DNA of 64,000 bases from Cyanobacteria bacterium FACHB-63 (lineage in GTDB: Bacteria > Cyanobacteriota > Cyanobacteriia > Leptolyngbyales > Leptolyngbyaceae). A program made the position numbers and the translations under genes. The notes beneath the pieces were generated by a model. The model ran no database searches and had not been told where the DNA came from. It was given only the letters and a program-made list of their open reading frames with translations. The stretch is from the NCBI GenBank assembly GCA_014695255.1, contig JACJNX010000040.1, forward strand, positions 186,001 through 250,000, in the 5' to 3' direction. Below are positions 1-64,000 of the stretch, piece after piece. Numbering within the stretch: position 1 is the first letter of the stretch; each line of letters opens with the position of its first letter.

Positions 1-367
1 TGCCACGATCGCCCGTTAGCTCGATCGGCTGCGTCATATCCAACACGCGCATCGTGCCGCATTGCTCCTGAATGAACGATCGCACACTTTCGCGAATGCT
101 TTGCACGATCGCATCAATCTCACTGCTATCAATCGCTGTATCGGACTCTGACTCCCTAATGTTTTCCCAGTTCAGATCCAGCGCTGTGCAAATTTCGATG
201 AAATTATGTTTGTCGATCGCCTTTCTTGCGAAGAAATTACTGATTGGCTGACGAGTTTTACAATTGATTTCCTCAGCTAGTGCCTCCTGCGTCCATCCTT
301 GAGCCTTGTAAGCTTTACGTGCAGCTTTAATTCCTTCTTCAGAAGCGCGTAGCGATTGACGTGCCAT
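1..367 (-). CDS. HTH-NACHT (STAND) NTPase, N-terminal part only
   Basis: An open frame starts with ATG at 367-365 and runs leftward off the window after 122 codons. The N-terminus carries a helix-turn-helix-like segment at about residues 20-70 (motifs GWTQEALAEE, RQPISNFF and FIEICTALDLNWENI). A short acidic linker follows, then QCGTMRVLDMTQPIELT at residues 102-118. I recognise this order from large cyanobacterial HTH-NACHT proteins, where the last motif sits just before the NTPase core. The NACHT core itself lies outside the window, so the NTPase call is inference from family memory. Bacterial NACHT proteins include anti-phage sensors. The gene is divergent from the small ORF at 514. Confidence 0.75.
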   Translation of the reverse strand, partial: MARQSLRASEEGIKAARKAYKAQGWTQEALAEEINCKTRQPISNFFARKAIDKHNFIEICTALDLNWENIRESESDTAIDSSEIDAIVQSIRESVRSFIQEQCGTMRVLDMTQPIELTGDRG

Positions 368-376
368 AGCAATTGC

Positions 377-413
377 AGTGAAATTCTTTCCTAATCTTTT
401 AACCGATTTCACT
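377..413. promoter_or_regulatory. inverted repeat in the NACHT gene leader
   Basis: AGTGAAAT at 377-384 is matched by ATTTCACT at 406-413, a perfect 8-bp inverted repeat with a 21-nt spacer. It lies 10-46 nt upstream of the NACHT start codon. It could be an operator or an mRNA hairpin. No binding protein is known from the sequence. Confidence 0.3.
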
Positions 414-485
414 CAATTCATGCAATTTAGACAATAGATAAGCGCTGGAATCGACAAGCTTTCATACTGCGCCTTGAGAGATTGA

Positions 486-499
486 GAGTGTAATCACTC
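486..499. promoter_or_regulatory. palindrome related to the 21-bp array, before the small ORF
   Basis: GAGTGTAATCACTC at 486-499 is a 5-bp inverted repeat (GAGTG/CACTC) around TAAT. It ends just before the ribosome binding site (GAGG at 501-504) of the ORF at 514. The array at 724-975 contains GAGTCTTAATCACTC twice, at 776-790 and 860-874, which differs by one substitution and one inserted base. The sharing suggests a common DNA-binding or RNA element; this is inference. Confidence 0.4.
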
Positions 500-513
500 A
501 GAGGTCAATCCCG

Positions 514-678
514 ATGACAACTACAACCAGTCAGACTCAAGCTCAAATTCCTCCCGCACCCGTTCCATTGGAACCGCCTCAAGGAGATCCGACAACGACG
601 CTGATTCTTGCGATCGCATTTCTTATCAAAACCACTGCCGTCTCGATCGCTATTCTGCTCAAAGCGACTAAGCGCTAA
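514..678 (+). CDS. small single-pass membrane protein beside the NACHT gene
   Basis: This 54-residue ORF has ATG at 514, GAGG at 501-504 as ribosome binding site, and TAA at 676. Residues 1-28 are Thr/Gln/Pro-rich (PPAPVPLEPPQGDPT). Residues about 29-49 form one hydrophobic segment (LILAIAFLIKTTAVSIAILL), followed by a basic tail ending KATKR. There is no signal-peptidase site. It is divergent from the HTH-NACHT gene, with 146 nt between their starts. I do not know a function. A membrane effector or accessory of the NACHT protein is a hypothesis drawn only from position and size. Confidence 0.55.
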   Translation: MTTTTSQTQAQIPPAPVPLEPPQGDPTTTLILAIAFLIKTTAVSIAILLKATKR

Positions 679-694
679 ATTTCAAACGCGATCG
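673..694 (+). repeat. 22-bp direct repeat, copy 1
   Basis: This 22-bp segment spans the stop codon of the small ORF and is identical to 1032-1053. It begins CGCTAAATTTC and ends CGCGATCG. The two copies bracket the 21-bp array, which suggests duplication of the small ORF's 3' end or a recombination footprint. Confidence 0.8.
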
Positions 695-723
695 TCTCCT
701 CACTCTGCGTTTCACAATCCAAC

Positions 724-975
724 ACTCGCGCTTGAGTTTCAAATACTCAACGACGAGTCTCAGATACTCAAGCACGAGTCTTAATCACTCAAGCGCGACT
801 CTCAAATACTCGACGACGAGTTTCAGATACTCAAGCACGAGTTTCAGATACTCAAGCACGAGTCTTAATCACTCGTCGTTGAGTATCTGAATCTGATTCA
901 CGAGGATTGATCGCTCGCGCTTGAGTCATTAAGACTCGTTCACGACTGTTTAAGCTGCATTGATGAGTCATCAGA
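724..975. repeat. array of twelve 21-bp palindromic repeats
   Basis: Twelve units start exactly every 21 bp, at 724, 745, 766, 787, 808, 829, 850, 871, 892, 913, 934 and 955. Each has the layout ACTC-N6-GAGT-N7, a small inverted repeat. The first eight are well conserved; the core is commonly ACTCAAGCACGAGT. Units nine to twelve are degenerate but keep the phase. A 21-bp period equals two turns of B-DNA, so all palindromes face the same side of the helix. It is also seven codons, but stop codons in the frame of the upstream ORF (TGA at 733 and 880) argue against coding. There are no spacers, so it is not CRISPR. Confidence 0.85.
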
Positions 976-980
976 GTTCA

Positions 981-1037
981 ATGTCGAAGAAGAGAACGGC
1001 GATCGCCTCTCTGCTCATTCATACGGTCAAACGCTAA
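981..1037 (+). pseudogene. remnant copy of the small membrane ORF
   Basis: An 18-codon frame (ATG 981, TAA 1035) ends TAIASLLIHTVKR, resembling the end TAVSIAILLKATKR of the ORF at 514-678. It continues into the same 22-bp sequence over the stop. The N-terminal part is missing. I read it as a decayed or partially duplicated copy rather than a working gene, since it is very short and no clear ribosome binding site was seen. Confidence 0.4.
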
Positions 1038-1053
1038 ATTTCAAACGCGATCG
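1032..1053 (+). repeat. 22-bp direct repeat, copy 2
   Basis: Identical to 673-694 over 22 bp and again covering a TAA stop codon. It lies just before the pmbA gene. Confidence 0.8.
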
Positions 1054-1132
1054 CTAACAAGAAATCAATTTGGCGTACAGTGATCAAGAGTTGGGTCGCC
1101 CAACGGTAGCGCCCTTTGTTTCCCAGATTTCT

Positions 1133-2434
1133 ATGTCGATCGCGTCTTCTTCCCTACCCGAACAACTGCTGGATCTTGCCTTACGCTCCGGAGCCGAATG
1201 CGCCGAAGTGTTTCAATCGCAATCGCTGTCTCGTCCGGTCTTTTTTGAAGCCAATCGACTCAAACAACTCGAAAGCACCGAAGCCGAAGGAACCGCCCTA
1301 CGCTTGTGGAAACAAGGTCGCCCAGGATTAGCCGTAGCTTATGGAGCCGTTGAACCTCAAGCACTGGTTGATCGTGCCCTTGCCATCAGTGAACTGAATG
1401 AACCCGAAGAAATCGAACTCTCTCCCGCTTCGCAACTGTCTTATGCCGATGTGGGGCAATCGGTCAGCGTGGAGCAGTTAGTCGAATGGGGCAAAACCGC
1501 GATCGAACTGGTACGCGATCGCTATCCAGAAGTGCTGAGTTCTAGCGGTTGGGATTGTGAAGCGGAAACGACGCGCTTGATCAATTCCCACGGACTCGAC
1601 TGTGGCTATATGGATACGACGTTGAGCGGCTTTCTCGAAGTGGAATGGGTTCGAGGAGATGACTTTCTCAATGTTTCCGATGGGCAAACCGAGCGCGATC
1701 GACTCGATCCGGTAGCGATCGCTCAACAAGTTTTACAACGCTTGGACTGGGCAAAAGAGAATGTCTCAACTCCGGTTGGACGAGTGCCGATTCTGTTCAC
1801 CTCGAAAGCGGTGGATATGCTGTGGGGAACGGTGCAATCGGCGTTAAACGGAAAGCAAGTGATCGAAGGAGCATCACCCTGGAACGATCGACTCGGTAAG
1901 CTGGTGACTTCAGAAGCAATTACACTTTCACAACAGCCGAATGCAGGACCCTTTAGCTGTCCGTTTGACGATGAAGGTACACCGACTCGAATGATTACCT
2001 TTATCGATCGCGGTGAACTCAAGCTGTTTTACGCTGATCGCACGACTGGAAAACTACTCAGTAGCGGCACGACCGGAAACGGATTTCGATCGGGCTTAGG
2101 CAGCTATCCGACACCGGGATTATTTAACTTGCTGGTTGAGCCAGGAAAGAAATCGCTCTTAGAATTAATTGCGTCGATCGACAACGGCTTGATCGTGGAT
2201 CAAATGCTTGGCGGTGGTGCGGGAATTTCGGGTGAATTCTCGGTGAATGTCGATCTCGGTTATCGCGTTGAGAAAGGGCAGATTGTCGGACGGGTCAAAG
2301 ACACCATGGTTGCAGGAAATGTTTATACGGCATTGAAGAATTTAGTCGAATTGGGTGGCGATGCAGATTGGAACGGGTCTTGTTATACGCCCTCTGCGAT
2401 CGTCGAAGGCTTATCCTGTACAGGTCGCACATAA
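1133..2434 (+). CDS. pmbA: TldD/PmbA family protein (PmbA/TldE type)
   Basis: 433 residues from ATG 1133. The open frame extends to a TTG at 1070, but family members begin near MSIASSSLPEQLLDLA. PmbA (TldE) pairs with TldD in a cytoplasmic protease that degrades unfolded small peptides; in TldD-TldE the metal site sits in TldD. No HExxxH motif is visible here, which fits the TldE half. The C-terminal third carries GGGAGISGEF and RVKDTMVAGNVYTAL, both typical of the family. Length agrees with the usual 430-450. No tldD is in the window. purB follows after 65 nt on the same strand. Confidence 0.85.
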   Translation: MSIASSSLPEQLLDLALRSGAECAEVFQSQSLSRPVFFEANRLKQLESTEAEGTALRLWKQGRPGLAVAYGAVEPQALVDRALAISELNEPEEIELSPASQLSYADVGQSVSVEQLVEWGKTAIELVRDRYPEVLSSSGWDCEAETTRLINSHGLDCGYMDTTLSGFLEVEWVRGDDFLNVSDGQTERDRLDPVAIAQQVLQRLDWAKENVSTPVGRVPILFTSKAVDMLWGTVQSALNGKQVIEGASPWNDRLGKLVTSEAITLSQQPNAGPFSCPFDDEGTPTRMITFIDRGELKLFYADRTTGKLLSSGTTGNGFRSGLGSYPTPGLFNLLVEPGKKSLLELIASIDNGLIVDQMLGGGAGISGEFSVNVDLGYRVEKGQIVGRVKDTMVAGNVYTALKNLVELGGDADWNGSCYTPSAIVEGLSCTGRT

Positions 2435-2499
2435 ACCCCACTTTTGATGCGTCAACTTGAGGCGCTACAATGTGACGGTTGAATTCGAGCGAACCTACC

Positions 2500-3795
2500 T
2501 TGATTGAGCGTTACACCCTGCCTGAAATGGGCGATTTGTGGACGGATCACTATAAGTTCAAAACCTGGCTACAAGTTGAAATTGCAGTGTGTGAAGCACA
2601 AGCAGAGCTAGGTTATATTCCCCAAGAAGCCGTCGAAGAAATTAAAGCCAAAGCGAAATTCGATGTCGATCGCATTCTCGAAATCGAAGCGCAAGTTCGT
2701 CATGATGTGATCGCATTTTTGACCAACGTGAATGAATACGTTGGTGATGCTGGACGCTATATTCACCTAGGCATGACCAGTTCAGACGTGCTGGATACCG
2801 CACTGGCGCTGCAAATGGTGGCAAGTCTAGATGTGATCATGACGCAGGTAGAAGCGCTGATCCAAGCGATTCGATATCAGGCGCAACAACATCGCAATAC
2901 CGTGATGATTGGTCGATCGCATGGGATTCACGCAGAACCGATCACGTTTGGATTTAAGCTTGCAGGCTGGTTAGCTGAAATGCTGCGCCATCGCGATCGT
3001 CTCTGTGCGCTGAGGAAGTCGATCGCGGTCGGTCAAATCTCCGGCGCGGTTGGAACTTACGCCAATATTGATCCGCGTATCGAAGCGTTAACCTGCCAGA
3101 ACTTAGGATTAGAACCCGATGCCGCTTCAACGCAGGTGATTTCCCGCGATCGTCACGCGGATTTTATGAATGGCTTGGCATTGTTGGGAGCCTCGATCGA
3201 GCGGTTTGCGGTTGAGATTCGCAACTTGCAGAAAACTGATGTCCTCGAAGTCGAAGAATTCTTCTCGAAAGGACAGAAAGGCTCGTCTGCAATGCCGCAC
3301 AAGCGGAATCCGATTCGATCGGAGCGCTTGACCGGAATGGCGCGTCTACTTCGAGGTTACGCAACCGCTGCACTCGAAAACGTCGCACTCTGGCATGAGC
3401 GCGATATTTCGCATAGCTCGGTCGAAAGAGTTGCCCTTCCAGATGCCTGCATCCTGACGCATTTCATGCTGGTTGAGACTACAGATTTGATCAGAAATCT
3501 GCTGGTCTATCCCGAAAACATGGCGCGAAATATGAACGTCTATGGTGGCGTTGTATTTAGTCAGCGCGTGATGTTGTCGCTAGTGCAAAAAGGTTTGAGC
3601 CGGGAAGATGCTTATGCGATCGTCCAATCCTGCGCTCACCAAGCTTGGAACCGCGACGATGGCAACTTCCGCAAACTCTTAAGCGAAGACCAGCGCGTAA
3701 CTCAAACCTTATCGCCTGCCGAACTCGATGAATGCTTTGATCCACAAGTTCACCTGAAGAACTTAGATCAGGTTTATCAGCGCTTAGGCATTTAG
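2500..3795 (+). CDS. purB: adenylosuccinate lyase
   Basis: PurB acts twice in purine synthesis, splitting SAICAR to AICAR and adenylosuccinate to AMP with release of fumarate. The signature SSAMPHKRNP is at about residues 262-271. The other active-site regions GMTSSD (about 91) and GRSHGIHAEP (about 140) are intact. I chose TTG 2500 because the family starts MIERYTLPEMG and this gives 431 residues, the usual length. An in-frame TTG at 2479 would add seven residues. Its stop overlaps the convergent stop of the lipoprotein gene by four bases. Confidence 0.9.
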   Translation: MIERYTLPEMGDLWTDHYKFKTWLQVEIAVCEAQAELGYIPQEAVEEIKAKAKFDVDRILEIEAQVRHDVIAFLTNVNEYVGDAGRYIHLGMTSSDVLDTALALQMVASLDVIMTQVEALIQAIRYQAQQHRNTVMIGRSHGIHAEPITFGFKLAGWLAEMLRHRDRLCALRKSIAVGQISGAVGTYANIDPRIEALTCQNLGLEPDAASTQVISRDRHADFMNGLALLGASIERFAVEIRNLQKTDVLEVEEFFSKGQKGSSAMPHKRNPIRSERLTGMARLLRGYATAALENVALWHERDISHSSVERVALPDACILTHFMLVETTDLIRNLLVYPENMARNMNVYGGVVFSQRVMLSLVQKGLSREDAYAIVQSCAHQAWNRDDGNFRKLLSEDQRVTQTLSPAELDECFDPQVHLKNLDQVYQRLGI

Positions 3796-4589
3796 CGCAC
3801 TTGAACTGCAAAGGTGTATTCGTACCCTTTGTAGTTCGACTCAAACTGAAGCGTGTAATCTCCGGATTCGGGTAGCTTGCCCGTCCAGGAACCCTGCTCG
3901 TCTGGCTTCTCGACCAACATCTTGCCACTAGGCGAAATGACCATCGGGAGAAACTTGCCGCGATTGCTGGCACTCGTCAAGGTCATTTGCTGCCCTTTGG
4001 CGAGATTGAGGCGGTAACTATGCGTTCCGCCACCGATGAAGCGATCGCGAATCTCGATCGAGTCTTGTTCCCTGCCAAACTGAACGCGCTCGGTTTTTTC
4101 ACCACAAGTATTGTCCGTTCTGTTTTTGGCAATCCATCCGGGCGTTTCACCGCTGATTCTGAACCAGCCATCTTGCTCTTCTTTGACATCCACATACGTC
4201 CCATTTTTTAGCTGTCCGACAATGTTCTCGGTTGTGGTTGCTTTGGGAGACGATCGTACATTTAGTGGTGAATCTGGATCGTTGACTCTTGCCATAAGGA
4301 TTCGGCATTTCTCAACCGTTCGAGTGGCTTGAGTAGATGTATTGCCTGGTGTATCAGGCTCAGAATTGGGTGGAGTGGGAGATTCTGAAGCAGTCTCGTT
4401 GCTTGTATTGCTCTTTGTGATCGGCGTAGGAGATTCTGAAACAGATGGAGAAGGACTAACAGAAGGGCTAGGAGTTGTGCTGTTGTTTTGTGCGATCGGT
4501 TGAGATTGAGGCGTAGAAGCACAGCCTGCAACCAGTGTAAGAACCGTAACAACTCCAATTAGGCGTGACCAGGAACCGTGAAGCAGCAT
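3792..4589 (-). CDS. SH3-domain lipoprotein with PPC-like C-terminus
   Basis: 265 residues. A lipoprotein signal ends in the lipobox LVAGC with Cys23. A Ser/Thr/Pro-rich linker spans about residues 24-90. A bacterial SH3 domain follows at about 93-162 (PLNVRSSP, GQLKNGTYVDV, DGWFRISG, GWIAK). The C-terminal part (about 175-265) ends with GDYTLQFESN, resembling PPC/beta-sandwich domains; a similar domain closes the kinase at 39277-41139. It is probably an envelope-anchored protein that binds the cell wall, but substrate and role are unknown. It is transcribed toward purB and divergent from trhO. Confidence 0.7.
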   Translation of the reverse strand: MLLHGSWSRLIGVVTVLTLVAGCASTPQSQPIAQNNSTTPSPSVSPSPSVSESPTPITKSNTSNETASESPTPPNSEPDTPGNTSTQATRTVEKCRILMARVNDPDSPLNVRSSPKATTTENIVGQLKNGTYVDVKEEQDGWFRISGETPGWIAKNRTDNTCGEKTERVQFGREQDSIEIRDRFIGGGTHSYRLNLAKGQQMTLTSASNRGKFLPMVISPSGKMLVEKPDEQGSWTGKLPESGDYTLQFESNYKGYEYTFAVQVR

Positions 4590-4684
4590 AGTCTAAAAGT
4601 AGTATCGTAAAGTCTGCTTCAATTGCAATTGCGCGAATCACGGAAACATCTGCAAGCGCTAAACTAAAAATCCGAACTGTCTTG

Positions 4685-5503
4685 ATGCTTATGTTGGTTG
4701 CTACTTTCTATAAATTTGTTCAACTGCCAGACTACGTGGAGCTACGATCGCCCTTGCTTGCCCTCTGCCAAGCCCAGAATTTGCGGGGAACGATTCTCCT
4801 GGCACAAGAAGGAATTAACGGTACGATCGCTGGCTCACAAGACGCGATCGACACGGTTCTAGAGTTTCTTAAGCGCGATCCACGATTTGCAGAGTTAACA
4901 ATCAAGGAATCTGAAACAGAGTCATCTGTGTTCGATCGCATGAAAGTCAAGCTGAAAAGAGAAATTGTTACTTTGGGACGTGCAGAAGCTGATCCAACCC
5001 AGCAAGTCGGAACGTATGTAAAACCGCAAAATTGGAATGAGCTAATTTCTGATCCAGAAGTGACGGTGATTGATGTGCGAAACCAGTTTGAAGTGGCAAT
5101 CGGTAGCTTTAGGGGCGCGATCGATCCACAAACTGCTTCATTTCGACAGTTTCCGGATTATGTCCAGACTGCACTTGATCCAACTCAACATAAAAAAGTT
5201 GCAATGTTTTGCACAGGCGGAATTCGCTGTGAAAAAGCTTCGTCCTATATGCTCGCTCAAGGTTTTGAGCAGGTTTACCATCTCGAAGGTGGCATCCTCA
5301 AATATTTAGAAGAAGTACCCCCGGAAGAAAGTCTATGGCAGGGTGAATGCTTTGTATTCGATCAGCGGGTCGCAGTGACTCATAGCGTTAGCGATGGTTC
5401 CTATACCATGTGCCGAGCCTGCGGTCATCCAATTTCACAGGCTGAACAAGCTTCACTGCAGTATCAGCCGGGAGCGTCTTGCCCGTATTGTGTAGATTCC
5501 TAA
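4685..5503 (+). CDS. trhO: tRNA uridine(34) hydroxylase, rhodanese-like
   Basis: TrhO (YceA family) makes 5-hydroxyuridine at wobble position 34 of tRNA. The protein has the N-terminal ferredoxin-like domain ([23 protein letters not shown]), a central rhodanese domain ([15 protein letters not shown]), and the catalytic-loop Cys in [16 protein letters not shown] at about residue 176. The C-terminus has CRACG and CPYC, a likely zinc site. ATGs at 4685 and 4691 are both possible starts; 272 residues from the first. It is monocistronic on this strand. Confidence 0.9.
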
Positions 5504-5509
5504 AGAAAC

Positions 5510-5564
5510 TGGTGTTTATCATCCAAGGGGCAGACTGCACTCCTGCACTGGACAACAAACACCA
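5510..5564. other. long imperfect hairpin downstream of trhO
   Basis: TGGTGTTT (5510-5517) pairs with AAACACCA (5557-5564), and the stem continues with mismatches to about 12 of 15 pairs, around a loop that itself contains GCAG/CTGC. There is no U-run, so it is not a clear terminator. It may be a dispersed hairpin element or a structured 3' end. Confidence 0.3.
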
Positions 5565-5721
5565 ACTCAACTGCTCGAACTCCTTTCACCATAAGCAAGC
5601 CGCACAAGAAACGGTATTCCCCAAACGGGTACTTCGGCTGGATCGAATTCTCCCCACAGGTTGACGGATTACCACGCCCGATCGCAAACAATGAAGAGTC
5701 TCAACTTTATAGGATGCGACT

Positions 5722-6033
5722 ATGGCAAACTCAACTCAATCTGCAAATCTTGATCAAACGATCGCGCTGTTCAACTCTGACCTAGTTCAAATCGACCCAG
5801 AGGCTGCACTTGCCAATATTGAAGCTTGGCAAGCACAGTTGAAAGGAACCGAACTTGCAGAAACTTTGGGAGAACTTAAGCTTGCGATCGATGGCGGGAC
5901 TCGTAGTGGTGAAATTGGATCGATTCTGTCTGATCTCGGAAAGCAAGCAACTGCCGCCGCAGCGACTGAGCAAGGAGAAGCAGCAACAAAGCTGCAACAG
6001 TTAGGACAGATCCTTTCTAACGCAATGAAGTAA
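5722..6033 (+). CDS. conserved hypothetical, 103 aa
   Basis: Small soluble alpha-helical protein, rich in Ala, Gln and Leu and mostly acidic, with no signal or membrane segment. It starts at ATG 5722 with a weak AGGA upstream. Segments include SANLDQTIALFNSD, LANIEAWQAQLKG and QGEAATKLQQLGQI, suggesting a helical bundle of three or four helices. I recognise it only as a cyanobacterial conserved type and assign no function. A bidirectional terminator follows at 6042-6074, so it is expressed alone. Confidence 0.6.
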   Translation: MANSTQSANLDQTIALFNSDLVQIDPEAALANIEAWQAQLKGTELAETLGELKLAIDGGTRSGEIGSILSDLGKQATAAAATEQGEAATKLQQLGQILSNAMK

Positions 6034-6041
6034 ACAAATAG

Positions 6042-6074
6042 AACGCTAAGACGATCCTTGATCCTCTTAGCGTT
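6042..6074. terminator. bidirectional terminator between convergent genes
   Basis: AACGCTAAGA (6042-6051) pairs with TCTTAGCGTT (6065-6074), a 10-bp stem close to the stop codons of the convergent genes ending at 6033 and 6080. Flanking T and A tracts are modest (GACTTTT downstream). Confidence 0.65.
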
Positions 6075-6079
6075 GACTT

Positions 6080-6520
6080 TTAATAGAGGAAAACTGAGCC
6101 GTTGTTTTCGACTCGCATTGTGATGCTATCGCTTGCTAAGTTGGTTGTGGCATCCATCGTGACTTCGATCGTGCCAGGTGTGGCGGATTGTTTCAGAGTG
6201 ATATTCAGCAAGCCCGCATCTTGACGATCGAAAGTTAAAGTGGTTGGAACCCGCAACCCTCGCAGCGTGACGGTTCCGCGTCCAGGTAGCGTTCTTACCT
6301 GCGTATCACCAATCGCCTGATAGGAAACTGCGGCATTGGTTTGATTAATCAACGTAACATTGACGCGATCGCCGTTAAGAGTTACTTGGGCTTTCGGTGC
6401 AAATTGTGCTTCGAGTGTAGGAGCAACTGTAGGCTGGGTAGATTGAGAAAATCCGGGACTAATTGCTCCACCGATTGCGAATGCAGTCGCCAAGACTCCA
6501 ACCCCGATTTGTCTCAACAT
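6080..6520 (-). CDS. secreted hypothetical protein, 146 aa
   Basis: An N-terminal signal peptide (LATAFAIGGAISPGFSQS, cleavage near residue 25) is followed by about 120 residues of beta-rich sequence with many Thr, Val and Asn. It contains AQVTLNGDRVNVTLINQTN and LTFDRQDAGLLNITL. Such spacing suggests an immunoglobulin-like or other beta-sandwich fold in the periplasm. No catalytic motif is visible and I assign no function. The start is the ATG at 6520. Confidence 0.6.
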   Translation of the reverse strand: MLRQIGVGVLATAFAIGGAISPGFSQSTQPTVAPTLEAQFAPKAQVTLNGDRVNVTLINQTNAAVSYQAIGDTQVRTLPGRGTVTLRGLRVPTTLTFDRQDAGLLNITLKQSATPGTIEVTMDATTNLASDSITMRVENNGSVFLY

Positions 6521-6652
6521 ATAATCAATCTCCTTGTCCTTAAATTCGATTAAATCTATGGGGTATTAGCATGTTCTTCCCATTGAATTAATGATAATTA
6601 AAAAATTGCACTTTTCATCATTACAACGTTCCCTCTACTGAAAAGAACACTC

Positions 6653-6684
6653 AAAAAAATGGGCAATCCTAATTGATTACCCAT
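6653..6684 (-). terminator. Rho-independent terminator of the GT4 gene
   Basis: Read on the minus strand, ATGGGTAATC pairs with GATTGCCCAT (one mismatch) across a 6-nt loop and is followed by seven Ts (6653-6659). It lies about 40 nt past the stop of the glycosyltransferase gene. Confidence 0.75.
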
Positions 6685-6723
6685 CGCTAAATGCTCAATT
6701 TTAGTGATATCTCAAACAGCACT

Positions 6724-7806
6724 TTAACGCTCTAGCGATACAAATGAAGAACCTCTGCTATGCCCGTTTTGGCTATACTTCTCGGCTAAAATCTGACGAT
6801 AAACCGCTTCATAACCATCAACCATCTGTTTTACACTAAAGTTATTTTCAACGTGCTTGCGACAATTGAGTCGATCGACCTCATGAATTCGATGCACTGC
6901 TGCAACACATTCATCCACGTTTTGACACAAGAATCCAGTTTTTTCATGGGCAATTACCTCGGAAGTTGCTCCAAGTTCCAGCGCAATCACCGGCGTTCCC
7001 GCTGCCATTGATTCAATCATGACGAGTCCGAACGGTTCCCGCCACGTAATTGGAAATAGCGTTGCGATCGCATTTCCCATCAGTTGATTCTTCTGAACAT
7101 GATTTGCCTCGCCCAGATATTGAATCTGTTCCCCGTCAATGTGCGGCTTGATTTCCTGCTCAAAATAGTCCACATCGACACGATCGATCTTACCTGCCAT
7201 TTTCAGCGGGTATCCCGTGCGCTTGGCAATCTCGATCGCATGGTGTGGCCCTTTTTCCGGAGAAAGTCGCCCTAAAAAAGCCAGATACGGCGGCGTGTCT
7301 GGCTGAGAATAAAATTGATGGGCGGAAGGATCAATCCCGTTATAGACAGTGGCAACGTAATTCAATCCTAATCGGGGTTCTCTCTGAGTATTAGAGATAC
7401 TAACGTAGGGCTGGGATTTCGCGAAACTAAAGGCTTTCTGATTATCTAAACTGAATGTGCCATGTAAGGTGTGTATAGTAGGCGTTTTGACCAACTGAGC
7501 GCAGGCTAAAGCGGCAAAACCGATATGTGAATGAATAATGTCAAAGTTGTGAGCATTTTGATAAACGCGATTTAGCTCGATCGCTTCATAAACATTGAAT
7601 TCCTGAACTGATGGATCAAGGCGTAGTGCGGTAGGGTGAATCGCATCGAGTTTTGCCTGAGTTGTAGAATCCCCAGTCGCAAACAAGGTCACATCGTGCC
7701 CTCGGCGAACTAGCTCCTCGGTTAATAGACTCACCACGAGTTCTGCACCTCCATAAGCTGGAGGAGGAACCGTTTCCCATAAAGGAGCAATCTGAGCAAT
7801 CCGCAT
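6724..7806 (-). CDS. glycosyltransferase family 4
   Basis: A GT-B fold retaining glycosyltransferase of about 360 residues. The N-terminal acceptor domain opens MRIAQIAPLWETVPPPAYGG. The C-terminal nucleotide-sugar domain has LGRLSPEKGPHHAIEIAK and the EPFGLVMIESMAAGTPVIAL stretch with the family's E-x7-E motif. I start at ATG 7806; an upstream in-frame start at 7842 would add twelve residues unlike the family. Substrate is not readable from sequence. It stands alone, so no cluster hints at its product. Confidence 0.85.
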   Translation of the reverse strand: MRIAQIAPLWETVPPPAYGGAELVVSLLTEELVRRGHDVTLFATGDSTTQAKLDAIHPTALRLDPSVQEFNVYEAIELNRVYQNAHNFDIIHSHIGFAALACAQLVKTPTIHTLHGTFSLDNQKAFSFAKSQPYVSISNTQREPRLGLNYVATVYNGIDPSAHQFYSQPDTPPYLAFLGRLSPEKGPHHAIEIAKRTGYPLKMAGKIDRVDVDYFEQEIKPHIDGEQIQYLGEANHVQKNQLMGNAIATLFPITWREPFGLVMIESMAAGTPVIALELGATSEVIAHEKTGFLCQNVDECVAAVHRIHEVDRLNCRKHVENNFSVKQMVDGYEAVYRQILAEKYSQNGHSRGSSFVSLER

Positions 7807-7927
7807 TGTAAACCTCGCAATAAAAGAATTAATGAAGAGCATACGATTATTTACGGAACTTCCACATCTGGCTACCGAGTTACGGCATTGGATAGATGAG
7901 TTTATTGAGCTAATCGCTCAAGGGGTT

Positions 7928-8161
7928 TCAACCGTTTTCAGACATTCGTTTTCGGACATTAGATTCTTCAATCAACTGAATTCGACCCAAGCGGACGGCG
8001 TAGAGTAAACGATCAATTGCTTGTTTTTCTTCGTCGCTGGTCTGATCGTTGAGCAGAGCATCTCTAAGATGCTGACAATCACGCAGGGCAATTTTTCCAG
8101 TGCTGCTAACTTCAGCAAACAATTCAGAAAGTGTATCTGCGGGCAGTGGAAGATTGTTCAT
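7928..8161 (-). CDS. conserved hypothetical, 77 aa
   Basis: Short, helical, charged protein starting MNNLPLPADTLSELF, with the segment RDCQHLRDALLND and a basic/acidic C-terminus. No membrane segment or signal. It resembles small cyanobacterial proteins of unknown role often found as single genes. I assign no function. It is 122 nt upstream of the GT4 start and on the same strand, so co-transcription with it is possible. Confidence 0.55.
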   Translation of the reverse strand: MNNLPLPADTLSELFAEVSSTGKIALRDCQHLRDALLNDQTSDEEKQAIDRLLYAVRLGRIQLIEESNVRKRMSENG

Positions 8162-8330
8162 TGGAAAGCGTGGGAAATCATCGTAACCTTAGTATCGACG
8201 CTCTACCCTGTGAAGTCGGTGACAGACTAAGGACTGGCTTGTGACTTTTTTCTACCTCAAAAGTGATTGATATCACAATGATTGTTGCTTCAGATAGCTT
8301 TCGTGACTTAAACGGTGGAGCGTTCCATTC

Positions 8331-10334
8331 TTAGTTTTGTAGTTTAACAACCGGATCATCATCGATCGACAGCATAAACTGAATCAGATCGGTCTGATCT
8401 TGAGGCGTGAAGCCAGCCGCTTGATCCACCCAATAGTTGTGCCCGCTGCCATCACTATTGATGTTTTGCAGGTCAGGGTTAGCACGATTGGCATCGACCG
8501 CAACAGATCTAAGACTACGATCAACCAATACTCTCAGACTTGCTTCTGGATCAGGTGCGATTCGTTTCATCCAAGTTCCTGCAAGTCCCATTTCATCAGG
8601 ATTAACTACTGCATAGGCTCCGTCACTTTGGGGCGCGATCGCGCTTGCACTGGCTGCAACTCCACCATCATGTAGATAAGGTGCAGTCACGGCAAGTCCA
8701 ACTAAACTTGGAACTTTGTAGCCTCCGGTTGGGGGATCGATCGCATAAGCTGCTTTGAGATCTTGTGTGGGTGTGATATCTGTAGGCACAGCGATCATGG
8801 ATGGATCAACAGGCAGAGGGACAGGGGTATTTGGAAGATAGGCTTGGGGTTCTCCAAGAATGCGAGTAAATTTCGCCAAAGCTACAGCGCGAGAGGGCTG
8901 GGCTTGGATTTCATCTTGTGAAACGACGGCATGATTCGTGAAGTATCGACCACTATGACAGCTTGCACAGTTCGCTTGCTGGAAGATTTTCGCACCTCGC
9001 TTTAATGTATCGATGTCGATTTCGGGGGTTGCGGGTGGAGCTAAGGTATTTTGAAACGCAGACATTGCATTTAACTGCTCTCCCGCTTTGTAGCCTGGGG
9101 AACTTGCCATTAAGCCATCTAGAATGAACAGTGAACCCTGCGGAAATCCAGGGGCTTTGATCACTTCATTGATTGCAATTTCTCTAGGAGTCGGATCAAC
9201 CGATTGAAAGAAGGTTGAAGGTTTCGCGCCGTTTGGTAATCGGAAGCGTCGATCGGCAGACTTTTGCAGCATGACACCGAGGTAAGTCTCTTTATCGATG
9301 CCTAATAGCTTCTCGCTGGCATTAGCTCCTGTTGTTGGATCAGAGTTGGTCGCGTGAACATTGTTGTTGAGTGTGGTTAAGCCGTGGAACCAGCCGATCG
9401 AGAAGCCTCCGCTCCATCCGTAAGGATATCCTTTAAACGTATAAGAAGAGGGGTTTTGGGAGGGATTGTTCTTGTTGTCGCCAGTTGAATCAAAGTTACC
9501 CGGTGCCCAAGCAAGAAATTGAGCATCCACCGCGTTTTCTAATGCTTCTGGATCAGGGAGCTTTGCGGTTTGCCCTTGTGCATTGATGTAGCTTAAGCTT
9601 TTTTCACTTGCGGGAATGGTGGTTGGATTGACTCCGGTTTGTCGAAACATTGCAGCAGAATTGGTTGCAAATGCTTGTAATAGTCCAGAATCCAAATCTG
9701 TGTTTGGTGCGCCTTCAATTACTTTCCCGGATTCGAGATCGACTGTGGAATGACATAAAGCACAAGTTAATCCGACTCGTATTTTTGCGCCCGATTTCAC
9801 AGTCTGCATTCCCAAAGGTAAGAGTGATCCGGCTGCAACATCCAATCCAGTATCAACTTTAGTTCCGGCTTTGAAGAGATGTCCGCCGATCGTTAAATCT
9901 TCTGAAATTGGGATCTGCAAGTTGGTTGTAGCTTGACCCTTAAGGGCTAGAATCGCCTGACTCACGCTGATGAGATTAATTGGACCATTGATCGCGCCCA
10001 GAACATCGGTAAAAAAGCGTTCATTGCCAAAGGTTTCTCGATAAAAGGCATCTCGACCCAGCTTGATTAGATCTTCGGTAATCTCGATCGCGCCATTTTC
10101 TGGTGCAAGATACGATCGTCCCTGATCGGTTTGCAGCAATTTCTCAGCTTCTGCTTTGCTCACAGGATGTCCCAACACATCATAAGACCCAACTTCTTGA
10201 GCCGTTGGCTGGAACGCAACTACATTTGCAAGCTTAGGAGCGCGGGTTGGGAGTGCAAGCTGCAAACTATAGCCCAGAATGCCAACCAACAGCAGAACTA
10301 AGAGAATTAACGTCGATCTCGAAAACGCCTTCAT
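8331..10334 (-). CDS. membrane-anchored diheme c-type cytochrome
   Basis: About 667 residues. An N-terminal hydrophobic anchor (residues about 8-28) is followed by a periplasmic region with two heme-binding CxxCH sites: CALCH at about 191-195 and CASCH at about 456-460. The second lies in a domain resembling cytochrome c peroxidase/MauG-type proteins (KRGAKIFQQANCASCH, VPSLVGLAVTAPYLHDGG). It is likely an electron-transfer or peroxidase-type enzyme in the lumen or periplasm; the reaction is not known. ATG 10334 has AAGG just upstream; a GTG at 10343 is an alternative. It is monocistronic. Confidence 0.75.
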   Translation of the reverse strand: MKAFSRSTLILLVLLLVGILGYSLQLALPTRAPKLANVVAFQPTAQEVGSYDVLGHPVSKAEAEKLLQTDQGRSYLAPENGAIEITEDLIKLGRDAFYRETFGNERFFTDVLGAINGPINLISVSQAILALKGQATTNLQIPISEDLTIGGHLFKAGTKVDTGLDVAAGSLLPLGMQTVKSGAKIRVGLTCALCHSTVDLESGKVIEGAPNTDLDSGLLQAFATNSAAMFRQTGVNPTTIPASEKSLSYINAQGQTAKLPDPEALENAVDAQFLAWAPGNFDSTGDNKNNPSQNPSSYTFKGYPYGWSGGFSIGWFHGLTTLNNNVHATNSDPTTGANASEKLLGIDKETYLGVMLQKSADRRFRLPNGAKPSTFFQSVDPTPREIAINEVIKAPGFPQGSLFILDGLMASSPGYKAGEQLNAMSAFQNTLAPPATPEIDIDTLKRGAKIFQQANCASCHSGRYFTNHAVVSQDEIQAQPSRAVALAKFTRILGEPQAYLPNTPVPLPVDPSMIAVPTDITPTQDLKAAYAIDPPTGGYKVPSLVGLAVTAPYLHDGGVAASASAIAPQSDGAYAVVNPDEMGLAGTWMKRIAPDPEASLRVLVDRSLRSVAVDANRANPDLQNINSDGSGHNYWVDQAAGFTPQDQTDLIQFMLSIDDDPVVKLQN

Positions 10335-10407
10335 ACCTTGCACCAGAAATGCTCTTTAATCGATAGCTAAAAGCGGATCAGCCTACCTATGTCTCAAGGG
10401 AGATTGC

Positions 10408-10438
10408 AAAAAAGTCCACCGAGAATTCCGGTGGACTT
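10408..10438 (-). terminator. Rho-independent terminator
   Basis: AAGTCCACCG (10412-10421) and CGGTGGACTT (10429-10438) form a perfect 10-bp stem with a 7-nt loop. On the minus strand it ends in a T-run. It lies 24 nt past the stop of the gene at 10462-10851. Confidence 0.85.
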
Positions 10439-10461
10439 GATCGCTTTCTAAGAGTTAGAAA

Positions 10462-10851
10462 TTATTGACCGAACGCATCTTTGATTCCTTCAACTGCTTT
10501 TTTCACAGCACCCATGTTGTTGTCGATCGCGTCTTTTGTCCGAGACGCATCTTCATCTGCTCGCTTCTGGATAGTTGATGCATCTTCTCGTGCTTTACGT
10601 GCAGCAGTGCTATCTCCCTCTGTCGAGCTATTGACCTTGCTCGCATTGCTCTTCGCTGCGTCTTTCACTTTGTCTCTAACGTTGTTCACCAAGCCCTTGG
10701 AGTTGTCTTCAGTTGCTTGTGCTGCACCTTTAGCAGTTGTTAAAAGCACGGGAGCCGCGTTTGCACTTGGGGTGGAGAACCAAAGCGAGGTCATCATTAG
10801 AACAGCAAATAATCCGGTGATTAAACGCTTTACAAAATAATTGAGTTTCAT
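10462..10851 (-). CDS. secreted Ala/Lys/Asp-rich small protein
   Basis: 129 residues with a signal peptide (FAVLMMTSLWFSTPSANAA, cleavage after about residue 32). The mature part is highly charged and helix-forming, with LEA-like or coiled-coil composition (VRDKVKDAAKSN, RKAREDASTIQKRADEDA). It lacks cysteines and catalytic motifs. Proteins of this kind are often stress-induced periplasmic proteins, but that is inference. It has its own terminator and is not in an operon. Confidence 0.6.
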   Translation of the reverse strand: MKLNYFVKRLITGLFAVLMMTSLWFSTPSANAAPVLLTTAKGAAQATEDNSKGLVNNVRDKVKDAAKSNASKVNSSTEGDSTAARKAREDASTIQKRADEDASRTKDAIDNNMGAVKKAVEGIKDAFGQ

Positions 10852-10951
10852 AGGATACAGTCTCCGTAAAAATTAGTCTCTTACGTTTTACTGGAAGCAG
10901 CGAACCCAGCATATCGTTCTCGCGGTAGAAGTTCCTTTGTCCCAAGGCTTA

Positions 10952-12085
10952 TTAAGTCTGCCTCAGCGATCGCACAGTTTCTTTGACACACATTGCCGCT
11001 TGATCGATCTCCTCTTCAGTGTTGAATCGCCCAATTCCAAAGCGAATCGAAGCATAAGCTAACGCATCAGGAACTCCGATCGCGCTTAACACATGAGAAG
11101 GTTCTATCTTTGCAGAGGTGCAAGCGGAACCGGATGACACTGCGATCGTAGATTGTAATCCCAGCAGTAAAGCTTGTCCGTCTACCCCTTCAATACTAAT
11201 GTTCAAATTTCCCGGTAAGCGCTCTTGTGGATGTCCGTTGAGATGAATGCCATCAATGTTTAATTGCTGCCATAAGCGATCGCGCAATTGCCGAATTTGC
11301 ACTGCTTCAGAAGCTGGATCAGCAATTTCAATTGCTTTACCGAGTCCAACAATCAAAGGAGTATAAAGGGTTCCCGATCGCATTCCTCGCTCATGTCCGC
11401 CTCCGTGTAACTGTGCTGAGAGTTGAACTCTCGGATTTTTTCGCCGCACATACAATGCTCCAATCCCTTTTGGCGCATAAAGCTTATGTCCTGTGATTGA
11501 CATTAAATCAATGTGATCAACCATGAGCGGAATCTTACCGATCGCTTGGGCTGCATCAGTGTGAAAAAGAATGTTGCGCCTGTGGCAGAGCTCACCGATT
11601 TTGTCGATCGGCTGTAACACTCCAATCTCATTGTTTGCTGCCATGACTGAGACGAGAATGGTATCCTCGCGCATAGCTTTTTCGAGTTCAGAAAGATTGA
11701 TCAGACCGAAGCGATCGACCCCTAGATAAGTTACTTCAAACCCCAGTGATTCCAAATAGCGACAAGGATCTAAAACCGCATTATGTTCCGTTTGCACTGT
11801 AATGATATGTCTTCCCTGGCTGAAGTAAGCTTCTGCAACTCCTTTGATTGCTAAGTTATTGGCTTCAGTTGCACCACTGGTAAAAACAATCTCTTCGGGT
11901 GTAGCATGAATCGTCTCTGCAATAATTTCGCGGGCTTGTTTAACAGCGACTTCTGCCTCCCAACCGTAAGCGTGAGTCACACTAGCAGGATTACCATAAT
12001 GCTCGGTGAAAAAGGGTAGCATTGCGGCTAAAACGCGATCGTCTACCCGTGTGGTGGAATGGTTATCGAGATAAATCGGACGCAT
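10952..12085 (-). CDS. iscS: cysteine desulfurase (NifS/IscS type)
   Basis: A PLP-dependent class V enzyme that takes sulfur from cysteine for Fe-S clusters and thiolated tRNA. MRPIYLDNHSTTRVD opens the protein. The PLP lysine lies in SITGHKLYAPKG (about residue 198). The persulfide cysteine is in SSGSACTSAK (about residue 322), with the loop length of group I (IscS/NifS) rather than SufS. 377 residues is normal. No scaffold or regulator gene is adjacent. iscS versus nifS naming is uncertain because no nif genes are in view. Confidence 0.88.
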   Translation of the reverse strand: MRPIYLDNHSTTRVDDRVLAAMLPFFTEHYGNPASVTHAYGWEAEVAVKQAREIIAETIHATPEEIVFTSGATEANNLAIKGVAEAYFSQGRHIITVQTEHNAVLDPCRYLESLGFEVTYLGVDRFGLINLSELEKAMREDTILVSVMAANNEIGVLQPIDKIGELCHRRNILFHTDAAQAIGKIPLMVDHIDLMSITGHKLYAPKGIGALYVRRKNPRVQLSAQLHGGGHERGMRSGTLYTPLIVGLGKAIEIADPASEAVQIRQLRDRLWQQLNIDGIHLNGHPQERLPGNLNISIEGVDGQALLLGLQSTIAVSSGSACTSAKIEPSHVLSAIGVPDALAYASIRFGIGRFNTEEEIDQAAMCVKETVRSLRQT

Positions 12086-12241
12086 CTACGGTAAAAGCCT
12101 TATAAGGACTACCTTCATTCTAGTGTTTAGCCTCAACGCTCAAGTTTGCATTCTTCCTTCCATCACAATCCGATAGTAAGCTTTGCATACACGCGGAGCC
12201 ATTCCGATCAAAATCCTGTGCCTGCTGTGGCGCAAGTAGGA

Positions 12242-12892
12242 TTAATGTTCATAACACTGAGTTAGCGATACCTCAAACACATCTGCGAATGCGATCGCAA
12301 GTTCTCGCTTCACGTCCTCGATCGTAATTCCCGGTACAAACTGCTCCAAACTTCCCACAGCCTTATCTGCAATTCCACAGGGCACAATGCGATCGAATCC
12401 ACTTAAGTCAGGATTAACATTCAAAGCAAAGCCGTGCATCGTGATCCAACGACTGACTTTGATACCGATCGCGGCTAGTTTTCGATCTTTTACCCATACT
12501 CCGGTCAGTCCCGGAATTCGCGTTCCCATTAACCCATAGACCGCTAACATCCGGATAATCACTTCCTCTAACTGCCTGAGATACCAATGCAGATCTTTTT
12601 GATAGTAATTCAAGTTCAGAATTGGATAGCCTACAACCTGCCCAGGACAGTGATAGGTTACTTCTCCACCACGTTCGATGCGATGTAGCTCGTACTCAGA
12701 CTGATTCGGATCGAACCTAAGAAAGCCCAGGTCTGAACCTTGACCCAAGGTATAAACCGGAGGGTGTTCCAGCAATATTAAAACATCATTAAGGTCGGGG
12801 TTTTGTTTGCGGGCATCCGCTAGAGATCGCTGCCACTCCCAAGCCAATTTGTAAGGCATTAAACCTTGAGTATAGAGAAGACACGATCGCAT
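12242..12892 (-). CDS. lipB: octanoyltransferase LipB
   Basis: Transfers octanoyl from acyl carrier protein to lipoyl domains, the first step of lipoate synthesis. The signature [19 protein letters not shown] is at about residues 73-91. The conserved lysine lies in [19 protein letters not shown] and the catalytic cysteine in [15 protein letters not shown] (about 171). 216 residues is normal. Divergent from hpf with about 197 nt between. No lipA is nearby. Confidence 0.93.
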
Positions 12893-13072
12893 CTACGTAT
12901 TAATCCCCAAACACTTCACTTTGGATTACTTTTATAAAAAAATCAAGCGGAATTAAGATGAAATTACCGAACATTTGAAATCAAGAATTGTCAACAGATG
13001 CAAAACATTTTTAACCAGATGGTTTGCCACAATACAAAGTGTTAGTGTGAAATTAATCACCCACCACTTTAC

Positions 13073-13080
13073 GGGAGGAG
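13073..13080 (+). promoter_or_regulatory. strong ribosome binding site of hpf
   Basis: GGGAGGAG ends 9 nt before ATG 13090, and it decides the start of hpf. Confidence 0.7.
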
Positions 13081-13089
13081 ATAGCTTAT

Positions 13090-13740
13090 ATGAAGCTTGT
13101 GATCCAGGGAAAGAACATCGAAGTTACGGATGCAATTCGAGAGTACGTTCATCAAAAAATCGAGAAAGCGGTGAGCCACTATCAAACCCTCACAACCGAG
13201 GTCGATGTTCATCTCTCTGTTAGCCGCAACCCCCGTCTGGTTAAGCAGATTGCTGAGGTTACGATCTACGCGAATGGAACCGTTGTTCGAGCAGAGGAAG
13301 GGAGCGAAAATTTATACGCAAGTATTGATTTAGTTGCAGACAAAATCGCACGTCGTTTAAGAAAATACAAGGAGAAACGATCGCACCATCGCCACGATAA
13401 ATCTGTTGCCACCGTGGACGATCAGCCGATGATTGAGAATCTGAATCTCGATCGAGAGCCAGAGCTTCCAGCGCAAGTGATTCGCACCAAGTATTTCTCC
13501 ATGCCGCCGATGAGCGTGGATCAAGCGATCGAGCAGCTTGACCTGGTGGGACACGATTTCTATATGTTCCGCAATGTCGAGACGGGTGAAATCAACGTCG
13601 CCTACGAGCGCAATCACGGTGGATACGGTGTAATTCAGCCCCGAAATGGTAACGGGCACACCCATCAAAATGGACACCAAGCCCAACAAAACGGCAGTGG
13701 TAAACACACGAGCGACAATGTGGAATCGCTGATAAGGTAA
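13090..13740 (+). CDS. hpf: long-form ribosome hibernation promoting factor (LrtA)
   Basis: Binds the 30S subunit and drives dimerisation of idle 70S ribosomes. The N-terminal S30AE domain is residues 1-105 ([23 protein letters not shown]-less basic helix [10 protein letters not shown]). The dimerisation domain is at about 145-205 ([28 protein letters not shown]). The His/Asn/Gln-rich tail is a lineage feature. In cyanobacteria this is the light-repressed LrtA. The leader of about 197 nt shared with lipB may carry that control. A strong terminator follows, so it is monocistronic. Confidence 0.92.
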
Positions 13741-13741
13741 C

Positions 13742-13773
13742 AAAAAGGGGTGCGTTCAATCGCGCCCCTTTTT
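13742..13773 (+). terminator. Rho-independent terminator of hpf
   Basis: AAAAAGGGGTGCG pairs with CGCGCCCCTTTTT, a 13-bp stem with one G-U pair and a 6-nt loop, ending in five Ts. It begins one base after the hpf stop. Confidence 0.92.
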
Positions 13774-13888
13774 GTTAAGACAATCTGAGATTTTGATGTA
13801 TCAAATCAAAACAGCTTGATAATCCAAAATTATCAGTCCTCAGGTTGAACAATCTTCGTCTTTCAACAAGAGCAGATATTTTATCAAT

Positions 13889-13975
13889 TGCTTCAATTCA
13901 GATGTCGAACATTCTCGATTTTCACACTCTTCACTGTGAAGAATCGAATTATGTTTTTGCACTTTGAATTGAGCA
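13889..13975 (+). other. nested inverted repeats in the leader of the EF-G paralogue
   Basis: An outer stem pairs TGCTTCAATTCA (13889-13900) with TGAATTGAGCA (13965-13975), with one bulged T. Inside it, 13916-13946 forms a second hairpin (CGATTTTCAC against GTGAAGAATCG, one bulge). The structure ends about 70 nt before the start codon at 14047. It may be a regulatory leader or small RNA. The rest of the 306-nt gap (13741-14046) holds only the hpf terminator and an AGGAGG ribosome binding site. Confidence 0.4.
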
Positions 13976-14046
13976 AAGATTGCTATTTCTATTCATGCGA
14001 TCGCACTGGATACGATCGCGCATTCATTTACTTCTAGGAGGATGGT

Positions 14047-16080
14047 ATGCAAAGTAATTCGATTGGCATCCGAAGCGTGGCGATCGTAGGTCCTTACCTT
14101 AGCGGCAAAACGACTTTACTAGAAAGTTTGCTTTGGGTCACAAATGCGGTTTCTCGCAAAGGCACAATGCAAGATAAAAATACAGTCGGAGATAGCAGCC
14201 AAGAAGCCCGCGATCGCCAAATGACGGTTGAAGTGAATACGGCTTACACGACTTATGAAGGCGTGCGGTTTACATTCCTCGATTGTCCCGGTTCGGTTGA
14301 ATTTGCTCAAGAAACACTGAATGCGCTGATTGGTGTAGATGCGGTTGTTGTGGTCACGGAACCCTTAGTCGATCGCGTTCTCACTCTGTCGCCATTGTTC
14401 AAATTCCTAGATGACTGGGAAATTCCGCACTTAGTTTTTCTCAACAAGATGGATCGCGCTGATGTGGACTTTATGGAAGTTCTACACGCGCTGAAAGCAG
14501 TTTCAAGTCGTCCATTGGTGCCGCATCAATACCCGATCGGACGTGGAGAAACACTGACTGGCTTTATCGATTTAGTCACAGAACAGGCTTATCACTATCA
14601 TCCGGGTGCGCCTGCTGATCCGGTTGCTTTCCCTGCAGACCTCAAAGACCAAGAGCAACTGGCGCGGATGGAAATGCTCGAAACCTTGGCAAACTGGGAC
14701 GATCATTTATTAGAAGAACTCCTCGAAGAAATCGAGCCACCCCAAGACGAGATTCTGCAAGACTTGAAGATGGAACTGGGTGCAGATTTGATTGCGCCTG
14801 TGTTCTTTGGCTGTGCCGATCGTGACTTTGGTGTCCGACCTTTGCTCGATGCCCTGCTCCGTGAAACGCCAGAACCAGAAACGATCTCAGAACATCGCGG
14901 CATCAAACCTGACAACACCGAAATTGCTCAAGTGCTGAAAACTTACAATACGCAACAAGGCGGTAAGCTTTCGCTGATTCGAGTGTGGCAGGGAACAATC
15001 ACGGACGGTATGTCCTTAAACGGGGTTCGCATCGGTGGAATGTACCGCTTGATGGGTCAGCAACAACAAAGTATCAATTCAGCTCAAGCAGGTGAGATTG
15101 TTGCACTCGCTCGGATGGAAGGCATCAAAACCGGAGACACACTCACTACTGGACAAGCGCTCTCACTGCCGAAACCAGAGCAAATCAAACCTGTTTACGC
15201 AATGGCAATCCAGGCAGAGAAGCGCAATGATGAAGTGAAGCTCACGGGAACATTAGCGAAACTGCTTGAAGAGGACTGTGGTATCTGTTGGGAGCAGCAC
15301 GGCGACACGCATGAAATTATCTTGTGGGGACAAGGTGAAATTCATTTGCAAGTGGCGCTCGATCGCTTACGCCGCAAATACAATCTGCCGATGACGACAC
15401 ATCTACCGCAAGTTCCCTACAAAGAAACCGTCCGCAAATCAACGAATTCACACGGACGCTACAAACACCAAACCGGCGGACATGGACAATTCGGAGATGT
15501 GTATCTCGATATTCAACCTGTAGCGCGTGGCGAAGGCTTCCAGTTCGGTGAAAAGATCGTTGGCGGCGTGGTTCCCAGACAATACATCCCTGGCGTTGAA
15601 ATGGGAGTGCGAGAATATCTCTCACATGGCCCGCTTGGATTCCCGGTGGTTGATGTTGCTGTGACTTTAACTAATGGCTCCTACCACAGCGTTGATAGCT
15701 CAGAGCAAGCGTTTAAACAAGCGGCTCGAATTGCAATGCAAGAAGGCATGGCGAAATGTGAGCCTGTGCTGTTAGAACCCATTGTCAAAGCGACAATTTC
15801 AGTTCCTTCAGACTTCACCTCGAAAGTGCTGCGATTGTCAAGCGGTCGGCGGGGTCAAGTTCTGGGCTACGATGCCAAAGATGGCTGGGCGGGTTGGGAT
15901 GATGTGATTGTTCTACTGCCGCAAGCTGAGATGCACGATTTGATTGTGGAACTACGATCGCAAACAATGGGAGTCGGCTTCTTCCAGTATGAATTCGATC
16001 ATCTGCAAGAAGTCCCCGATAAGTTAGCAGAGCGAGTCTTGGTGACAACTGGACCCAGTAACGGCAATCGATCGAAGTAA
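14047..16080 (+). CDS. elongation factor G paralogue
   Basis: 677 residues with the EF-G five-domain layout, but GTPase motifs differ from canonical EF-G. G1 is GPYLSGKTT (15-23). The switch I signature RGITI is replaced by RQMTV. G3 is DCPG (79-82) where EF-G has DTPGH, so the catalytic histidine is absent. G4 is NKMD (about 132). Domain IV has GGHGQFGDVYLDI. Such EF-G-like proteins occur in cyanobacteria beside true FusA; their role may be ribosome recycling or stress. Start ATG 14047 has AGGAGG upstream. It follows the ribosome hibernation gene, though behind its own leader. Confidence 0.85.
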   Translation: MQSNSIGIRSVAIVGPYLSGKTTLLESLLWVTNAVSRKGTMQDKNTVGDSSQEARDRQMTVEVNTAYTTYEGVRFTFLDCPGSVEFAQETLNALIGVDAVVVVTEPLVDRVLTLSPLFKFLDDWEIPHLVFLNKMDRADVDFMEVLHALKAVSSRPLVPHQYPIGRGETLTGFIDLVTEQAYHYHPGAPADPVAFPADLKDQEQLARMEMLETLANWDDHLLEELLEEIEPPQDEILQDLKMELGADLIAPVFFGCADRDFGVRPLLDALLRETPEPETISEHRGIKPDNTEIAQVLKTYNTQQGGKLSLIRVWQGTITDGMSLNGVRIGGMYRLMGQQQQSINSAQAGEIVALARMEGIKTGDTLTTGQALSLPKPEQIKPVYAMAIQAEKRNDEVKLTGTLAKLLEEDCGICWEQHGDTHEIILWGQGEIHLQVALDRLRRKYNLPMTTHLPQVPYKETVRKSTNSHGRYKHQTGGHGQFGDVYLDIQPVARGEGFQFGEKIVGGVVPRQYIPGVEMGVREYLSHGPLGFPVVDVAVTLTNGSYHSVDSSEQAFKQAARIAMQEGMAKCEPVLLEPIVKATISVPSDFTSKVLRLSSGRRGQVLGYDAKDGWAGWDDVIVLLPQAEMHDLIVELRSQTMGVGFFQYEFDHLQEVPDKLAERVLVTTGPSNGNRSK

Positions 16081-16232
16081 GTCTCGTTGATATTTTGCTT
16101 AGGAACAATACTGAGCGATCGAGCCGAGTCGATTGCCTCTGTAATTAAAAGCGCCAACCCGTAGTTTTGCAATTCACACTACGGGTTCTTTTTGTGTCAC
16201 ATTAACACTATGTGATGTTTTGTGAAGTGCTA

Positions 16233-16814
16233 ATGGAACTCAAAGTTTTACCGAAACAGGCAATTCTGGCAAAAACATTTCACTGGATTAATGTTGTGAG
16301 CTTGTTTGTCATGCTGACGAGCGGATTGCAAATCTACAACGCTAATCCGGTGTTTGGGGGTAGAGCAGGAATTCAAGTTCCGCCACTCTTTACGCTAGGG
16401 GGCTGGCTTGCAGGTGGGCGAGACTGGCACTTCGCAGGAATGGGATTGTTTTCGCTGAACTTGCTCTGGTATGGAATTTATGTTGTCGTAACGCGACGGT
16501 GGAAGCATCGATTCGTGGGCGCAAACGATATTAAAGCCTTGCAAATCGGGAAAAATCCCAAGCGAAAATATTACGCTTGGCATCGGGTTGCTTATACGGC
16601 GATCGTTCCTATCCTGCTACTGGCGATTCTCAGCGGCATTGGTATGTACAAACCCGCTCAATTTCCCTGGATTGTCGAGATGTTTGGAGACTGGCAGGCG
16701 ATGAGGATTGTGCATTTTTCTAGCGTTCCGACCGTGATTGGATTTGCGATCGTTCATTCCTTTCTCGCGCTCAAAGTCGGTGGCTCTCGATTGATTGACT
16801 CAATGTTTTGGTAG
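16233..16814 (+). CDS. cytochrome b561-type membrane subunit
   Basis: 193 residues from ATG 16233. Upstream GTG 16212 and ATG 16215 also fit. Four or five hydrophobic segments carry histidines able to bind two b-hemes: AKTFHWIN, RDWHFAG, AWHRVAY and MRIVHFSS. This is the b561/FdnI-type fold that passes quinol electrons to a periplasmic enzyme. Its stop lies 5 nt before the molybdenum-enzyme gene, so the two are one unit. The pair resembles MsrP-MsrQ in logic, but the subunit looks more like the thiosulfate/formate reductase cytochrome family. Confidence 0.75.
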   Translation: MELKVLPKQAILAKTFHWINVVSLFVMLTSGLQIYNANPVFGGRAGIQVPPLFTLGGWLAGGRDWHFAGMGLFSLNLLWYGIYVVVTRRWKHRFVGANDIKALQIGKNPKRKYYAWHRVAYTAIVPILLLAILSGIGMYKPAQFPWIVEMFGDWQAMRIVHFSSVPTVIGFAIVHSFLALKVGGSRLIDSMFW

Positions 16815-16819
16815 TCGTA

Positions 16820-17521
16820 ATGCAGAATTTTTCGCGGCGTGAATTTCTCAAAATTGCTGGAGTTTCAAGTTCAGGATTGATTCTTGGCGGCTGTGGCGTT
16901 CCGATTTTTGCCGATATGGTTGGTGCAGCCACAGAACCGCTCAATCAGAAGTTCGAGGAACTGTTATTTCAGCCTGAAAAGCCTGTTCCTGAATTTGCAG
17001 CCAGCCAAATCGAATCAGATAAACTCATCATTAATACCTTTGGCTTTACCCCTGTTCTTGATCCAGCAACCTTCCGATTAATTATTGATGGCGAAGTGAA
17101 CCAACCGTTATCGCTGAGCCTGAACGACATTTACAAATTACCGCTAACCTCGATGATCATTCGTCATGTGTGTGTGGAAGGATGGGCAGCGATCGTACAG
17201 TGGGGCGGAGTGCGGTTGCGAGATTTGATTCAACTGGCGCAACCCAAACCGGATGTGAAATACGTTTACTTTCAGTCTGCCGATCGCTATTCCGAAAGCT
17301 GGGACTTACGATCATGTCTACATCCCCAAACATTGATGGCATACCAGAAAAACGGTGAACCCCTGCCGATTCAAAACGGTGCGCCCCTAAGATTGGCGTC
17401 TCCGATTAAACTGGGGTACAAGCAGAGTAAATGGGTAACGCGAATTACTTTAGTCAATCAACTTGGACGATCGCGGGGCTATTGGGAAGACCAAGGTTAC
17501 GAATGGTTTGCTGGATTGTAG
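16820..17521 (+). CDS. Tat-exported sulfite oxidase-like molybdoenzyme
   Basis: About 233 residues from ATG 16820. The N-terminus has a twin-arginine signal SRREFLK (Arg6-Arg7) followed by LILGGC, a lipobox at Cys25, so it may be a Tat-exported lipoprotein. The catalytic domain has RHVCVEGW at about 114-121, where Cys (about 117) would bind molybdenum, and GAPLRLASPIKLGYKQSKW. This is the oxidoreductase molybdopterin-binding (SUOX/MsrP) fold without the sulfite oxidase dimerisation domain. Electrons would come through the upstream cytochrome b. The substrate is unknown; methionine sulfoxide reduction is one possibility. Confidence 0.8.
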   Translation: MQNFSRREFLKIAGVSSSGLILGGCGVPIFADMVGAATEPLNQKFEELLFQPEKPVPEFAASQIESDKLIINTFGFTPVLDPATFRLIIDGEVNQPLSLSLNDIYKLPLTSMIIRHVCVEGWAAIVQWGGVRLRDLIQLAQPKPDVKYVYFQSADRYSESWDLRSCLHPQTLMAYQKNGEPLPIQNGAPLRLASPIKLGYKQSKWVTRITLVNQLGRSRGYWEDQGYEWFAGL

Positions 17522-17605
17522 CTTCAAATCTGAAGACAATCGGAAATCCCACCCTCCATTGTTTGCTGTGAGCGATATGCTGAAACACAGATTTGAGGAA
17601 ACTTC

Positions 17606-18337
17606 ATGCCCTGGCAGCGTCCAGACGGTCGGCAACCCGATCAACTCCGTCTCACCACTTTCACCCGTCGATTTACTAAGTTCTCCGCAGGTTCGGTTCT
17701 CGTTTGTTGCGGGGATACTCAAGTGCTTTGCACCGCCAGCGTCAAGCCTAAAGTTCCTCGATTTCTCGAAGGCAAAGGGCAAGGCTGGCTCACCGCAGAG
17801 TACCGAATGCTACCGGGAGCGACCCCCGATCGTCAAGAACGTGAACTGCTCAAACTCTCCGGGCGTACCCAAGAAATTCAGCGCCTGATCGGTCGCAGTT
17901 TGCGATCGGTGCTTGACATGACCGCACTCGGAGAACGCACGATTACGATCGACACAGACGTGCTGCAAGCCGACGCGGGAACCCGCACCGCTGCGATTAC
18001 AGGCGCATTCGTAGCGCTGCATGATGCAATCGACTCCTTGATCCAGTGCGGCGACCTCGATCGCTCTCCGATTCAGCATCAAGTCGCCGCTGTCTCGGTC
18101 GGCTTAATCGAAGGCGATGCGTTTCTAGATCTGAATTACCCCGAAGATGTCACTGCTGACATTGACTGTAATGTGGTGATGAATGATGCCCTAGAAATCA
18201 TCGAAATTCAGGGCACAGCAGAGCAGGGAAGCTTCACCCGCCGACAACTAGATCAAATCATGGATCTTGCAGAAAAAGGCATCAAAGAATTGTTAGAATT
18301 GCAACGGCAAACGCTAGGAATTCATCCCCGTTATTAA
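17606..18337 (+). CDS. rph: ribonuclease PH
   Basis: Phosphorolytic 3' exoribonuclease that trims tRNA 3' ends. Starts [16 protein letters not shown] as in the family. RNase PH motifs are [44 protein letters not shown] and the phosphate-binding and catalytic acidic loop [18 protein letters not shown]. 243 residues is normal. It lies 84 nt after the molybdoenzyme gene on the same strand, probably under its own promoter. Confidence 0.93.
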
Positions 18338-18483
18338 AATCCACGCAACAAACTGCTGCGATGTGCCAAATGTTCAGCAGAGTTCAGGGAAAATACAAAG
18401 AATTGCCGCTAAAAAGACACGTATCATAGGTACAGTTAGAAACTGAGACCCCTAGCCCCGCGATCGAGTCAACGAGTCGGAGT

Positions 18484-18918
18484 ATGTTTCAGCAAGAGCA
18501 TCTGTCAGTTAACAGTAACCTCACCGTATTGAACCACGTCCAAAGATGGTTCGAGGGATTTTGGCATCAGCACGACCCTCACTTTCCCCGCCGCGAAAAT
18601 CAGCTTCACCGCCTTAATCTCGCTTTGGCAGAAGGATTTACGAATGCAGTGCGCCACGCTCATTCTGGACTTTCAAACGACACCTCGATCGATATTGAGG
18701 TTGCCCTACACGACGATCGCATGGAAATCCAGATCTGGGATTGGGGACAACCTTTTGATCCCAACAATATCCGAGAACCCCAGCCCGGAACTCTACAGGA
18801 AGGAGGATATGGCTGGTTCTTGTTGCGTCGCTTAGCCGATGAAGTCAGCTACGATCGCCGGGGACAGCGGAACTGCCTCAAGATTGTAAAGTACACTCCC
18901 GAAAGTCGAACGGCTTAG
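18484..18918 (+). CDS. RsbW-like anti-sigma factor / serine kinase
   Basis: 144 residues, a single HATPase_c domain: N-box ALAEGFTNAVRHAH (residues about 46-60), G1 box IQIWDWGQPFDP, and lid GGYGWFLLRRLADEVSY. RsbW-type proteins bind sigma factors or phosphorylate STAS-domain antagonists. No STAS partner, phosphatase or sigma factor is adjacent, so its target lies elsewhere. The ATG follows GTCGGAGT. It sits 133 nt upstream of ftsH on the same strand. Confidence 0.82.
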   Translation: MFQQEHLSVNSNLTVLNHVQRWFEGFWHQHDPHFPRRENQLHRLNLALAEGFTNAVRHAHSGLSNDTSIDIEVALHDDRMEIQIWDWGQPFDPNNIREPQPGTLQEGGYGWFLLRRLADEVSYDRRGQRNCLKIVKYTPESRTA

Positions 18919-19051
18919 GTGTCGAATTTGTGTTGACGGGGCTAGACTAGAAAAATAGAGACACCTTTTCAGTAGCATAAGCGTCTCTTGACCCGCTATA
19001 GTTTCCCCGCACTATAGCTTTCCACACTGTCCCCCAGGCAAAAGGCAACTC

Positions 19052-20959
19052 ATGATGAAAGGCTCCCGCAACCTCGCGCAATCACTGTCCCTAACTAAAG
19101 CGAAATCCAAAGTGACAAAAGCTGCGCTTGTGGGCTGGCTGCTAACTCAGACCGTGCTGATGAGTGCTCCGGCAATGGCTCAAGCGCGCCAGACCTTGAA
19201 CTATACGGGATTGTTAAAGAAAATTGACGCAGGTGAAGTCGAGCGAGTCGAAATTGATGAAGCTCAGAGCATTGCGCGAGTCCGCCTCCAGGGACAGAAC
19301 AAGAACGAGCCGCCAATCGAAGTGCAGCTATTAGAGCGCAATCCAGAACTAATCGATCGCCTCCGCAAGAACAAGGTATCTTTTGATTCTCAGCCCACCG
19401 CCGATAATAGCGTCGTTGTGGGACTGGTTGCGAATCTGCTGCTGTTCATGTTGCTGATTGCTGGATTGCTCTTGATTCTGCGCCGATCGAGCAATTCTCC
19501 GGGTGGTCCTGGACAGGCGATGAACTTTGGTAAGTCTCGCGCTCGATTCCAAATGGAAGCCAAAACGGGTGTGATGTTCGATGATGTCGCAGGCATCGAA
19601 GAAGCCAAAGAAGAACTGCAAGAAGTCGTCGCTTTCTTGAAAAAGCCAGAACGCTTTACGGCGGTAGGAGCGCGAATTCCGAAAGGTGCGCTGCTGGTTG
19701 GATCACCCGGAACCGGGAAGACTTTGCTGGCAAAAGCGATCGCAGGTGAAGCAGGTGTTCCGTTCTTCTCGATCTCTGGTTCTGAATTCGTCGAAATGTT
19801 CGTTGGTGTGGGGGCATCCCGCGTCCGCGATCTGTTCAAGAAAGCGAAAGAGAACGCACCGTGCATTGTGTTCATTGATGAAATCGATGCAGTCGGACGG
19901 CAACGGGGAGCCGGAATCGGTGGCGGCAACGATGAACGCGAACAAACCCTCAACCAGTTGTTAACCGAGATGGACGGGTTCGAAGGCAACGCTGGAATCA
20001 TCGTCATTGCTGCGACAAACCGCCCAGATGTTCTAGACTCTGCTTTATTGCGTCCAGGACGATTTGATCGCCAAATTACGGTTGACTTACCCGATCGCAA
20101 AGGACGACTGAAAATCCTCGAAGTCCACGCCCGCAACAAAAAACTTTCAGATGAAGTGGATTTAGAGAAAATTGCACGTCAAACTCCCGGATTTTCGGGT
20201 GCTGAGTTAGCTAACTTGCTGAATGAAGCTGCGATTCTGACTGCACGTCGTCGTAAAGACGCGGTTACGATGCTGGAGATTGATGATGCGATCGATCGTG
20301 TGTCGATCGGGCTTGCGAAAAATCCACTGCTGGATTCAACTCGGAAGCGCATGACTGCCTATCACGAGATCGGACACGCTTTACTCACGACCCTTTTGGA
20401 TAACGCTGATCCGCTCAATAAAGTGACCATCATTCCGCGTGCGGGTGGAATTGAAGGATTTTCTCAAACGGTTCCCAATGAAGAAACGATCGATAGCGGC
20501 TTATACACTCGCGCTTGGATGCTCGATCGAATTAAAGTGATTTTGGGGGGTCGGGCAGTCGAAGCGGAAGTGTTTGGTGAAGACGCGATCGACGCTGGAG
20601 CGGCAAGCGACATCGGCAAAGTCACTCAGATTGCTCGGCAAATGGTGACGATGTTTGGTATGTCGGATTTAGGTCCGGTAGCACTGGAAAGTTCAGGCGG
20701 CGAAGTATTCTTGGGGCGGAACATGATGCCACAATCCGAATATTCTGAAGAGCTTGCCAGCAAGATTGATCAGAAGGTGCGCGAGATTGCGAAGTTCTGC
20801 TACGCGGAAGCGCGGCGACTGTTGCGGGAAAATCGCCCCCTCGTCGATCGCTTAGTTGATGTGCTGCTGGAGCAGGAAACGATCGAAGGTGATCAGTTCC
20901 GCACGATTGTTCAAGAGTACCGCGATAGCTTATCGCAGACTGCCAGCGTTACAAGCTGA
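19052..20959 (+). CDS. ftsH: ATP-dependent zinc metalloprotease FtsH
   Basis: Membrane AAA protease of 635 residues; in cyanobacteria FtsH complexes remove damaged photosystem II D1. An N-terminal segment (about 23-43, ending SAPAMAQ) and a second span (about 118-142) frame a lumenal domain. Walker A is GSPGTGKT (about 216), Walker [10 protein letters not shown], second region of homology [15 protein letters not shown]. The zinc site is HEIGH (about 437-441). Two adjacent ATGs (19052, 19055) can start it. A strong terminator follows. Which of the usual four cyanobacterial FtsH paralogues it is cannot be told here. Confidence 0.94.
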
Positions 20960-20965
20960 GATGAG

Positions 20966-20999
20966 AAAAAGCCCTTTCCGCAGTTTGAAAGGGCTTTTT
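20966..20999 (+). terminator. Rho-independent terminator of ftsH
   Basis: AAAAAGCCCTTTC and GAAAGGGCTTTTT form a perfect 13-bp stem with an 8-nt loop and a T-run, starting 7 nt past the stop. Confidence 0.92.
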
Positions 21000-21045
21000 T
21001 AGGGCATTTCTAATAACGTTCGATTAACGCGAAGTAGACTCACGT

Positions 21046-21076
21046 AAAAAAGCAGTTGATCGTTTTGATCAACTGC
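21046..21076 (-). terminator. Rho-independent terminator of groL
   Basis: GCAGTTGATC (21052-21061) and GATCAACTGC (21067-21076) form a 10-bp stem with a 5-nt loop. On the minus strand the run of As at 21046-21051 becomes the T tract. It lies 25 nt past the groL stop. Confidence 0.88.
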
Positions 21077-21100
21077 CTCAAAAATCTAAGCGTTGGCAGA

Positions 21101-22789
<1,689 letters not shown>

Positions 22790-22797
22790 CTAGAAAT

Positions 22798-22824
22798 TTA
22801 GCACTCACTGCGACAGAGTGCTAA
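22798..22824. promoter_or_regulatory. CIRCE element (HrcA operator)
   Basis: TTAGCACTC at 22798-22806, nine spacer bases, then GAGTGCTAA at 22816-22824. This matches the canonical CIRCE consensus exactly. It is 30 nt upstream of groL and marks heat-shock control by HrcA. Confidence 0.96.
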
Positions 22825-22860
22825 AGATTCGGAAGATCGGAAAACCGTATGTTCTAGAAA

Positions 22861-23241
22861 TTATTGAGATTTTAGGTATTGCTTCAAGCTCAATAATGTT
22901 CCCGTTTGTCCGAGGCTGATCGGTAGCAGCGAAATTCCTTCGATGCGGGATTGTACCCAACCATTGCCCCATGCCCACTCATGAAAGCCGTCGATGCCTT
23001 GGCTCAGAAGAAATCGAATCCGGTTTGGTTCTGCAAGTTCGACTTCGTGCTGAATGGTGATGAGTCCAATTCGTCCGGTGAGCTTTGTGCCAGGGATGAG
23101 CGTATCCGACATTCCGACTGAAAATCGCTCAAACCACAGCCAGTTCTGTAATTCTTTTACTTGAGTCAAGCTCTTCGCCAGCGTTTCTTCTGAGGCTTCG
23201 AGTTCAATGCGGAGGCTGCTTTGCTGAAATGTGCCAAACAT
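22861..23241 (-). CDS. conserved hypothetical, SRPBCC-like
   Basis: About 126 residues from ATG 23241 (MFGTFQQSSLRIELEAS). No signal or membrane segment. The alternating strands (SLRIELEASEETLAKSLTQV, LTGRIGLITIQHEVELAEPN) and the Trp-rich middle (LQNWLWFERF, FHEWAWGNGW) suggest a helix-grip/SRPBCC fold that binds a small hydrophobic ligand. That fold call is tentative. Its stop lies 37 nt before CIRCE, so readthrough toward groL is possible. Confidence 0.55.
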   Translation of the reverse strand: MFGTFQQSSLRIELEASEETLAKSLTQVKELQNWLWFERFSVGMSDTLIPGTKLTGRIGLITIQHEVELAEPNRIRFLLSQGIDGFHEWAWGNGWVQSRIEGISLLPISLGQTGTLLSLKQYLKSQ

Positions 23242-23339
23242 AGTCAAATCGACCCGTACCGTACTGTTTCAGTATGGCAGATCGGCAGAAGGGAGCGCGT
23301 GGCTCTAAAATTGATAAGCCGTTATTTGTGACTGTCGAT

Positions 23340-23672
23340 ATGAGTAGCGTTCTTGTGATTGGAGATGCCGAGTTTGAAACTGAAGTAATGAACGCTGCTC
23401 AGCCTGTGCTGGTGTATTTTTGGGCAGAGTGGTGCGGTCCCTGTCGATTGATGGCTCCGGTGATGAATGCGATCGCGTCGGAGTATGGCGATCGCTTGAA
23501 AGTGATCAAAATGGAAGTTGATCCCAATCCCGAAAGTGTGGCGAAATGCAAAATTGAAGGCGTTCCGGCGTTTCGGGTTGTGCAAAAGGGTGAGATTACA
23601 CAATCGGCGGAAGGCGCAATGAACAAGCAGAAGATCAAAGACCTTTTAGATCAAAGTTTGATTACCGCGTAA
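23340..23672 (+). CDS. thioredoxin
   Basis: 110 residues from ATG 23340 (MSSVLVIGDAEFETEV). A longer frame from 23274 would add an unlikely 22-residue basic leader. The redox site is WCGPC at 31-35, in VLVYFWAEWCGPCRLMAP, and the cis-proline is in IEGVPAFRVVQKGE. An extra Cys occurs in VAKCKIEGVPAF. It is a cytoplasmic disulfide reductase of the m/x/y group; the class is not resolved. The aminotransferase gene begins 9 nt later, so both are likely co-transcribed. Confidence 0.9.
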   Translation: MSSVLVIGDAEFETEVMNAAQPVLVYFWAEWCGPCRLMAPVMNAIASEYGDRLKVIKMEVDPNPESVAKCKIEGVPAFRVVQKGEITQSAEGAMNKQKIKDLLDQSLITA

Positions 23673-23681
23673 GAGGGAAAA

Positions 23682-24845
23682 ATGCAGTTTGCCAAACGCT
23701 TAGAGCCGCTTCAAGCTAATGTTTTCGCAGATATGGATCGTGCTAAGTCGAAAGCATTATCTGCGGGACAGAACATTATTGATCTATCGCTGGGATCGTC
23801 TGATTTGCCCACTGAGGCGCACGTTATTGCGGCGATCGACCAATCCTTGCATGATCCTTCGACGCATGGCTATTTGTTGTTCCACGGCACACGAGCGTTT
23901 CGACAAGCTGCGGCGCGTTGGTATACCGATAAGTTTGGGGTTACGGTTGATCCTGAAACCGAAGTGTTACCCCTGATTGGATCGCAGGAAGGAACAGCCC
24001 ATTTACCCCTGGCTGTGTTAAATCCGGGCGATTTTGCTCTGTTGCTTGATCCGGGTTATCCATCTCATGCAGGTGGAGTTTATTTGGCGAGTGGGCAAAT
24101 TTACCCGATGCCGCTAAGGGCTGAGAATGGGTTTCTTCCCGTCTTTGAAGAGATTCCGCCTGCGGTGTTGGCGCAGTCTCGGATGATGGTTTTGAGCTAT
24201 CCGCACAATCCGACGACTGCGATCGCGCCTCTGTCTTTTTTCCAGGAAGCGGTGCGATTCTGTCAAACTCACGATTTAGTGTTAGTTCACGATTTTCCTT
24301 ACGCTGATTTTTATCTCGGTTCTGATCCGATGCCCTCGGTGCTGCAAGCTGATCCAGAAAAATCAGTGTCGATCGAGTTTTTCACCTTCTCGAAGTCCTA
24401 TAAAATGGGCGGTTTTCGGGTGGGTTATGCGATCGGGAATGCAGACTTGATTCGGGCACTGAGACAAGTCAAAGCAGCCGTTGATTTCAATCAGTATCGC
24501 GGCATTTTGAACGGTGCGATCGCGGCATTAACAGGCGATCAATCGAGTGTGCAAAAAGCGGTTGAGATTTATCGACATCGGCGGGATGTGTTTATCGATC
24601 GCTTGCATCAGATTGGCTGGAAAGTTCCGATTCCCGAAGCGGCAATGTATGTTTGGGCAAGACTACCGGAACCTTGGGTGAAGGATTCGATCAGCTTTGC
24701 GGTCAAGCTTGTGAAAGCAACAGGCGTTGCCGTTTCTCCGGGTGCAGGATTTGGTAAATCTGGCGAAGGATATGTGCGGTTTGCGCTCGTGCATGAACCA
24801 GAGAGATTAGTCGAGGCGGTCGATCGCATTGCCAAGTTTCTGTGA
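23682..24845 (+). CDS. class I/II PLP-dependent aminotransferase
   Basis: 387 residues, fold type I. Opening QFAKRLEPLQANVFADMD resembles the LL-diaminopimelate aminotransferase-like (DapC/AlaT) family of cyanobacteria. The PLP lysine is in FTFSKSYKMGGFRVGYAIG (about residue 237-240). Other motifs are DPGYPSHAGGVY, LSYPHNPTTAIAP and the C-terminal FGKSGEGYVRFALVH with the substrate-binding arginine. The amino-acid substrate is not defined by sequence. It follows thioredoxin in an apparent two-gene unit. Confidence 0.82.
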   Translation: MQFAKRLEPLQANVFADMDRAKSKALSAGQNIIDLSLGSSDLPTEAHVIAAIDQSLHDPSTHGYLLFHGTRAFRQAAARWYTDKFGVTVDPETEVLPLIGSQEGTAHLPLAVLNPGDFALLLDPGYPSHAGGVYLASGQIYPMPLRAENGFLPVFEEIPPAVLAQSRMMVLSYPHNPTTAIAPLSFFQEAVRFCQTHDLVLVHDFPYADFYLGSDPMPSVLQADPEKSVSIEFFTFSKSYKMGGFRVGYAIGNADLIRALRQVKAAVDFNQYRGILNGAIAALTGDQSSVQKAVEIYRHRRDVFIDRLHQIGWKVPIPEAAMYVWARLPEPWVKDSISFAVKLVKATGVAVSPGAGFGKSGEGYVRFALVHEPERLVEAVDRIAKFL

Positions 24846-24926
24846 AGACGCATCTCTTGAGATAGTTCTCGAAGATTCGCTTTAACACGAGCGATAATCG
24901 ATCGCAGTTCAAAGCCTAGCCAATTC

Positions 24927-25745
24927 TTAAGGCTGCAACATTACAGGCGCTTTCTGATCACCACTCAATACAATCACTTTTGAATTCTTAGAATTTGCCA
25001 GTTGTTGCATAGCTTCAATCTGCTTAAATCGCAGGGTTTGATCGGTCAGTCCTTGCGAGAGAATTTTTTGTGCGTCTGCATTTCCTTGAGCTTCGATGCG
25101 TTTGCGATCGGCTTCTTGGCGCTCTCTATCGAGAACGAACCGCATCTGCTGGCTTTCCTGCTCAGCTTTAAGTTTTTCTTGTACCGATCTTTCTAGGGCT
25201 TCAGGAAGTTTGACGTTCCGGAGGGGCGTTTCTTCGATGATGATGCCGCGATCTCGCAAGCTCTTGTTCAGATTGTCGCGAAGCTGCTGTGCAAGTTTTT
25301 CTCGATCGCTGGTGTAAATGGTTTTCAATTCATAAGTCGCGGTTGCACCTCGAATAGATGACCGAATTTGGGGCGTAAGGATCACTTCTTCATAGTTTGT
25401 GCCTACGGTTTGATAAAGTTGCTTTGCCTTATCAGAGTCAATGCGATAAAGCACACTGACATCAATACTAAGCATCAGACCTTCTTTAGTGGGGGTTTCT
25501 AGGGTTTCTTTGACTTCGCGAATGTGAGTTGAAAACTTAGTCAGTCCAGCCAGCGGATTTTTGAGGTGAATGCCAGGAGTAAGGGGTTGATCTGAAACCT
25601 GACCGTAAAGATCAATAATGCCGATTTCTCCAGTTTGAATCACGGTGATACAGCGTAGAAGGGCAACCAGTCCACCGAATCCAAGTAAACCAGACACAAT
25701 CAGCATTGGAATCATTGTTCTGCGATTCAGCGTATAGGCTTGCAT
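24927..25745 (-). CDS. prohibitin-type SPFH/band 7 protein
   Basis: 272 residues. One N-terminal membrane anchor (about 11-33, MIPMLIVSGLLGFGGLVALL). Then the SPFH domain: GEIGIIDLYGQVSDQPLTPG, TKEGLMLSIDVSVLYRID, PQIRSSIRGATATYELKTI. A coiled-coil at about 195-240 is rich in Glu, Arg and Gln (RQEADRKRIEAQGNADAQ). Prohibitins form large ring complexes in membranes, often binding AAA proteases such as FtsH; an ftsH gene is in the window, but not adjacent. It is probably monocistronic. Confidence 0.88.
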   Translation of the reverse strand: MQAYTLNRRTMIPMLIVSGLLGFGGLVALLRCITVIQTGEIGIIDLYGQVSDQPLTPGIHLKNPLAGLTKFSTHIREVKETLETPTKEGLMLSIDVSVLYRIDSDKAKQLYQTVGTNYEEVILTPQIRSSIRGATATYELKTIYTSDREKLAQQLRDNLNKSLRDRGIIIEETPLRNVKLPEALERSVQEKLKAEQESQQMRFVLDRERQEADRKRIEAQGNADAQKILSQGLTDQTLRFKQIEAMQQLANSKNSKVIVLSGDQKAPVMLQP

Positions 25746-25847
25746 ACAGATTATCCCTGTTCAGTTAGGTAGAGCTAGCGTACCCAAAAGAGACTGCACG
25801 CTTTCTATCGAGCGACTATAAGCACGATCGCATTCACTCCGAAAACC

Positions 25848-26858
25848 CTAGCTCATCTCTGGAGCAAGTGGACGACGCTGTGAGGACTTCTCTTTTGCGG
25901 TCGCTTTAGTAAAGAGCTTTCCAACTTCTTTCAAATCAACATTACCGCCGCTAACAATCACACCAATTTTGGCACCTGGAAAAGAAACAATTCCTTCGAG
26001 CAATGCTGCTGTTGCTAGAACGCCTGTCGGTTCTACCACAATCTTGAGCCGCTCCCAAATCAAGAACAGTGTCCGTAAAATGGCTGCTTCGGACACTGTA
26101 ACCATCTCATCAACGTACTCAAGAATTAACGGAAAGGTAAGTTCTCCAAGCGAAGTGGTTCTGGCACCATCTGCGATCGTGTCCGGATTCTCAACCGTTT
26201 GTAGCGTTCGACTGTAGAACGATCTCCTTGCATCATCGGCGCGCTTGGGCTCAACTCCAATCATCTGACAGTTCGGAGAAAGGGTATCGGCTGCGATCGC
26301 ACATCCTGAGAGCAACCCACCTCCGCCACAGCAGACTAGCAAGACGTCTAAATCGCCAACTTCTTCGATCAGTTCTTTTGCGGCGGTTCCTTGTCCTGCG
26401 ATCACTGGCGCAAAATCAAAGGGTGGAATTAAAGTTAAACCACGATCGTCTGCGATCGATTGTGCAACTTCTTCTCGCTTTTGCAGAGCGCGATTGTAGA
26501 AGACTATCTCCGCTTCATAGCTTTGTGTTGCTGCTTTCTTTACCTCTGGCGCATCGTTTGGCATGACGATCGTCACAGGAACATTCAGAATTTGACCTGC
26601 TAGGGCTAACGCTTGCCCATGATTGCCGGATGAAAACGCAATCACACCCTGTTTACGCTGTTCATCGCTCAATTGAGCCATTGCATTGTAAGCACCCCGG
26701 AACTTAAACGACCCCGATCTCTGGAAGTTCTCACACTTGAAAAACACCTGAGCGCGAGTTCGCTGATTCACTGTGTTTGAAGTGATTACAGGTGTTCGGT
26801 GAGCAATTCCTGCGAGACGATCGGCAGCCGCTAAGATATCCGAGTAAGTGACAGGCAT
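25848..26858 (-). CDS. threonine/serine dehydratase, PLP fold type II
   Basis: 336 residues. The PLP lysine lies in RSGSFKFRGAYN (about 52), with SSGNHGQALALAG and the phosphate loop CCGGGGLLSGCAIA. It has no C-terminal ACT domain, so it belongs to the short catabolic threonine dehydratase / serine racemase / hydroxyaspartate ammonia-lyase group rather than biosynthetic IlvA. Its start codon overlaps the stop of the upstream small gene by one base (TAATG), so translation is coupled. Confidence 0.85.
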   Translation of the reverse strand: MPVTYSDILAAADRLAGIAHRTPVITSNTVNQRTRAQVFFKCENFQRSGSFKFRGAYNAMAQLSDEQRKQGVIAFSSGNHGQALALAGQILNVPVTIVMPNDAPEVKKAATQSYEAEIVFYNRALQKREEVAQSIADDRGLTLIPPFDFAPVIAGQGTAAKELIEEVGDLDVLLVCCGGGGLLSGCAIAADTLSPNCQMIGVEPKRADDARRSFYSRTLQTVENPDTIADGARTTSLGELTFPLILEYVDEMVTVSEAAILRTLFLIWERLKIVVEPTGVLATAALLEGIVSFPGAKIGVIVSGGNVDLKEVGKLFTKATAKEKSSQRRPLAPEMS

Positions 26859-27163
26859 TACTTGTTGTAGAAAAAGGCGATTTCTTTCTCTTTCAGCGGC
26901 GCGAATCCTGCTGCTTCCAGCATTTGATTCAGTTCAGCTTGAGGAATGTGCTTTGCTCCGATGCGAACAATGCGCGATCGCATCGTGTTTGAGACTCCAC
27001 TACGTTGCCGTCCCGCTTCTAGCGCCATCACTTTGTTGTATAAGTCTAATTTCTCAGTTGGAATCGGAGAGCCATCAAAATCGATTCCTTTGGCGATCGC
27101 AACATCGATCGCGTCTGCGCCGGTTGTATTTTGATCTTTTGTATTTTGATTTTCGGTACTCAT
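26858..27163 (-). CDS. conserved cyanobacterial protein (DUF4090-like)
   Basis: 101 residues from ATG 27163 (MSTENQNTKDQN); the longer frame to 27196 adds an unlikely leader. After a Gln/Asn/Thr-rich N-terminus the conserved core has IAKGIDFDGSPIPTEKLDLY, MRSRIVRIGAKHIPQ and the C-terminal FAPLKEKEIAFFYNK. I associate this with the small cyanobacterial DUF4090 family, function unknown. It is translationally coupled to the downstream dehydratase (TAATG), which suggests a shared or accessory role. Confidence 0.6.
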   Translation of the reverse strand: MSTENQNTKDQNTTGADAIDVAIAKGIDFDGSPIPTEKLDLYNKVMALEAGRQRSGVSNTMRSRIVRIGAKHIPQAELNQMLEAAGFAPLKEKEIAFFYNK

Positions 27164-27219
27164 GTTTGTCACGTTCCCATAACCCGTTTTAGGCATCTTA
27201 TCAGGCGGTGATGCGATTT

Positions 27220-27960
27220 CTACTCTGGTAGCTGATTCGGATCGATGCCTTGCGATCGCAAATAGTTTTCTAATCGCTCCCGCGCTTGGCGTTCTTGTTC
27301 TGCTCGTTGGCGTTCGGATTCTTCAGGTAAAGGAATTAACTCGCCTTCTGCGGTAAACCAGCGTAATTGGCGATCGTGAACCCCCAGTTCTAGCCCTAAT
27401 TGCTCACTCGGTAGTCTGTCGCCCTCGTTGGGTGCGATCGCGACGTAAGTTCCACCGTTTAGACGAAATCCGGCAAACTCTAGCGTTTCGGGATGAAACC
27501 AGTAATACTCTGGAACGCGCCAAACATCTTGATAAAGGTCTTTTTTCTTGCCGCGATCGACCGTAGCCGTCGAACTAGAAAGCAACTCGATCACGACGTT
27601 GGGATATTTGCCGCCTTCTTCCCAAATTGCCCAACTGCGCCGATCGCGCTTTTCCGCTCCTAATACGACAAATACATCAGGACCACGAAAATCTCGTTTC
27701 TTGAGTTGCTGTTCGTTGTAATAAACGGTTAAATTGCCTGAGATGTAGAAGTCTGAGCGATCGCGCCACCAAAATTCTAGTAATCGAATTAGTAGATCAA
27801 TCTGACGGCGGTGAAAATCAGTTTCCAACGGTGGCTCATCACTATAAAGGTTTGTTGGCGGAAAAGTGACATCCTCTGGTAAATCTGGTGCTTGCGTTTC
27901 GTCTACAAGCGGGGGAATTACGGACTGAGACTGAGCAGGAGTCGCATCGAGTTGAACCAT
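27220..27960 (-). CDS. Uma2 family protein (DUF820, PD-(D/E)XK fold)
   Basis: About 246 residues from ATG 27960 (MVQLDATPAQS); an upstream in-frame start at 28041 is less typical. Uma2 proteins share the restriction-endonuclease-like fold and are strongly expanded in cyanobacteria, with no proven cellular role. The core has RGPDVFVVLGAEKRDR, KYPNVVIELLSSST and the Lys-rich turn GKKKDLYQDVWRVPEYYW. A charged coiled C-terminus (ERQRAEQERQARERLENYL) ends it. Neighbours do not indicate a partner. Confidence 0.85.
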   Translation of the reverse strand: MVQLDATPAQSQSVIPPLVDETQAPDLPEDVTFPPTNLYSDEPPLETDFHRRQIDLLIRLLEFWWRDRSDFYISGNLTVYYNEQQLKKRDFRGPDVFVVLGAEKRDRRSWAIWEEGGKYPNVVIELLSSSTATVDRGKKKDLYQDVWRVPEYYWFHPETLEFAGFRLNGGTYVAIAPNEGDRLPSEQLGLELGVHDRQLRWFTAEGELIPLPEESERQRAEQERQARERLENYLRSQGIDPNQLPE

Positions 27961-28146
27961 ATCCGCAGGCTCCAATAACGCTGTCTCTAGTTTAACGGGT
28001 GGCGATCGTGCCGCAAATCGAAAACTTTTCCAAGAATGCACGAGGCACGATACCGGGATCTACTAGAATGACTATCTGTGGAAAACGCCTCAAAATAATC
28101 ATTGTGCAAATCTCCACACCTACTCACTCTGCCTTTCGCCGTTGTT

Positions 28147-29727
28147 ATGCCCAAGGTTCTTGTTTCTGATCCGATCGACCAAGTTGGAATCGATATTCTG
28201 TCGCAAGTTGCTCAAGTTGATATCAAAACTGATCTGACTAAAGAGCAGCTTGTCGAAGTGATTCCAGAATATGATGCGCTGATGATTCGCTCCGGGACTC
28301 GCGTGACGGCTGAAGTGATCGAAGCCGGACGGAATCTCAAAATTATCGGACGCGCGGGAGTCGGGGTCGATAACGTCGATGTGCCTGCGGCAACCCGAAA
28401 AGGCGTAATCGTTGTGAACTCGCCCGAAGGAAATACGATCGCTGCGGCAGAACACACGCTCGCAATGATGCTGTCTCTGTCGCGATACATTCCCGAAGCG
28501 AATGAAAAACTCAAACAAGGCAAATGGGATCGTAAAAGCTACACCGGAAACGAAGTCTATAACAAAACTTTGGGTGTCGTTGGTTTAGGTAAAATCGGTG
28601 CTCACGTAGCAACTGTGGCACGCGCAATGGGGATGAAACTACTTGCGTATGATCCATTTATCTCAACTGAACGTGCAGAACAGTTGGGTTGTAGCTTGGT
28701 GGAACTCGATGTCTTGTTCCAATCGGCGGATTACATTACGCTGCACATTCCCAAAACTCCAGAAACGACGAATCTGATTAACGCGGATTCGATCGCCAAA
28801 ATGAAACCGAATGTTCGGATCATTAACTGTGCGCGAGGCGGCATTATCGATGAAGCCGCCATCGCTGAAGCCTTGAAAGCTGGAAAGATTGCCGGAGCCG
28901 CACTGGATGTGTTTGCAGCGGAACCGCTCGGAGAATCGCCGCTCAAAGCCTTGGGTAAAGAAGCCGTGTTAACGCCGCATCTGGGGGCATCAACCGAAGA
29001 AGCTCAAGTGAACGTGGCGATCGATGTCGCAGAGCAAATTCGGGATGTGTTGCTGGGTGAGCCTGCACGATCGGCGGTCAACATTCCGGGCTTGCGTCCT
29101 GAAATTATGGAGCAGTTGAAGCCATACTTACAGTTGGCAGAAACGCTCGGAAAGATGGTCGGACAGTTAGCGGGGGGGCGGATCGAATCGCTGAACATTG
29201 GACTGCGTGGAGATCTAGCAACCAATCAAAGTCAGCCGATCGTGATTGCAGCATTGAAAGGATTGTTATCGCCTGCTCTACAAGAGCGCGTCAACTATGT
29301 GAACGCTAGCATCGAAGCAAAAGAGCGGGGAATTCGCGTGATCGAAACTCGTGATGCTTCGGTCAAAGATTATGCGGGTTCGCTGCATCTATCTGCCAAA
29401 GGAACCCTCGGAGAACATTCCGTCACGGGTGCTTTGCTGGGTGACGATGAGATTCGGATTACCAGCATCAATGATTTTCCGATCAACGTTCCGCCAAATC
29501 GCTATATGCTGTTCACTTTGCACCGCGATACACCAGGGATCATTGGACAAATTGGCTCATTGCTCGGTGAATCTAACGTCAACATTGCCAGTATGCAGGT
29601 CGGACGCAAGATTGTGCGGGGAGATGCCGTGATGGTTCTAAGCATTGATGATCCGCTACCAGAGAACATTCTGAATCAAATCAAGGAAGTGTCTGGGATT
29701 CGCGATGCTTATACGGTCACGCTGTAA
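28147..29727 (+). CDS. serA: D-3-phosphoglycerate dehydrogenase
   Basis: First step of serine synthesis from 3-phosphoglycerate. 526 residues from ATG 28147 ([18 protein letters not shown]). Rossmann motif [20 protein letters not shown] (about 143-162), catalytic Arg in [11 protein letters not shown] and His in [11 protein letters not shown]. An intervening ASB domain follows, then a C-terminal ACT domain ([20 protein letters not shown]) that binds serine as feedback inhibitor. This is the long type. prmA follows after 113 nt. Confidence 0.94.
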
Positions 29728-29840
29728 GGATCGTCATTGCGATCGGGAGTGGGTTGCCCCGAATCATCCAGTCGAATCTTGGCTTGATTCCCCTACTCCC
29801 TACTCCCCACCTCTTCATCCTTCAATCAATCGCGCACCCT

Positions 29841-30731
29841 ATGTCAAACAGTTGGTGGGAAATTCAAGTTCTCTGTGATGCAGCATTAGAAGAAACCGTG
29901 ATCTGGCGCTTTGATAACTTTGGTTGTCGGGGTGCTTCGAGCCAAAGTAAAGGATCATCGTCTTTGGTGTCTGCTTATGTACCACAGCAACAAGTACAGC
30001 TATTAGATCTATCAGCGCTAGCATTGTTGTTAAAACAGGATGCCCTTTGCATGAAGTTGACAACGCCGATCGTGCAATGGCGCATCATTGATGAGGAAGA
30101 TTGGGCGAGTAGCTGGAAAACCTACTGGAAACCGCAAGAAGTGGGCGATCGCTTCTTGATTAATCCCGCTTGGCTGCCCCTGCCCGAGAAGAGCGACCGA
30201 ATTGTGATGCAGCTTGAACCCGGAGTTGCATTTGGAACTGGAGATCATGCCACCACGCAACTCTGTCTAGAAGCGTTAGAGATGCGATTAGGGGCTGATT
30301 CGGAGAATGCGACGATCGCGGACATTGGCTGTGGATCGGGTATTCTTTCGGTCGGTGCCTTGTTGCTTGGAGCAAAGAAAGCCTATGCAGTTGATACTGA
30401 CCCACTAGCGGTAAAGGCAACCTTAGAAAATATTGAACTAAACCAGATTGATCCAAGCCGATTAATCACTGCTCAAGGCAGCGTTGAACAATTGGTGAAA
30501 CTGATTGATCAGCCCGTCGATGGTTTGGTGTGCAATATTTTAGCGGAAGTAATCATCGATTTAATTCCACAATGGGAACCACTGGTTAAACCCAGCAGTT
30601 GGGGAATCTTGAGCGGGATTCTGCTTGATCAAGCAAAGCCTGTTGCGGACACCTTAGAAGCAAATGGTTGGATCGTCGCAGCACTTTGGAAGCGGGGGGA
30701 TTGGTGCTGCTTGAATGCGCGTCGATCGTAA
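29841..30731 (+). CDS. prmA: ribosomal protein L11 methyltransferase
   Basis: SAM-dependent methyltransferase that trimethylates L11. 296 residues from ATG 29841 ([18 protein letters not shown]), matching family N-termini; the longer frame from 29754 adds 29 unlikely residues. The SAM site is [19 protein letters not shown] (about 157-175). Substrate motifs are [18 protein letters not shown] and [17 protein letters not shown]-rich stretch (CCCTACTCCCTACTCCCC) lies in the leader. Its stop is 3 nt from the convergent TonB-like gene. Confidence 0.92.
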
Positions 30732-30734
30732 CCC

Positions 30735-31844
30735 TTAACCCCGGGGTTGTGTAGTCGAAGCCGTTCCCGTATTCGGTGCTTTGAACTGAAATTCATAAAC
30801 AAACACTCGAATCTTATCTTCAGCGATCGCCGGAAATCGATTCGGCTGGTTCGCGTCTTTTTGAACGTACTCGATCGCTTTGTCGTTCAGAATCGGGTAG
30901 CCTGTGCTATTGAGAACTTGCGGTTTGCGATCGGCGAGAGGTTTACCATCCTTGCCAATGAAGATCGCGATCGCGATGGGATGCTGTTTATAGTTGCTGA
31001 GTGGAAATGCTAACGGGTAGTCAAGTTCTTTGAGCGGTTCTTGAGGCTGACGCAGGCGAACGTACTCCCAAGTCGTACCTTTCGCCGTCAACTCTTCGGT
31101 GAGTTTTTGAGCCGCTTGAATGCTGTCCTGCTGGGATGTGCCCTCAGAACTGTAGCGAGTTGCGGCAAGGAGTCGATCGTTTGAGGTTGTGGGTGGGGGG
31201 GACTGAGTTGTCGTGGGTGGAGGGGATTGAGTTGTTGTGGGTGCCGAAGACGGCGTTCCAGTCGATGGCGGTGTGGCTTTGGCAACATCGGTCGGGTTTG
31301 CTGGAGTTAATCCCGCGATCGATCCACTGGGGCTAATTGAGATATTAGGTTGGGCTGACGGTTGGATGGTCGGTGTGGATGCAGGAGGTTTAGGCGGCGG
31401 TACGATTCTCGGCTGTTGGGCGGCGAGTCGGCGCAGCAACTCATTAAAGCGATCGGCTTGTGAGATTTGAGGCTGTGAGGGAGTCGGAATCGGCGGCGGA
31501 TTCAGGATCGCCGGGGAGTTTAAGTCGGGAATAGTGTAGAGCGGATTCGGGATAGCGGATCTCCCCTGTGCTGTGATGGGAAGCTGTGTTTTGCTGTTCG
31601 GCGTATTCGGCACAGGCGGCAGGGCAAGCCGCGACGAGGAAGTTTGAGGGTTGCTACCTTGAGAGGGTTCGAGCAGGCGGACTCGTCGAACTTCTGCTTC
31701 TGGACGGGGTTCGTTTGAGGACGTGAAGGCGGGTAAAGTGGCAAATATCAAAAGATGCGCCCCGATCGACCCTAACATCGCGAGTGAGGCGGGTTGCTGA
31801 AGGGTTTCCGGTAGGGTGCGAAAGAAGTTTGCAAAAGAAGACAT
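30735..31844 (-). CDS. TonB-like energy transducer
   Basis: 369 residues in the TonB layout. One membrane span near the N-terminus (about 19-40, SLAMLGSIGAHLLIFATLPAF). A long Pro/Ser/Thr linker (about 45-230) contains a short repeat of TTTQSPPP and can span the periplasm. A C-terminal globular domain (about 255-355) has AIAIFIGKDGKPLADRKPQVL and RVFVYEFQFKAP. TonB moves energy from ExbB-ExbD to outer-membrane receptors. No exbB, exbD or receptor gene is adjacent. It is convergent with prmA. Confidence 0.65.
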   Translation of the reverse strand: MSSFANFFRTLPETLQQPASLAMLGSIGAHLLIFATLPAFTSSNEPRPEAEVRRVRLLEPSQGSNPQTSSSRLALPPVPNTPNSKTQLPITAQGRSAIPNPLYTIPDLNSPAILNPPPIPTPSQPQISQADRFNELLRRLAAQQPRIVPPPKPPASTPTIQPSAQPNISISPSGSIAGLTPANPTDVAKATPPSTGTPSSAPTTTQSPPPTTTQSPPPTTSNDRLLAATRYSSEGTSQQDSIQAAQKLTEELTAKGTTWEYVRLRQPQEPLKELDYPLAFPLSNYKQHPIAIAIFIGKDGKPLADRKPQVLNSTGYPILNDKAIEYVQKDANQPNRFPAIAEDKIRVFVYEFQFKAPNTGTASTTQPRG

Positions 31845-32182
31845 ACGTTGAAACGGCTATTGGGCGACGATCGCTCGAAGTTATTCAGCATTTTAGGACA
31901 GGGTGAGCAGAATTGGGGGTCGGTTTTAGAAATGGAAACGCGATCGGCTGCTCGGATAAGCAAACTTTTGGGGGAGTGAGAATTGTGAATTCCTTGTCAT
32001 CGTGAAGCGAGTAGTGCAAATTTACCGCTATACTTTAGCAACAATTTAGTACGCTTGGGCTAACTGGAAATTACTTGATCATTTTTCATGCCAGATGTAG
32101 AGTAGTGACTATTATGTAAACACTACTCGTAGCGCTCTTAGATCAAATTTCATTTAGCGCAAGTCCACGAAAGGAGTCCCAC
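31845..32182. promoter_or_regulatory. nrdJ leader with repeated GAGTAGTG element
   Basis: This 338-nt gap lies between the divergent TonB-like gene and nrdJ. GAGTAGTG occurs at 32009-32016 and 32100-32107, and its inverse CACTACTC at 32121-32128, so the last two form an 8-bp inverted repeat with a 13-nt spacer. Distance to the nrdJ start is about 55 nt. It could be an operator or leader hairpin. I see neither an NrdR-box pair nor a B12 box. AAAGGAG at about 32171 is the ribosome binding site. Confidence 0.45.
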
Positions 32183-34516
32183 ATGGTTCAGGATATCACC
32201 CGTCCAAAAGAGGTTTCTGGCTCTAGTGTGCCAGAGTTTGACGATAATAGCAGTCAATTTCCGGCTTCGGCTCCTGCTGCGAATCCGGTGTTTTACAGAA
32301 CCTACAGCCGTAAGCTGAGCGAAACTCGGCGCGAGTCGTGGGCACAAGTGAGCCAGCGTACCATTCAAGGACTCGCTGACCTTGGACAATTTACCGAAGA
32401 AGAGCAGGCATTGATTGAATTAATGCAGCGATCGATGCGCTGTTTGCCGTCGGGTCGGTGGCTCTGGGTCGGTGGCACGACTTGGATCAATCGCCCGGAG
32501 AATTTTTCTGGCGCGTATAACTGCACCAGCACGAATTTAACCGATTGGCGGGCATTTGGTCTGATGATGGATCTCGCCATGATGGGAAGCGGGACGGGTG
32601 CGGTGCTGGAGCAGAAATATACCGATCGCTTACCTGCAATTCGCAATCGATTGAACGTGACGATCACGAGAGAAATTGGCGAAGTTCCGGATTTTCTGAG
32701 AGCCGATCAGACTGGGGTTGAAATTGAGGGGAATTCGGTCACGATCGCAGTTGGGGATAGTCGTCAAGGTTGGGTGAAGTCGTATCAGACTTTATTGGAG
32801 CTATCGAGCGATGATCGTTTTACCGCAGATGTGGAAGTTTCGATCGACCTTGGTTCTGTACGTCCGGCGGGTGAGCGCTTAAAAGGCTTCGGTGGAGTCG
32901 CAAATCCGATTCGACTGCCTGCGTTGTATGAGCGTTGCGTCAAAGTTTTAAACCGTGCGATCGGACGCAAACTCTCTCCGATCGAGTGCTGCTTACTGAT
33001 TGATGAAGCCGCGGCTTGTGTGGTGGCAGGTAACATACGTCGATCTGCGGGGATGCGTCAAGGCAACAGTAACGATGCTGAGTTTGCGGTTGCAAAAGAT
33101 AACTTGTGGCAGCAAGACGATCAAGGTAACTGGCGGATTGATCCGGATCGTGATGTGTTGCGGATGGCGAATCATACTCGCGTTTATCATCACAAACCGA
33201 CGCTGCAAGAATCGATCGATGCGGTTCGTAAACAGTTCTATTCGGGTGAAGGTGCAATTCAATATGCACCGGAGGCGATTGCTCGATCGAATGCAGATAT
33301 CTTGACCACTCCCGAACTTAAAGCTGAATTCATCCAAGCTTATGAAATGGGCAATGGGAAACAATGGATACAAGAGAAATATCCAACTATGCCAGATTCG
33401 GAGCTTGAACATCGCTTAGAGCGGTACGGTCTGAATCCGTGCGGAGAAATTCTTGGTATAAATTTCCACTGCAACTTATCTGAGATTCACTTAAATCAGA
33501 TTGATCCATTGGATTACGAAGCTCAGGAGCAAGCTTTTACTGCTGGTGCGCTTTCGGTTGCAGCTTTGTTGAACCACCAGTTCCAAGAACCACGCTATCA
33601 ATATTCGCGTGAGCTTGATCCGATCGTAGGTGTCTCCTTCACCGGATTGTTTGATTTCTTTGTTCATGCGTTTGGTGTGGAATGGTTGCGCTGGTGGGAG
33701 GCGGGTAGACCCGATACTGTCACCGGATTGCAGTTCAAAGCGCGGGAACAAGAGTATCTATCGCGCTGGAAAGAGATTGTGCATCGGGTGGTGGGTGAGT
33801 ATTGCGATCGACACAATATTCGTCGTCCGAATCGCTGTACAACTGTTCAACCTGCGGGAACGAAGTCTCTGTTAACGGGTGCAAGTTCGGGCTGGCATCC
33901 TCCGAAAGCTCAACGCTTCATTCGTCGGATTACGTTCCGCAAAAATGATCCGGTTGCTCTAGCTTGTTTGGACTATGGATACAGCATTGTTCCATCGCAG
34001 TCGGATAAAGATGAAAACGGCAATCTGTTGAATGATCCGTTTGATCCGCGTTGTACAGAATGGTTAGTTGAAATTCCGGTTGAAGTGCCTTGGGCAAATC
34101 TTCCGGGGGCTGATCAAATTGAGATTGAGAAATTCTCGGCTTTGGCACAGATGGATTTCTATCTCCAAGTTCAAAAATACTACACAGCCCACAATACCAG
34201 TGCGACGATCGAACTCCGTGAAGATGAGATTGAACCTTTAGCAACTCGGATTCATCAAGCGATCGAGAACAATGAAGGATACATTAGTGCAGCATTGTTA
34301 GCCAGGTTCGATGCACCGTTCCCCAGATTGCCGTTTGAGAAGATTGATAAGGCGACTTTCGATCAATTGCAAGCGGAAGTGGTAGAGCGTCGATCGACGG
34401 ATGACTTTTATGCAGCATTAGTGCGGCATGACGGCGGCGATTTAATCGAGGCAGGTCCGGCAGGATGTGACTCGGATAAATGTTTGTTCTCTGACACGAA
34501 GAAAGAGAATGCTTAA
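32183..34516 (+). CDS. nrdJ: adenosylcobalamin-dependent ribonucleoside-triphosphate reductase
   Basis: Class II reductase making dNTPs with B12 as radical source, oxygen-independent. 777 residues. Conserved parts include RCLPSGRWLWVGGT, SGAYNCTSTNLTDW with the redox cysteine, MMGSGTGAVLEQ and GNIRRSAGMRQGNSN. RYGLNPCGEILGINFHCNLSE carries the second active-site cysteine and glutamate, and VQPAGTKSLLTGASSGWHPP follows. The C-terminal cysteines lie in GPAGCDSDKCLF. Many cyanobacterial nrdJ genes contain inteins; this one has none. It is monocistronic with a terminator. Confidence 0.93.
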   Translation: MVQDITRPKEVSGSSVPEFDDNSSQFPASAPAANPVFYRTYSRKLSETRRESWAQVSQRTIQGLADLGQFTEEEQALIELMQRSMRCLPSGRWLWVGGTTWINRPENFSGAYNCTSTNLTDWRAFGLMMDLAMMGSGTGAVLEQKYTDRLPAIRNRLNVTITREIGEVPDFLRADQTGVEIEGNSVTIAVGDSRQGWVKSYQTLLELSSDDRFTADVEVSIDLGSVRPAGERLKGFGGVANPIRLPALYERCVKVLNRAIGRKLSPIECCLLIDEAAACVVAGNIRRSAGMRQGNSNDAEFAVAKDNLWQQDDQGNWRIDPDRDVLRMANHTRVYHHKPTLQESIDAVRKQFYSGEGAIQYAPEAIARSNADILTTPELKAEFIQAYEMGNGKQWIQEKYPTMPDSELEHRLERYGLNPCGEILGINFHCNLSEIHLNQIDPLDYEAQEQAFTAGALSVAALLNHQFQEPRYQYSRELDPIVGVSFTGLFDFFVHAFGVEWLRWWEAGRPDTVTGLQFKAREQEYLSRWKEIVHRVVGEYCDRHNIRRPNRCTTVQPAGTKSLLTGASSGWHPPKAQRFIRRITFRKNDPVALACLDYGYSIVPSQSDKDENGNLLNDPFDPRCTEWLVEIPVEVPWANLPGADQIEIEKFSALAQMDFYLQVQKYYTAHNTSATIELREDEIEPLATRIHQAIENNEGYISAALLARFDAPFPRLPFEKIDKATFDQLQAEVVERRSTDDFYAALVRHDGGDLIEAGPAGCDSDKCLFSDTKKENA

Positions 34517-34524
34517 TTGATTCC

Positions 34525-34557
34525 AAAGGATTCCGAGTTAACCCGGAATCCTTTTTT
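34525..34557. terminator. terminator between nrdJ and crtO
   Basis: AAAGGATTCCG (34525-34535) and CGGAATCCTTT (34544-34554) form an 11-bp stem with an 8-nt loop and a run of seven Ts. It serves nrdJ and touches the end of the convergent crtO gene. Confidence 0.88.
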
Positions 34558-36233
34558 TATCGATTAAACGCCGATTTTACAAAGCTTCCAGCATCGCGAA
34601 ACGGTTGCAAGAAAGACTGTTTAGACTGAAGAAACACGCGAGCGCAGTTTCTTCCGGGCATTCCTGAAATTGAACCGCCTGGATGTGTTCCTGCACCAGT
34701 GAGATAAAGGTTCTCGATCGGTGTTTTATAATTAGCAATTTCCGGCAACGGTCGGAAGAACACCATTTGTTCTAGCGTCATATCAATGTGATAGTAATTA
34801 CCTTTGTATGATCCGAGCCGTTCACCGAGTTCAGCCGGACTTTCAACAGCGCGTCCAATTGTTGCCGTTTTTACGTTCGGCGCATAATCCGCTAATTTAT
34901 CGACCACGCGATCGGCGACTTTGTTTTTGAGTTCATCTGTCCAACCTGTGCCATTCAATCCGGTTCCTTCCGCGTTTTCGACGTGATACGGAGCAAAGAA
35001 CTCGATCCAAACCGTGTGATGTCCTTCAGGAGCCATTGTGGGATCGAGCATTGTCGGTTGAACAATGTACATTGATGGATCAGCATCGGGAATTCGACCG
35101 ATCGCCGGATCAGTATGAGCAATCTCAACGTGCTTAACAGAATCCGCAATCAGCACTGATCCAATCAAGTATTCATCTTTGTGGTCGTGATGAATGAACT
35201 TTAGCGGTTCTGACATTGCTAAATCAATTTTTAGAATCGTTTCATTATTGTTAACGATTCTACGATCGAGCCGTTCTCGCAAATGTTCATCAGCACTATC
35301 TACCTCGCTTGGATCAATTAGCTGTAAGAACACTCTTCTAGCATCAATATTAGAAATTACGCCATATTTTGCGCGATATTCCTGACCTGTAGCCACTCGC
35401 ACTCCAACTGCGCGACCTTCATCGACCAAAATCTGCTTGACCATTTGTTCAGTCAAGATTTCTCCGCCTAAGCTTTTTACCAATCGCACTAATGCTGCGG
35501 TGAGCGCGCCCGTTCCGCCTCTTGGACGTGCCATTCCGGGATGGTGGCGCATTGCCATCATCATCGCTCCGATCGCGAGATTCTTCTGCGAGGGTGGAAC
35601 ACCCATTTCTGCGGCAAGCCGAGCGAGAGGAGCTTTTACTGTTTCGGTATCAAAATATTCGTGCAGAATGTCCTCTGCACTTGAAAGCATTGTTCTGATA
35701 AAATCTAAAGCTTTGTTTGTCGAACCCACAACGGATAGAAAATCTTTGACCTTCTTAACGTCATAGTTCCGGGCAATATCAATAATTGACTTTGGCGGCG
35801 CATTAAAAATCGGAATCATGGCATTGATCGTGCGCTGCCATAGATCCACAAACTCGGCATACTTTCTAGCATCTCGCTCACTGTATTGAGCAATTCCTGC
35901 ACAAGTTTTCTCAACGGATTGATGCGCGAGAAAGTAAGTTCCATCAGGATGCGGACAAAAGACAACCGGATCGCAGTAAAGATACTCTAATCCATACTTC
36001 GTGAGTTCTAGTTCCTCAACTACTGGACCTAAATGAATGAACTCATGATCGATCGCGCATCGATTAAACCTAAACTCTGGCAATTCTGGAATGAGTGCTT
36101 CAGTCGTTGCGGCTCCTCCCGGAACTGGACGCTTTTCCAGTAACAGAACTGTGTAGCCTGCTTTGAGTAAATAAGCGGCACAGACCAAACCATTATGACC
36201 TGCACCAATGATGATCACATCGTAATTAGACAT
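34557..36233 (-). CDS. crtO: beta-carotene ketolase CrtO
   Basis: 558-residue FAD amine-oxidase-type flavoprotein. The dinucleotide site YDVIIIGAGHNGLVCAAYL lies at about 4-22, followed by LLEKRPVPGGAATTEA. The C-terminus has LYLTGAGTHPGGSISGMPG. CrtO adds keto groups to beta-carotene to form echinenone, the carotenoid used by orange carotenoid protein. It is related to phytoene desaturase and CRTISO, and the phytoene-desaturase-like label is the main alternative. Length fits CrtO. It is the only carotenoid gene in the window and probably monocistronic. Confidence 0.78.
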   Translation of the reverse strand: MSNYDVIIIGAGHNGLVCAAYLLKAGYTVLLLEKRPVPGGAATTEALIPELPEFRFNRCAIDHEFIHLGPVVEELELTKYGLEYLYCDPVVFCPHPDGTYFLAHQSVEKTCAGIAQYSERDARKYAEFVDLWQRTINAMIPIFNAPPKSIIDIARNYDVKKVKDFLSVVGSTNKALDFIRTMLSSAEDILHEYFDTETVKAPLARLAAEMGVPPSQKNLAIGAMMMAMRHHPGMARPRGGTGALTAALVRLVKSLGGEILTEQMVKQILVDEGRAVGVRVATGQEYRAKYGVISNIDARRVFLQLIDPSEVDSADEHLRERLDRRIVNNNETILKIDLAMSEPLKFIHHDHKDEYLIGSVLIADSVKHVEIAHTDPAIGRIPDADPSMYIVQPTMLDPTMAPEGHHTVWIEFFAPYHVENAEGTGLNGTGWTDELKNKVADRVVDKLADYAPNVKTATIGRAVESPAELGERLGSYKGNYYHIDMTLEQMVFFRPLPEIANYKTPIENLYLTGAGTHPGGSISGMPGRNCARVFLQSKQSFLQPFRDAGSFVKSAFNR

Positions 36234-36477
36234 ACTGGCATTCTCCGATCGCTAGATCCTAGCTTAGAAGAATCTATCGACAAGTTGCCTATTGTTAACT
36301 TTCTAGTACGAAACGCTAATCTTCCCCTATCCAAAGGTCAATCTTTTAGGCTTCTGTGAGGTAACTTAGCGCACTTTTAAGTCAACCAACGGAAAGATGT
36401 TGCTTTCGGGTGGGTGCGGCAAACTCAGAATTGAATGGATGCCGATCCTAAGAATAATTAAAAGTGGAGAACACAAA

Positions 36478-37515
36478 ATGGTAGCAACAATGGATGATAC
36501 CAAGCGTCTAGCGATCGCGATGAAGCTTGCAGACATCAAAGCTGTCCAGGAACTTCTTATTGCAAACGAACAAAAGTTCATCTCGGCAACCACCGACTCT
36601 GAGTTGGTGAAGCGTTTTCAAGATATGTTAAAGGACGACCAGAAGAACCTGGGTGTCCTGGATACGGTAATCGTGCAATACGGCGTTCAGTCTGAACCGA
36701 AAGAAACGATCACCGAAATGGCGAAGAAGATTGGCGAAATGATGTCGGGTTCTGAACTCACCTTATTTGAAAAAGTCTTCCAGCATGAACTGTTGAAGCA
36801 CCAACAAGTCATGTCGGGCATCGTAATTCATAAAGCGGCTCAAAAAGTCGGCGCAGATATCGAAGCTGCAATTGCTCCGCTCAACACTGTTAACTTTGAA
36901 AACCGCGCTCATCAAGAGCAATTGAAAGGTGTAATCGAACTGTTGGGCGTGCGTGAACTCACCGGAATGGATGCAGATCAAGGTCTATGGGCACGCGTTC
37001 AAGATTCAGTTGCAGCATTGACGGGTGTTGTGGGTAGCGTTGTTACTCAAACCAGCGACAAGTCTGACATGAACATCCAAGACGTGCTCCGCATGGATCA
37101 CCAAAAGGTGAATGTTCTGTTTGCTGAAATCAAAGGCACTCAAGATCGTGCAAAGCGCAAAGAATTCTTCATGCAATTGAGCGGTGACCTTCGCGCTCAT
37201 GCGATCGCAGAAAACGAAGTAGCTTATCCGGCAGTTCGCGGCAAATATGCAGAAAGCGACCTGCAAGAACTCTATGATGAGCAAAATTCCTGGTTCCCCG
37301 CACTTGATGCGATGGAAAAAATGGATACGATGTCGGATGAGTTCATGTCTTCGCTGAACCGCCTGATGGACGAAATTATGGATCACGTCCGCCAAGAAGA
37401 AAGCACCTTCTTTGCTGCACTGCGTGATAACTTCAGCGATAAGCAACTGGAGCAAATCGCATCTGAGTTCAAGGCGAAGAAGAGCGAAGTTCAACGTCAA
37501 GCTGCGGGCATGTAG
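36478..37515 (+). CDS. hemerythrin-domain protein
   Basis: 345 residues from ATG 36478 (GTGGAGAA upstream). The N-terminal half (about 5-165) is a helical domain with spaced HELLKHQQ and FENRAHQEQL, resembling ferritin-like/DUF892-type bundles. The C-terminal half (about 200-330) is a hemerythrin HHE domain: MDHQKVNVLFAEI, DLRAHAIAENEVAYP and IMDHVRQEESTFF provide iron-binding His and Glu. It probably binds a diiron centre that senses or carries oxygen or iron. The role is otherwise unknown. A terminator follows. Confidence 0.8.
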   Translation: MVATMDDTKRLAIAMKLADIKAVQELLIANEQKFISATTDSELVKRFQDMLKDDQKNLGVLDTVIVQYGVQSEPKETITEMAKKIGEMMSGSELTLFEKVFQHELLKHQQVMSGIVIHKAAQKVGADIEAAIAPLNTVNFENRAHQEQLKGVIELLGVRELTGMDADQGLWARVQDSVAALTGVVGSVVTQTSDKSDMNIQDVLRMDHQKVNVLFAEIKGTQDRAKRKEFFMQLSGDLRAHAIAENEVAYPAVRGKYAESDLQELYDEQNSWFPALDAMEKMDTMSDEFMSSLNRLMDEIMDHVRQEESTFFAALRDNFSDKQLEQIASEFKAKKSEVQRQAAGM

Positions 37516-37561
37516 TTTGAGTGATGATCTTCTAAATCAGGGTTTGATTTAAGGGGTTTTG

Positions 37562-37596
37562 AATCGGGGGGTTGGTTGCCAGCCTCCCGATTTTCT
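37562..37596 (+). terminator. terminator of the hemerythrin gene
   Basis: AATCGGGGGG (37562-37571) pairs with CCTCCCGATT (37583-37592) with one G-U pair, followed by TTTTCT. It ends 16 nt before the glycerate kinase start. Confidence 0.7.
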
Positions 37597-37611
37597 GTGG
37601 ATAATCATTCT

Positions 37612-38592
37612 ATGACTCTAGAAGAACTGATCCGCTCTCATGATCGATCGCGCCTAGAAGCCCTAGCGCTACAAAATCCCAGTTTTGGAGTTGATGCAAA
37701 CAATGTTCGAGATCGCATTGATTCCCGTTTGGCATTGTTTAATCAAAGTTACAGTGCGATTGTCGATTGCTGTTCTGAACTAAAACTATCGCCCCCGATC
37801 GAAACAATCTGGAATCTGTGGCTCCCGTTGGCAATGCAGATCGCAGAGTGGAAACCGAGAGATCGGGGCTTGATTCAAGGTTTTCTAGGTGGACAAGGAA
37901 CCGGAAAAACGACTTTAACGCGAATACTCACGGTGATTCTGAGTCAGCTTGGGTATCGGGCGATCAGTTGGTCGATCGATGATTTATATTTGCCGTATGT
38001 TGATCGGGTTGCCCTCAGAACGCGTGATCCGCGCATGGTGCGGCGAGGTCCACCCGGAACGCATGATGTTCAACTTGGCATCGAGATTCTGACGCAATTT
38101 CAGCAAGGTCAATTTCCGATCGCACTGCCTCGGTTTGATAAATCTGCATTTGGTGGAGAAGGCGATCGTACTCAGCCGGAAAGCATTAATCACGCAGATA
38201 TCGTACTGTTTGAAGGCTGGTTTGTTGGAGTGCGTCCGATTGAGTCTGAATTTAGAGTTGCGCCGATCGTCACCAAAGACGATCAGCAATTTGCGCGAGA
38301 GATGAATCAGCAATTGAAGAACTATCTACCTCTGTGGGAATTGCTCGATCGATTAATTGTTCTGTATGTTCCAGACTATCAATTGAGTAAACAATGGCGT
38401 AAACAGGCAGAACATCGAATGATTGCTCAGGGCAAACCGGGAATGAGCGATGCAGAAATTGATCAATTCGTGGAGTATTTTTGGAAAGCATTGCATCCAG
38501 AATTGTTTATTACACCGATGGTGGAACAATCTAAAACTGTAGACTTAGTGCTTGAAATCGGAGCAGAACACACAGTTACGCGAATCCTTTAA
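37612..38592 (+). CDS. glxK: D-glycerate 3-kinase, plant type
   Basis: Last step of photorespiration, glycerate to 3-phosphoglycerate. 326 residues from ATG 37612; 37576 is an alternative start. A P-loop GGQGTGKTT lies at about 93-101 in a phosphoribulokinase/uridine-kinase-like fold. Other motifs are SIDDLYLPYVDRVAL, RRGPPGTHDVQLGIEIL, LPRFDKSAFGGEGDR and VLFEGWFVGVRPI. This matches the GLYK family of plants and cyanobacteria, not the bacterial GarK/GlxK folds. The symbol is approximate. Its 3' end overlaps bioD by 17 nt, convergent. Confidence 0.82.
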   Translation: MTLEELIRSHDRSRLEALALQNPSFGVDANNVRDRIDSRLALFNQSYSAIVDCCSELKLSPPIETIWNLWLPLAMQIAEWKPRDRGLIQGFLGGQGTGKTTLTRILTVILSQLGYRAISWSIDDLYLPYVDRVALRTRDPRMVRRGPPGTHDVQLGIEILTQFQQGQFPIALPRFDKSAFGGEGDRTQPESINHADIVLFEGWFVGVRPIESEFRVAPIVTKDDQQFAREMNQQLKNYLPLWELLDRLIVLYVPDYQLSKQWRKQAEHRMIAQGKPGMSDAEIDQFVEYFWKALHPELFITPMVEQSKTVDLVLEIGAEHTVTRIL

Positions 38593-39280
38593 CCATGTCA
38601 GGAATGAGCCGCTCTAAATCTAAATTCGCCGCCGCTTGCGCCAGCTTTTCTATATCAGTTGGATTGCTCAGATAAGGCATTAATCCGAGAACAGGGATGC
38701 CTGTTAATCGTTCAATCAATCTGACCGATGCCCAGTTTTCGATTTCCTCATCGGAAGTCGATCGAATACAGTTCAGCACAATTCCTTTGAGGTGAACTTT
38801 CGATTGTCGCGCCAGTGCTACATTCGCCACTGCTTGCCCGATCGCGCCTAATCTCACAGGCACCACCAACACCGCAGGTAAATGCCAATCCCAAGCCCAA
38901 TCTGCAACGGTTGTTTCATGCGTTACAGGCGATCCTAATCCGCCTAACGCCTCGACCAGCACAAAATCACGCTGACTCCGCAATGCCTCAAACGCCTTCC
39001 ACACAGGCTCAAGGGCGACTCGCTTGCCCTCTAGATCGGCTGCGATCGGCGGAGCCAAGGGAGCTTCAAAATGCAGTGGATTTAACTCCTCGGGGGTTTG
39101 ATTCAATTCAAACAATTGACGATACAGTTCACGATCGCCCACTCCCGTCTGCAACGGTTTCATTACGCCTAGAGAACGTGATTGACAATACTTCTGCCAA
39201 TACGCAATCAACGCGGTTGTTAATACCGTTTTACCTGCATCAGTATCCGTCCCTGTGATTAAAAGTGCATTTGGAATCAT
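38576..39280 (-). CDS. bioD: dethiobiotin synthetase
   Basis: ATP-dependent closure of the ureido ring in biotin synthesis. 234 residues. The P-loop is TGTDTDAGKT at 9-18. Substrate and metal parts are SLGVMKPLQTG, FEAPLAPPIAADLEG and VEALGGLGSP, the last standing for the usual EGAGG motif with Ala-Leu. Its ATG overlaps the kinase stop by four bases (ATGA), so it is translationally coupled to that gene. No other bio gene is near. Confidence 0.9.
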   Translation of the reverse strand: MIPNALLITGTDTDAGKTVLTTALIAYWQKYCQSRSLGVMKPLQTGVGDRELYRQLFELNQTPEELNPLHFEAPLAPPIAADLEGKRVALEPVWKAFEALRSQRDFVLVEALGGLGSPVTHETTVADWAWDWHLPAVLVVPVRLGAIGQAVANVALARQSKVHLKGIVLNCIRSTSDEEIENWASVRLIERLTGIPVLGLMPYLSNPTDIEKLAQAAANLDLERLIPDMVKGFA

Positions 39281-41139
39281 TTCGCATCCACACTTAATGT
39301 GAAATTAGTTTCACGATCGCTGGTGACATCTACTTGATAAGCGCCACCTCGCGGGACAATGCCCTGCCACGTTCGCAGATTTACTGCATCTTCAACAGTC
39401 TCCCCACTGGGGTATCTTACTGTAAACTTTGCACCTTGAGAAATATTCAGCGATAAAGCTTGGTTGGCTCGAACATTAATCAAATAACGGCGCGTTGTAT
39501 TGGTATCTACTGTATTACTCACTTGAGTTCCGGTTTGACCCTGAGGAATCGTAATCACTTCTTCGATTACAACAGGATTAGGAGATGGAGAAACTGAGGG
39601 TGACGGAGGTGTGGGGGTTTGCAGCGTCACATTCAGCTTAAAGTCGCTCTTAGGGATTCCTTTAACGGTTCTGAGTTGCACCGTGTAGTTTCCTGTAAAT
39701 GGAAGTTCGCCAGCCCAGTTAGAAACGCGACTGGCAGCGTTATCGACTGGATCACCATTCGGAGCTAACACACTGAGCAACACACCCTCGCTACCCAAGC
39801 TGGTGTTCAAGCGCTGTCCTTGAGTCGCAGGAACAATGAAGTTTAAGGTTTCGTTCGATCGCAAAGTCCCACTCCGATTGATTGTTCCACCCGACAAATC
39901 TAATTGTTGGCTGTAGCTCACCGGACTGGGAGTAGGTGTGGGTGTGGGTGAAGGGCGAGGCGTGGGAGTTTTGGTTGGAGTGGGCGAAGTTGTAATCGTT
40001 GGAGTCGGAGTCGGAGAGGCGATCGGCTGATTCGCGTTCATCAAAGCGCGGGTAATTGTCCAAGCGCCTAATCCGGTTAATAGCACTAATCCGGTACCGA
40101 TCGCGAACACTGCCCAAGGATCATCCCAGAAAGAACTGCGAGTTGGAACCGAGGAGTCGCGCGTTTGTAAGTTCGTGGGCGCAACGGTAGAAGGATCACG
40201 ATGACCCACCGCTACCGTTTCAGCACGAGAAATGTTGGTTGGCGGCACTTGGGTTGGCGGCACTTGGGTTGGTGGCGGAGTTGCAGGCAAAGGTGCGATC
40301 GTTGCGGGAGATTGCAGTGCTTGAATGACTTCGGTTGCAGACTGAAAGCGATCGCCCACTCGATAGCTCAACATTCGATTCAACACTTGAGCGAAGCCTG
40401 GCTCTAGATTGACGAATCGCTGCCATCGCCAGGTCATCGTATTTTCATCAAACAGATCTTGCGGCTCTCGTCCAGTAAGTAGCACGACTGCTGTGACTGC
40501 TAACGCATACAAATCACTATTTGGATAAGCGCGTCCGGTTTGCATTTGTTCGGTTGGTGCATAACCGAGTTTGCCAACCGTTGTATGTTGTTTATTGGTT
40601 TCTTGTGCTTGAATGCGAGTGGCGAGATCTTTGACCACACCGAAATCGATCAGCACGGGAAGCTTGTCGCGATCGCGCAAAATAATATTATCCGGTGCAA
40701 TATCCCGATGAATAATGCCCTTGCCGTGAATGTACGCAAGCACAGGTAAAACTTGCCGAACAAGCTGCGTCACTTCGCTTTCTGAAAACACATATCCGCG
40801 TGCTTTGCGCTCATCCAGGAGCGATCGATACGTGCTGCCCTCGACATAATCTTGCACAATAAAAAAGCGCTGATCCTGCTCAAACGTGGCGCGAAACTGC
40901 GGGATTTGGGGATGCTGAATTTGATAAAGCGTCTGGGCTTCTCGCTGAAATAATTCTTTAGATTTATCCAGAGCGTAAGGATTATCTTGCGGCGGTGTGA
41001 GTTCCTTAATCGCACACAGTTCATTGAAACGTCCTTGATCTTCTGCAAGGTAGGTTCGTCCAAATCCTCCCTGTCCCAAGACGCTGAGAACGCGGTAGCG
41101 ACTCTGTAAAATTGTGGAAGCGGGGATAGGTGGCTGCAT
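39277..41139 (-). CDS. membrane Ser/Thr protein kinase with PPC-like ectodomains
   Basis: 620 residues from ATG 41139. A Hanks-type kinase domain spans about 15-275: Gly loop LGQGGFGRTYLA, Lys in CAIKEL, catalytic IIHRDIAPDNIILR, DFG in LIDFGVVKD, APE-like GYAPTEQ. HRD is followed by IAP rather than the common LKP, as in many cyanobacterial kinases. After a Pro-rich stretch comes one membrane span (about 342-362), a long Thr-Pro linker, and two beta-sandwich PPC-like domains outside the cell. It may sense an envelope ligand. It is coupled to bioD by ATGA. Confidence 0.87.
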   Translation of the reverse strand: MQPPIPASTILQSRYRVLSVLGQGGFGRTYLAEDQGRFNELCAIKELTPPQDNPYALDKSKELFQREAQTLYQIQHPQIPQFRATFEQDQRFFIVQDYVEGSTYRSLLDERKARGYVFSESEVTQLVRQVLPVLAYIHGKGIIHRDIAPDNIILRDRDKLPVLIDFGVVKDLATRIQAQETNKQHTTVGKLGYAPTEQMQTGRAYPNSDLYALAVTAVVLLTGREPQDLFDENTMTWRWQRFVNLEPGFAQVLNRMLSYRVGDRFQSATEVIQALQSPATIAPLPATPPPTQVPPTQVPPTNISRAETVAVGHRDPSTVAPTNLQTRDSSVPTRSSFWDDPWAVFAIGTGLVLLTGLGAWTITRALMNANQPIASPTPTPTITTSPTPTKTPTPRPSPTPTPTPSPVSYSQQLDLSGGTINRSGTLRSNETLNFIVPATQGQRLNTSLGSEGVLLSVLAPNGDPVDNAASRVSNWAGELPFTGNYTVQLRTVKGIPKSDFKLNVTLQTPTPPSPSVSPSPNPVVIEEVITIPQGQTGTQVSNTVDTNTTRRYLINVRANQALSLNISQGAKFTVRYPSGETVEDAVNLRTWQGIVPRGGAYQVDVTSDRETNFTLSVDAK

Positions 41140-41328
41140 ATCGGTCTCGATCGCGTACAAATCACTAGAGGGACAAGAAAGAACCGGAGTTCCAAGTAAT
41201 TAGTTATATCGTATTGCAGATAATTTAGATTAGGACTCGATCGGGCAGTCGAGAACTGAAATTTCAAGGTAATCTAGGAAATCTATCGCGCGTACGATTG
41301 CCGTTTTCTGAAGTCTTACCCAATTTCC

Positions 41329-42243
41329 ATGCACACTTTTCTTCCCATTGCGTATTTCAAGAATCAGTTTGTGCCGTTTGCTGAGGCGAATTTGTCGATC
41401 GCAACGCACGCACTTCATTATGGAACGGGCGCGTTTGGCGGATTGCGCGGCATTCCTAATCCGGAAAATCCCAATCAAGTGCTGTTATTCCGGCTCGATC
41501 GTCACTGCAAACGCCTCAGCAGCAGCGCCAAATTCTTGAGCTACGATTTGCCTGCGGATAAGATTGAGAGCATCATCACCGATTTTGTGAAGAAGAATCG
41601 ACCGGAGAGATCGTTCTACATCCGCCCGTTTGTCTACACTTCAGATTTGGGAATCGCACCCCGTCTGCACAATATTGAGAAAGACTTTTTTGTTTACGGG
41701 CTGGAGTTAGGTGATTACTTGTCTCCAGAAGGAGTGAGTTGTCGGATTAGTTCCTGGTATCGCCAAGAAGACCGCAGTTTACCGTTACGCGGCAAAATTA
41801 GCGGCGCTTATATCACGTCTTCGCTTGCCAAAACCGAAGCAGTTTCCTGTGGGTTCGATGAAGCAATTTTGCTCAACTCACAAGGAAAAGTGAGCGAGGC
41901 ATCGGGCATGAATATTTTTGTGGTGCGAAACGGGGAATTGATTACGCCCGGATACGACCAGGATATTTTGGAAGGGATTACGCGGGACAGTATTTTGACG
42001 ATCGCTCGTGATCTGGGGATCAAAGTTGTGGAGCGCCCGGTTGATAAGTCAGAATTGTTCATCGCCGATGAAGTCTTTTTGAGTGGAACCGCCGCGAAGA
42101 TTACTCCAGTGAAGCGGATCGAAACGTTTGAATTTGACACAACTCGACCGATTACTGATCGCTTACGCGAAGTGCTGACGGCAGTCACCGAAAATCGAGA
42201 TGAGCGCTATCGGGAATGGGTGAACGCGATCGATATTGGCTAG
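41329..42243 (+). CDS. ilvE: branched-chain amino acid aminotransferase
   Basis: Fold type IV PLP enzyme for the last step of Leu, Ile and Val synthesis. 304 residues. ATHALHYGTGAFGGLRG marks the N-terminal domain. The PLP lysine is in LRGKISGAYITSSLAKTEA (about 164-176). DEAILLNSQGKVSEASGMN and FLSGTAAKITPVKRI follow. Divergent from the kinase gene with 189 nt between. An 11-bp tandem duplication covers its stop codon (42232-42253). Confidence 0.92.
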   Translation: MHTFLPIAYFKNQFVPFAEANLSIATHALHYGTGAFGGLRGIPNPENPNQVLLFRLDRHCKRLSSSAKFLSYDLPADKIESIITDFVKKNRPERSFYIRPFVYTSDLGIAPRLHNIEKDFFVYGLELGDYLSPEGVSCRISSWYRQEDRSLPLRGKISGAYITSSLAKTEAVSCGFDEAILLNSQGKVSEASGMNIFVVRNGELITPGYDQDILEGITRDSILTIARDLGIKVVERPVDKSELFIADEVFLSGTAAKITPVKRIETFEFDTTRPITDRLREVLTAVTENRDERYREWVNAIDIG

Positions 42244-42279
42244 ATATTGGCTAGATAGGCAATCTGCAACTTTAGATTT

Positions 42280-42322
42280 CAGTTGACGCTCCCACTAGAT
42301 TCAGCGGCGGGACTGTCAACTG
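42280..42322. mobile_element. possible IS200/IS605-type end remnant
   Basis: CAGTTGAC (42280-42287) is inverted as GTCAACTG (42315-42322). Between them lies GCTCCCACTAGATTCAGC followed by GGCGGGACT, resembling the subterminal hairpin ends of IS200/IS605 or palindrome-associated MITEs in cyanobacteria. There is no transposase or tnpB. It may equally be a terminator between convergent ilvE and the HAD gene. Confidence 0.25.
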
Positions 42323-42328
42323 TCTAAG

Positions 42329-42955
42329 TCAATTGTTTAATAAGTACAGGAGTTCTTTCGGGTGATGAATCAAAAAATCAGGATCGTTCTTGCTCAAAAT
42401 CTCAGCCGCATTTAATCCCCAAGTTGCTGCAACAGAGTAAACGCCGCTTTTTTTGGCGGCTTCAATATCGCGAGTTTCATCACCGACATAATAAATCTGA
42501 TTGGAATCAAACTTTCTTTGTCGAATGATTTTTTGAATCAATCGACTTTTACCAAATAGGGCATAATTTGCAGAAATCAGATCAAACGTGGATGTAAGGT
42601 TTTGCACTCTGAGAAACTCTTGAATATTCTTAATAGAATTGGTTGAAACAATTCCTAAAAAGCATCCCTGCTGTTTTAGTTCTAGTAATGTTTCTCGCAT
42701 TCCGGGAAAGAGCTGCAAATTTGGGATCTCTTGATTCAGTTCTTGAGTAAAGCGACGAATCAGAAAAGGCAACTGCCAGACGGGGATTTGCGATCGCTTA
42801 AGGGCTTCTCTTGATCCCAAACATTTGAGTTCTTCTAAGGTTTCTTCATCAAAAGGGGGAAATCCAAATCGAATCGCTAAACGATTTGTAATTGCAATCC
42901 CAATCTCCACGCTATCAACAATGGTTCCGTCAAAATCGAACAAAATAACTTTCAC
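42329..42955 (-). CDS. HAD-superfamily phosphatase (Gph-like)
   Basis: 208 residues. Motif I is VILFDFDGTIVDSVE at the N-terminus, with a helical cap domain in the phosphoglycolate phosphatase/beta-phosphoglucomutase group. Motif II is GIVSTNSIK, and motifs III/IV are the late Lys (FGKSRLIQK) and YYVGDETRDIEAAKKSG. This is the subclass IA HAD layout. Phosphoglycolate is a likely substrate given the family, but sequence does not fix it. It is convergent with ilvE. Confidence 0.8.
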   Translation of the reverse strand: MKVILFDFDGTIVDSVEIGIAITNRLAIRFGFPPFDEETLEELKCLGSREALKRSQIPVWQLPFLIRRFTQELNQEIPNLQLFPGMRETLLELKQQGCFLGIVSTNSIKNIQEFLRVQNLTSTFDLISANYALFGKSRLIQKIIRQRKFDSNQIYYVGDETRDIEAAKKSGVYSVAATWGLNAAEILSKNDPDFLIHHPKELLYLLNN

Positions 42956-43126
42956 AGGTAAAGTTCAAAAATCGTATGAATAGGGTTAATCTTCATTCAC
43001 AGTCTAATCAATTTTAATGTCAGTCTGAATCACTCCTCTCAGAATTCTTTAGGCTAAATGGGTAGAGAACTTAGCACTACGTTCTTTCTCTATTGTGCCA
43101 GTTTAATATTTGCGAGGAACTGTATT

Positions 43127-43360
43127 ATGTCGCAACATCATGCTGCTGAACTGTTTAAAGCGGTTCAAAAAGATCATGCGCTCAAAGTTCGGTTACAAGC
43201 AACGAGCGATCCTGAAACCTTTGTCAAGATTGCTAACGATCGCGGTTACACAGTCACTGAGTCAGAGGTAGAGGAGTGGGTTAATCGTTTTCCTGCATCG
43301 GAGCTTGCGGCTCTGTTTAATCCTGGAGTCGGCGGACGGCAGCGTTTGATTCCCCGATAG
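43127..43360 (+). CDS. Nif11 family small protein
   Basis: 77 residues from ATG 43127 with GCGAGGAAC upstream. The Nif11 domain covers about 2-65: HHAAELFKAVQKDHALKVRL, SDPETFVKIANDRGYTVTES, EVEEWVNRFP. The tail FNPGVGGRQRLIPR contains a Gly-Gly but leaves only seven residues after it. Nif11 domains act as leader peptides of RiPPs or as stand-alone proteins. No modifying enzyme lies next to it, so a stand-alone role is likelier. A terminator follows. Confidence 0.8.
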   Translation: MSQHHAAELFKAVQKDHALKVRLQATSDPETFVKIANDRGYTVTESEVEEWVNRFPASELAALFNPGVGGRQRLIPR

Positions 43361-43416
43361 GTGGGAAGCGGGGAGTGGGGTACTGTTCTCTTTTTAGCCC
43401 CGCTCCCTACTTTTTT
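43361..43416 (+). terminator. terminator of the Nif11 gene
   Basis: GTGGGAAGCGGGG (43361-43373) pairs with CCCCGCTCCCTAC (43398-43410) with minor mismatch, then six Ts. It starts directly after the stop codon. The G-rich arm GGGGAGTGGGG resembles a dispersed cyanobacterial repeat. Confidence 0.7.
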
Positions 43417-43518
43417 CCAGTGCATGATGGATGCGACAGAATAGCGAAAAAGGGTCGATCGTCAGACATTTGCCAAAATAAGCTAAGCTGAATTCCGATT
43501 CTGTTGCTGATTCTCTCC

Positions 43519-44841
43519 ATGCGCCACTCTGCTTTGCTTGTTTGCCTGCTGCTGGTTGGATGCACCCAGTTAGAGGCGACAAAATCGCCCCCTGCTGAAC
43601 GCCCTAAACCTGAAGAAGCCAGCCGTAAAGTTGTATTTCCGCCTCCTGCGCCAACGGCACCGCTAGCGCTTGCACCCACCACTCCAGATCCCAATACCAG
43701 CGCGATCGTTCAGCAATATCTCTCAAAGCTGTCGGCGCAAGGGTATCCACAAGCAGCTCAAGGTATTTGGATTCAATCAGGCGATACCCTGCTGGCAAAT
43801 CATCAGGGCACAAAGCCCTTATCGGCTGCTTCCTTAACCAAGGTTGCAACTTCTCTGGCTGCACTGCAAACCTTTGGCGCGGATCACCGATTTGAAACGG
43901 TGATTGGAACGACTGGAACAGTTGAAAACGGGATTGTTAAAGGAGATTTGATTGTTCAGGGTAGGAGTGATCCGTTCTTTGTTTGGGAAGAAGCGATCGC
44001 GCTTGGTAATGCACTGAATCAGCTTGGCATTAAACAAGTCACAGGCAATTTGATTGTCTCTGGACAGTTTTTTATGAACTTCGAGACGGACTTGGGTAAG
44101 GCAGGAGCATTGCTCAAAGAAGGATTGAATTCAAAAGATTGGTCAGGTGAAGCGATCGCGCAGTATCAAACGCTTCCTGCTGGAACTCCAAAGCCGCAGA
44201 TTGCGATCGCGGGTGGTGTTAAAGTCGCCGCTAATCCTCCGCAGTTCACCCAGATTGCGACACACCGATCGCTGCCTTTAGCTGAACTTTTGAAGAAGAT
44301 GAATCGCTTTAGCAATAACGCAATGTCGGAGATTGTTGCAAGTTCGATCGGGGGGGCAAAAGTTGTTTCACTCAAAGCAGCACAAGCAGCAGGTGTGCCG
44401 CAGAATGAAGTCATTTTAGTCAATGGTTCAGGGTTGGCGGTTGAAAATCGCATTTCTCCGCGTGCAGTCTGTTCGATGTTTCTCGCGATCGATCAGTTGC
44501 TTAAGCCTGCCAAGATGACGATCGGGGACATTTTCGCGATTGTGGGGACTGATCAGGGCATTCTCGACGGACGTAAGCTTCCAACTGGATTAGTGACAAA
44601 ATCCGGCAGCTTAAACGAAGTCAGTGCCCTTGCAGGCGCATTACCGACCAGCCAAAAAGGGATTGTTTGGTTTGTGATCATGAATGGGGGCGGCGCGAAT
44701 TTAGAAGGCTTTCGGGCGGGGCAAGAATCCTTGCTGAATACCCTTGCGAATCAATGGGGTAGAGTGCCAACCGCTCCGAATGAGCTTGCGTCTAATGGCG
44801 ATCGAGCGAATCTTAAATCTGTGATTGAGAAAGCAAACTAG
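43519..44841 (+). CDS. dacB: D-alanyl-D-alanine carboxypeptidase, PBP4/S13 lipoprotein
   Basis: 440 residues from ATG 43519. The signal peptide ends in lipobox LLVGC, so it is lipid-anchored, unusual for soluble PBP4. A Pro-rich linker follows. The S13 penicillin-binding triad is present: SAASLTKVATS (SxxK near residue 103), FSNNAMSE (SxN) and VTKSGSL (KSG). It trims peptidoglycan stem peptides or cross-links in the periplasm. Length is slightly short of the classical PBP4, suggesting a reduced insert domain. Monocistronic. Confidence 0.87.
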   Translation: MRHSALLVCLLLVGCTQLEATKSPPAERPKPEEASRKVVFPPPAPTAPLALAPTTPDPNTSAIVQQYLSKLSAQGYPQAAQGIWIQSGDTLLANHQGTKPLSAASLTKVATSLAALQTFGADHRFETVIGTTGTVENGIVKGDLIVQGRSDPFFVWEEAIALGNALNQLGIKQVTGNLIVSGQFFMNFETDLGKAGALLKEGLNSKDWSGEAIAQYQTLPAGTPKPQIAIAGGVKVAANPPQFTQIATHRSLPLAELLKKMNRFSNNAMSEIVASSIGGAKVVSLKAAQAAGVPQNEVILVNGSGLAVENRISPRAVCSMFLAIDQLLKPAKMTIGDIFAIVGTDQGILDGRKLPTGLVTKSGSLNEVSALAGALPTSQKGIVWFVIMNGGGANLEGFRAGQESLLNTLANQWGRVPTAPNELASNGDRANLKSVIEKAN

Positions 44842-44912
44842 CTCATACCGATCGAGTTTTTTCTACGATTGATTGCTTTACAATGGGCGTTAAATCTTGA
44901 AAGGGTAGATCT

Positions 44913-45191
44913 ATGACTTTCACAGACAATTTCCCGGCAGATGATATCGAGTCAGCAGGTTCAATTTCTGTAGCAGAGTTAAAGCGTCAACTCGACGACT
45001 CCCTTCAGCAATTGTCACCAGAACGATTACAAGTGCTTGCTGACTTTGCTGCTTACTTGGCAGATATTGAAAGCGAAGCTGCAACTCAAGAACTGTTAGC
45101 GATTCCAGGGCTGCTAGAACGAGTTCAGCAAAGTCAAGCAACCCCTAAAGATCAATACATCAATTGGAGAACTCTGCGTTCTGATGTATGA
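44913..45191 (+). CDS. putative antitoxin of a RelE-type pair
   Basis: 92 residues, acidic, helical. SISVAELKRQLDDSLQQLSP and LQVLADFAAYLADIESEAA resemble the helical antitoxins that precede RelE/YafQ-type toxins in cyanobacteria. The C-terminal QATPKDQYINWRTLRSDV would wrap the toxin. It overlaps the next gene by 8 nt (45184-45191), the usual sign of a toxin-antitoxin operon. The family assignment is by position more than motif. Confidence 0.72.
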   Translation: MTFTDNFPADDIESAGSISVAELKRQLDDSLQQLSPERLQVLADFAAYLADIESEAATQELLAIPGLLERVQQSQATPKDQYINWRTLRSDV

Positions 45192-45450
45192 GGTTCTTTT
45201 GCACGCAGATGCTCAAAAAGTTTATGTTGATGCTGATAAAGCGTTGGCAAAGAAGATTGCTCGATGTTTGCAGCACTTAGAGCAGTCGCCTCGAATTCAC
45301 CCTAACATTAAAGCTCTCAAGGGAAATTATGCAGGCTACTATCGTTACCGTATTGGTGACTATAGAGTGATCTATACTGTTGATGATGATCTGGTGCAGG
45401 TATTTGTTATCACGATCGTTCACCGGAGCGAGGCGTATGAACCCGGCTAA
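45184..45450 (+). CDS. RelE/ParE-superfamily toxin
   Basis: 88 residues. YEVLLHADAQKVYVDADKAL opens the fold, then LKGNYAGYYRYRIGDYRVIY and VFVITIVHRSEAYE carry the conserved Arg, Tyr and His residues of RelE-type mRNA interferases. The fused overlap with the upstream gene marks a type II module. Its stop codon overlaps that of the convergent hpnI by three bases, so the module is packed against the hopanoid operon. Confidence 0.85.
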   Translation: MYEVLLHADAQKVYVDADKALAKKIARCLQHLEQSPRIHPNIKALKGNYAGYYRYRIGDYRVIYTVDDDLVQVFVITIVHRSEAYEPG

Positions 45451-46649
45451 GGCGTGTCTTGCTCTAAAAGTTTTGTTTTGTCAACGATCGCGCCCCCCGC
45501 TGTCAGTTCGAGTTGCCGCCCGCGCCATTCTACAGTATTGCCAAAGAAGCTATAACACCACAGACAAAAGCTTAAACAATCGCGCAGAGGCACAAGTAAT
45601 AAGAGACGTTTTGCGATCGCATCCCGTAAATAATGCACTCCAACCAACCAAGCTGCAAAGTATCTCACTGTCCAAGTTGTAATTAGAACAATCCAACCGA
45701 GAACAGAAGCCTGTGTCATTGTGAAAAATATCAAACTGCTGACGGTTCCGTAAGTGAAAATTAATCCAAGATAACTCGACGATCGAGCAAATCGAGTGTT
45801 CCGAAACCAGCGCGTTTGATGCTTTAAAAGCTCTGGAAATGTTGCTGTCGAGAGTACATGATCCACAACATACTCAGAAAGAGCAACTTTATAGCCTGCT
45901 TTAGCTGGAAGATACCCAAGCTGAAAATCGTCTCCGATGTAGTTTGCAATTCTCTCAAATCCTCCAATTTCAGCTAAGACAGATTGCTTGATCGCGATCG
46001 TTGCACCAAACGCAAACGCCATTCCCTCTAGCTTTCGAGCCACAAGCACACCCGGACAGAACTCTGTTGAGATACTCAATGCTTCAAATGCAGAAATGAG
46101 ATTTTGAGAGCGCGATCGATACATACAAGTGACAACGCCAACGGTTGAATCACTCAAAGGCTGTATCACTTGCTTGAGATAGTTTGGATCAACCCAAATA
46201 TCGCTATCTGCTAGAACTAAAATGTCATACTTTGCTTTGAGTGCAATGTTATGTAAGTTATTTACTTTGGGATTGATGCCGATCGCAGTCGAATCAATCA
46301 CTAATTGAATGTCTTGATCGGGAAAGGCTTGAATTAATTGTTGAACGATCGCAATACAAGGATCATTTTCATCTTGTGTTCCAAAAATAATTTGATAGTT
46401 CGGATAGTCTTGTTTGCAGAATGATGCAAGATTCTCATAAGTGTTCTCATCGAGTCCGCAGACGGGTTTGAGAACTGTAACGGGGGGCTGAAAATCAAAG
46501 TCCTGCTCGGACTTAGCGCTAAAGAACTGGAGTGCAGCCGCGATCGCAAACAGATAAAAAATAACCGTTGATAGACTCAGAACAAAAAAGATTGCAAGAA
46601 GCAAAGTTCCAGCAATCTGAATTAGGGTTTGGACAAGCGGGTCATTCAT
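45447..46649 (-). CDS. hpnI: hopanoid glycosyltransferase HpnI
   Basis: 400 residues, GT2/GT21 (ceramide glucosyltransferase-like). A membrane span lies at about 13-38, with more hydrophobic segments at about 295-370. Motifs are VTVLKPVCGLDENTYENLAS, LVLADSDIWVDPNYL (the metal-binding DxD-like), FAFGATIAIK, and a Q/RxxRW-like KHQTRWFRNTRF. HpnI adds N-acetylglucosamine to bacteriohopanetetrol. Last gene of a five-gene minus-strand operon with an HpnK homologue and two small transporters. Confidence 0.85.
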   Translation of the reverse strand: MNDPLVQTLIQIAGTLLLAIFFVLSLSTVIFYLFAIAAALQFFSAKSEQDFDFQPPVTVLKPVCGLDENTYENLASFCKQDYPNYQIIFGTQDENDPCIAIVQQLIQAFPDQDIQLVIDSTAIGINPKVNNLHNIALKAKYDILVLADSDIWVDPNYLKQVIQPLSDSTVGVVTCMYRSRSQNLISAFEALSISTEFCPGVLVARKLEGMAFAFGATIAIKQSVLAEIGGFERIANYIGDDFQLGYLPAKAGYKVALSEYVVDHVLSTATFPELLKHQTRWFRNTRFARSSSYLGLIFTYGTVSSLIFFTMTQASVLGWIVLITTWTVRYFAAWLVGVHYLRDAIAKRLLLLVPLRDCLSFCLWCYSFFGNTVEWRGRQLELTAGGAIVDKTKLLEQDTP

Positions 46650-46655
46650 CTGGAT

Positions 46656-47030
46656 TTAACCGATCGACACAAGCGCGACACCCACACCGACTAAAATCGT
46701 TCCAAGCAGTCGAGCGCGTGAGATATTTTCGTGCAGAATGAAACGCGCTCCAAATAGGCTAACAACATAGGTTAGAGAGGTTGAGGGATAGACCAAACTG
46801 AGATCTGCCCAACTTAACAGAGAAATGAATAGAAAGAAGCCGACCACTGTAGAAAAGATTCCACAGCTAATTTGAACGTTATTGAACACATGCAACAATC
46901 GGCGCGGTAATGTTTTCAGCGGAAATGGATGAAACTCGCCCATCTGCTTCATGCCTGCGCTGATGAAAATATTACCGATCGAGTCTGCAAAGACGAACCC
47001 TAATAATGCAATCCAAATTCTCGTATCCAT
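46656..47030 (-). CDS. SMR/EamA-like small membrane transporter (second of pair)
   Basis: 124 residues with four hydrophobic segments, half the size of an EamA protein. It has DSIGNIFISAGMKQMGEF near the N-terminus and SLVYPSTSLTYVVSLFGARF, where family members keep Pro and Thr residues. It ends LVGVGVALVSIG. It lies 6 nt upstream of hpnI and 9 nt after its paralogue, so the two probably form a heterodimer, like paired SMR proteins. A role in flipping the glycosylated hopanoid is inference. Confidence 0.75.
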   Translation of the reverse strand: MDTRIWIALLGFVFADSIGNIFISAGMKQMGEFHPFPLKTLPRRLLHVFNNVQISCGIFSTVVGFFLFISLLSWADLSLVYPSTSLTYVVSLFGARFILHENISRARLLGTILVGVGVALVSIG

Positions 47031-47039
47031 GATGCCCCG

Positions 47040-47426
47040 CTATGATTGATGTTTTCGATCGTCCCAGCCGACCACGAATGCGCCTGCTGTGATTACACAA
47101 GTTCCTAACAATCGAATTGCAGAAACCTGCTCACGCAAAATCAGGATCGCCATTGCGGTACTGAGAACATAGGTAAACGCAGTCATCGGAATCACGTAGC
47201 TCAGATCAAAGCGTGACATCGCAGCAAGATACAACAATAAACTGCAAATTAGAAAGGAAATTCCTAACCAAATCCAAGGACTCGTCAGGAACTTAACTGC
47301 AACCATCAATAGTGCGCCAATTTCGACAGAGTTGATCGGCCCAATTTCACGCATTCCCCGGCTGATCCACAAATCTCCAAATACCTGACAGATAATCAGA
47401 AGCAGCATGATTACTGTTCTACTCAT
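47040..47426 (-). CDS. SMR/EamA-like small membrane transporter (first of pair)
   Basis: 128 residues, four membrane segments. MLLLIICQVFGDLWISRGM and FDLSYVIPMTAFTYVLSTAM parallel the sister gene. Its start overlaps the hpnK stop by four bases (ATGA), which couples translation. It resembles undecaprenyl-aminoarabinose flippase subunits ArnE/ArnF in size and pairing, which suggests lipid-linked sugar movement. That is inference from architecture. Confidence 0.75.
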   Translation of the reverse strand: MSRTVIMLLLIICQVFGDLWISRGMREIGPINSVEIGALLMVAVKFLTSPWIWLGISFLICSLLLYLAAMSRFDLSYVIPMTAFTYVLSTAMAILILREQVSAIRLLGTCVITAGAFVVGWDDRKHQS

Positions 47427-48298
47427 GAATTAGAACCTACGGCTAACTCAAATCCATGAGCTTCAAGAGCAGCGCGAACACGATCGCTCAGCAATGCCTC
47501 TAGCTCGACAAACCCCAGATTGAGCGGGGCATTACTTGGCTCTCCAGGAACAGTAATTGCGGGATGAGAATAGATTTCTACCCGATTGGCTGTAATTCTT
47601 GGAATCAGTTCGAGCAAATACGATTCTGTCATTCGTCCCGTTTGGAGCAGTCCATAAACGCGATCAGCAAATTGAATCCGGTGCTTCTTCAAAAGGGTCT
47701 CTCCATAGCGTCGCAATCCAGAAAATACTAACGATCCTACAGTTTTTGCGATCCAACCGGAGCGATCGATTTCCAATGCAATGCTCAATTCTTCTGAAGG
47801 CAAGCGAATTTCTAGAATCTCGAATTCTGCTGCCAAATCAACTAAATGCCGCAAAATAACAGGGTGAGCGTGTAAATGCAAATGTCCATCCACATGAGAC
47901 AGCTTCAAGCCCGTTTGCCGAAATTTCTCAAGCTGGGCACGGATTTCAAGCGATAATTCTCGTTTCGCTTTGGCGTTAAATTGATATCGCAATCCTGCCC
48001 AACCCGGATCATTAGAAAAGTTTCCCTCAGCATCAACCAAACTGGGAATTTGTTCGGGTGGCAATGCCGATCGTCCCATTCCCAACACTAAATGCAATCC
48101 TACCGCTAGCGAAGGATTAGCTTTCGCAAGCTCGATCGCTTCATCGGCAGCGTCCCCCGTCACCATTAGACTGGTGCTGGTGAGAATGCCCTGCTGATGA
48201 GCGGTAATAATTGCCTGATTGACTCCAGATGAGAAGCCAAAATCGTCGGCGTTGATTCTGACCCACCGACGATCGACCTGAGTGGATGACTCTAACAT
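47423..48298 (-). CDS. hpnK: hopanoid deacetylase HpnK (ChbG/YdjC family)
   Basis: 291 residues. Metal-binding and catalytic motifs of the YdjC fold are visible: RWVRINADDFGFSSGVNQAI (Asp-Asp), AVGLHLVLGMGRSALP (His), and SHVDGHLHLHAHPVIL (His cluster). HpnK removes the acetyl group from GlcNAc-hopanoid made by HpnI. The start codon overlaps the stop of the ferritin-like gene by one base (TAATG), and the stop overlaps the next start. HpnJ, the radical SAM ring-contraction enzyme, is not in the window. Confidence 0.83.
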   Translation of the reverse strand: MLESSTQVDRRWVRINADDFGFSSGVNQAIITAHQQGILTSTSLMVTGDAADEAIELAKANPSLAVGLHLVLGMGRSALPPEQIPSLVDAEGNFSNDPGWAGLRYQFNAKAKRELSLEIRAQLEKFRQTGLKLSHVDGHLHLHAHPVILRHLVDLAAEFEILEIRLPSEELSIALEIDRSGWIAKTVGSLVFSGLRRYGETLLKKHRIQFADRVYGLLQTGRMTESYLLELIPRITANRVEIYSHPAITVPGEPSNAPLNLGFVELEALLSDRVRAALEAHGFELAVGSNS

Positions 48299-49146
48299 TA
48301 ACGGCTCACTTCGGCTTTCATCTCGGTAGGGCGACTGGGCAGGAGTGTTGTCGCTCGGAGCGCGATCGCAGCCAGTCGAGGTAATAATCGCGGTTCGAGT
48401 AAACGATCGTCAAATCGACTCATGCGCTGCTGATTTTCGCTGATGGTTGCTGATAAAAACTGTGGCAAGGTCAAATCATCAACGAAAGTTTTTGCGCCTG
48501 TTGCCGTAAACCCTTCATTTCCATCCTTTGTCAGCACCATTTTGCCTAAGTTAAACAGTGCGCGCCCGTAATGGAAAGCAGAATGTACACCCCGCAAAAG
48601 GTCTGATCGTCCTTGTTGCGCTTGAACATAGGTAATCCAATTGACGAAGAACACAATATGCCGTGCTTCCTCATCCAGAATCGGATCAAACAGCGTAAAC
48701 ATCGACTCAGGTAAATACTTCGCTTGACGAGCTAAGCCAAACATTCCAAAGGCAAAAAATGAATCTAAGCATTCCCCGAATCCGAAATCTGCGAAGGCTT
48801 GAGTAATATTTTTCGGTAGAACGGGTGCGGGGGGTTCTTCCACTTGTAAATCGTAGTGTCGAATCAGACACTCGATCAAACGAGCATGACGAGATTCTTC
48901 CTGTCCTTGAAGCGCGATCGCCGCTCGAATCTCAGGATCGTCGATCGTGTCTGCCATTGCGCTAACCATCATGCCTGCTTCTCGCTCGGTGTCGAGTGCA
49001 ATTCCCCAAAACGGAATTCGCCGCAAGCGATCGAGTTCGACTTCATTGAGTTCTGGAAAGTTCATTGTCTCTGGCTCATACTCCAGATGAGTTGCCATAA
49101 AATCTTGGCAAAAAAGCTGCTTATGTTCCTCAGATCCAAGCTTCAT
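48298..49146 (-). CDS. ferritin-like diiron protein of the hopanoid operon
   Basis: 282 residues from ATG 49146 (MKLGSEEHKQLFCQD). Four-helix diiron motifs: an E in LDTEREAGMMVSAMAD, ExxRH in GQEESRHARLIE, and DEEARH in FDPILDEEARHIVFFV. These fit a ferritin-like oxygenase or oxidase rather than a storage protein. It is the first gene of the operon with hpnK, two exporters and hpnI, coupled by TAATG. An oxidative step on the hopanoid side chain is a plausible but untested role. Confidence 0.75.
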   Translation of the reverse strand: MKLGSEEHKQLFCQDFMATHLEYEPETMNFPELNEVELDRLRRIPFWGIALDTEREAGMMVSAMADTIDDPEIRAAIALQGQEESRHARLIECLIRHYDLQVEEPPAPVLPKNITQAFADFGFGECLDSFFAFGMFGLARQAKYLPESMFTLFDPILDEEARHIVFFVNWITYVQAQQGRSDLLRGVHSAFHYGRALFNLGKMVLTKDGNEGFTATGAKTFVDDLTLPQFLSATISENQQRMSRFDDRLLEPRLLPRLAAIALRATTLLPSRPTEMKAEVSR

Positions 49147-49365
49147 AATCACATTCACACCCAATAACTGTTCAGAGAAGGCTCTCTATATGATGGTATG
49201 ACCTTCTGGGAATCGCAAGGATACATCGAGTATTTTTAAGGTGAGGTTTAGGCTATTTCAGTAGTCGCGATCGCTGTTTTAGTTCTCACGATCGCTATTT
49301 CAGCGCATCGCTCCCGTGTTGATCGACCAACGGTAATTCCCCCCTACGCCTAAATCCTAGCCGAT

Positions 49366-49414
49366 CAGAAAAGCTCACGAAGTGCAGCAAATCAAAGCCG
49401 CCTTTCGTGAGCTT
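49366..49414 (-). terminator. terminator-like hairpin after the ABC transporter
   Basis: AAGCTCACGAA (49371-49381) and TTCGTGAGCTT (49404-49414) form a perfect 11-bp stem with a 22-nt loop, followed on the minus strand by TTTTCT. The rest of the 306-nt gap (49147-49452) holds the ferritin-like gene's promoter and two copies of an ACGATCGCT/GCGATCGCT HIP1-type motif. Confidence 0.6.
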
Positions 49415-49452
49415 GGAGAAATCGAGCGATCGGTCTCTAAGGTTAATCCCGC

Positions 49453-51981
49453 TTACACCGAAGCTTGCTGACGTTGATACAGCGACCAATACAAGCCCTT
49501 CTTCCGCAGCAGTTCATCGTGTGTTCCTTTTTCAGCAATCAATCCCTTCTCCATCACCAAAATCAAATCTGCCCGTTTCAGAGGCGCAAAACGGTGAGCA
49601 ATCAAAAACACTGTGCGATTGTCTGAAATCGACTGCAAATTCTGTAAAACCTGCTGCTCGGTCTCACTATCGAGTGCGCTCGTCGCTTCGTCTAATACCA
49701 AAATCGGGCTATTCGAGAGGAACAATCTCGCCAACGCAACCCGCTGCCGTTGCCCCCCAGAAAGGGCTGTTCCCCGCTCTCCTACATTCGTTTCGTAACC
49801 TTGAGGCAGTTCGCTCACAAAGTCGTGCGCCGCTGCCATTCGCGCTGCCTCAACGACTTGTTCGGCTGTAATGTCCGGACGACCAAGACTGATGTTATCA
49901 ATAATGTTGCTATTGAAGAGAAAGTCCTCCTGCAACACAACTCCCATCTGGCTGCGTAATGAATGCAGATCTGCGCTCTTGATGTCGAAGCCATCGATCG
50001 TAATCTGTCCCGCCTCCGGCAGATACAAGCGCTGCAACAATTTCGACAGCGTACTCTTCCCCGATCCACTGCGTCCGACCACGCCCACCAGCATCCCCGG
50101 CTGCACGTCGAATGAAATGCCCTTCAGTACGGGTTCTTGGTTCGGGCTATAGCGGAAAAAGACTTGATCAAACGAAACCTGTCCCTTCAATGGCGGCAAC
50201 ACCAATCCAGTTCCGGGTTCTGCTTCCGGCGCAACGTTGAGAATATCGCCGATGCGATCGACCGACAACAATACTTGCTGTAGGTTCTGCCACAGTTGCA
50301 CTAATCGCAATAAAGGTCCCGTCACTCGACCAGACAGCATCTGAAACGCCACCAACTGACCCACGGTTAACTCTTGCTTGATCACCAAGTGCGCCCCAAA
50401 CCACAGAATCAGCAAATACGAGAAATTCGTCAGAAAATCACCCAAGTTATTGCTGATATTAGAAGTCGTCGAAGCCTTAAAGCTGGTGCGAATATAGCGA
50501 GCAAACAGCCCCTCCCAGCGATCGCGTGACGGCTTTTCAGCACTGTGCGCTTTCACCGAATGAATCCCCGTGACCGTCTCCACCAAAAAGGATTGACTAT
50601 CCGCACTCCGGTTAAACGTCTCATTCAGCCAATTTCGCAGAATTGGTGTGGTGGTCAGCGTCAAGGCTGCATATAAAGGCAAGACCGCCAAGGCAACACC
50701 CGTGAGCGGAATGCTGTAGAAGAACATCAACGCCAGATAAACGACTGCAAAAATCGAGTCAAGAATCACGGTTAAAGCTGTTCCCGTGAGGAATTGCCGA
50801 ATATTCTCTAATTCCTGCACCCGCGCTACGGTGTCCCCAACCCGCCGCGACTCAAAATAAGCCAACGGGAGCCGCATCAAATGCCGAAACAACTGGGCAG
50901 AAAGGCTCAAATCTAATCGCCGGGCTGTATGCGTAAAGATAAACAACCGCAAAATCCCTAGTAGCGCCTCAAAAATGGCGACTCCTAAGAGCGCTATCGC
51001 CATTACATCCAGCGTTGGAATACTGCCCTGCACCATGACGCGATCGATCACTACCTGAGTAATCAGCGGAGTCGCCAATCCCAACAGTTGCAGCGTGAAT
51101 GAAGCAAACAGCACTTCTCCGAGCAAGCGGCGGTATTTCCACACCGCAGGCAGGAACCAGGTTAAATTAAATCGCTCTTGCTTCTGAACCGCTTCAACCT
51201 GCCACAGTTGCCCATCCCACACCTGATCCACAAATGATCGATGCACCGCTTGTGGAGCCATGATCGGATCTTGCGGATCAGAAATAATCCAGCGATCGCC
51301 CCTCACTCCATACGCCACTACCCAACGCGGCTCTGCCGTATCATTCCAAAGCATCAGCGCCGGAAAATTCAGCAGCCGCGCCTCTTTCCAGGTCGTCTGA
51401 ATTCGGCGCAACAGTAGCCCTAGCTTTTCGGCTGCATCCACCACATTCGTCGGGCGCTGTCCACGCAATTGGCGCTGCACCCAGTCAAGCTGCACTGGAT
51501 TTTGCAGATGATTCGCCACCATCGTTAAACAAGCTGCCGCGCTATTCATCCCTGACACAAATGGGAAGCCGGACACAGGCTGCGGCGACTGATCCAATTG
51601 CGGCATATAGCGCGATCGCGTAATTGCCCAAAAGCGATCGACATCGGGTGAATGTACGGTCGTCCACTGTTCACTGCGCCACTGTACCGCTTGCACATCC
51701 CCACTAGCGGCTCTCGCCTTCCATCCGGGTAAATCTAATAAATCGCCAATCCAGTCTCCGGGCTGCAAAACGCGGGAGCTGTTATCTTCTCCGACCAAGC
51801 GCACTTTTCCGCTGAGAACAATGATTTGAACTCCAGCGTCTTCACTCGACCAAAGCACTTCGCCTAGCTTGTAGCGACGCGCTTCAGCAGTGGTTTTAAA
51901 TTGCACCTGTTGTTCAGGACTGAGAAAACAGAGGGGCGGCGATTCCCAGGGGAGAGTGGTCGCGAGGTCGTTCGTTAACAT
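49453..51981 (-). CDS. type I secretion ABC transporter with degenerate C39 domain
   Basis: 842 residues. An N-terminal cyclic-nucleotide-binding-like domain covers about 1-120 (GEVLWSSEDAGVQIIVLSGK, VLQPGDWIGDLL). A C39-like domain (about 135-260) follows; the motif is MNSAAACLTMVANHL, with Ser where the catalytic Cys should be, so it likely binds rather than cuts substrate, as in HlyB. Six membrane segments lie in about 280-560. The ATPase has Walker A GRSGSGKST (about 634), signature LSGGQRQR (about 738) and Walker B LVLDEATSAL. No HlyD gene is in the window. The parvulin gene is just upstream. Confidence 0.88.
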   Translation of the reverse strand: MLTNDLATTLPWESPPLCFLSPEQQVQFKTTAEARRYKLGEVLWSSEDAGVQIIVLSGKVRLVGEDNSSRVLQPGDWIGDLLDLPGWKARAASGDVQAVQWRSEQWTTVHSPDVDRFWAITRSRYMPQLDQSPQPVSGFPFVSGMNSAAACLTMVANHLQNPVQLDWVQRQLRGQRPTNVVDAAEKLGLLLRRIQTTWKEARLLNFPALMLWNDTAEPRWVVAYGVRGDRWIISDPQDPIMAPQAVHRSFVDQVWDGQLWQVEAVQKQERFNLTWFLPAVWKYRRLLGEVLFASFTLQLLGLATPLITQVVIDRVMVQGSIPTLDVMAIALLGVAIFEALLGILRLFIFTHTARRLDLSLSAQLFRHLMRLPLAYFESRRVGDTVARVQELENIRQFLTGTALTVILDSIFAVVYLALMFFYSIPLTGVALAVLPLYAALTLTTTPILRNWLNETFNRSADSQSFLVETVTGIHSVKAHSAEKPSRDRWEGLFARYIRTSFKASTTSNISNNLGDFLTNFSYLLILWFGAHLVIKQELTVGQLVAFQMLSGRVTGPLLRLVQLWQNLQQVLLSVDRIGDILNVAPEAEPGTGLVLPPLKGQVSFDQVFFRYSPNQEPVLKGISFDVQPGMLVGVVGRSGSGKSTLSKLLQRLYLPEAGQITIDGFDIKSADLHSLRSQMGVVLQEDFLFNSNIIDNISLGRPDITAEQVVEAARMAAAHDFVSELPQGYETNVGERGTALSGGQRQRVALARLFLSNSPILVLDEATSALDSETEQQVLQNLQSISDNRTVFLIAHRFAPLKRADLILVMEKGLIAEKGTHDELLRKKGLYWSLYQRQQASV

Positions 51982-52038
51982 GGGGGCGTTGAAAATTAGG
52001 GGGCTAAAATGCGGACTAAGATGATGCCGTTTTTCAGT

Positions 52039-52800
52039 CTAATCGTTTACCTGAAGTTTCACGGTCATCTTTTGAATTTTCTCAGCGATCCAACGATCGA
52101 ACAATTCCGTCGTTAGCATCTGTTTTAATTGCTGATTATCTAAAGTTGCAGGGATCACTTCTTCAATCCGGAAAAGCGCCCAGCGATTTTCGAGTTCAAT
52201 CGGGCCGACAATATCGCCCACATTGGCAGAATCGATCACCGCTCTGACTTCATCGGGCATAGTGCCGCGACTGACCGGCCCCATCATGCCGTTTGCGATT
52301 CGATCGTCAGCGATCGAATGCTCCCGCGCCAGCGCCTCAAATCGCTCTCCTTCTCCAATTTGCAGCTTCAATTCGTCTGCTAATTCTTTGCTTTCGACAA
52401 TAATTCGAGACAGCACCACGCGATCGAGAAATACTTTTCGCTCAATAAAGTATTCCTGCAGCTTTGGCTCAGTCGCCAGGATCTTTAGCTTCTCGTTCTT
52501 AAAGTTGGTTGAGATTTGCTGGTGAAATGCGGTGTAATCCAGTCCATTGCGGTTGAGCCACTCTTGGAACTGCTTTGGATCAGTGAGTTGCTGCTGAATC
52601 CGAAAGTCAACGACCGCTTGTTCGATTACGGCTGGATTAATATCAAGGTCATCGCGATTTTTTACTTCCGTCTCGATAACATACTGACGTAGAATATCTC
52701 CAATAAACCCCTGGAGCTTTCCAGAGGTTTGGAGGTAACGCAGGGAATCGCGCAGGCTGAGTGAGTCTTCGTCAATCGTGAGAAAAGCGTTGGTTTCCAT
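52039..52800 (-). CDS. parvulin-type peptidyl-prolyl isomerase
   Basis: 253 residues without a signal peptide. An N-terminal helical SurA-like region (about 15-115) leads to a parvulin domain (about 125-215: LSRIIVESKELADELKLQI, FEALAREHSIADDR, NGMMGPVSRGTMPDEVRAVI). Such isomerases accompany type I secretion ABC transporters in cyanobacteria. The gene lies 57 nt upstream of the ABC gene on the same strand, so they are probably one transcript. It may act on the exporter's substrate in the cytoplasm. Confidence 0.82.
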   Translation of the reverse strand: METNAFLTIDEDSLSLRDSLRYLQTSGKLQGFIGDILRQYVIETEVKNRDDLDINPAVIEQAVVDFRIQQQLTDPKQFQEWLNRNGLDYTAFHQQISTNFKNEKLKILATEPKLQEYFIERKVFLDRVVLSRIIVESKELADELKLQIGEGERFEALAREHSIADDRIANGMMGPVSRGTMPDEVRAVIDSANVGDIVGPIELENRWALFRIEEVIPATLDNQQLKQMLTTELFDRWIAEKIQKMTVKLQVND

Positions 52801-53212
52801 ACGGATAATCTGTTGCGTGTGTCCTAATCGATCGTATCGCGCCCGGGTCGCCTGAGAGGTTTACTACAGGTTAAGAACGTCTCGGCGATCGCAGACCACT
52901 GCGATTAAACTAGAATCCTGCACTTCTGGAGTCCGCAATTTCAACCAAATCCTGTCGGACTTCACGGCATCTTCAAGGAGGGTACGGAGAAAGCGCGAAA
53001 TTTGAAGCTGAAGTGTTGTGCCGTACCACCGAATTTCTGCGTAAATCCTCTGAGCTTGAATTCTGATATTTCAGTCTGGAATCTTTACGAAGTTCTTCAT
53101 CACCTATAGAATCTTTAAAAGATCTAAACTCCGACCGGGAAACCGGGATTTATGGCATGATCGATCAGTAACTATTTGCGATCGACAGACACTCAAGAGG
53201 AAATTACGCGAT
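52801..53212. promoter_or_regulatory. 412-nt gap upstream of the peroxiredoxin gene
   Basis: No ORF is supported here. ATCTTT-A-AAAGAT (53111-53123) is a 13-bp palindrome about 90 nt upstream of the peroxiredoxin start and could be an operator. CCGGGAAACCGGG is a short repeat at about 53136-53148. AGAGGAAATTACGCGAT precedes the ATG as ribosome binding region. Divergent promoters for the parvulin and peroxiredoxin genes must lie here. Confidence 0.4.
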
Positions 53213-53854
53213 ATGGCTCTTCGACTAGGTGATACCGTTCCCAACTTTACTCAGGAATCTTCTGCGGGAACGATCGATTTTTATCAGTGGGCAGGCGATA
53301 GCTGGGTGGTTCTCTTCTCCCACCCCGCAGACTACACTCCAGTTTGCACTACAGAATTGGGTGAAGTGGCAAAGCGGAAGCCCGAATTTGACCAGCGCAA
53401 TGTCAAAGTGATTGCGCTCAGTGTGGATGATGCAGAATCCCACCAAGGCTGGATCGGCGATATCAACGAAACCCAAAGCTGCAACGTCAATTATCCAATC
53501 TTGGCAGACAAAGACAAAAAGGTGTCTGAACTGTATGACATGATTCACCCGAACTCCAGCACGGGTTCAACTCTGACGGTGCGATCGGTGTTCATTATTG
53601 ACAACAATAAGAAACTCCGCTTAACGCTCACCTACCCTGCTAGCACCGGACGCAACTTTGACGAACTGCTGCGCGTGATTGATTCGCTGCAACTAACCGA
53701 CAACTACAGCGTTGCAACTCCGGCAAACTGGCAAGATGGCGACGATTGTGTTGTCGTGCCTTCGATCCCAACCGATCAAGCGCGTGAGAAATTCCCCAAA
53801 GGCGTGACCGAGGTGAAACCCTACCTCCGCATGACTCCGCAACCGAACAAGTAA
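53213..53854 (+). CDS. 1-Cys peroxiredoxin (Prx6 type)
   Basis: Reduces peroxides with a single catalytic cysteine, Cys45 in HPADYTPVCTTELGEV. 213 residues, with the long C-terminal arm of the Prx6 group. DSLQLTDNYSVATPANWQDG and PYLRMTPQP match it. A second cysteine (DGDDCVVVP) and one in ETQSCNVNY are not in resolving positions. It is convergent with the fused MarR gene and shares its terminator, which may link the two functionally. Confidence 0.92.
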   Translation: MALRLGDTVPNFTQESSAGTIDFYQWAGDSWVVLFSHPADYTPVCTTELGEVAKRKPEFDQRNVKVIALSVDDAESHQGWIGDINETQSCNVNYPILADKDKKVSELYDMIHPNSSTGSTLTVRSVFIIDNNKKLRLTLTYPASTGRNFDELLRVIDSLQLTDNYSVATPANWQDGDDCVVVPSIPTDQAREKFPKGVTEVKPYLRMTPQPNK

Positions 53855-53879
53855 GCTTTCAAATTGCTGTGATTTCATG

Positions 53880-53909
53880 AACTGGGTGAGCTTCCTTACC
53901 CAGTTTTTT
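53880..53909. terminator. terminator after the peroxiredoxin gene
   Basis: AACTGGGT (53880-53887) and ACCCAGTT (53898-53905) form a stem with a 10-nt loop and a run of Ts. It overlaps the end of the convergent MarR gene. Confidence 0.82.
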
Positions 53910-54834
53910 CTATGGCATTGAGATTTTTGATCGCTTGATCCACCCAATCAGACAGTGCCGCTTGCTCTTCGATCGAAAGGTCAGTCATCATCATTGCGAT
54001 CACGGACTGGGCGATCGGGGGCAGCGTCGTTTTCATTTGCGCTCCGGCTTGCGTCAGCCAAATCCGCCAAACTCTTCGATCCTGGAAGTCACGTTGACGG
54101 CGAATTAAGCCGCGCTCACTCATGCGATCGAGTACCCCCGTCAAAGTGCCGCCGACCTGCTGGAGTTGATCGCTAATTTCAGAAGTTGCCTGTCCATCTT
54201 CTTGCCACAAACAGCATAAGACGACCCAGTGAAACGGCGTGAGTTCATACGGCTCAAGCAGTTCCTGGAATCGGCGGGTTCCTAGCTGGGCAATAATTTT
54301 GATGCGATAACCGAGATTATAGGGAGCCAGCAAAGCCTGCCAACCCTCAGCATGGGTGGTAGCGGCAGAAGGAGACAAATTGGCGATGATGCGATCGATG
54401 ATGCTGGACAAGTGTTCGCGTTCTGGAACCGGAATTCCCTGCAAGGCGGCTTCTCGAATTGCGACTGCGATCGGTGGGAGAATGTCTTGAAGCTGCCGTC
54501 CTGCATCAGTCAACCAGATTCGCCAAACTCTTCGATCCTGGAAGTCGCGTTCACGGCGAATCAAGCCGCGCTCACACATCCGATCGAGTACCCCCGTCAA
54601 AGTGCCGCCGACCTGCTGGAGTCGATCGCTGATGCTCGATGTTGCCTGCCCGTCTTCCTGCCATAAACAGCACAAGACCACCCAATGGAATGGAGTCAAC
54701 TTATAGGGATCAAGCCGTTCCTGAAATCTGCGACCGAGCAGTTGAGAAAGGAGCTTGATGCGGTATCCGATGCCGTGTGGAGCCAGTAAACGTTTGAGAT
54801 TAGCGGGAATTTGTTCAGTGTCTGAAGAGATCAT
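53896..54834 (-). CDS. tandem-duplicated MarR regulator (two wHTH domains fused)
   Basis: 312 residues made of two MarR domains, about 18-155 and 170-306, offset by 152 residues. Both have LTPFHWVVLCCLWQEDGQAT, LQQVGGTLTGVLDRM, ERGLIRR and DFQDRRVWRIWLT, the recognition helix and wing. MarR proteins are normally dimers of one domain; this chain could form the dimer by itself. DNA is nearly identical between 54074-54170 and 54530-54626, so the duplication is recent or kept by gene conversion. Each domain has a Cys-Cys pair (55-56, 207-208). The peroxiredoxin gene is its neighbour. Confidence 0.88.
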   Translation of the reverse strand: MISSDTEQIPANLKRLLAPHGIGYRIKLLSQLLGRRFQERLDPYKLTPFHWVVLCCLWQEDGQATSSISDRLQQVGGTLTGVLDRMCERGLIRRERDFQDRRVWRIWLTDAGRQLQDILPPIAVAIREAALQGIPVPEREHLSSIIDRIIANLSPSAATTHAEGWQALLAPYNLGYRIKIIAQLGTRRFQELLEPYELTPFHWVVLCCLWQEDGQATSEISDQLQQVGGTLTGVLDRMSERGLIRRQRDFQDRRVWRIWLTQAGAQMKTTLPPIAQSVIAMMMTDLSIEEQAALSDWVDQAIKNLNAIEKTG

Positions 54835-55182
54835 CTCATTCCTAAAATTGCGTATTAAACGACTTAGATCTCGAAGCTCGGCGTAGCAAAAAGCAAAGTA
54901 GGAAGATTTTAGCTTAATTAAATTGTTTAAGACAGAATTAAGGGATTAACGATTGCCGTTTGGATCGTAATACCAATTTAAAAAGCAAAGGCATTAAAAA
55001 GCAAATGCAGCAGGTTACCGATTCTTCGCATTCTGTAATTGTAGAGATACCATTAAACGCCCTCCTACCAGAAATTTCGCAATGATCGGTTATGTGCAAA
55101 CTTCACCAATCAAATTGGGAGCAGGAATGAGTAGAGCGGCAAACCGACGTTGATGACAATTTCCCACAAATTGGTTCTATTC
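54835..55182. promoter_or_regulatory. 348-nt gap upstream of the fused MarR gene
   Basis: CTTAATTAAATTGTTTAAG (54913-54931) is an imperfect 19-bp AT-rich palindrome about 80 nt upstream of the MarR start, a plausible autoregulatory site. AAAGCAAA repeats nearby (54889, 54980 and 54997 regions). The 23-codon frame at 55082 lacks a ribosome binding site and is not accepted as a gene. Confidence 0.4.
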
Positions 55183-55671
55183 TCACATCAGAAACTTAGG
55201 AGGAGTCAGCCAGAATAGGCGGCTATTGCCGATCGCGCCTCCGGTATCCGGTAACTCTAGCCCGACTACACCTGCTTTTTTCAGGATGAGGCGATCGCGG
55301 ACTTCCCCCCAAATCAGCAATTCAGCCCACCCACTTAAGTCTGGTTCATGTCCTACCAGCGCCAGTGTCTTCTCCGGCGTGCGCCACGCTTCGAGCCAAC
55401 TAATCCAGGTCTGAATATTTCCGCTTGGCGCAAGATACCCCTCAACTTCGAGTGCATCGCCTAAGTCAGCCGCTTTTAGAATTTCAGCCGTTTGCTTCGC
55501 GCGAGCCAGTGGGCTTGTCAGAATTAGATCAAACTCCAATCCAAACGATCGCAGCCGTCTTGCGACTTGCTCGGTTTTGCGCTTTCCTTCGGAAGTTAGG
55601 GGTCGCTCGTCGTCGTTGGTGTAATCGCCGTGCTGTCCCGCGAGTCCATGCCGGATGAGGTAGAGTTTCAT
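55183..55671 (-). CDS. sixA: phosphohistidine phosphatase SixA
   Basis: 162-residue histidine phosphatase. The catalytic RHG motif is at KLYLIRHGLAGQHGDYTNDD, with RPLTSEGKRKTEQVARRLRS, TSPLARAKQTAEIL and the second His in LALVGHEPDLSGW. SixA removes phosphate from histidine-containing phosphotransfer domains or PTS-like proteins. The DHH phosphoesterase gene lies upstream on the same strand, 72 nt away. Confidence 0.88.
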   Translation of the reverse strand: MKLYLIRHGLAGQHGDYTNDDERPLTSEGKRKTEQVARRLRSFGLEFDLILTSPLARAKQTAEILKAADLGDALEVEGYLAPSGNIQTWISWLEAWRTPEKTLALVGHEPDLSGWAELLIWGEVRDRLILKKAGVVGLELPDTGGAIGNSRLFWLTPPKFLM

Positions 55672-55743
55672 ATATGAATCAAACGTCTAGGGTCTATTTG
55701 GATCTTTACCAAATTCGTTGCCCTAGACGCTTCTTGCTTTAGA

Positions 55744-57054
55744 TTAATTTACTCCTTTGGGATAGTGCTGCTCTGGATTCACCAGTCGCAGTAATTTCTG
55801 CTTCACCTGAGCATCAAACACTGACCATTTGGTTTTGGCGTATTCGCTATTTTCCGTAAAGCCTGAAAGAAATCCCATCGGAATCTCAAAGCCGCCTGCT
55901 TGCGATCGTCCCCCGCCAAAGAAGCGTCCTTGAGCATCTTGTCCAAATGCCTCTTTGATAAATTCATCCGGGTCAAGCGTCAGTTTATTTGTGCGGAGTG
56001 ATCCGACAACGAATTCAAGTTCTTCGTCTTCATCGTGAACGATCCCATAAACTACAGCAGTATGCACGTTTTCTTCCGTCACCAAGAAGTCTGCCGCTTG
56101 AGGAATTGCGTCACGATCGTCGTAGCGCAAATAGCCCACTCCAGCAATCGAAAAGTTGTTGTGAACGGTGCGATTTTTTAGCGATCGTTCAATCACTTCC
56201 ATCACTTGCTTCGATCGCGAAGACTGCATCACTGCATTCAGCAACTGCGCGTCGTAATATCGACTTAAAAAAGCAGCCGCGAGAAAATCTTCTTCCTGCG
56301 CCTGCATCAATCGATTGGTGTCCGATCGTAGTCCGTGCATTAGCGCAGTCGCACACTTCACATGCTCAGGAGTACTGGTATCAAACTTCAGCATTCCTGA
56401 TTGAATATATTGCGTCAGAATTGTCGCAGTGGCGCGGGTGTAGGAGCGAATGTCAACGAATTCAGCGTGGAGGTCGTCTTGCATACTGTGATGATCGATC
56501 ACAACTGTAATCGGGATATTCGATTGCAGAACCGACGGCAGAAGTTGGCTTGTAGTTCCCTGGTTGTCAATCAGCACACAGCCTTTATAAATCGAGAAGT
56601 CCTTTGTTTTTGCGGTTTGTGTCGTCAATCGTTGAAGCGGTAAGGCGGTTAACTTCACAAGCGCAATGTTTTCTTGATGTGAAAGCGTTCCAGCATAGGC
56701 AATTTCCGCTTGAATGTCGTATCTTTGGGCAATTAATTTATAAGCCCAAGCCGAAGAAAGGGCATCGGGATCAGGAAAATCCTGTAAAAGTATTAGCTGA
56801 CGCTCACCGCGATGCCGCTCTAGAACTTGACGAAATCCTTCGATTTTCTGCTCTTGCTCCGGAGAACGAATGACATCGTAAGGGTAGCGTCCTCGGTGGT
56901 CATGAGCCGCGCCATTTGAAGTTTTCGGAAGGTCGTTGCTCTTGGCTACGGTAAGGCTATTTGACAGAGGATCAGTTGGATTCAGCCCAGAAATACCAGA
57001 GTCTGGTTCCATTGTGATGAGTGAAGTGAATGGCACAGTCGAATCAGATTGCAT
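55744..57054 (-). CDS. DHH-family phosphoesterase (NrnA-like)
   Basis: 436 residues. A poorly conserved N-terminus (about 1-70) precedes the DHH domain: LQDFPDPDALSSAW (catalytic Asp pair), CVLIDNQGTTSQL, and the namesake TVVIDHHSMQDDL. The DHHA1 domain ends in RFFGGGRSQAGGFEIPMG, which binds the substrate. The family degrades nanoRNA or pAp, or cleaves cyclic dinucleotide products such as pApA; substrate is not fixed here. Start ATG 57054; an internal ATG at 57012 is possible. Confidence 0.85.
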   Translation of the reverse strand: MQSDSTVPFTSLITMEPDSGISGLNPTDPLSNSLTVAKSNDLPKTSNGAAHDHRGRYPYDVIRSPEQEQKIEGFRQVLERHRGERQLILLQDFPDPDALSSAWAYKLIAQRYDIQAEIAYAGTLSHQENIALVKLTALPLQRLTTQTAKTKDFSIYKGCVLIDNQGTTSQLLPSVLQSNIPITVVIDHHSMQDDLHAEFVDIRSYTRATATILTQYIQSGMLKFDTSTPEHVKCATALMHGLRSDTNRLMQAQEEDFLAAAFLSRYYDAQLLNAVMQSSRSKQVMEVIERSLKNRTVHNNFSIAGVGYLRYDDRDAIPQAADFLVTEENVHTAVVYGIVHDEDEELEFVVGSLRTNKLTLDPDEFIKEAFGQDAQGRFFGGGRSQAGGFEIPMGFLSGFTENSEYAKTKWSVFDAQVKQKLLRLVNPEQHYPKGVN

Positions 57055-57231
57055 ACGTTAGAGTTGTGCAGAAAATAGAACCAGCCTCGGTCGATCGCGC
57101 CTGACCAGCGCGGTACGATCGTAGGCACTCTTTGATCTTCGCAAAAAAGTTCAAAAAACGGCAGAGCGATTTGTTCAGTTTCCCTCATTTGATAGAGCGA
57201 AAACCGATCCGGAGCGGCGATCGCTCGAATC

Positions 57232-57741
57232 CTATTCTTCTCGCACTCCCCCAATGACATATTTTTGCCATTCTTGGTTTACGCCGTTCTTGACGTGCTT
57301 AGTGACTTCAAAATAAAGACTGCTGTGCGGGCGATGTGGCGGATTTCGCAGCGGCATAGCGGCTTCTTTAGGGGTGCGGCTGCCTTTTTTGACGTTGCAG
57401 CGCACACAAGCCGTAACGATATTTTCCCAAGAATCTCCGCCGCCTCGCGATCGAGGAATCACATGATCCAGCGTCAGATCGTCCCCGGTGTAGCCGCAGT
57501 ATTGGCAGGAATGCGCGTCGCGGTGCAGTAGATTCTTGCGGGTGAGCGGAATCTCTTTGTAAGGGACGCGCACATAATGGCGCAGGCGAATCACGGTGGG
57601 GAGTGGAAACCCCGAATAAATCATCTTTCCGTTATGCTCGACTTGCTCAGCTTTGCCTTTGATAAGCAGGACAACTGCTCGCCGCCAACTGGTAATATTG
57701 AGCGGTTCGTAGGAGGCATTGAGCACCAGAACCTTTCCCAT
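57232..57741 (-). CDS. HNH endonuclease family protein
   Basis: 169 residues. VLVLNASYEPLNITSWRRAV is the standard N-terminus of this common cyanobacterial/actinobacterial type. The HNH core has CQYCGYTG and CVRCNVKKG as a zinc pair around LTLDHVIPRSRGGGDSWENI, where the His and the Asn act in catalysis. A DNA-binding or nicking role is likely; it is not part of a restriction system here. Divergent from alr. Confidence 0.87.
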   Translation of the reverse strand: MGKVLVLNASYEPLNITSWRRAVVLLIKGKAEQVEHNGKMIYSGFPLPTVIRLRHYVRVPYKEIPLTRKNLLHRDAHSCQYCGYTGDDLTLDHVIPRSRGGGDSWENIVTACVRCNVKKGSRTPKEAAMPLRNPPHRPHSSLYFEVTKHVKNGVNQEWQKYVIGGVREE

Positions 57742-57998
57742 TCGGATTGTTTTAGGACACGCTTATTTGCACTGATGCTAACATATCCAACCGATTCAGT
57801 GCTGGCTTGGGCGATCGTCGAAAGAAGCGATCTCGACTCACTTTTCTCCGTTTGGTCTTTTTTGTAAAGTGAGAGTCAAGCAATTGAGGTATAACTGTCG
57901 GCGGCTTCGGGATCGAAAATTAAGTTTTTCGATTTTGAAAAAATTGTTGAAATAGAATCAAGAGCCAATAGGCAAGTGGTGGCTGAGGAGTAGGAGTG

Positions 57999-59219
57999 AT
58001 GCTGAGTTGGGATCAAAGTTCGAGTATTGCCTTGATGCAGCGGGAGCGGGCTTGGGTTGAGATTGATTTGGCGGCACTGTCTCATAATGTGCAGCAGATT
58101 CTTAGCCTGATTTCTGCCAAAACTGAGCTAATGGCAGTGGTGAAAGCTGACGCTTATGGGCATGGGGCAGTGACGGTGGCGCAGACTGTTTTGCAAGCAG
58201 GAGCGAGTTGGTTAGGGGTGGCGACGATTCCAGAAGGAATCGAGCTACGTGAAGCGGGAATCGAAGCGCCAATTTTGGTTCTAGGTGCAACCCACACCGC
58301 AGAGCAAATTCGAGCGATCGAGCATTGGCAGCTTCAGCCCACTCTCTGTACTCCCAAGCAAGCCTTAGTTTTTTCAGAATCGGTGCGGCGGGATGTGTTG
58401 CCAATTCATCTCAAGCTGGATACGGGGATGTCTCGCTTAGGGACTTCTTGGGAGAATGCGGTTGAGTTTGTGCAATTAGTGAAGAGCTTGCCGAATTTGT
58501 CGATCGAGAGTATCTACTCACATTTAGCAACTGCTGAAGATCTTGATCCGACCATTCGGCAACAACAGCAACATCGCTATGAATCGGCGATTCGTGCTTG
58601 TGGGTACAACCTGCGTGGAAAACATCCCCGCTTTCATTTAGCCAATTCCGCCGGAACGATCGTCGATCCGAGCTTGCACTATGACATGGTACGGACGGGG
58701 CTTTTGCTGTACGGACTTTACCCGGCGGAACATTTTCGCTCGCACTTAGATTTGCGTCCGGTGATGCAGGTGAAAGCGCGGGTGACGCAGGTGAAAACGA
58801 TTCAAGCAGGAACGGGTGTGAGCTATGGGTATCGGTTTATTGCCGATCGTGAAACTCAGATTGCGGTGATTGGCATTGGTTATGCAGATGGCGTGCCGCG
58901 TAATCTATCGAACAAGATGACTGCGTTAGTTCGAGGACAACACGCGAAGCAAATTGGGTCGATCACAATGGATCAGTTAATGTTGGATGTCAGTCATATT
59001 CCAGCGTTGCAGGAAGGTGAAGTTGTAACGCTGTTGGGGCAGGACGGCAACGAAAAGATTCTGGCAGACGACTGGGCAAATCTGCTCGGTACAATTTCTT
59101 GGGAGATTCTCTGCGGATTTAAGCATCGGCTTCCACGGGTTGCAGTGGGTAAACCGTTCGTGAAGCAAGAAATGATTGAGCGTCGATCGGGTCAAAGTCG
59201 CGATACTTCGCGATCGTAG
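57999..59219 (+). CDS. alr: alanine racemase
   Basis: PLP enzyme making D-alanine for peptidoglycan. 406 residues from ATG 57999 (AGGAG upstream); GTG 57996 and ATG 58035 also fit. WVEIDLAALSHNVQQI, then the PLP lysine in AVVKADAYGHGA (about residue 48). The catalytic tyrosine is in GVSYGYRF, and the C-terminal beta domain has GSITMDQLMLDVSHIP. TuLL-type substrate motif SHLATAEDLD is also normal. Probably monocistronic. Confidence 0.93.
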   Translation: MLSWDQSSSIALMQRERAWVEIDLAALSHNVQQILSLISAKTELMAVVKADAYGHGAVTVAQTVLQAGASWLGVATIPEGIELREAGIEAPILVLGATHTAEQIRAIEHWQLQPTLCTPKQALVFSESVRRDVLPIHLKLDTGMSRLGTSWENAVEFVQLVKSLPNLSIESIYSHLATAEDLDPTIRQQQQHRYESAIRACGYNLRGKHPRFHLANSAGTIVDPSLHYDMVRTGLLLYGLYPAEHFRSHLDLRPVMQVKARVTQVKTIQAGTGVSYGYRFIADRETQIAVIGIGYADGVPRNLSNKMTALVRGQHAKQIGSITMDQLMLDVSHIPALQEGEVVTLLGQDGNEKILADDWANLLGTISWEILCGFKHRLPRVAVGKPFVKQEMIERRSGQSRDTSRS

Positions 59220-59246
59220 GGATGAGGAGAAGCCACACCATTAGGC

Positions 59247-59909
59247 TCATTGCTTCTCAAAGGCTGGGATGGATTCCGGTTCTGCGATAGCACTCGTAAG
59301 CCATGCTTGCATCGCAGGCAATGCGAGCATGGTATCAGCATAAGCCTGACACACGGGATCAAGCTTGACATCATACGTACGGAATCTCAGCACAACTGGA
59401 GCATACACGGCATCTGCGATCGTAAATCGTCCAAATAGAAATGCTCCTCCCGTGCCATAGGTTTCGCGGCAAGTCTTCCAAATTGTTGTAATACGATCGA
59501 TATCTTGCTGCACTTCTGGCGTAATTTCATAGTTTGGAAAGTGCGCTCGACAGTTCATCGAGAGTTGGTTTCGCAGGGGTAGAAAACCTGAGTGCATTTC
59601 CGCACAGACCGATCGAGCGATTGCGCGCCCGGTACGATCACCTGTCCACCACGAGCGCTCCGGATACATTTCGCTGAGGTATTCAAAAATCGCCATTGAA
59701 TCCCAAATCGATCGAGCATCGTGAATCAGAATCGGTACTTTCCCGTTTCCAGCAGGGCAATATTCCCGAATTTGGCTCGTTGATTCGGGGGTATAGAGTG
59801 AGATTTGAATCTCATCAAACGGCAACTCAAACTGTTTCAATGCAAGCCAAGGACGTAATGACCACGAGGAATAGTTTTTGTTGCCGATAATGAGGGTGAG
59901 AAAAGCCAT
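59247..59909 (-). CDS. glutathione S-transferase family protein
   Basis: 220 residues from ATG 59909 (MAFLTLIIGNKNYSSWSLRP). The thioredoxin-like N-domain has NKNYSSWSLRPWLALKQFEL with Ser/Tyr near the glutathione thiol site and GKVPILIHDARSIWDSMAI. The helical C-domain has FLFGRFTIADAVYAPVVL. It follows the 87-residue gene by 57 nt on the same strand and may belong to the unit with the cysteine-dioxygenase-like cupin. Substrate is unknown. Confidence 0.87.
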   Translation of the reverse strand: MAFLTLIIGNKNYSSWSLRPWLALKQFELPFDEIQISLYTPESTSQIREYCPAGNGKVPILIHDARSIWDSMAIFEYLSEMYPERSWWTGDRTGRAIARSVCAEMHSGFLPLRNQLSMNCRAHFPNYEITPEVQQDIDRITTIWKTCRETYGTGGAFLFGRFTIADAVYAPVVLRFRTYDVKLDPVCQAYADTMLALPAMQAWLTSAIAEPESIPAFEKQ

Positions 59910-59966
59910 AATTAGATACAAAAGCAGCTACGAGCTAAGCATACTTCAGCAATTTAGCGCTCTCGT

Positions 59967-60230
59967 TCACCCATCGTTAGAGGTTTGAGGATAAAGCCCT
60001 AATTGTTTTGCAATCTCACGAGCAATATGAATCAGAAATTTTGCACCATCGGGATTGTTCTCATGCGCCATCATGGTTGAGACTTGAACGAGCGTTTGCA
60101 CAAAGCCAGCATCCAACAAGTCTGCTTGAGCATCTAGCACTTCGGGTTCTTGTCCATTGGGACAGGCGAGTAATTGCTGAATCAGTTCAAGGTATTGAGT
60201 TTGTCTAGATTCGGTGATAGCTTCGGTCAT
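59967..60230 (-). CDS. stand-alone domain of cyanobacterial TPR/CHAT proteins
   Basis: 87 residues, helical and acidic. YLELIQQLLACPNGQEPEVL, LLDAGFVQTLVQVSTMM and HIAREIAKQLGLYPQ match, from memory, the N-terminal helical region of large cyanobacterial TPR or CHAT proteins. Here it occurs alone. Its function is unknown; a protein-interaction role is likely. It lies 12 nt after the upstream membrane-protein gene, in an apparent operon. Confidence 0.6.
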   Translation of the reverse strand: MTEAITESRQTQYLELIQQLLACPNGQEPEVLDAQADLLDAGFVQTLVQVSTMMAHENNPDGAKFLIHIAREIAKQLGLYPQTSNDG

Positions 60231-60242
60231 GGTGAGTGCTCC

Positions 60243-60509
60243 TTAGATACTTTGTTGCCAGAGTCGTTCTAAGCGATCGACAGTTCGCTTGAACCTTGCG
60301 GATTGATACGATCGGTAAGCCGTCCGAACTGGGAAAAGAAAGAAAAAGCTCATGCTGACGAAAGTAAGCGCTTTAGAAAACTGAGCCGGGGGATGATCAA
60401 CGAACTGCAAATGCAGGTGCCAAACTAGCGCAAACGTCAACAGTGCAGGGGCGACCACAATCACTGTGATCAAACTAACTGCGAAAACATCGCCTAAATT
60501 GGATCTCAT
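60243..60509 (-). CDS. small membrane protein, two predicted spans
   Basis: 88 residues with two hydrophobic segments (about 9-31, VSLITVIVVAPALLTFALVW, and 46-62, LTFVSMSFFFLFPV) and a basic C-terminus (SARFKRTVDRLERLW). I do not recognise a family. It begins 3 nt after the stop of the cupin gene and precedes the 87-residue gene by 12 nt, so it is part of that operon. Confidence 0.6.
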   Translation of the reverse strand: MRSNLGDVFAVSLITVIVVAPALLTFALVWHLHLQFVDHPPAQFSKALTFVSMSFFFLFPVRTAYRSYQSARFKRTVDRLERLWQQSI

Positions 60510-60512
60510 GGT

Positions 60513-61130
60513 TCAGAAAGGTTTTGCTGTGTGAGTATCACGCTCGAAGAAAAATCGCGACTGGGGTTGAGTATCCCCATAAATTTGAAAGGTGAGTGTT
60601 GGCTCATCGCTGATCGCTTCAACACAGTGAATTGCATCAGGCGTGAAGCTCACAACTTCGCCAGGAGCAACCACTTTCTGCCCAATCCATTCGAGTTTGT
60701 TGGGATAATCCGGATCACCCGATCGCCGCCAAAAAGTATGCTTCTCTTGACCCTTTAAAACTGCCGTAATCCCCCAAGTGCCATGATTGTGAATCGGAGA
60801 CACGATACCAGGTGCAAAAGTGACATTTTGCACGGTTAACGGATACCCGATCTCGTCGTACAAAGTTAGAACGGAACTTCCAGTTTTAGGGCAAGGTTCA
60901 AGGCGTTGAGTCCGAACATAGTAAGAGTTCGTAATCAGCTTTCGCACTAAGCGGCGTAGTTGTGGCAGGTGATCCCATTCATCTGCTTCGTTTCTGACCT
61001 GTGCGAGTAGATCAATCACCTCGGTTAGAAAGCGATGTAGATAGTAATGTTCTTCAATTAAGTCCCATTCTCGTGCTGAGGGGCGAGTTTCACACAGCCC
61101 GTCGGCCACAATCCAGTCTAAAGCTTTCAT
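60513..61130 (-). CDS. cysteine dioxygenase-like cupin
   Basis: 205 residues. The cupin metal site is SPIHNHGTWGITAVLKGQEK (His-x-His, about 114-116) with a third His in FTPDAIHCVEA. Cysteine dioxygenases oxidise cysteine or other thiols to sulfinates with a mononuclear iron. The Cys of the usual Cys-Tyr cross-link cannot be placed with certainty. Followed by a membrane protein, an 87-residue protein and a GST, which suggests a thiol-handling unit. Confidence 0.8.
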   Translation of the reverse strand: MKALDWIVADGLCETRPSAREWDLIEEHYYLHRFLTEVIDLLAQVRNEADEWDHLPQLRRLVRKLITNSYYVRTQRLEPCPKTGSSVLTLYDEIGYPLTVQNVTFAPGIVSPIHNHGTWGITAVLKGQEKHTFWRRSGDPDYPNKLEWIGQKVVAPGEVVSFTPDAIHCVEAISDEPTLTFQIYGDTQPQSRFFFERDTHTAKPF

Positions 61131-61265
61131 TGTCGTTAGAAGGTGATGGATTGATACATGCTCACACTGTTAAAACCTTATTCGTCGTTCTTCCAAGTTG
61201 TGACAGCAGCAGGAGGGCTTTGACTTCTGTGGGGACATCATGCCCGGAAAGGGTGGTGGACATCG

Positions 61266-61862
61266 CTAGAATTGGGTGAGAACATACAACAGCACGAACA
61301 AAATGATCCAGATGACATCAACAAAGTGCCAGTAGATTTCTGTCATTTCGATGCCTGTGTGCTTGGTGGCTGAGTAGTGATTGGGGCGGCGCGATCGCCA
61401 AATCACACCCAGAATCATCAGCAAGCCGATCAAGACGTGCAAGCCGTGAAATCCGGTCATCATGTAGAAGCAGTTGGCAAAGGTGTTGGTGGTTAATCCA
61501 TAGACCAATGTGGCATATTCATAGACCTGTCCGCCTAAGAAGATTGCTCCCATTAAGGCGGTAATGCCGTACCAGAGCCGCATTCCTTTGACATCGTTGC
61601 GTTTGATGGCAACATCGCCTTTGTGAATCACAAGGCTACTAGAGACCAGAATAATAGTGTTGATGCTGGGGACAAGTAGCTCTACTTCGGTTTCTTTGGG
61701 TGGAAACTCTGGCGTGATGCCTCTAAGAAATAGATAAGTTGCGAACAGTGCGCCGAACATCAAAGACTCAGAGATCAGGAAAGTCAGTAAGCCGAGGGTT
61801 CGGAGATCGGGATGTTCTGCGGCGTGATCGGAGCTATGGGAATCAACAATTACTTGAGTCAT
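61266..61862 (-). CDS. ctaE: cytochrome c oxidase subunit III
   Basis: 198 residues, five membrane segments, the short form. LRTLGLLTFLISESLMFGAL, FYMMTGFHGLHVLIGLLMIL and TEIYWHFVDVIWIILFVLLY are hallmark motifs. It is the last gene of the subunit II-I-III operon, 141 nt after subunit I. The oxidase is the aa3-type terminal oxidase of respiratory electron transfer in the thylakoid or cytoplasmic membrane. Confidence 0.95.
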   Translation of the reverse strand: MTQVIVDSHSSDHAAEHPDLRTLGLLTFLISESLMFGALFATYLFLRGITPEFPPKETEVELLVPSINTIILVSSSLVIHKGDVAIKRNDVKGMRLWYGITALMGAIFLGGQVYEYATLVYGLTTNTFANCFYMMTGFHGLHVLIGLLMILGVIWRSRRPNHYSATKHTGIEMTEIYWHFVDVIWIILFVLLYVLTQF

Positions 61863-61933
61863 GATGAGGAGGAGGGATGCTTAGAATGAGGGAAGTACGA
61901 TCGAAAAAAAGAGTTTGCTTCGATGTTGAATTT

Positions 61934-61971
61934 GGGAATCCCCTAAACTCCCAGAATGGGGGATTCAGGGG
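61934..61971. repeat. hairpin repeat between oxidase subunits I and III
   Basis: GGGAATCCCCTAAACTCCC followed by AGAATGGGGGATTCAGGGG forms an 8-bp stem (GAATCCCC/GGGGATTC). The C-run/G-run style resembles dispersed repeat hairpins seen in many cyanobacterial genomes. It may tune mRNA levels between ctaD and ctaE. Confidence 0.4.
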
Positions 61972-62003
61972 CACAATCCGCCCAAACCGCAGCGAAAGTC
62001 TCG

Positions 62004-63689
62004 TCAACTCGCGTTACTGATGGGCGCTGGATCAGTCGAGGGATCTGGATCAGTCGAAGCTTCTGATTCGGTTATGCCATAGTCATATGGGCCATAAGTG
62101 ACGATTGGTAACACTTCCCAATTCTCAACAAGGGGTGGAGAGCTAGTTGTCCATTCTAAAGACAAAGCATTCCAGGGATTATCACCTGCTTCTTTACCTT
62201 TGCTCCAACTCCAAATCACATTGAAGTAGAAGGGGATTACTGAAACTGCCAGGATATAAGCACCGATCGTACACAGTTGATTCACAGAGGTAAACTGCGG
62301 ATCATACATAGCAACACGGCGAGGCATTCCTTGTAAGCCCAGATAGTGCATCGGTAAAAAGGTCAGGTGAGTGCCGATGAACGTTAATGCAAAGTGAATT
62401 CTTCCAAGTGGCTCACTCAGCAATCGACCCGTCATTTTCGGGAACCAGTGATAGATCCCCGCATAGATGCCAAACACAGAACCACCAAATAGAACATAGT
62501 GGAAGTGACCCACCACATAGTAAGTATCGTGAACGTGCAGATCAAACGGAGCCGTACCTAAAGTTACGCCACCTAGACCGCCCATCACAAACATTGAGAG
62601 TAGACCAACCGCAAATAACATTGCGCTGGTAAACCGAATTTTTCCGCCCCATAATGTAGCGACCCAACCAAAGATTTTTACCCCGGTTGGAACGGCAACA
62701 ATCAGAGTCGAGATGGTGAAGAACATTCTCATCCAGCCTGGAGTGCCGCTAGTGAACATATGATGCACCCAAACGAACAATCCGACTAGACAGATTGCCA
62801 AGCTCGAATAGGCGATCGCTTTATATCCAAAAATCGGCTTGCGGGCATGAACCGGAATTACCTCAGACATGATCCCGAAGATCGGTAGAATCATCAGGTA
62901 AACCGCAGGGTGAGAGTAGAACCAGAACAAATGTTGATATAAAACAACGTTTCCGCCTGCATCGGGCTTGTAGAAAGAAGTTCCAAAATTGATATCAAAC
63001 AGCAGCAATACTAAGCCGATCGTCAAAACTGGGGTCGAAAGCAGCGCCAAAATCGAGGTCGCCATAATCGCCCAGCAGAACAAGGGAACCTGCGTCCACT
63101 TCATGCTAGGAACTTTCATCTTCCAAATTGTGACCACAAAGTTCAGCGATCCTAGAATTGAGGAAGTTCCAACTAACGCGATCGCAGCAATCCAGATTGA
63201 TTGAGCGATCGGAGCCGTAATGATGCTGAGTGGCGGGTAAGATGTCCAGCCTGCTTGCGCTCCACCAAATAGGAAGCTAATCACAAGCAGCAATCCAGCC
63301 GGAGGATTGAGCCAAAACGCGATTGCATTCAGCTTTGGAAATGCCATATCTCGCGCCCCAACCATGAGCGGCACAAGGAAGTTACCAAATCCACCGATCG
63401 CGGCTGGAACAATCCATAAAAAGATCATGATTGTTCCATGATTGGTCATGAAGGCATTGTACAGACTGGTATCTAATAGGTCAGAATCGGGGGTGGCAAG
63501 CTCTGTCCGAACGGCAACCGCCATCAGTCCACCCACTAGGTAGAAAATGAATGCAACCACAAGGTATTGAATACCAATCACCTTATGATCGGTGTTAAAG
63601 GTGAAATAGTCATACCACTTCCACGCAGGATGCGAAGGTAGCGTAACCTCACGGGAAATTATTAAGTTTGAGTCCTGAGTTTGAGTCAT
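62004..63689 (-). CDS. ctaD: cytochrome c oxidase subunit I
   Basis: 561 residues, twelve membrane segments. Heme-copper oxidase catalytic subunit. FMTNHGTIMIFLWIVPA binds heme a. WFYSHPAVYLMILPIFG holds a copper-B histidine and the proton-channel region. HVHDTYYVVGHFHYVLFGG carries heme ligands. Subunit II lies 4 nt upstream, subunit III follows. Confidence 0.97.
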   Translation of the reverse strand: MTQTQDSNLIISREVTLPSHPAWKWYDYFTFNTDHKVIGIQYLVVAFIFYLVGGLMAVAVRTELATPDSDLLDTSLYNAFMTNHGTIMIFLWIVPAAIGGFGNFLVPLMVGARDMAFPKLNAIAFWLNPPAGLLLVISFLFGGAQAGWTSYPPLSIITAPIAQSIWIAAIALVGTSSILGSLNFVVTIWKMKVPSMKWTQVPLFCWAIMATSILALLSTPVLTIGLVLLLFDINFGTSFYKPDAGGNVVLYQHLFWFYSHPAVYLMILPIFGIMSEVIPVHARKPIFGYKAIAYSSLAICLVGLFVWVHHMFTSGTPGWMRMFFTISTLIVAVPTGVKIFGWVATLWGGKIRFTSAMLFAVGLLSMFVMGGLGGVTLGTAPFDLHVHDTYYVVGHFHYVLFGGSVFGIYAGIYHWFPKMTGRLLSEPLGRIHFALTFIGTHLTFLPMHYLGLQGMPRRVAMYDPQFTSVNQLCTIGAYILAVSVIPFYFNVIWSWSKGKEAGDNPWNALSLEWTTSSPPLVENWEVLPIVTYGPYDYGITESEASTDPDPSTDPAPISNAS

Positions 63690-63693
63690 GGTT

Positions 63694-64000
63694 CTAGGGG
63701 TGCAATTGGGTTAAGGTATCGGGACTGATGCCGAGATCATTCGCATAAGGGGCAAGAAATTCCGTATCCGAAAGCGATTCAGGTCGAACAGCAACCCGAT
63801 GTTGAACTTCAGTTGCCTGAGCTACCTTGGTTTCTTCAACCCATTTTTGGAAGTCTTCGGGCGTGTGAACTACTACGTTCGATCGCATTCCACCGTGAAA
63901 AGCACCGCAAAGCTCGGTGCAAACGATGGGGAACTCACCCAGCTTGGTTGCAATGAATTGCAGTTCTGTGTTCTCACCGGGGATCACGTCTTGTTTGATG
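63694..64000 (-). CDS. ctaC: cytochrome c oxidase subunit II, C-terminal part
   Basis: The open frame continues past the right window edge; the start is not included. About 102 residues are visible. The CuA site is FPIVCTELCGAFHGGMRSN, with both cysteines, His and Met. It is the cytochrome c-binding subunit. Its stop is 4 nt before ctaD, fixing the operon order II-I-III. Confidence 0.95.
   Translation of the reverse strand, partial: IKQDVIPGENTELQFIATKLGEFPIVCTELCGAFHGGMRSNVVVHTPEDFQKWVEETKVAQATEVQHRVAVRPESLSDTEFLAPYANDLGISPDTLTQLHP

Follow-up and report, generated by a model that had tools for sequence, protein, structure and literature searches.

A 64,000-nucleotide stretch of the genome of the cyanobacterium FACHB-63 (hereafter the window) carries, near its left end, a phased array of 21-bp units. 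On the sequence evidence laid out below, we give an even chance to the reading that this array is a gene-less member of a two-part system, consisting of a small, all-helical protein, P158, and a non-coding array of units that are each two DNA turns long. The distribution of such arrays suggests that the family is tied to P158, not to the NACHT gene next to the window array, and that protein and array together represent a new kind of protein-and-array system.

The window array comprises 12 register slots starting at position 724 with a pitch of exactly 21 bp, and remains in register to about position 968. Scored against the eight bases of an ACTC-N6-GAGT core, the slots at 724, 745 and so on to 955 reach 8, 8, 8, 7, 8, 8, 8, 8, 5, 7, 7 and 5. 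The initial annotation had described twelve ACTC-N6-GAGT units, one every 21 bp; the register and the number of slots hold, but only seven units are exact, three carry one mismatch and two are poor. Eight consecutive ACTC-N6-GAGT-N7 units (724–884; seven exact, one with GACT) are followed by a degenerate, in-register tail of four slots (892–968; core scores of 5, 7, 7 and 5 out of 8). Ten units of one register match at least seven of the eight core bases, compared with two in the best of 2000 Markov-1 shuffles, and Tandem Repeats Finder recovered the period of 21 independently. Together, the core and its 7-bp linker set the half-site centers at alternating distances of 10 and 11 bp, which gives each turn one half-site. 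An ACTC/GAGT pair of the window array would constitute one putative dimer site. The linker is A-rich on the + strand up to position 870 and reversed from 871; since the orientation of the units flips at this point, a strand of the array can also fold on itself. CRISPR loci have cas genes, and unique spacers separate their constant repeats; the array was rightly set apart from them at the outset, as its 21-bp units stand head to tail without spacers.

Upstream of the array lies a 54-aa ORF (514–678, + strand) of no assigned family, whose C-terminal half is hydrophobic. The array is bracketed by two copies of a short direct repeat, the left copy at 643–695 (+ strand, ending in CGCTAAATTTCAAACGCGATCG) and the right copy at 1008–1053 (+ strand). 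The last codons of the ORF are partly repeated in the right copy, which resembles the 3′ end of the ORF, as if the end of the gene had been duplicated around the array. At this locus, full-strength units number eight in the window's own genome (G000, 7.2 Mb), ten in G006 and three in G001; the ends are constant, and the degenerate tail is kept in the latter two genomes as well. Identities of core, N6 and N7 between the orthologous arrays are 97, 80 and 71% for the pair G000–G006, and 73, 45 and 52% for the pair G000–G001 (p = 4e-4).

The gene ending at position 412, whose 5′ part occupies positions 2–412 on the − strand and which extends beyond the window, encodes a 689-aa HTH_3-NACHT protein. 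The initial annotation had named the HTH of this protein as the nearest DNA-binding candidate for the array. The gene and the array are indeed neighbors in G000 and G006, and in G001 they are found together at a different locus. However, there is no general association of arrays with NACHT genes across genomes. Only two of the 22 NACHT matches in G000 have an array at a distance of about 1 kb or less (on contig C115, which is the window, and on C179), leaving 20 without one, and these two account for two of the roughly ten arrays of that genome; moreover, the NACHT protein at the C179 array gave no HTH match. The search of other cyanobacterial genomes for arrays beside HTH-NACHT genes, proposed with the original claim, uncovered widespread arrays, but in the Nostoc-type genome G333 none of 17 arrays lies near any of the 17 NACHT matches, the closest pair being about 23 kb apart. 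Given this distribution, we consider it highly improbable that the neighboring HTH binds the window array. The second G001 locus (C39) has the HTH-NACHT gene and an array at a different genomic place, away from the pmbA-like gene; because the two are found together there, they can move as a block. Such movement is no rule of the array family.

Arrays of the ACTC type number in the hundreds in Nostocales and their relatives. In G000, a two-unit pattern with one mismatch allowed gave 62 matches, against none for a backward control; these matches make up about ten arrays, spread over several contigs. Exact two-unit matches occur in 19 of the 388 genomes of the class, the highest number, 106 pairs, being that of a family f32 genome, and among the matches listed from a scan of 84,980 species are Nostoc, Scytonema, Brasilonema, Westiellopsis, Fischerella, Tolypothrix, Microseira and others. 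The register is kept strictly: of the 785 spacings of up to 150 bp that separate exact cores, 777 are multiples of 21. The half-sites follow a 7/6 order in 1061 cases, and in the 35 cases with a 6/7 order, in which ACTC lies one base over, the total is still 21 bp. Across 631 internal units, picked blind to how they themselves scored, each core base is 95–100% constant; the consensus is ATcAAAG for the linker and R-Y-Y-S-R-C-like for N6. The arrays inspected hold about 8 to 20 units, in which substitutions accumulate and the register is retained.

Clustering of the genes adjacent to arrays revealed P158, a helical protein of about 158 aa, as the most recurrent immediate neighbor, with the array in that clustering always at the 3′ end of its gene. 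When 600 bp on each side of 92 P158 genes, chosen blind to arrays, were scanned for any period from 14 to 50, a phased array was found directly 3′ of 74 genes and on either side of 87, while five were left without a detected array. The lags of the 74 significant 3′ flanks were 21 (40 cases), 42 (29), 43 (4) and 44 (1). By comparison, phased flanks were detected for 3 of 179 control genes (p = 6e-45) and for 1 of 53 genes of the window; of the 58 other genes at the P158 loci, 12 showed phasing on the 3′ side as well, in flanks that they may share with P158. The arrays are placed from about −19 to +284 bp relative to the P158 stop codon, and a period of 21 or 22 bp beside the gene is a property of the P158 family. 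ACTC arrays beside P158 are all located 3′ and in one orientation (10/10), whereas near other genes their orientation is random (39:38).

The ACTC/GAGT motif is present in only part of the P158 arrays, the rest being built from different 21-bp units. Among paralogues of the same genome, the array consensus sequences are mostly no more alike than expected by chance, yet the period stays at 21; orthologous P158 genes can share an array motif. P158 arrays contain more inverted repeats than expected (combined p = 8e-13), and a palindromic consensus, found in 11 of 69 P158-linked arrays, is not general. ACTC-type arrays are also scattered in genomes away from the P158 gene, and such genomes carry P158: it was found in all nine sampled cyanobacterial genomes with at least two exact ACTC pairs vs 41 of 233 others (p = 4e-7, which is optimistic, as the genomes are related). 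The window array itself is not beside a P158 gene, none being present in the surrounding 12 kb, yet its motif is that of a P158-linked array on another contig of the same genome (C138), and for these reasons we regard it as a satellite. In one genome with 11 P158 matches (G060; L320–L328), several divergent paralogues have their phased array on the 5′ instead of the 3′ side.

P158 proteins share the motifs PFLxxL..ER..L.KMGD+S.AFV, ILPASF and YDYVK as well as a basic C-terminal tail (mean charge +2.8). They gave no significant match in Pfam, NCBIfam, PHROGs or the PDB, including none to transposase, Rep, Par or toxin families; an assignment as HicB was considered and rejected. Two AlphaFold runs yielded only helices of low confidence, and a search for a constant partner gene among the P158 neighbors found none. 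On our preferred reading, P158 acts on phased arrays, probably by binding its cognate array as repeated dimers, each helical turn presenting one half-site on the same side of the DNA. The regular nucleoprotein stretch thus formed could act on the P158 gene itself; where arrays are scattered, it could affect DNA structure or expression in the vicinity.

An alternative reading places the function in the RNA: transcribed behind the P158 coding region, the repeats would bind or titrate P158, much like the repeat RNA of type III toxin-antitoxin pairs, with the scattered arrays serving as sponges or decoys. In keeping with this idea, the array sits at the stop codon, in constant sense behind P158 in the ACTC-type cases, and arrays fold better than dinucleotide shuffles on both strands (z from −1 to −10), as would any array of short palindromes. 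However, the four core pairs show 95, 82, 15 and 51 single changes as opposed to a handful of double changes, inner positions pair no more than expected, and the scattered arrays are random in orientation. Furthermore, a period of 21 that is kept while the sequence changes wholly points to a constraint of B-DNA and not to hairpins, whose length would be free. A structured RNA family was rejected, as covariation was lacking and an Rfam search with the array returned only sub-threshold chance matches to microRNAs. We therefore judge a functional array RNA to be unlikely. A helical, protein-read DNA site is favored instead, because the core is conserved over the linkers, shifted units still total 21 bp and compensatory changes are few. 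The DNA-binding platform with palindromes on one DNA face that was initially envisaged fits the strict 21-bp register, the 10/11-bp half-site spacing, the conserved core and the near lack of compensatory changes; its proposed NACHT partner is not supported.

The arrays are mostly intergenic and rarely lie less than 75 bp from a gene start; gaps between convergent genes are over-represented (32 of 88 array gaps vs 63 of 334 gaps). Some arrays run in frame inside genes, at domain borders, namely in genes that we read from their sequences as encoding a GH38-type enzyme and two histidine kinases (L192, L185 and L195). Since 21 bp correspond to seven codons and open frames run through several arrays, including some within real genes, the array might be taken to code for a heptapeptide-repeat protein. 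Yet the in-gene arrays use different reading frames from gene to gene, and silent positions of the core are conserved. The longest ORF across the window array is a 52-aa repeat, and frames over P158-linked arrays are open at about chance level (1.3 vs 1.0 of six), with 24 of 69 such arrays having no open frame, in agreement with the original view that the array is not a readable ORF. Because silent core positions are kept and open frames are at chance level, the constraint acts on DNA or RNA and not on a peptide, and we regard a heptapeptide-repeat protein as a very remote prospect.

Placement inside linkers of unrelated enzymes, the preference for convergent-gene gaps and the avoidance of gene starts would also suit selfish minisatellites or REP-like arrays that spread alone or with the help of P158, the period then reflecting the length of the seed. 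Arrays are, in addition, missing from most orthologous loci of the genus, and the strains differ by whole units at the window locus (see above). On the other hand, a single protein family is flanked by unrelated sequences of equal period, the core is under selection at orthologous sites, and P158 lacks a transposase family match. The one empty site that was aligned shows no clean insertion boundary, and a clean insertion with target duplication was rejected, as the valS locus of G000 has extra sequence in its flanks and lacks a clean boundary. We hold selfish spread to be rather unlikely, and prefer the reading as a system of P158 and its arrays.

The link between P158 and arrays holds in metagenome-assembled genomes (MAGs) of Azoarcus, Prevotellaceae and Bacteroidetes. 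A pattern scan located an array in the Azoarcus MAG directly behind a P158 homologue (E = 9e-28). P158 was present (7, 3 and 1 matches) in three of five non-cyanobacterial genomes reached only via their arrays, and most copies have an adjacent array, with a lag of 21, 22, 42, 43, 44 or 63. Because these genomes are MAGs, contigs may have been misbinned, but P158 and its array lie on a single contig. In Aquimarina (Bacteroidota), a clean nine-unit ACTC-N6-GAGT array (L106, 3090–3272) lies between convergent genes with no P158 nearby. An explanation of the non-cyanobacterial matches as coding repeats was rejected for Azoarcus and Aquimarina, as both are real arrays. Plasmid pTs417 of Thiodictyon encodes a P158 homologue of 36–37% identity beside a pyruvate kinase gene (L289, 3001–3468), at which no phased array was detected.

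Plasmid iterons and centromere sites (Rep/iteron, ParR/parC) are phased arrays of one- or two-turn sites beside the gene for their binding protein. Unlike these, P158 arrays are chromosomal, with several paralogues per genome, scattered copies and no Rep or Par match, and blastn found no array match in 72,556 plasmids or in phages. In type III toxin-antitoxin systems (ToxIN), repeats specifying RNA units of about 34–48 nt, which inhibit an endoribonuclease toxin, stand upstream of a small protein gene; the P158 system resembles them in having tandem repeats beside a small protein gene but P158 has no toxin family match. Rickettsia palindromic elements are palindromic DNA that occurs in frame inside genes at tolerant places but, unlike the arrays described here, are single, not phased and not known to have a linked gene. 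The small dispersed repeats of Nostoc punctiforme described by Elhai et al. in 2008 are reportedly 21–27 nt long and scattered, some families showing compensatory RNA-type pairing; they are single elements, whereas the present arrays are phased.

REP/REPIN elements with their RAYT (TnpA-REP) genes are also palindromic, extragenic, scattered repeats, together with a gene flanked by its own repeats (PMC3116915, PMC8266576), an arrangement that P158 and its arrays share. They differ in that the present arrays are tandem with a fixed 21-bp period, in that P158 paralogues go with unrelated motifs, and in that RAYTs are Y1 HUH transposases, while P158 has no significant match in Pfam, NCBIfam or PHROGs. 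The GGGNATC heptamer repeats of Nostoc (PMC4692102) and the TAACTGA repeats (PMC4679880) are, like ACTC arrays, intergenic tandem repeats of filamentous cyanobacteria with variable unit number; unlike ACTC arrays, they have 7-bp units related to G-quadruplexes or start codons, and their abstracts mention neither a palindrome nor a linked gene family. A search of the open-access literature found no description of such 21-bp cyanobacterial arrays. Despite falling outside each of these classes, the P158/array pair may work like an iteron, REP or repeat-RNA system.

More tentatively, and with less confidence than in the reading of the window array, we suggest that P158 and its arrays could form a widespread system in at least three phyla, in which every P158 recognizes the array of its own gene, motifs vary freely from one paralogue to the next at a constant two-turn period, and the action reaches over the chromosome through the scattered arrays; it would then provide an orthogonal set of chromosomal DNA scaffolds across these phyla. 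A protein family with no assigned function is nearly always found beside a non-coding array of free sequence and two-turn period, and this link accounts for a class of intergenic tandem repeats for which the open-access search gave no description. If P158 reads its own array, the family would offer a large natural collection of protein–DNA pairs, each with a specificity independent of the others, and would constitute a new layer of chromosome organization or regulation in filamentous cyanobacteria and others; it would also give direct access to what protein and array do.

Two further settings of arrays were noted. At two related G000 loci, on contigs C30 and C89 (L177 and L178), which we read from their sequences as probable type I restriction-modification loci, a similar array lies between hsdM-like and hsdS-like genes. 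At another locus (L182), two arrays about 4 kb apart (3559–3845 and 7142–7407) each follow a similar KNEQFFL-coding stretch and a gene that we read from its sequence as Uma2-like.

Follow-up and report, generated by a model that had tools for sequence, protein, structure and literature searches.

A MarR-type switch is normally a pair of identical proteins. Besides SarS, the SarA family of Staphylococcus aureus includes SarU and SarY as further two-domain regulators; the length of SarU is 247 residues, and a two-domain statement was not found alongside this reported length. Two-domain MarR-like single chains are already known from SarS, which is described not as a dimer but as one larger protein built of two homologous halves (PMC10715151). 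The protein analysed here is encoded in a 64,000-nucleotide stretch of DNA from Cyanobacteria bacterium FACHB-63, the whole of which is called the window below. Like SarS, it is a single chain made up of two winged-helix halves that are homologous to each other; unlike SarS, it belongs to another phylum and another locus, and the two share 11–13% identity over the aligned part. The family PF22381 (Staph_reg_Sar_Rot) matched the window protein at 48.6 bits (cut-off 27), PF01047 (MarR) scored higher, and the nearest relatives found were cyanobacterial single-domain proteins.

EmrR of C. violaceum is autorepressing and lies near emrCAB (PMC6249546). The single-domain orthologues of the window protein resemble EmrR/MprA in locus layout, preceding an EmrA-like adaptor and an MFS transporter with putative operators at both promoters, whereas the window protein has two domains and an unlinked emrA-like gene in its own genome (G000, 7.2 Mb). 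Its scores were below the cut-offs of the EmrR/MprA equivalog NF008122 (46.0 bits vs. 157) and the OhrR equivalog NF052638 (112 bits vs. 200). ChlR is reported to hold an Fe-S cluster via N-terminal cysteines and to act as a homodimer on TTMCC-N3/4-GGWAA (PMC13421787). The window protein shares with ChlR the MarR family, the cyanobacterial origin and a palindromic putative operator, but this operator is different, and the cysteines of the window protein (residues 55, 56, 87, 207, and 208) include no N-terminal one. The Cluster A mycobacteriophage repressor TipsytheTRex is one chain with two DNA-binding domains that acts as a monomer; unlike those of the window protein, its domains are dissimilar, and its 13-bp site is asymmetric (PMC9283540). 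No earlier description of tandem MarR proteins in cyanobacteria was found in the open-licence literature, and what is new, as far as found, is that such a protein occurs in a cyanobacterial lineage, that single-domain orthologues occupy the same locus and that only the heads are homogenised.

A fused MarR gene in the window

The fused gene has an ATG start and no internal stops (Table 1). Two PF01047 matches, 152 residues apart, were obtained in the protein (92.1 bits; cut-off 24.6), which exceeds the curated cut-off for this winged-helix domain, places the protein in the MarR family and confirms the two MarR domains in one polypeptide that a preliminary description had read from the DNA. Offset by exactly 152 aa, the two halves can be aligned without any gap, and 96 of 160 residues are then identical. 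The same description had called the copies near-identical, which holds for the winged-helix core, with a DNA identity of 0.92–0.95 in 60-nt steps (ORF bases 201–320), but not outside it, where identity falls below 0.5 towards both ends. A repeat search returned a single 266-nt direct repeat in the gene (81%, spacing 456).

Table 1. Positions of the fused marR gene, its parts and its upstream neighbourhood in the window
Feature	Coordinates	Strand	Basis
Fused (tandem) MarR regulator gene, 312 aa	53896..54834	(-)	ORF, Pfam, orthologues
N-terminal MarR domain, residues ~17-155	54370..54786	(-)	Pfam, AlphaFold model
Inter-domain linker, residues 156-168, predicted disordered	54331..54369	(-)	AlphaFold, pLDDT <50 at residues 157-172
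C-terminal MarR domain, residues ~169-308	53911..54330	(-)	Pfam, AlphaFold model
Winged-helix core, N half, residues 62-112, homogenised with C-half core	54499..54651	(-)	DNA identity of the halves, core trees
Winged-helix core, C half, residues 214-264, homogenised with N-half core	54043..54195	(-)	DNA identity of the halves, core trees
Upstream region of the fused gene, operator of single-domain orthologues not found	54835..55182	(-)	Matrix scan
sixA-like phosphohistidine phosphatase, in synteny upstream of both single-domain and fused marR across the family	55183..55671	(-)	

Distribution and locus of the fusion

The family search covered 42 genomes at a match threshold of E≤1e-15, and the order search gave the identical 42 genomes. 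Matches were found in 25 of them; in 13 the orthologue was fused and full length, and in the other 12 all matches were single-domain, so the orthologues with the same fusion that had been proposed as a check do exist. The fused set comprised all eight genomes of the window's genus and G009, G026, G027, G029, and G030, and the fused orthologues of the 12 further genomes were 68–94% identical to the window protein. Across a sample of 386 genomes of the phylum, matches at E≤1e-30 occurred in 42, and the three that were full length all belonged to the window's family; no fused match outside this family was found among the 386. A named collection yielded 191 relatives, of which 80 were kept (8 fused and 72 single). 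The named fused relatives were Leptolyngbya sp. Prado105, Phormidium tanganyikae FI6-MK23, Pseudanabaenaceae LEGE 13415, two Myxacorys, two Phormidesmis priestleyi, and Leptolyngbyaceae CSU_1_3.

The identity of the core DNA would suit an artefact of assembly or collapse, or a tandem duplication that one strain had acquired very recently, but we give this reading practically no credence. For practical purposes an assembly artefact can be ruled out because 12 further genomes carry fused orthologues, those of G017, G018, and G019 on contigs of 5.7–6.3 Mb; furthermore, the flanking helices have diverged strongly between the halves, and both the flank and the core DNA trees (see below) contradict it.

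The gene order DHH–sixA–marR is common to the fused genomes and the single-domain family genomes G016, G033, and G035, and single-domain sixA–marR was also present in G028 and G004. Because the fused and single-domain genes share this sixA–marR synteny, the simplest reading is that the fusion arose by duplication in place. Derivation of the C half from another paralogue is possible as well; N and C halves as one clade were not rejected in the protein flank tree (p-AU 0.349; few columns), and synteny favours duplication in place.

Age of the fusion and homogenisation of the heads

DNA trees of 26 halves and 4 single-domain sequences were computed for the flanking helices and for the 153-nt core. 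In the flank tree, the N halves formed one clade (98/94) and the C halves another (100/99), whereas in the core tree the N and C halves were mixed by genome or lineage, and a C clade was rejected (log-likelihood 114 lower, p-AU 0.00045). Repeated conversion of the heads is suggested because the flanks give clean N and C clades while the core mixes by genome. At 4-fold sites of the core, the within-genome difference was 0.429 across all 13 genomes, compared with 0.639 when the partners were permuted (a value as low in 0 of 20000 permutations), and 0.464 compared with 0.634 in the genus only (9 of 20000), with permutations that model phylogeny incompletely. No comparable effect was observed over all 13 genomes in alpha-1 (0.602 vs. 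0.657) or the tail (0.707 vs. 0.720); the genus tail was slightly low (937 of 20000).

Tested genome by genome, homogenisation at 4-fold sites was significant at p<0.01 in 7 of the 13 (G026, G021, G020, G027, G000, G017, and G009), and no significant homogenisation was detected at these sites in the other six (p>0.05). The halves of G026 and G021 differed at 1 of 29 and 6 of 28 core sites (p 1.9e-12 and 2.1e-6, respectively), and G026 contained a 171-nt run identical between the halves. The mean residue identity between the N and C halves of the 13 fused genomes was 0.98 in the recognition helix, 0.66 in alpha-1, and 0.37 in the tail helices. Because the core identity extends to synonymous sites, gene conversion is favoured over protein-level selection, and the patterns point to intragenic gene conversion that repeatedly homogenises the DNA-reading heads only. 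The preliminary description had regarded the duplication as recent or the recognition region as homogenised. The second view agrees with the mixing in the core tree, the 4-fold sites, and the per-genome tests; the first is contradicted by the fused orthologues across genera and the clean N and C clades of the flanks. Judging from these sequence comparisons, the fusion is not recent but older than the split of several genera.

Among 7 pairs of relatives, dN/dS was ≤0.24 for the core and flank of both halves (one value was not computable), which indicates strong purifying selection on each half. The tail helices of the C half are more variable (between-genome identity 0.55 vs. 0.62 in the N half), which would fit an ordinary MarR dimer formed through one half with the other half unused. 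We regard such a spare domain as very unlikely, however, given the low dN/dS of both halves in every comparison computed, the nearly identical recognition helices and the retention of the fusion in all eight genus genomes.

Predicted arrangement of the two halves

AlphaFold was run on the window protein as a single chain with 9 fused sequences as input, and the five models ranged from pLDDT 79 to 51. The best model (pLDDT 79.2, pTM 0.76) had a disordered linker at residues 157–172. The first match of this model in a Foldseek search of the PDB was SarS (1p4x), to which VIA-align fitted it over 227 of 250 residues (Z 12.7, rmsd 5.4); among the 50 matches listed, SarS was the sole one aligned over more than 200 residues. 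The model of a Phormidesmis orthologue (pLDDT 74.6, pTM 0.69) gave a similar fit to 1p4x (Z 13.2, rmsd 5.1, 226 residues), which was again the sole listed match to exceed 200 aligned residues. The models thus support an arrangement in which the two halves of a single chain pack as in SarS, with a SarS fit above 5 Å rmsd and an equal Z reached by many single-domain MarR chains across one half. The covalent pseudo-dimer of the preliminary description agrees with these models, which match SarS across both halves, and stands as a model-based proposal. Independent or altered ligand sites, which it had also raised, are possible because the dimerisation and ligand helices are the diverged part.

Putative operators of the single-domain relatives

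A conserved imperfect palindrome was found directly before the start codon upstream of the single-domain orthologues. With a matrix built from these upstreams, a putative operator above 6 bits was detected in 94 of 104 distinct upstreams (shuffled maximum, 0.2), and 80 of the 94 sites ended 5–8 nt ahead of the ATG. Part of the 10 misses reflected a start codon placed too far up- or downstream (e.g., L033, where the site is otherwise visible). Own-promoter scores are partly circular because the matrix was built from those sites; the sites downstream of marR were not in the matrix-building set. The marR promoter carried an operator above 8 bits in all 72 named single-domain loci; at least one further operator lay downstream of marR in 64 of them, and a downstream pair (30–47 bp apart, mostly 38–45) in 49. 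In total, 205 sites were obtained from these loci, compared with 8 in shuffled loci.

The fetched flanks of the 72 loci contained an EmrA-like gene in 55 and an MFS gene in 53; at L126 and L143, the genes downstream were an EmrA-like adaptor and/or an MFS_3 transporter. Because the putative operators lie both at the marR promoter and before the EmrA/MFS genes, the layout of single-domain marR and its EmrA/MFS operon is that of an EmrR-type repressor. The symmetry of these operators was itself imperfect (4.27 of 7 arm positions on average) and the heads of the fused protein are kept alike, which does not bear out the earlier suggestion that the fusion would allow asymmetric operators.

The operator consensus was approximately ATTACGTACACTAAGTAAT, as observed at positions 3974, 4709, and 4754 of L126 and at other named single-domain loci (L096–L167). 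The ATTACGTACACTAAGTAAT sites of this widespread cyanobacterial MarR represent a candidate regulon, a description of which was not found in the open-licence literature. A whole-genome pattern search returned 2 to 16 sites (≤1 mismatch) in each of eight single-domain genomes; in five of these the number did not clearly exceed that of the reversed control.

Putative operators and target of the fused regulators

No emrA-like gene was found beside marR in the fused genomes fetched. Such a gene was present at E≤1e-60 in 8 of the 13 fused genomes (G000, G018, G019, G021, G023, G017, G029, and G030) and was not found at this threshold in G020, G022, G026, and G009, all of which have the fused regulator. 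A 128-residue emrA-like piece with 77% identity was observed in G027 (L215, G027:C52:56429-56812) and is perhaps the remnant of a lost target. The emrA-like gene of G000 (G000:C170, L194 4277-5680) is unlinked to the fused marR and, unlike the Nostocales loci, has no adjacent MFS gene.

The emrA promoter of G000 contained two putative operators, op1 (C170:7663-7680) and op2 (C170:7710-7727), whose starts are separated by 47 bp. The sites scored 27.4 and 19.0 bits, and the second is a perfect palindrome (TATTTAG-CGTA-CTAAATA). The palindrome TATTTAGNNNNCTAAATA occurred once in G000 (≤1 mismatch), at this promoter, from which the pattern itself had been read off. Pairs above 5 bits were also found at the emrA promoters of G018, G023, G019, G029, and G030; one site exceeded 5 bits in G021, with a second readable below the threshold, and one in G017, where it was weak. 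The emrA operators scored well in G000, G018, and G021, and were weaker in G023, G019, and G017. A large regulon was not indicated: in each of the 12 fused genomes covered (all but G021), TACGYRYKCTAARYA (≤1 mismatch) was rarer than its reversed control.

Operator pairs with starts 46–48 bp apart were present at 7 of the 8 emrA promoters of fused genomes (the second site of G021 was below 5 bits), and it is conceivable that the fused chain still dimerises (N–N and C–C) so that two linked MarR dimers form a pseudo-tetramer holding both emrA operators at once, two copies of each half fitting two palindromes. We consider this unlikely: paired operators do not require the fusion because single-domain loci already have them, the linker of ~13–16 residues seems too short for the distance without strong bending, and the models match SarS within one chain.

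At the promoter of the fused gene itself, no operator was found in G000, and the best site in the whole window scored 2.0 bits and lay elsewhere. The own-promoter operator persisted in both Phormidesmis genomes (14.2 bits), was weaker or displaced in G009 (7.1 bits) and G027 (2.3 bits), and was not found near the start in G026 or in any of the eight genus genomes, whose alignment, inspected by eye, contained no convincing replacement palindrome at this promoter. Together with the emrA-like gene not found in the genus genomes G020 and G022, the loss in all eight might mean that the fused protein of this genus has left emrA and controls another target. Such rewiring appears improbable, however, since six genus genomes keep the emrA-like gene, three of them with good operators, and purifying selection on both halves is strong. 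Rather, because operators are kept at the emrA promoter and none was found at its own promoter, the fused regulator probably still acts in trans on the efflux target of its ancestor, whereas the autoregulation of that ancestor has been lost in the window's genus.

Proposed origin and mode of action

We consider it reasonably probable that the window protein is a SarS-like one-chain pseudo-dimer with homogenised heads, derived from a single-domain ancestor at the sixA–marR locus and likely controlling the emrA-like gene of G000. The architecture, distribution, synteny, homogenisation, and operator sequences on which this account builds were observed; operator binding, repression, and the ligand are inferred, as is the pseudo-dimer, the last from the models. 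The ancestor was most likely a single-domain EmrR-like repressor at sixA–marR, and one internal duplication in the ancestor of several genera would have produced the fused gene. Both heads would still read the same DNA because the winged-helix core was repeatedly copied between the halves, and the dimerisation and ligand-pocket helices would have diverged into a fixed heterotypic interface. The two winged-helix domains may pack against each other within the chain and so form a SarS-like pseudo-dimer, with one chain per 18-bp operator and two chains occupying both sites around the emrA promoter. The likely target in G000 would be the unlinked emrA-like adaptor gene, and a putative small ligand would relieve repression.

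Several observations weigh against this account. The emrA-like gene was found in only 8 of the 13 fused genomes, apart from the G027 piece, and four genomes in which none was found keep the regulator; the emrA promoters of G021 and G017 have one site each above 5 bits, that of G017 weak; and 6 of the 13 genomes are without significant 4-fold homogenisation. Moreover, the window protein models, from 9 sequences, have a wide pLDDT range, the SarS fit exceeds 5 Å rmsd with equal Z by single-domain chains over one half, own-promoter scores are partly circular, and TATTTAGNNNNCTAAATA was read off the tested site.

A more tentative proposal, which we hold to be possible rather than probable, is that of a natural single-chain MarR in which lasting gene conversion keeps the heads identical and the interface and pocket become asymmetric; covalent pairing would have freed the regulator from autoregulation, with decay of its own operator and retention of the distant emrA operators. 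If true, this would be a stepwise record of the change from an obligate homodimer to an asymmetric one-chain regulator, and the fused pseudo-dimers would show a route from a symmetric homodimeric regulator to asymmetry. The natural series comprises same-locus single-domain orthologues, fused forms in several genera, conversion confined to the heads, and a candidate operator and promoter. Its matched natural pairs would make the gain from covalent repressor dimerisation directly testable, and a candidate operator and regulon are supplied for a widespread cyanobacterial efflux regulator.

Other features of the locus

A peroxiredoxin gene (window positions 53213-53854) is convergent with the fused marR. 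It was rejected as a general target because it lies near marR in part of the genus only and is convergent. Upstream of the fused gene, a 16-nt repeat occurs in two head-to-tail copies (54978-55009). Each half of the protein contains an LCCLW cysteine pair (residues 55-56 and 207-208 of the window protein), which is invariant in the fused set and present in nearly all single-domain relatives inspected, the paralogue L039 missing one cysteine; a redox or structural role of these adjacent cysteines is possible.
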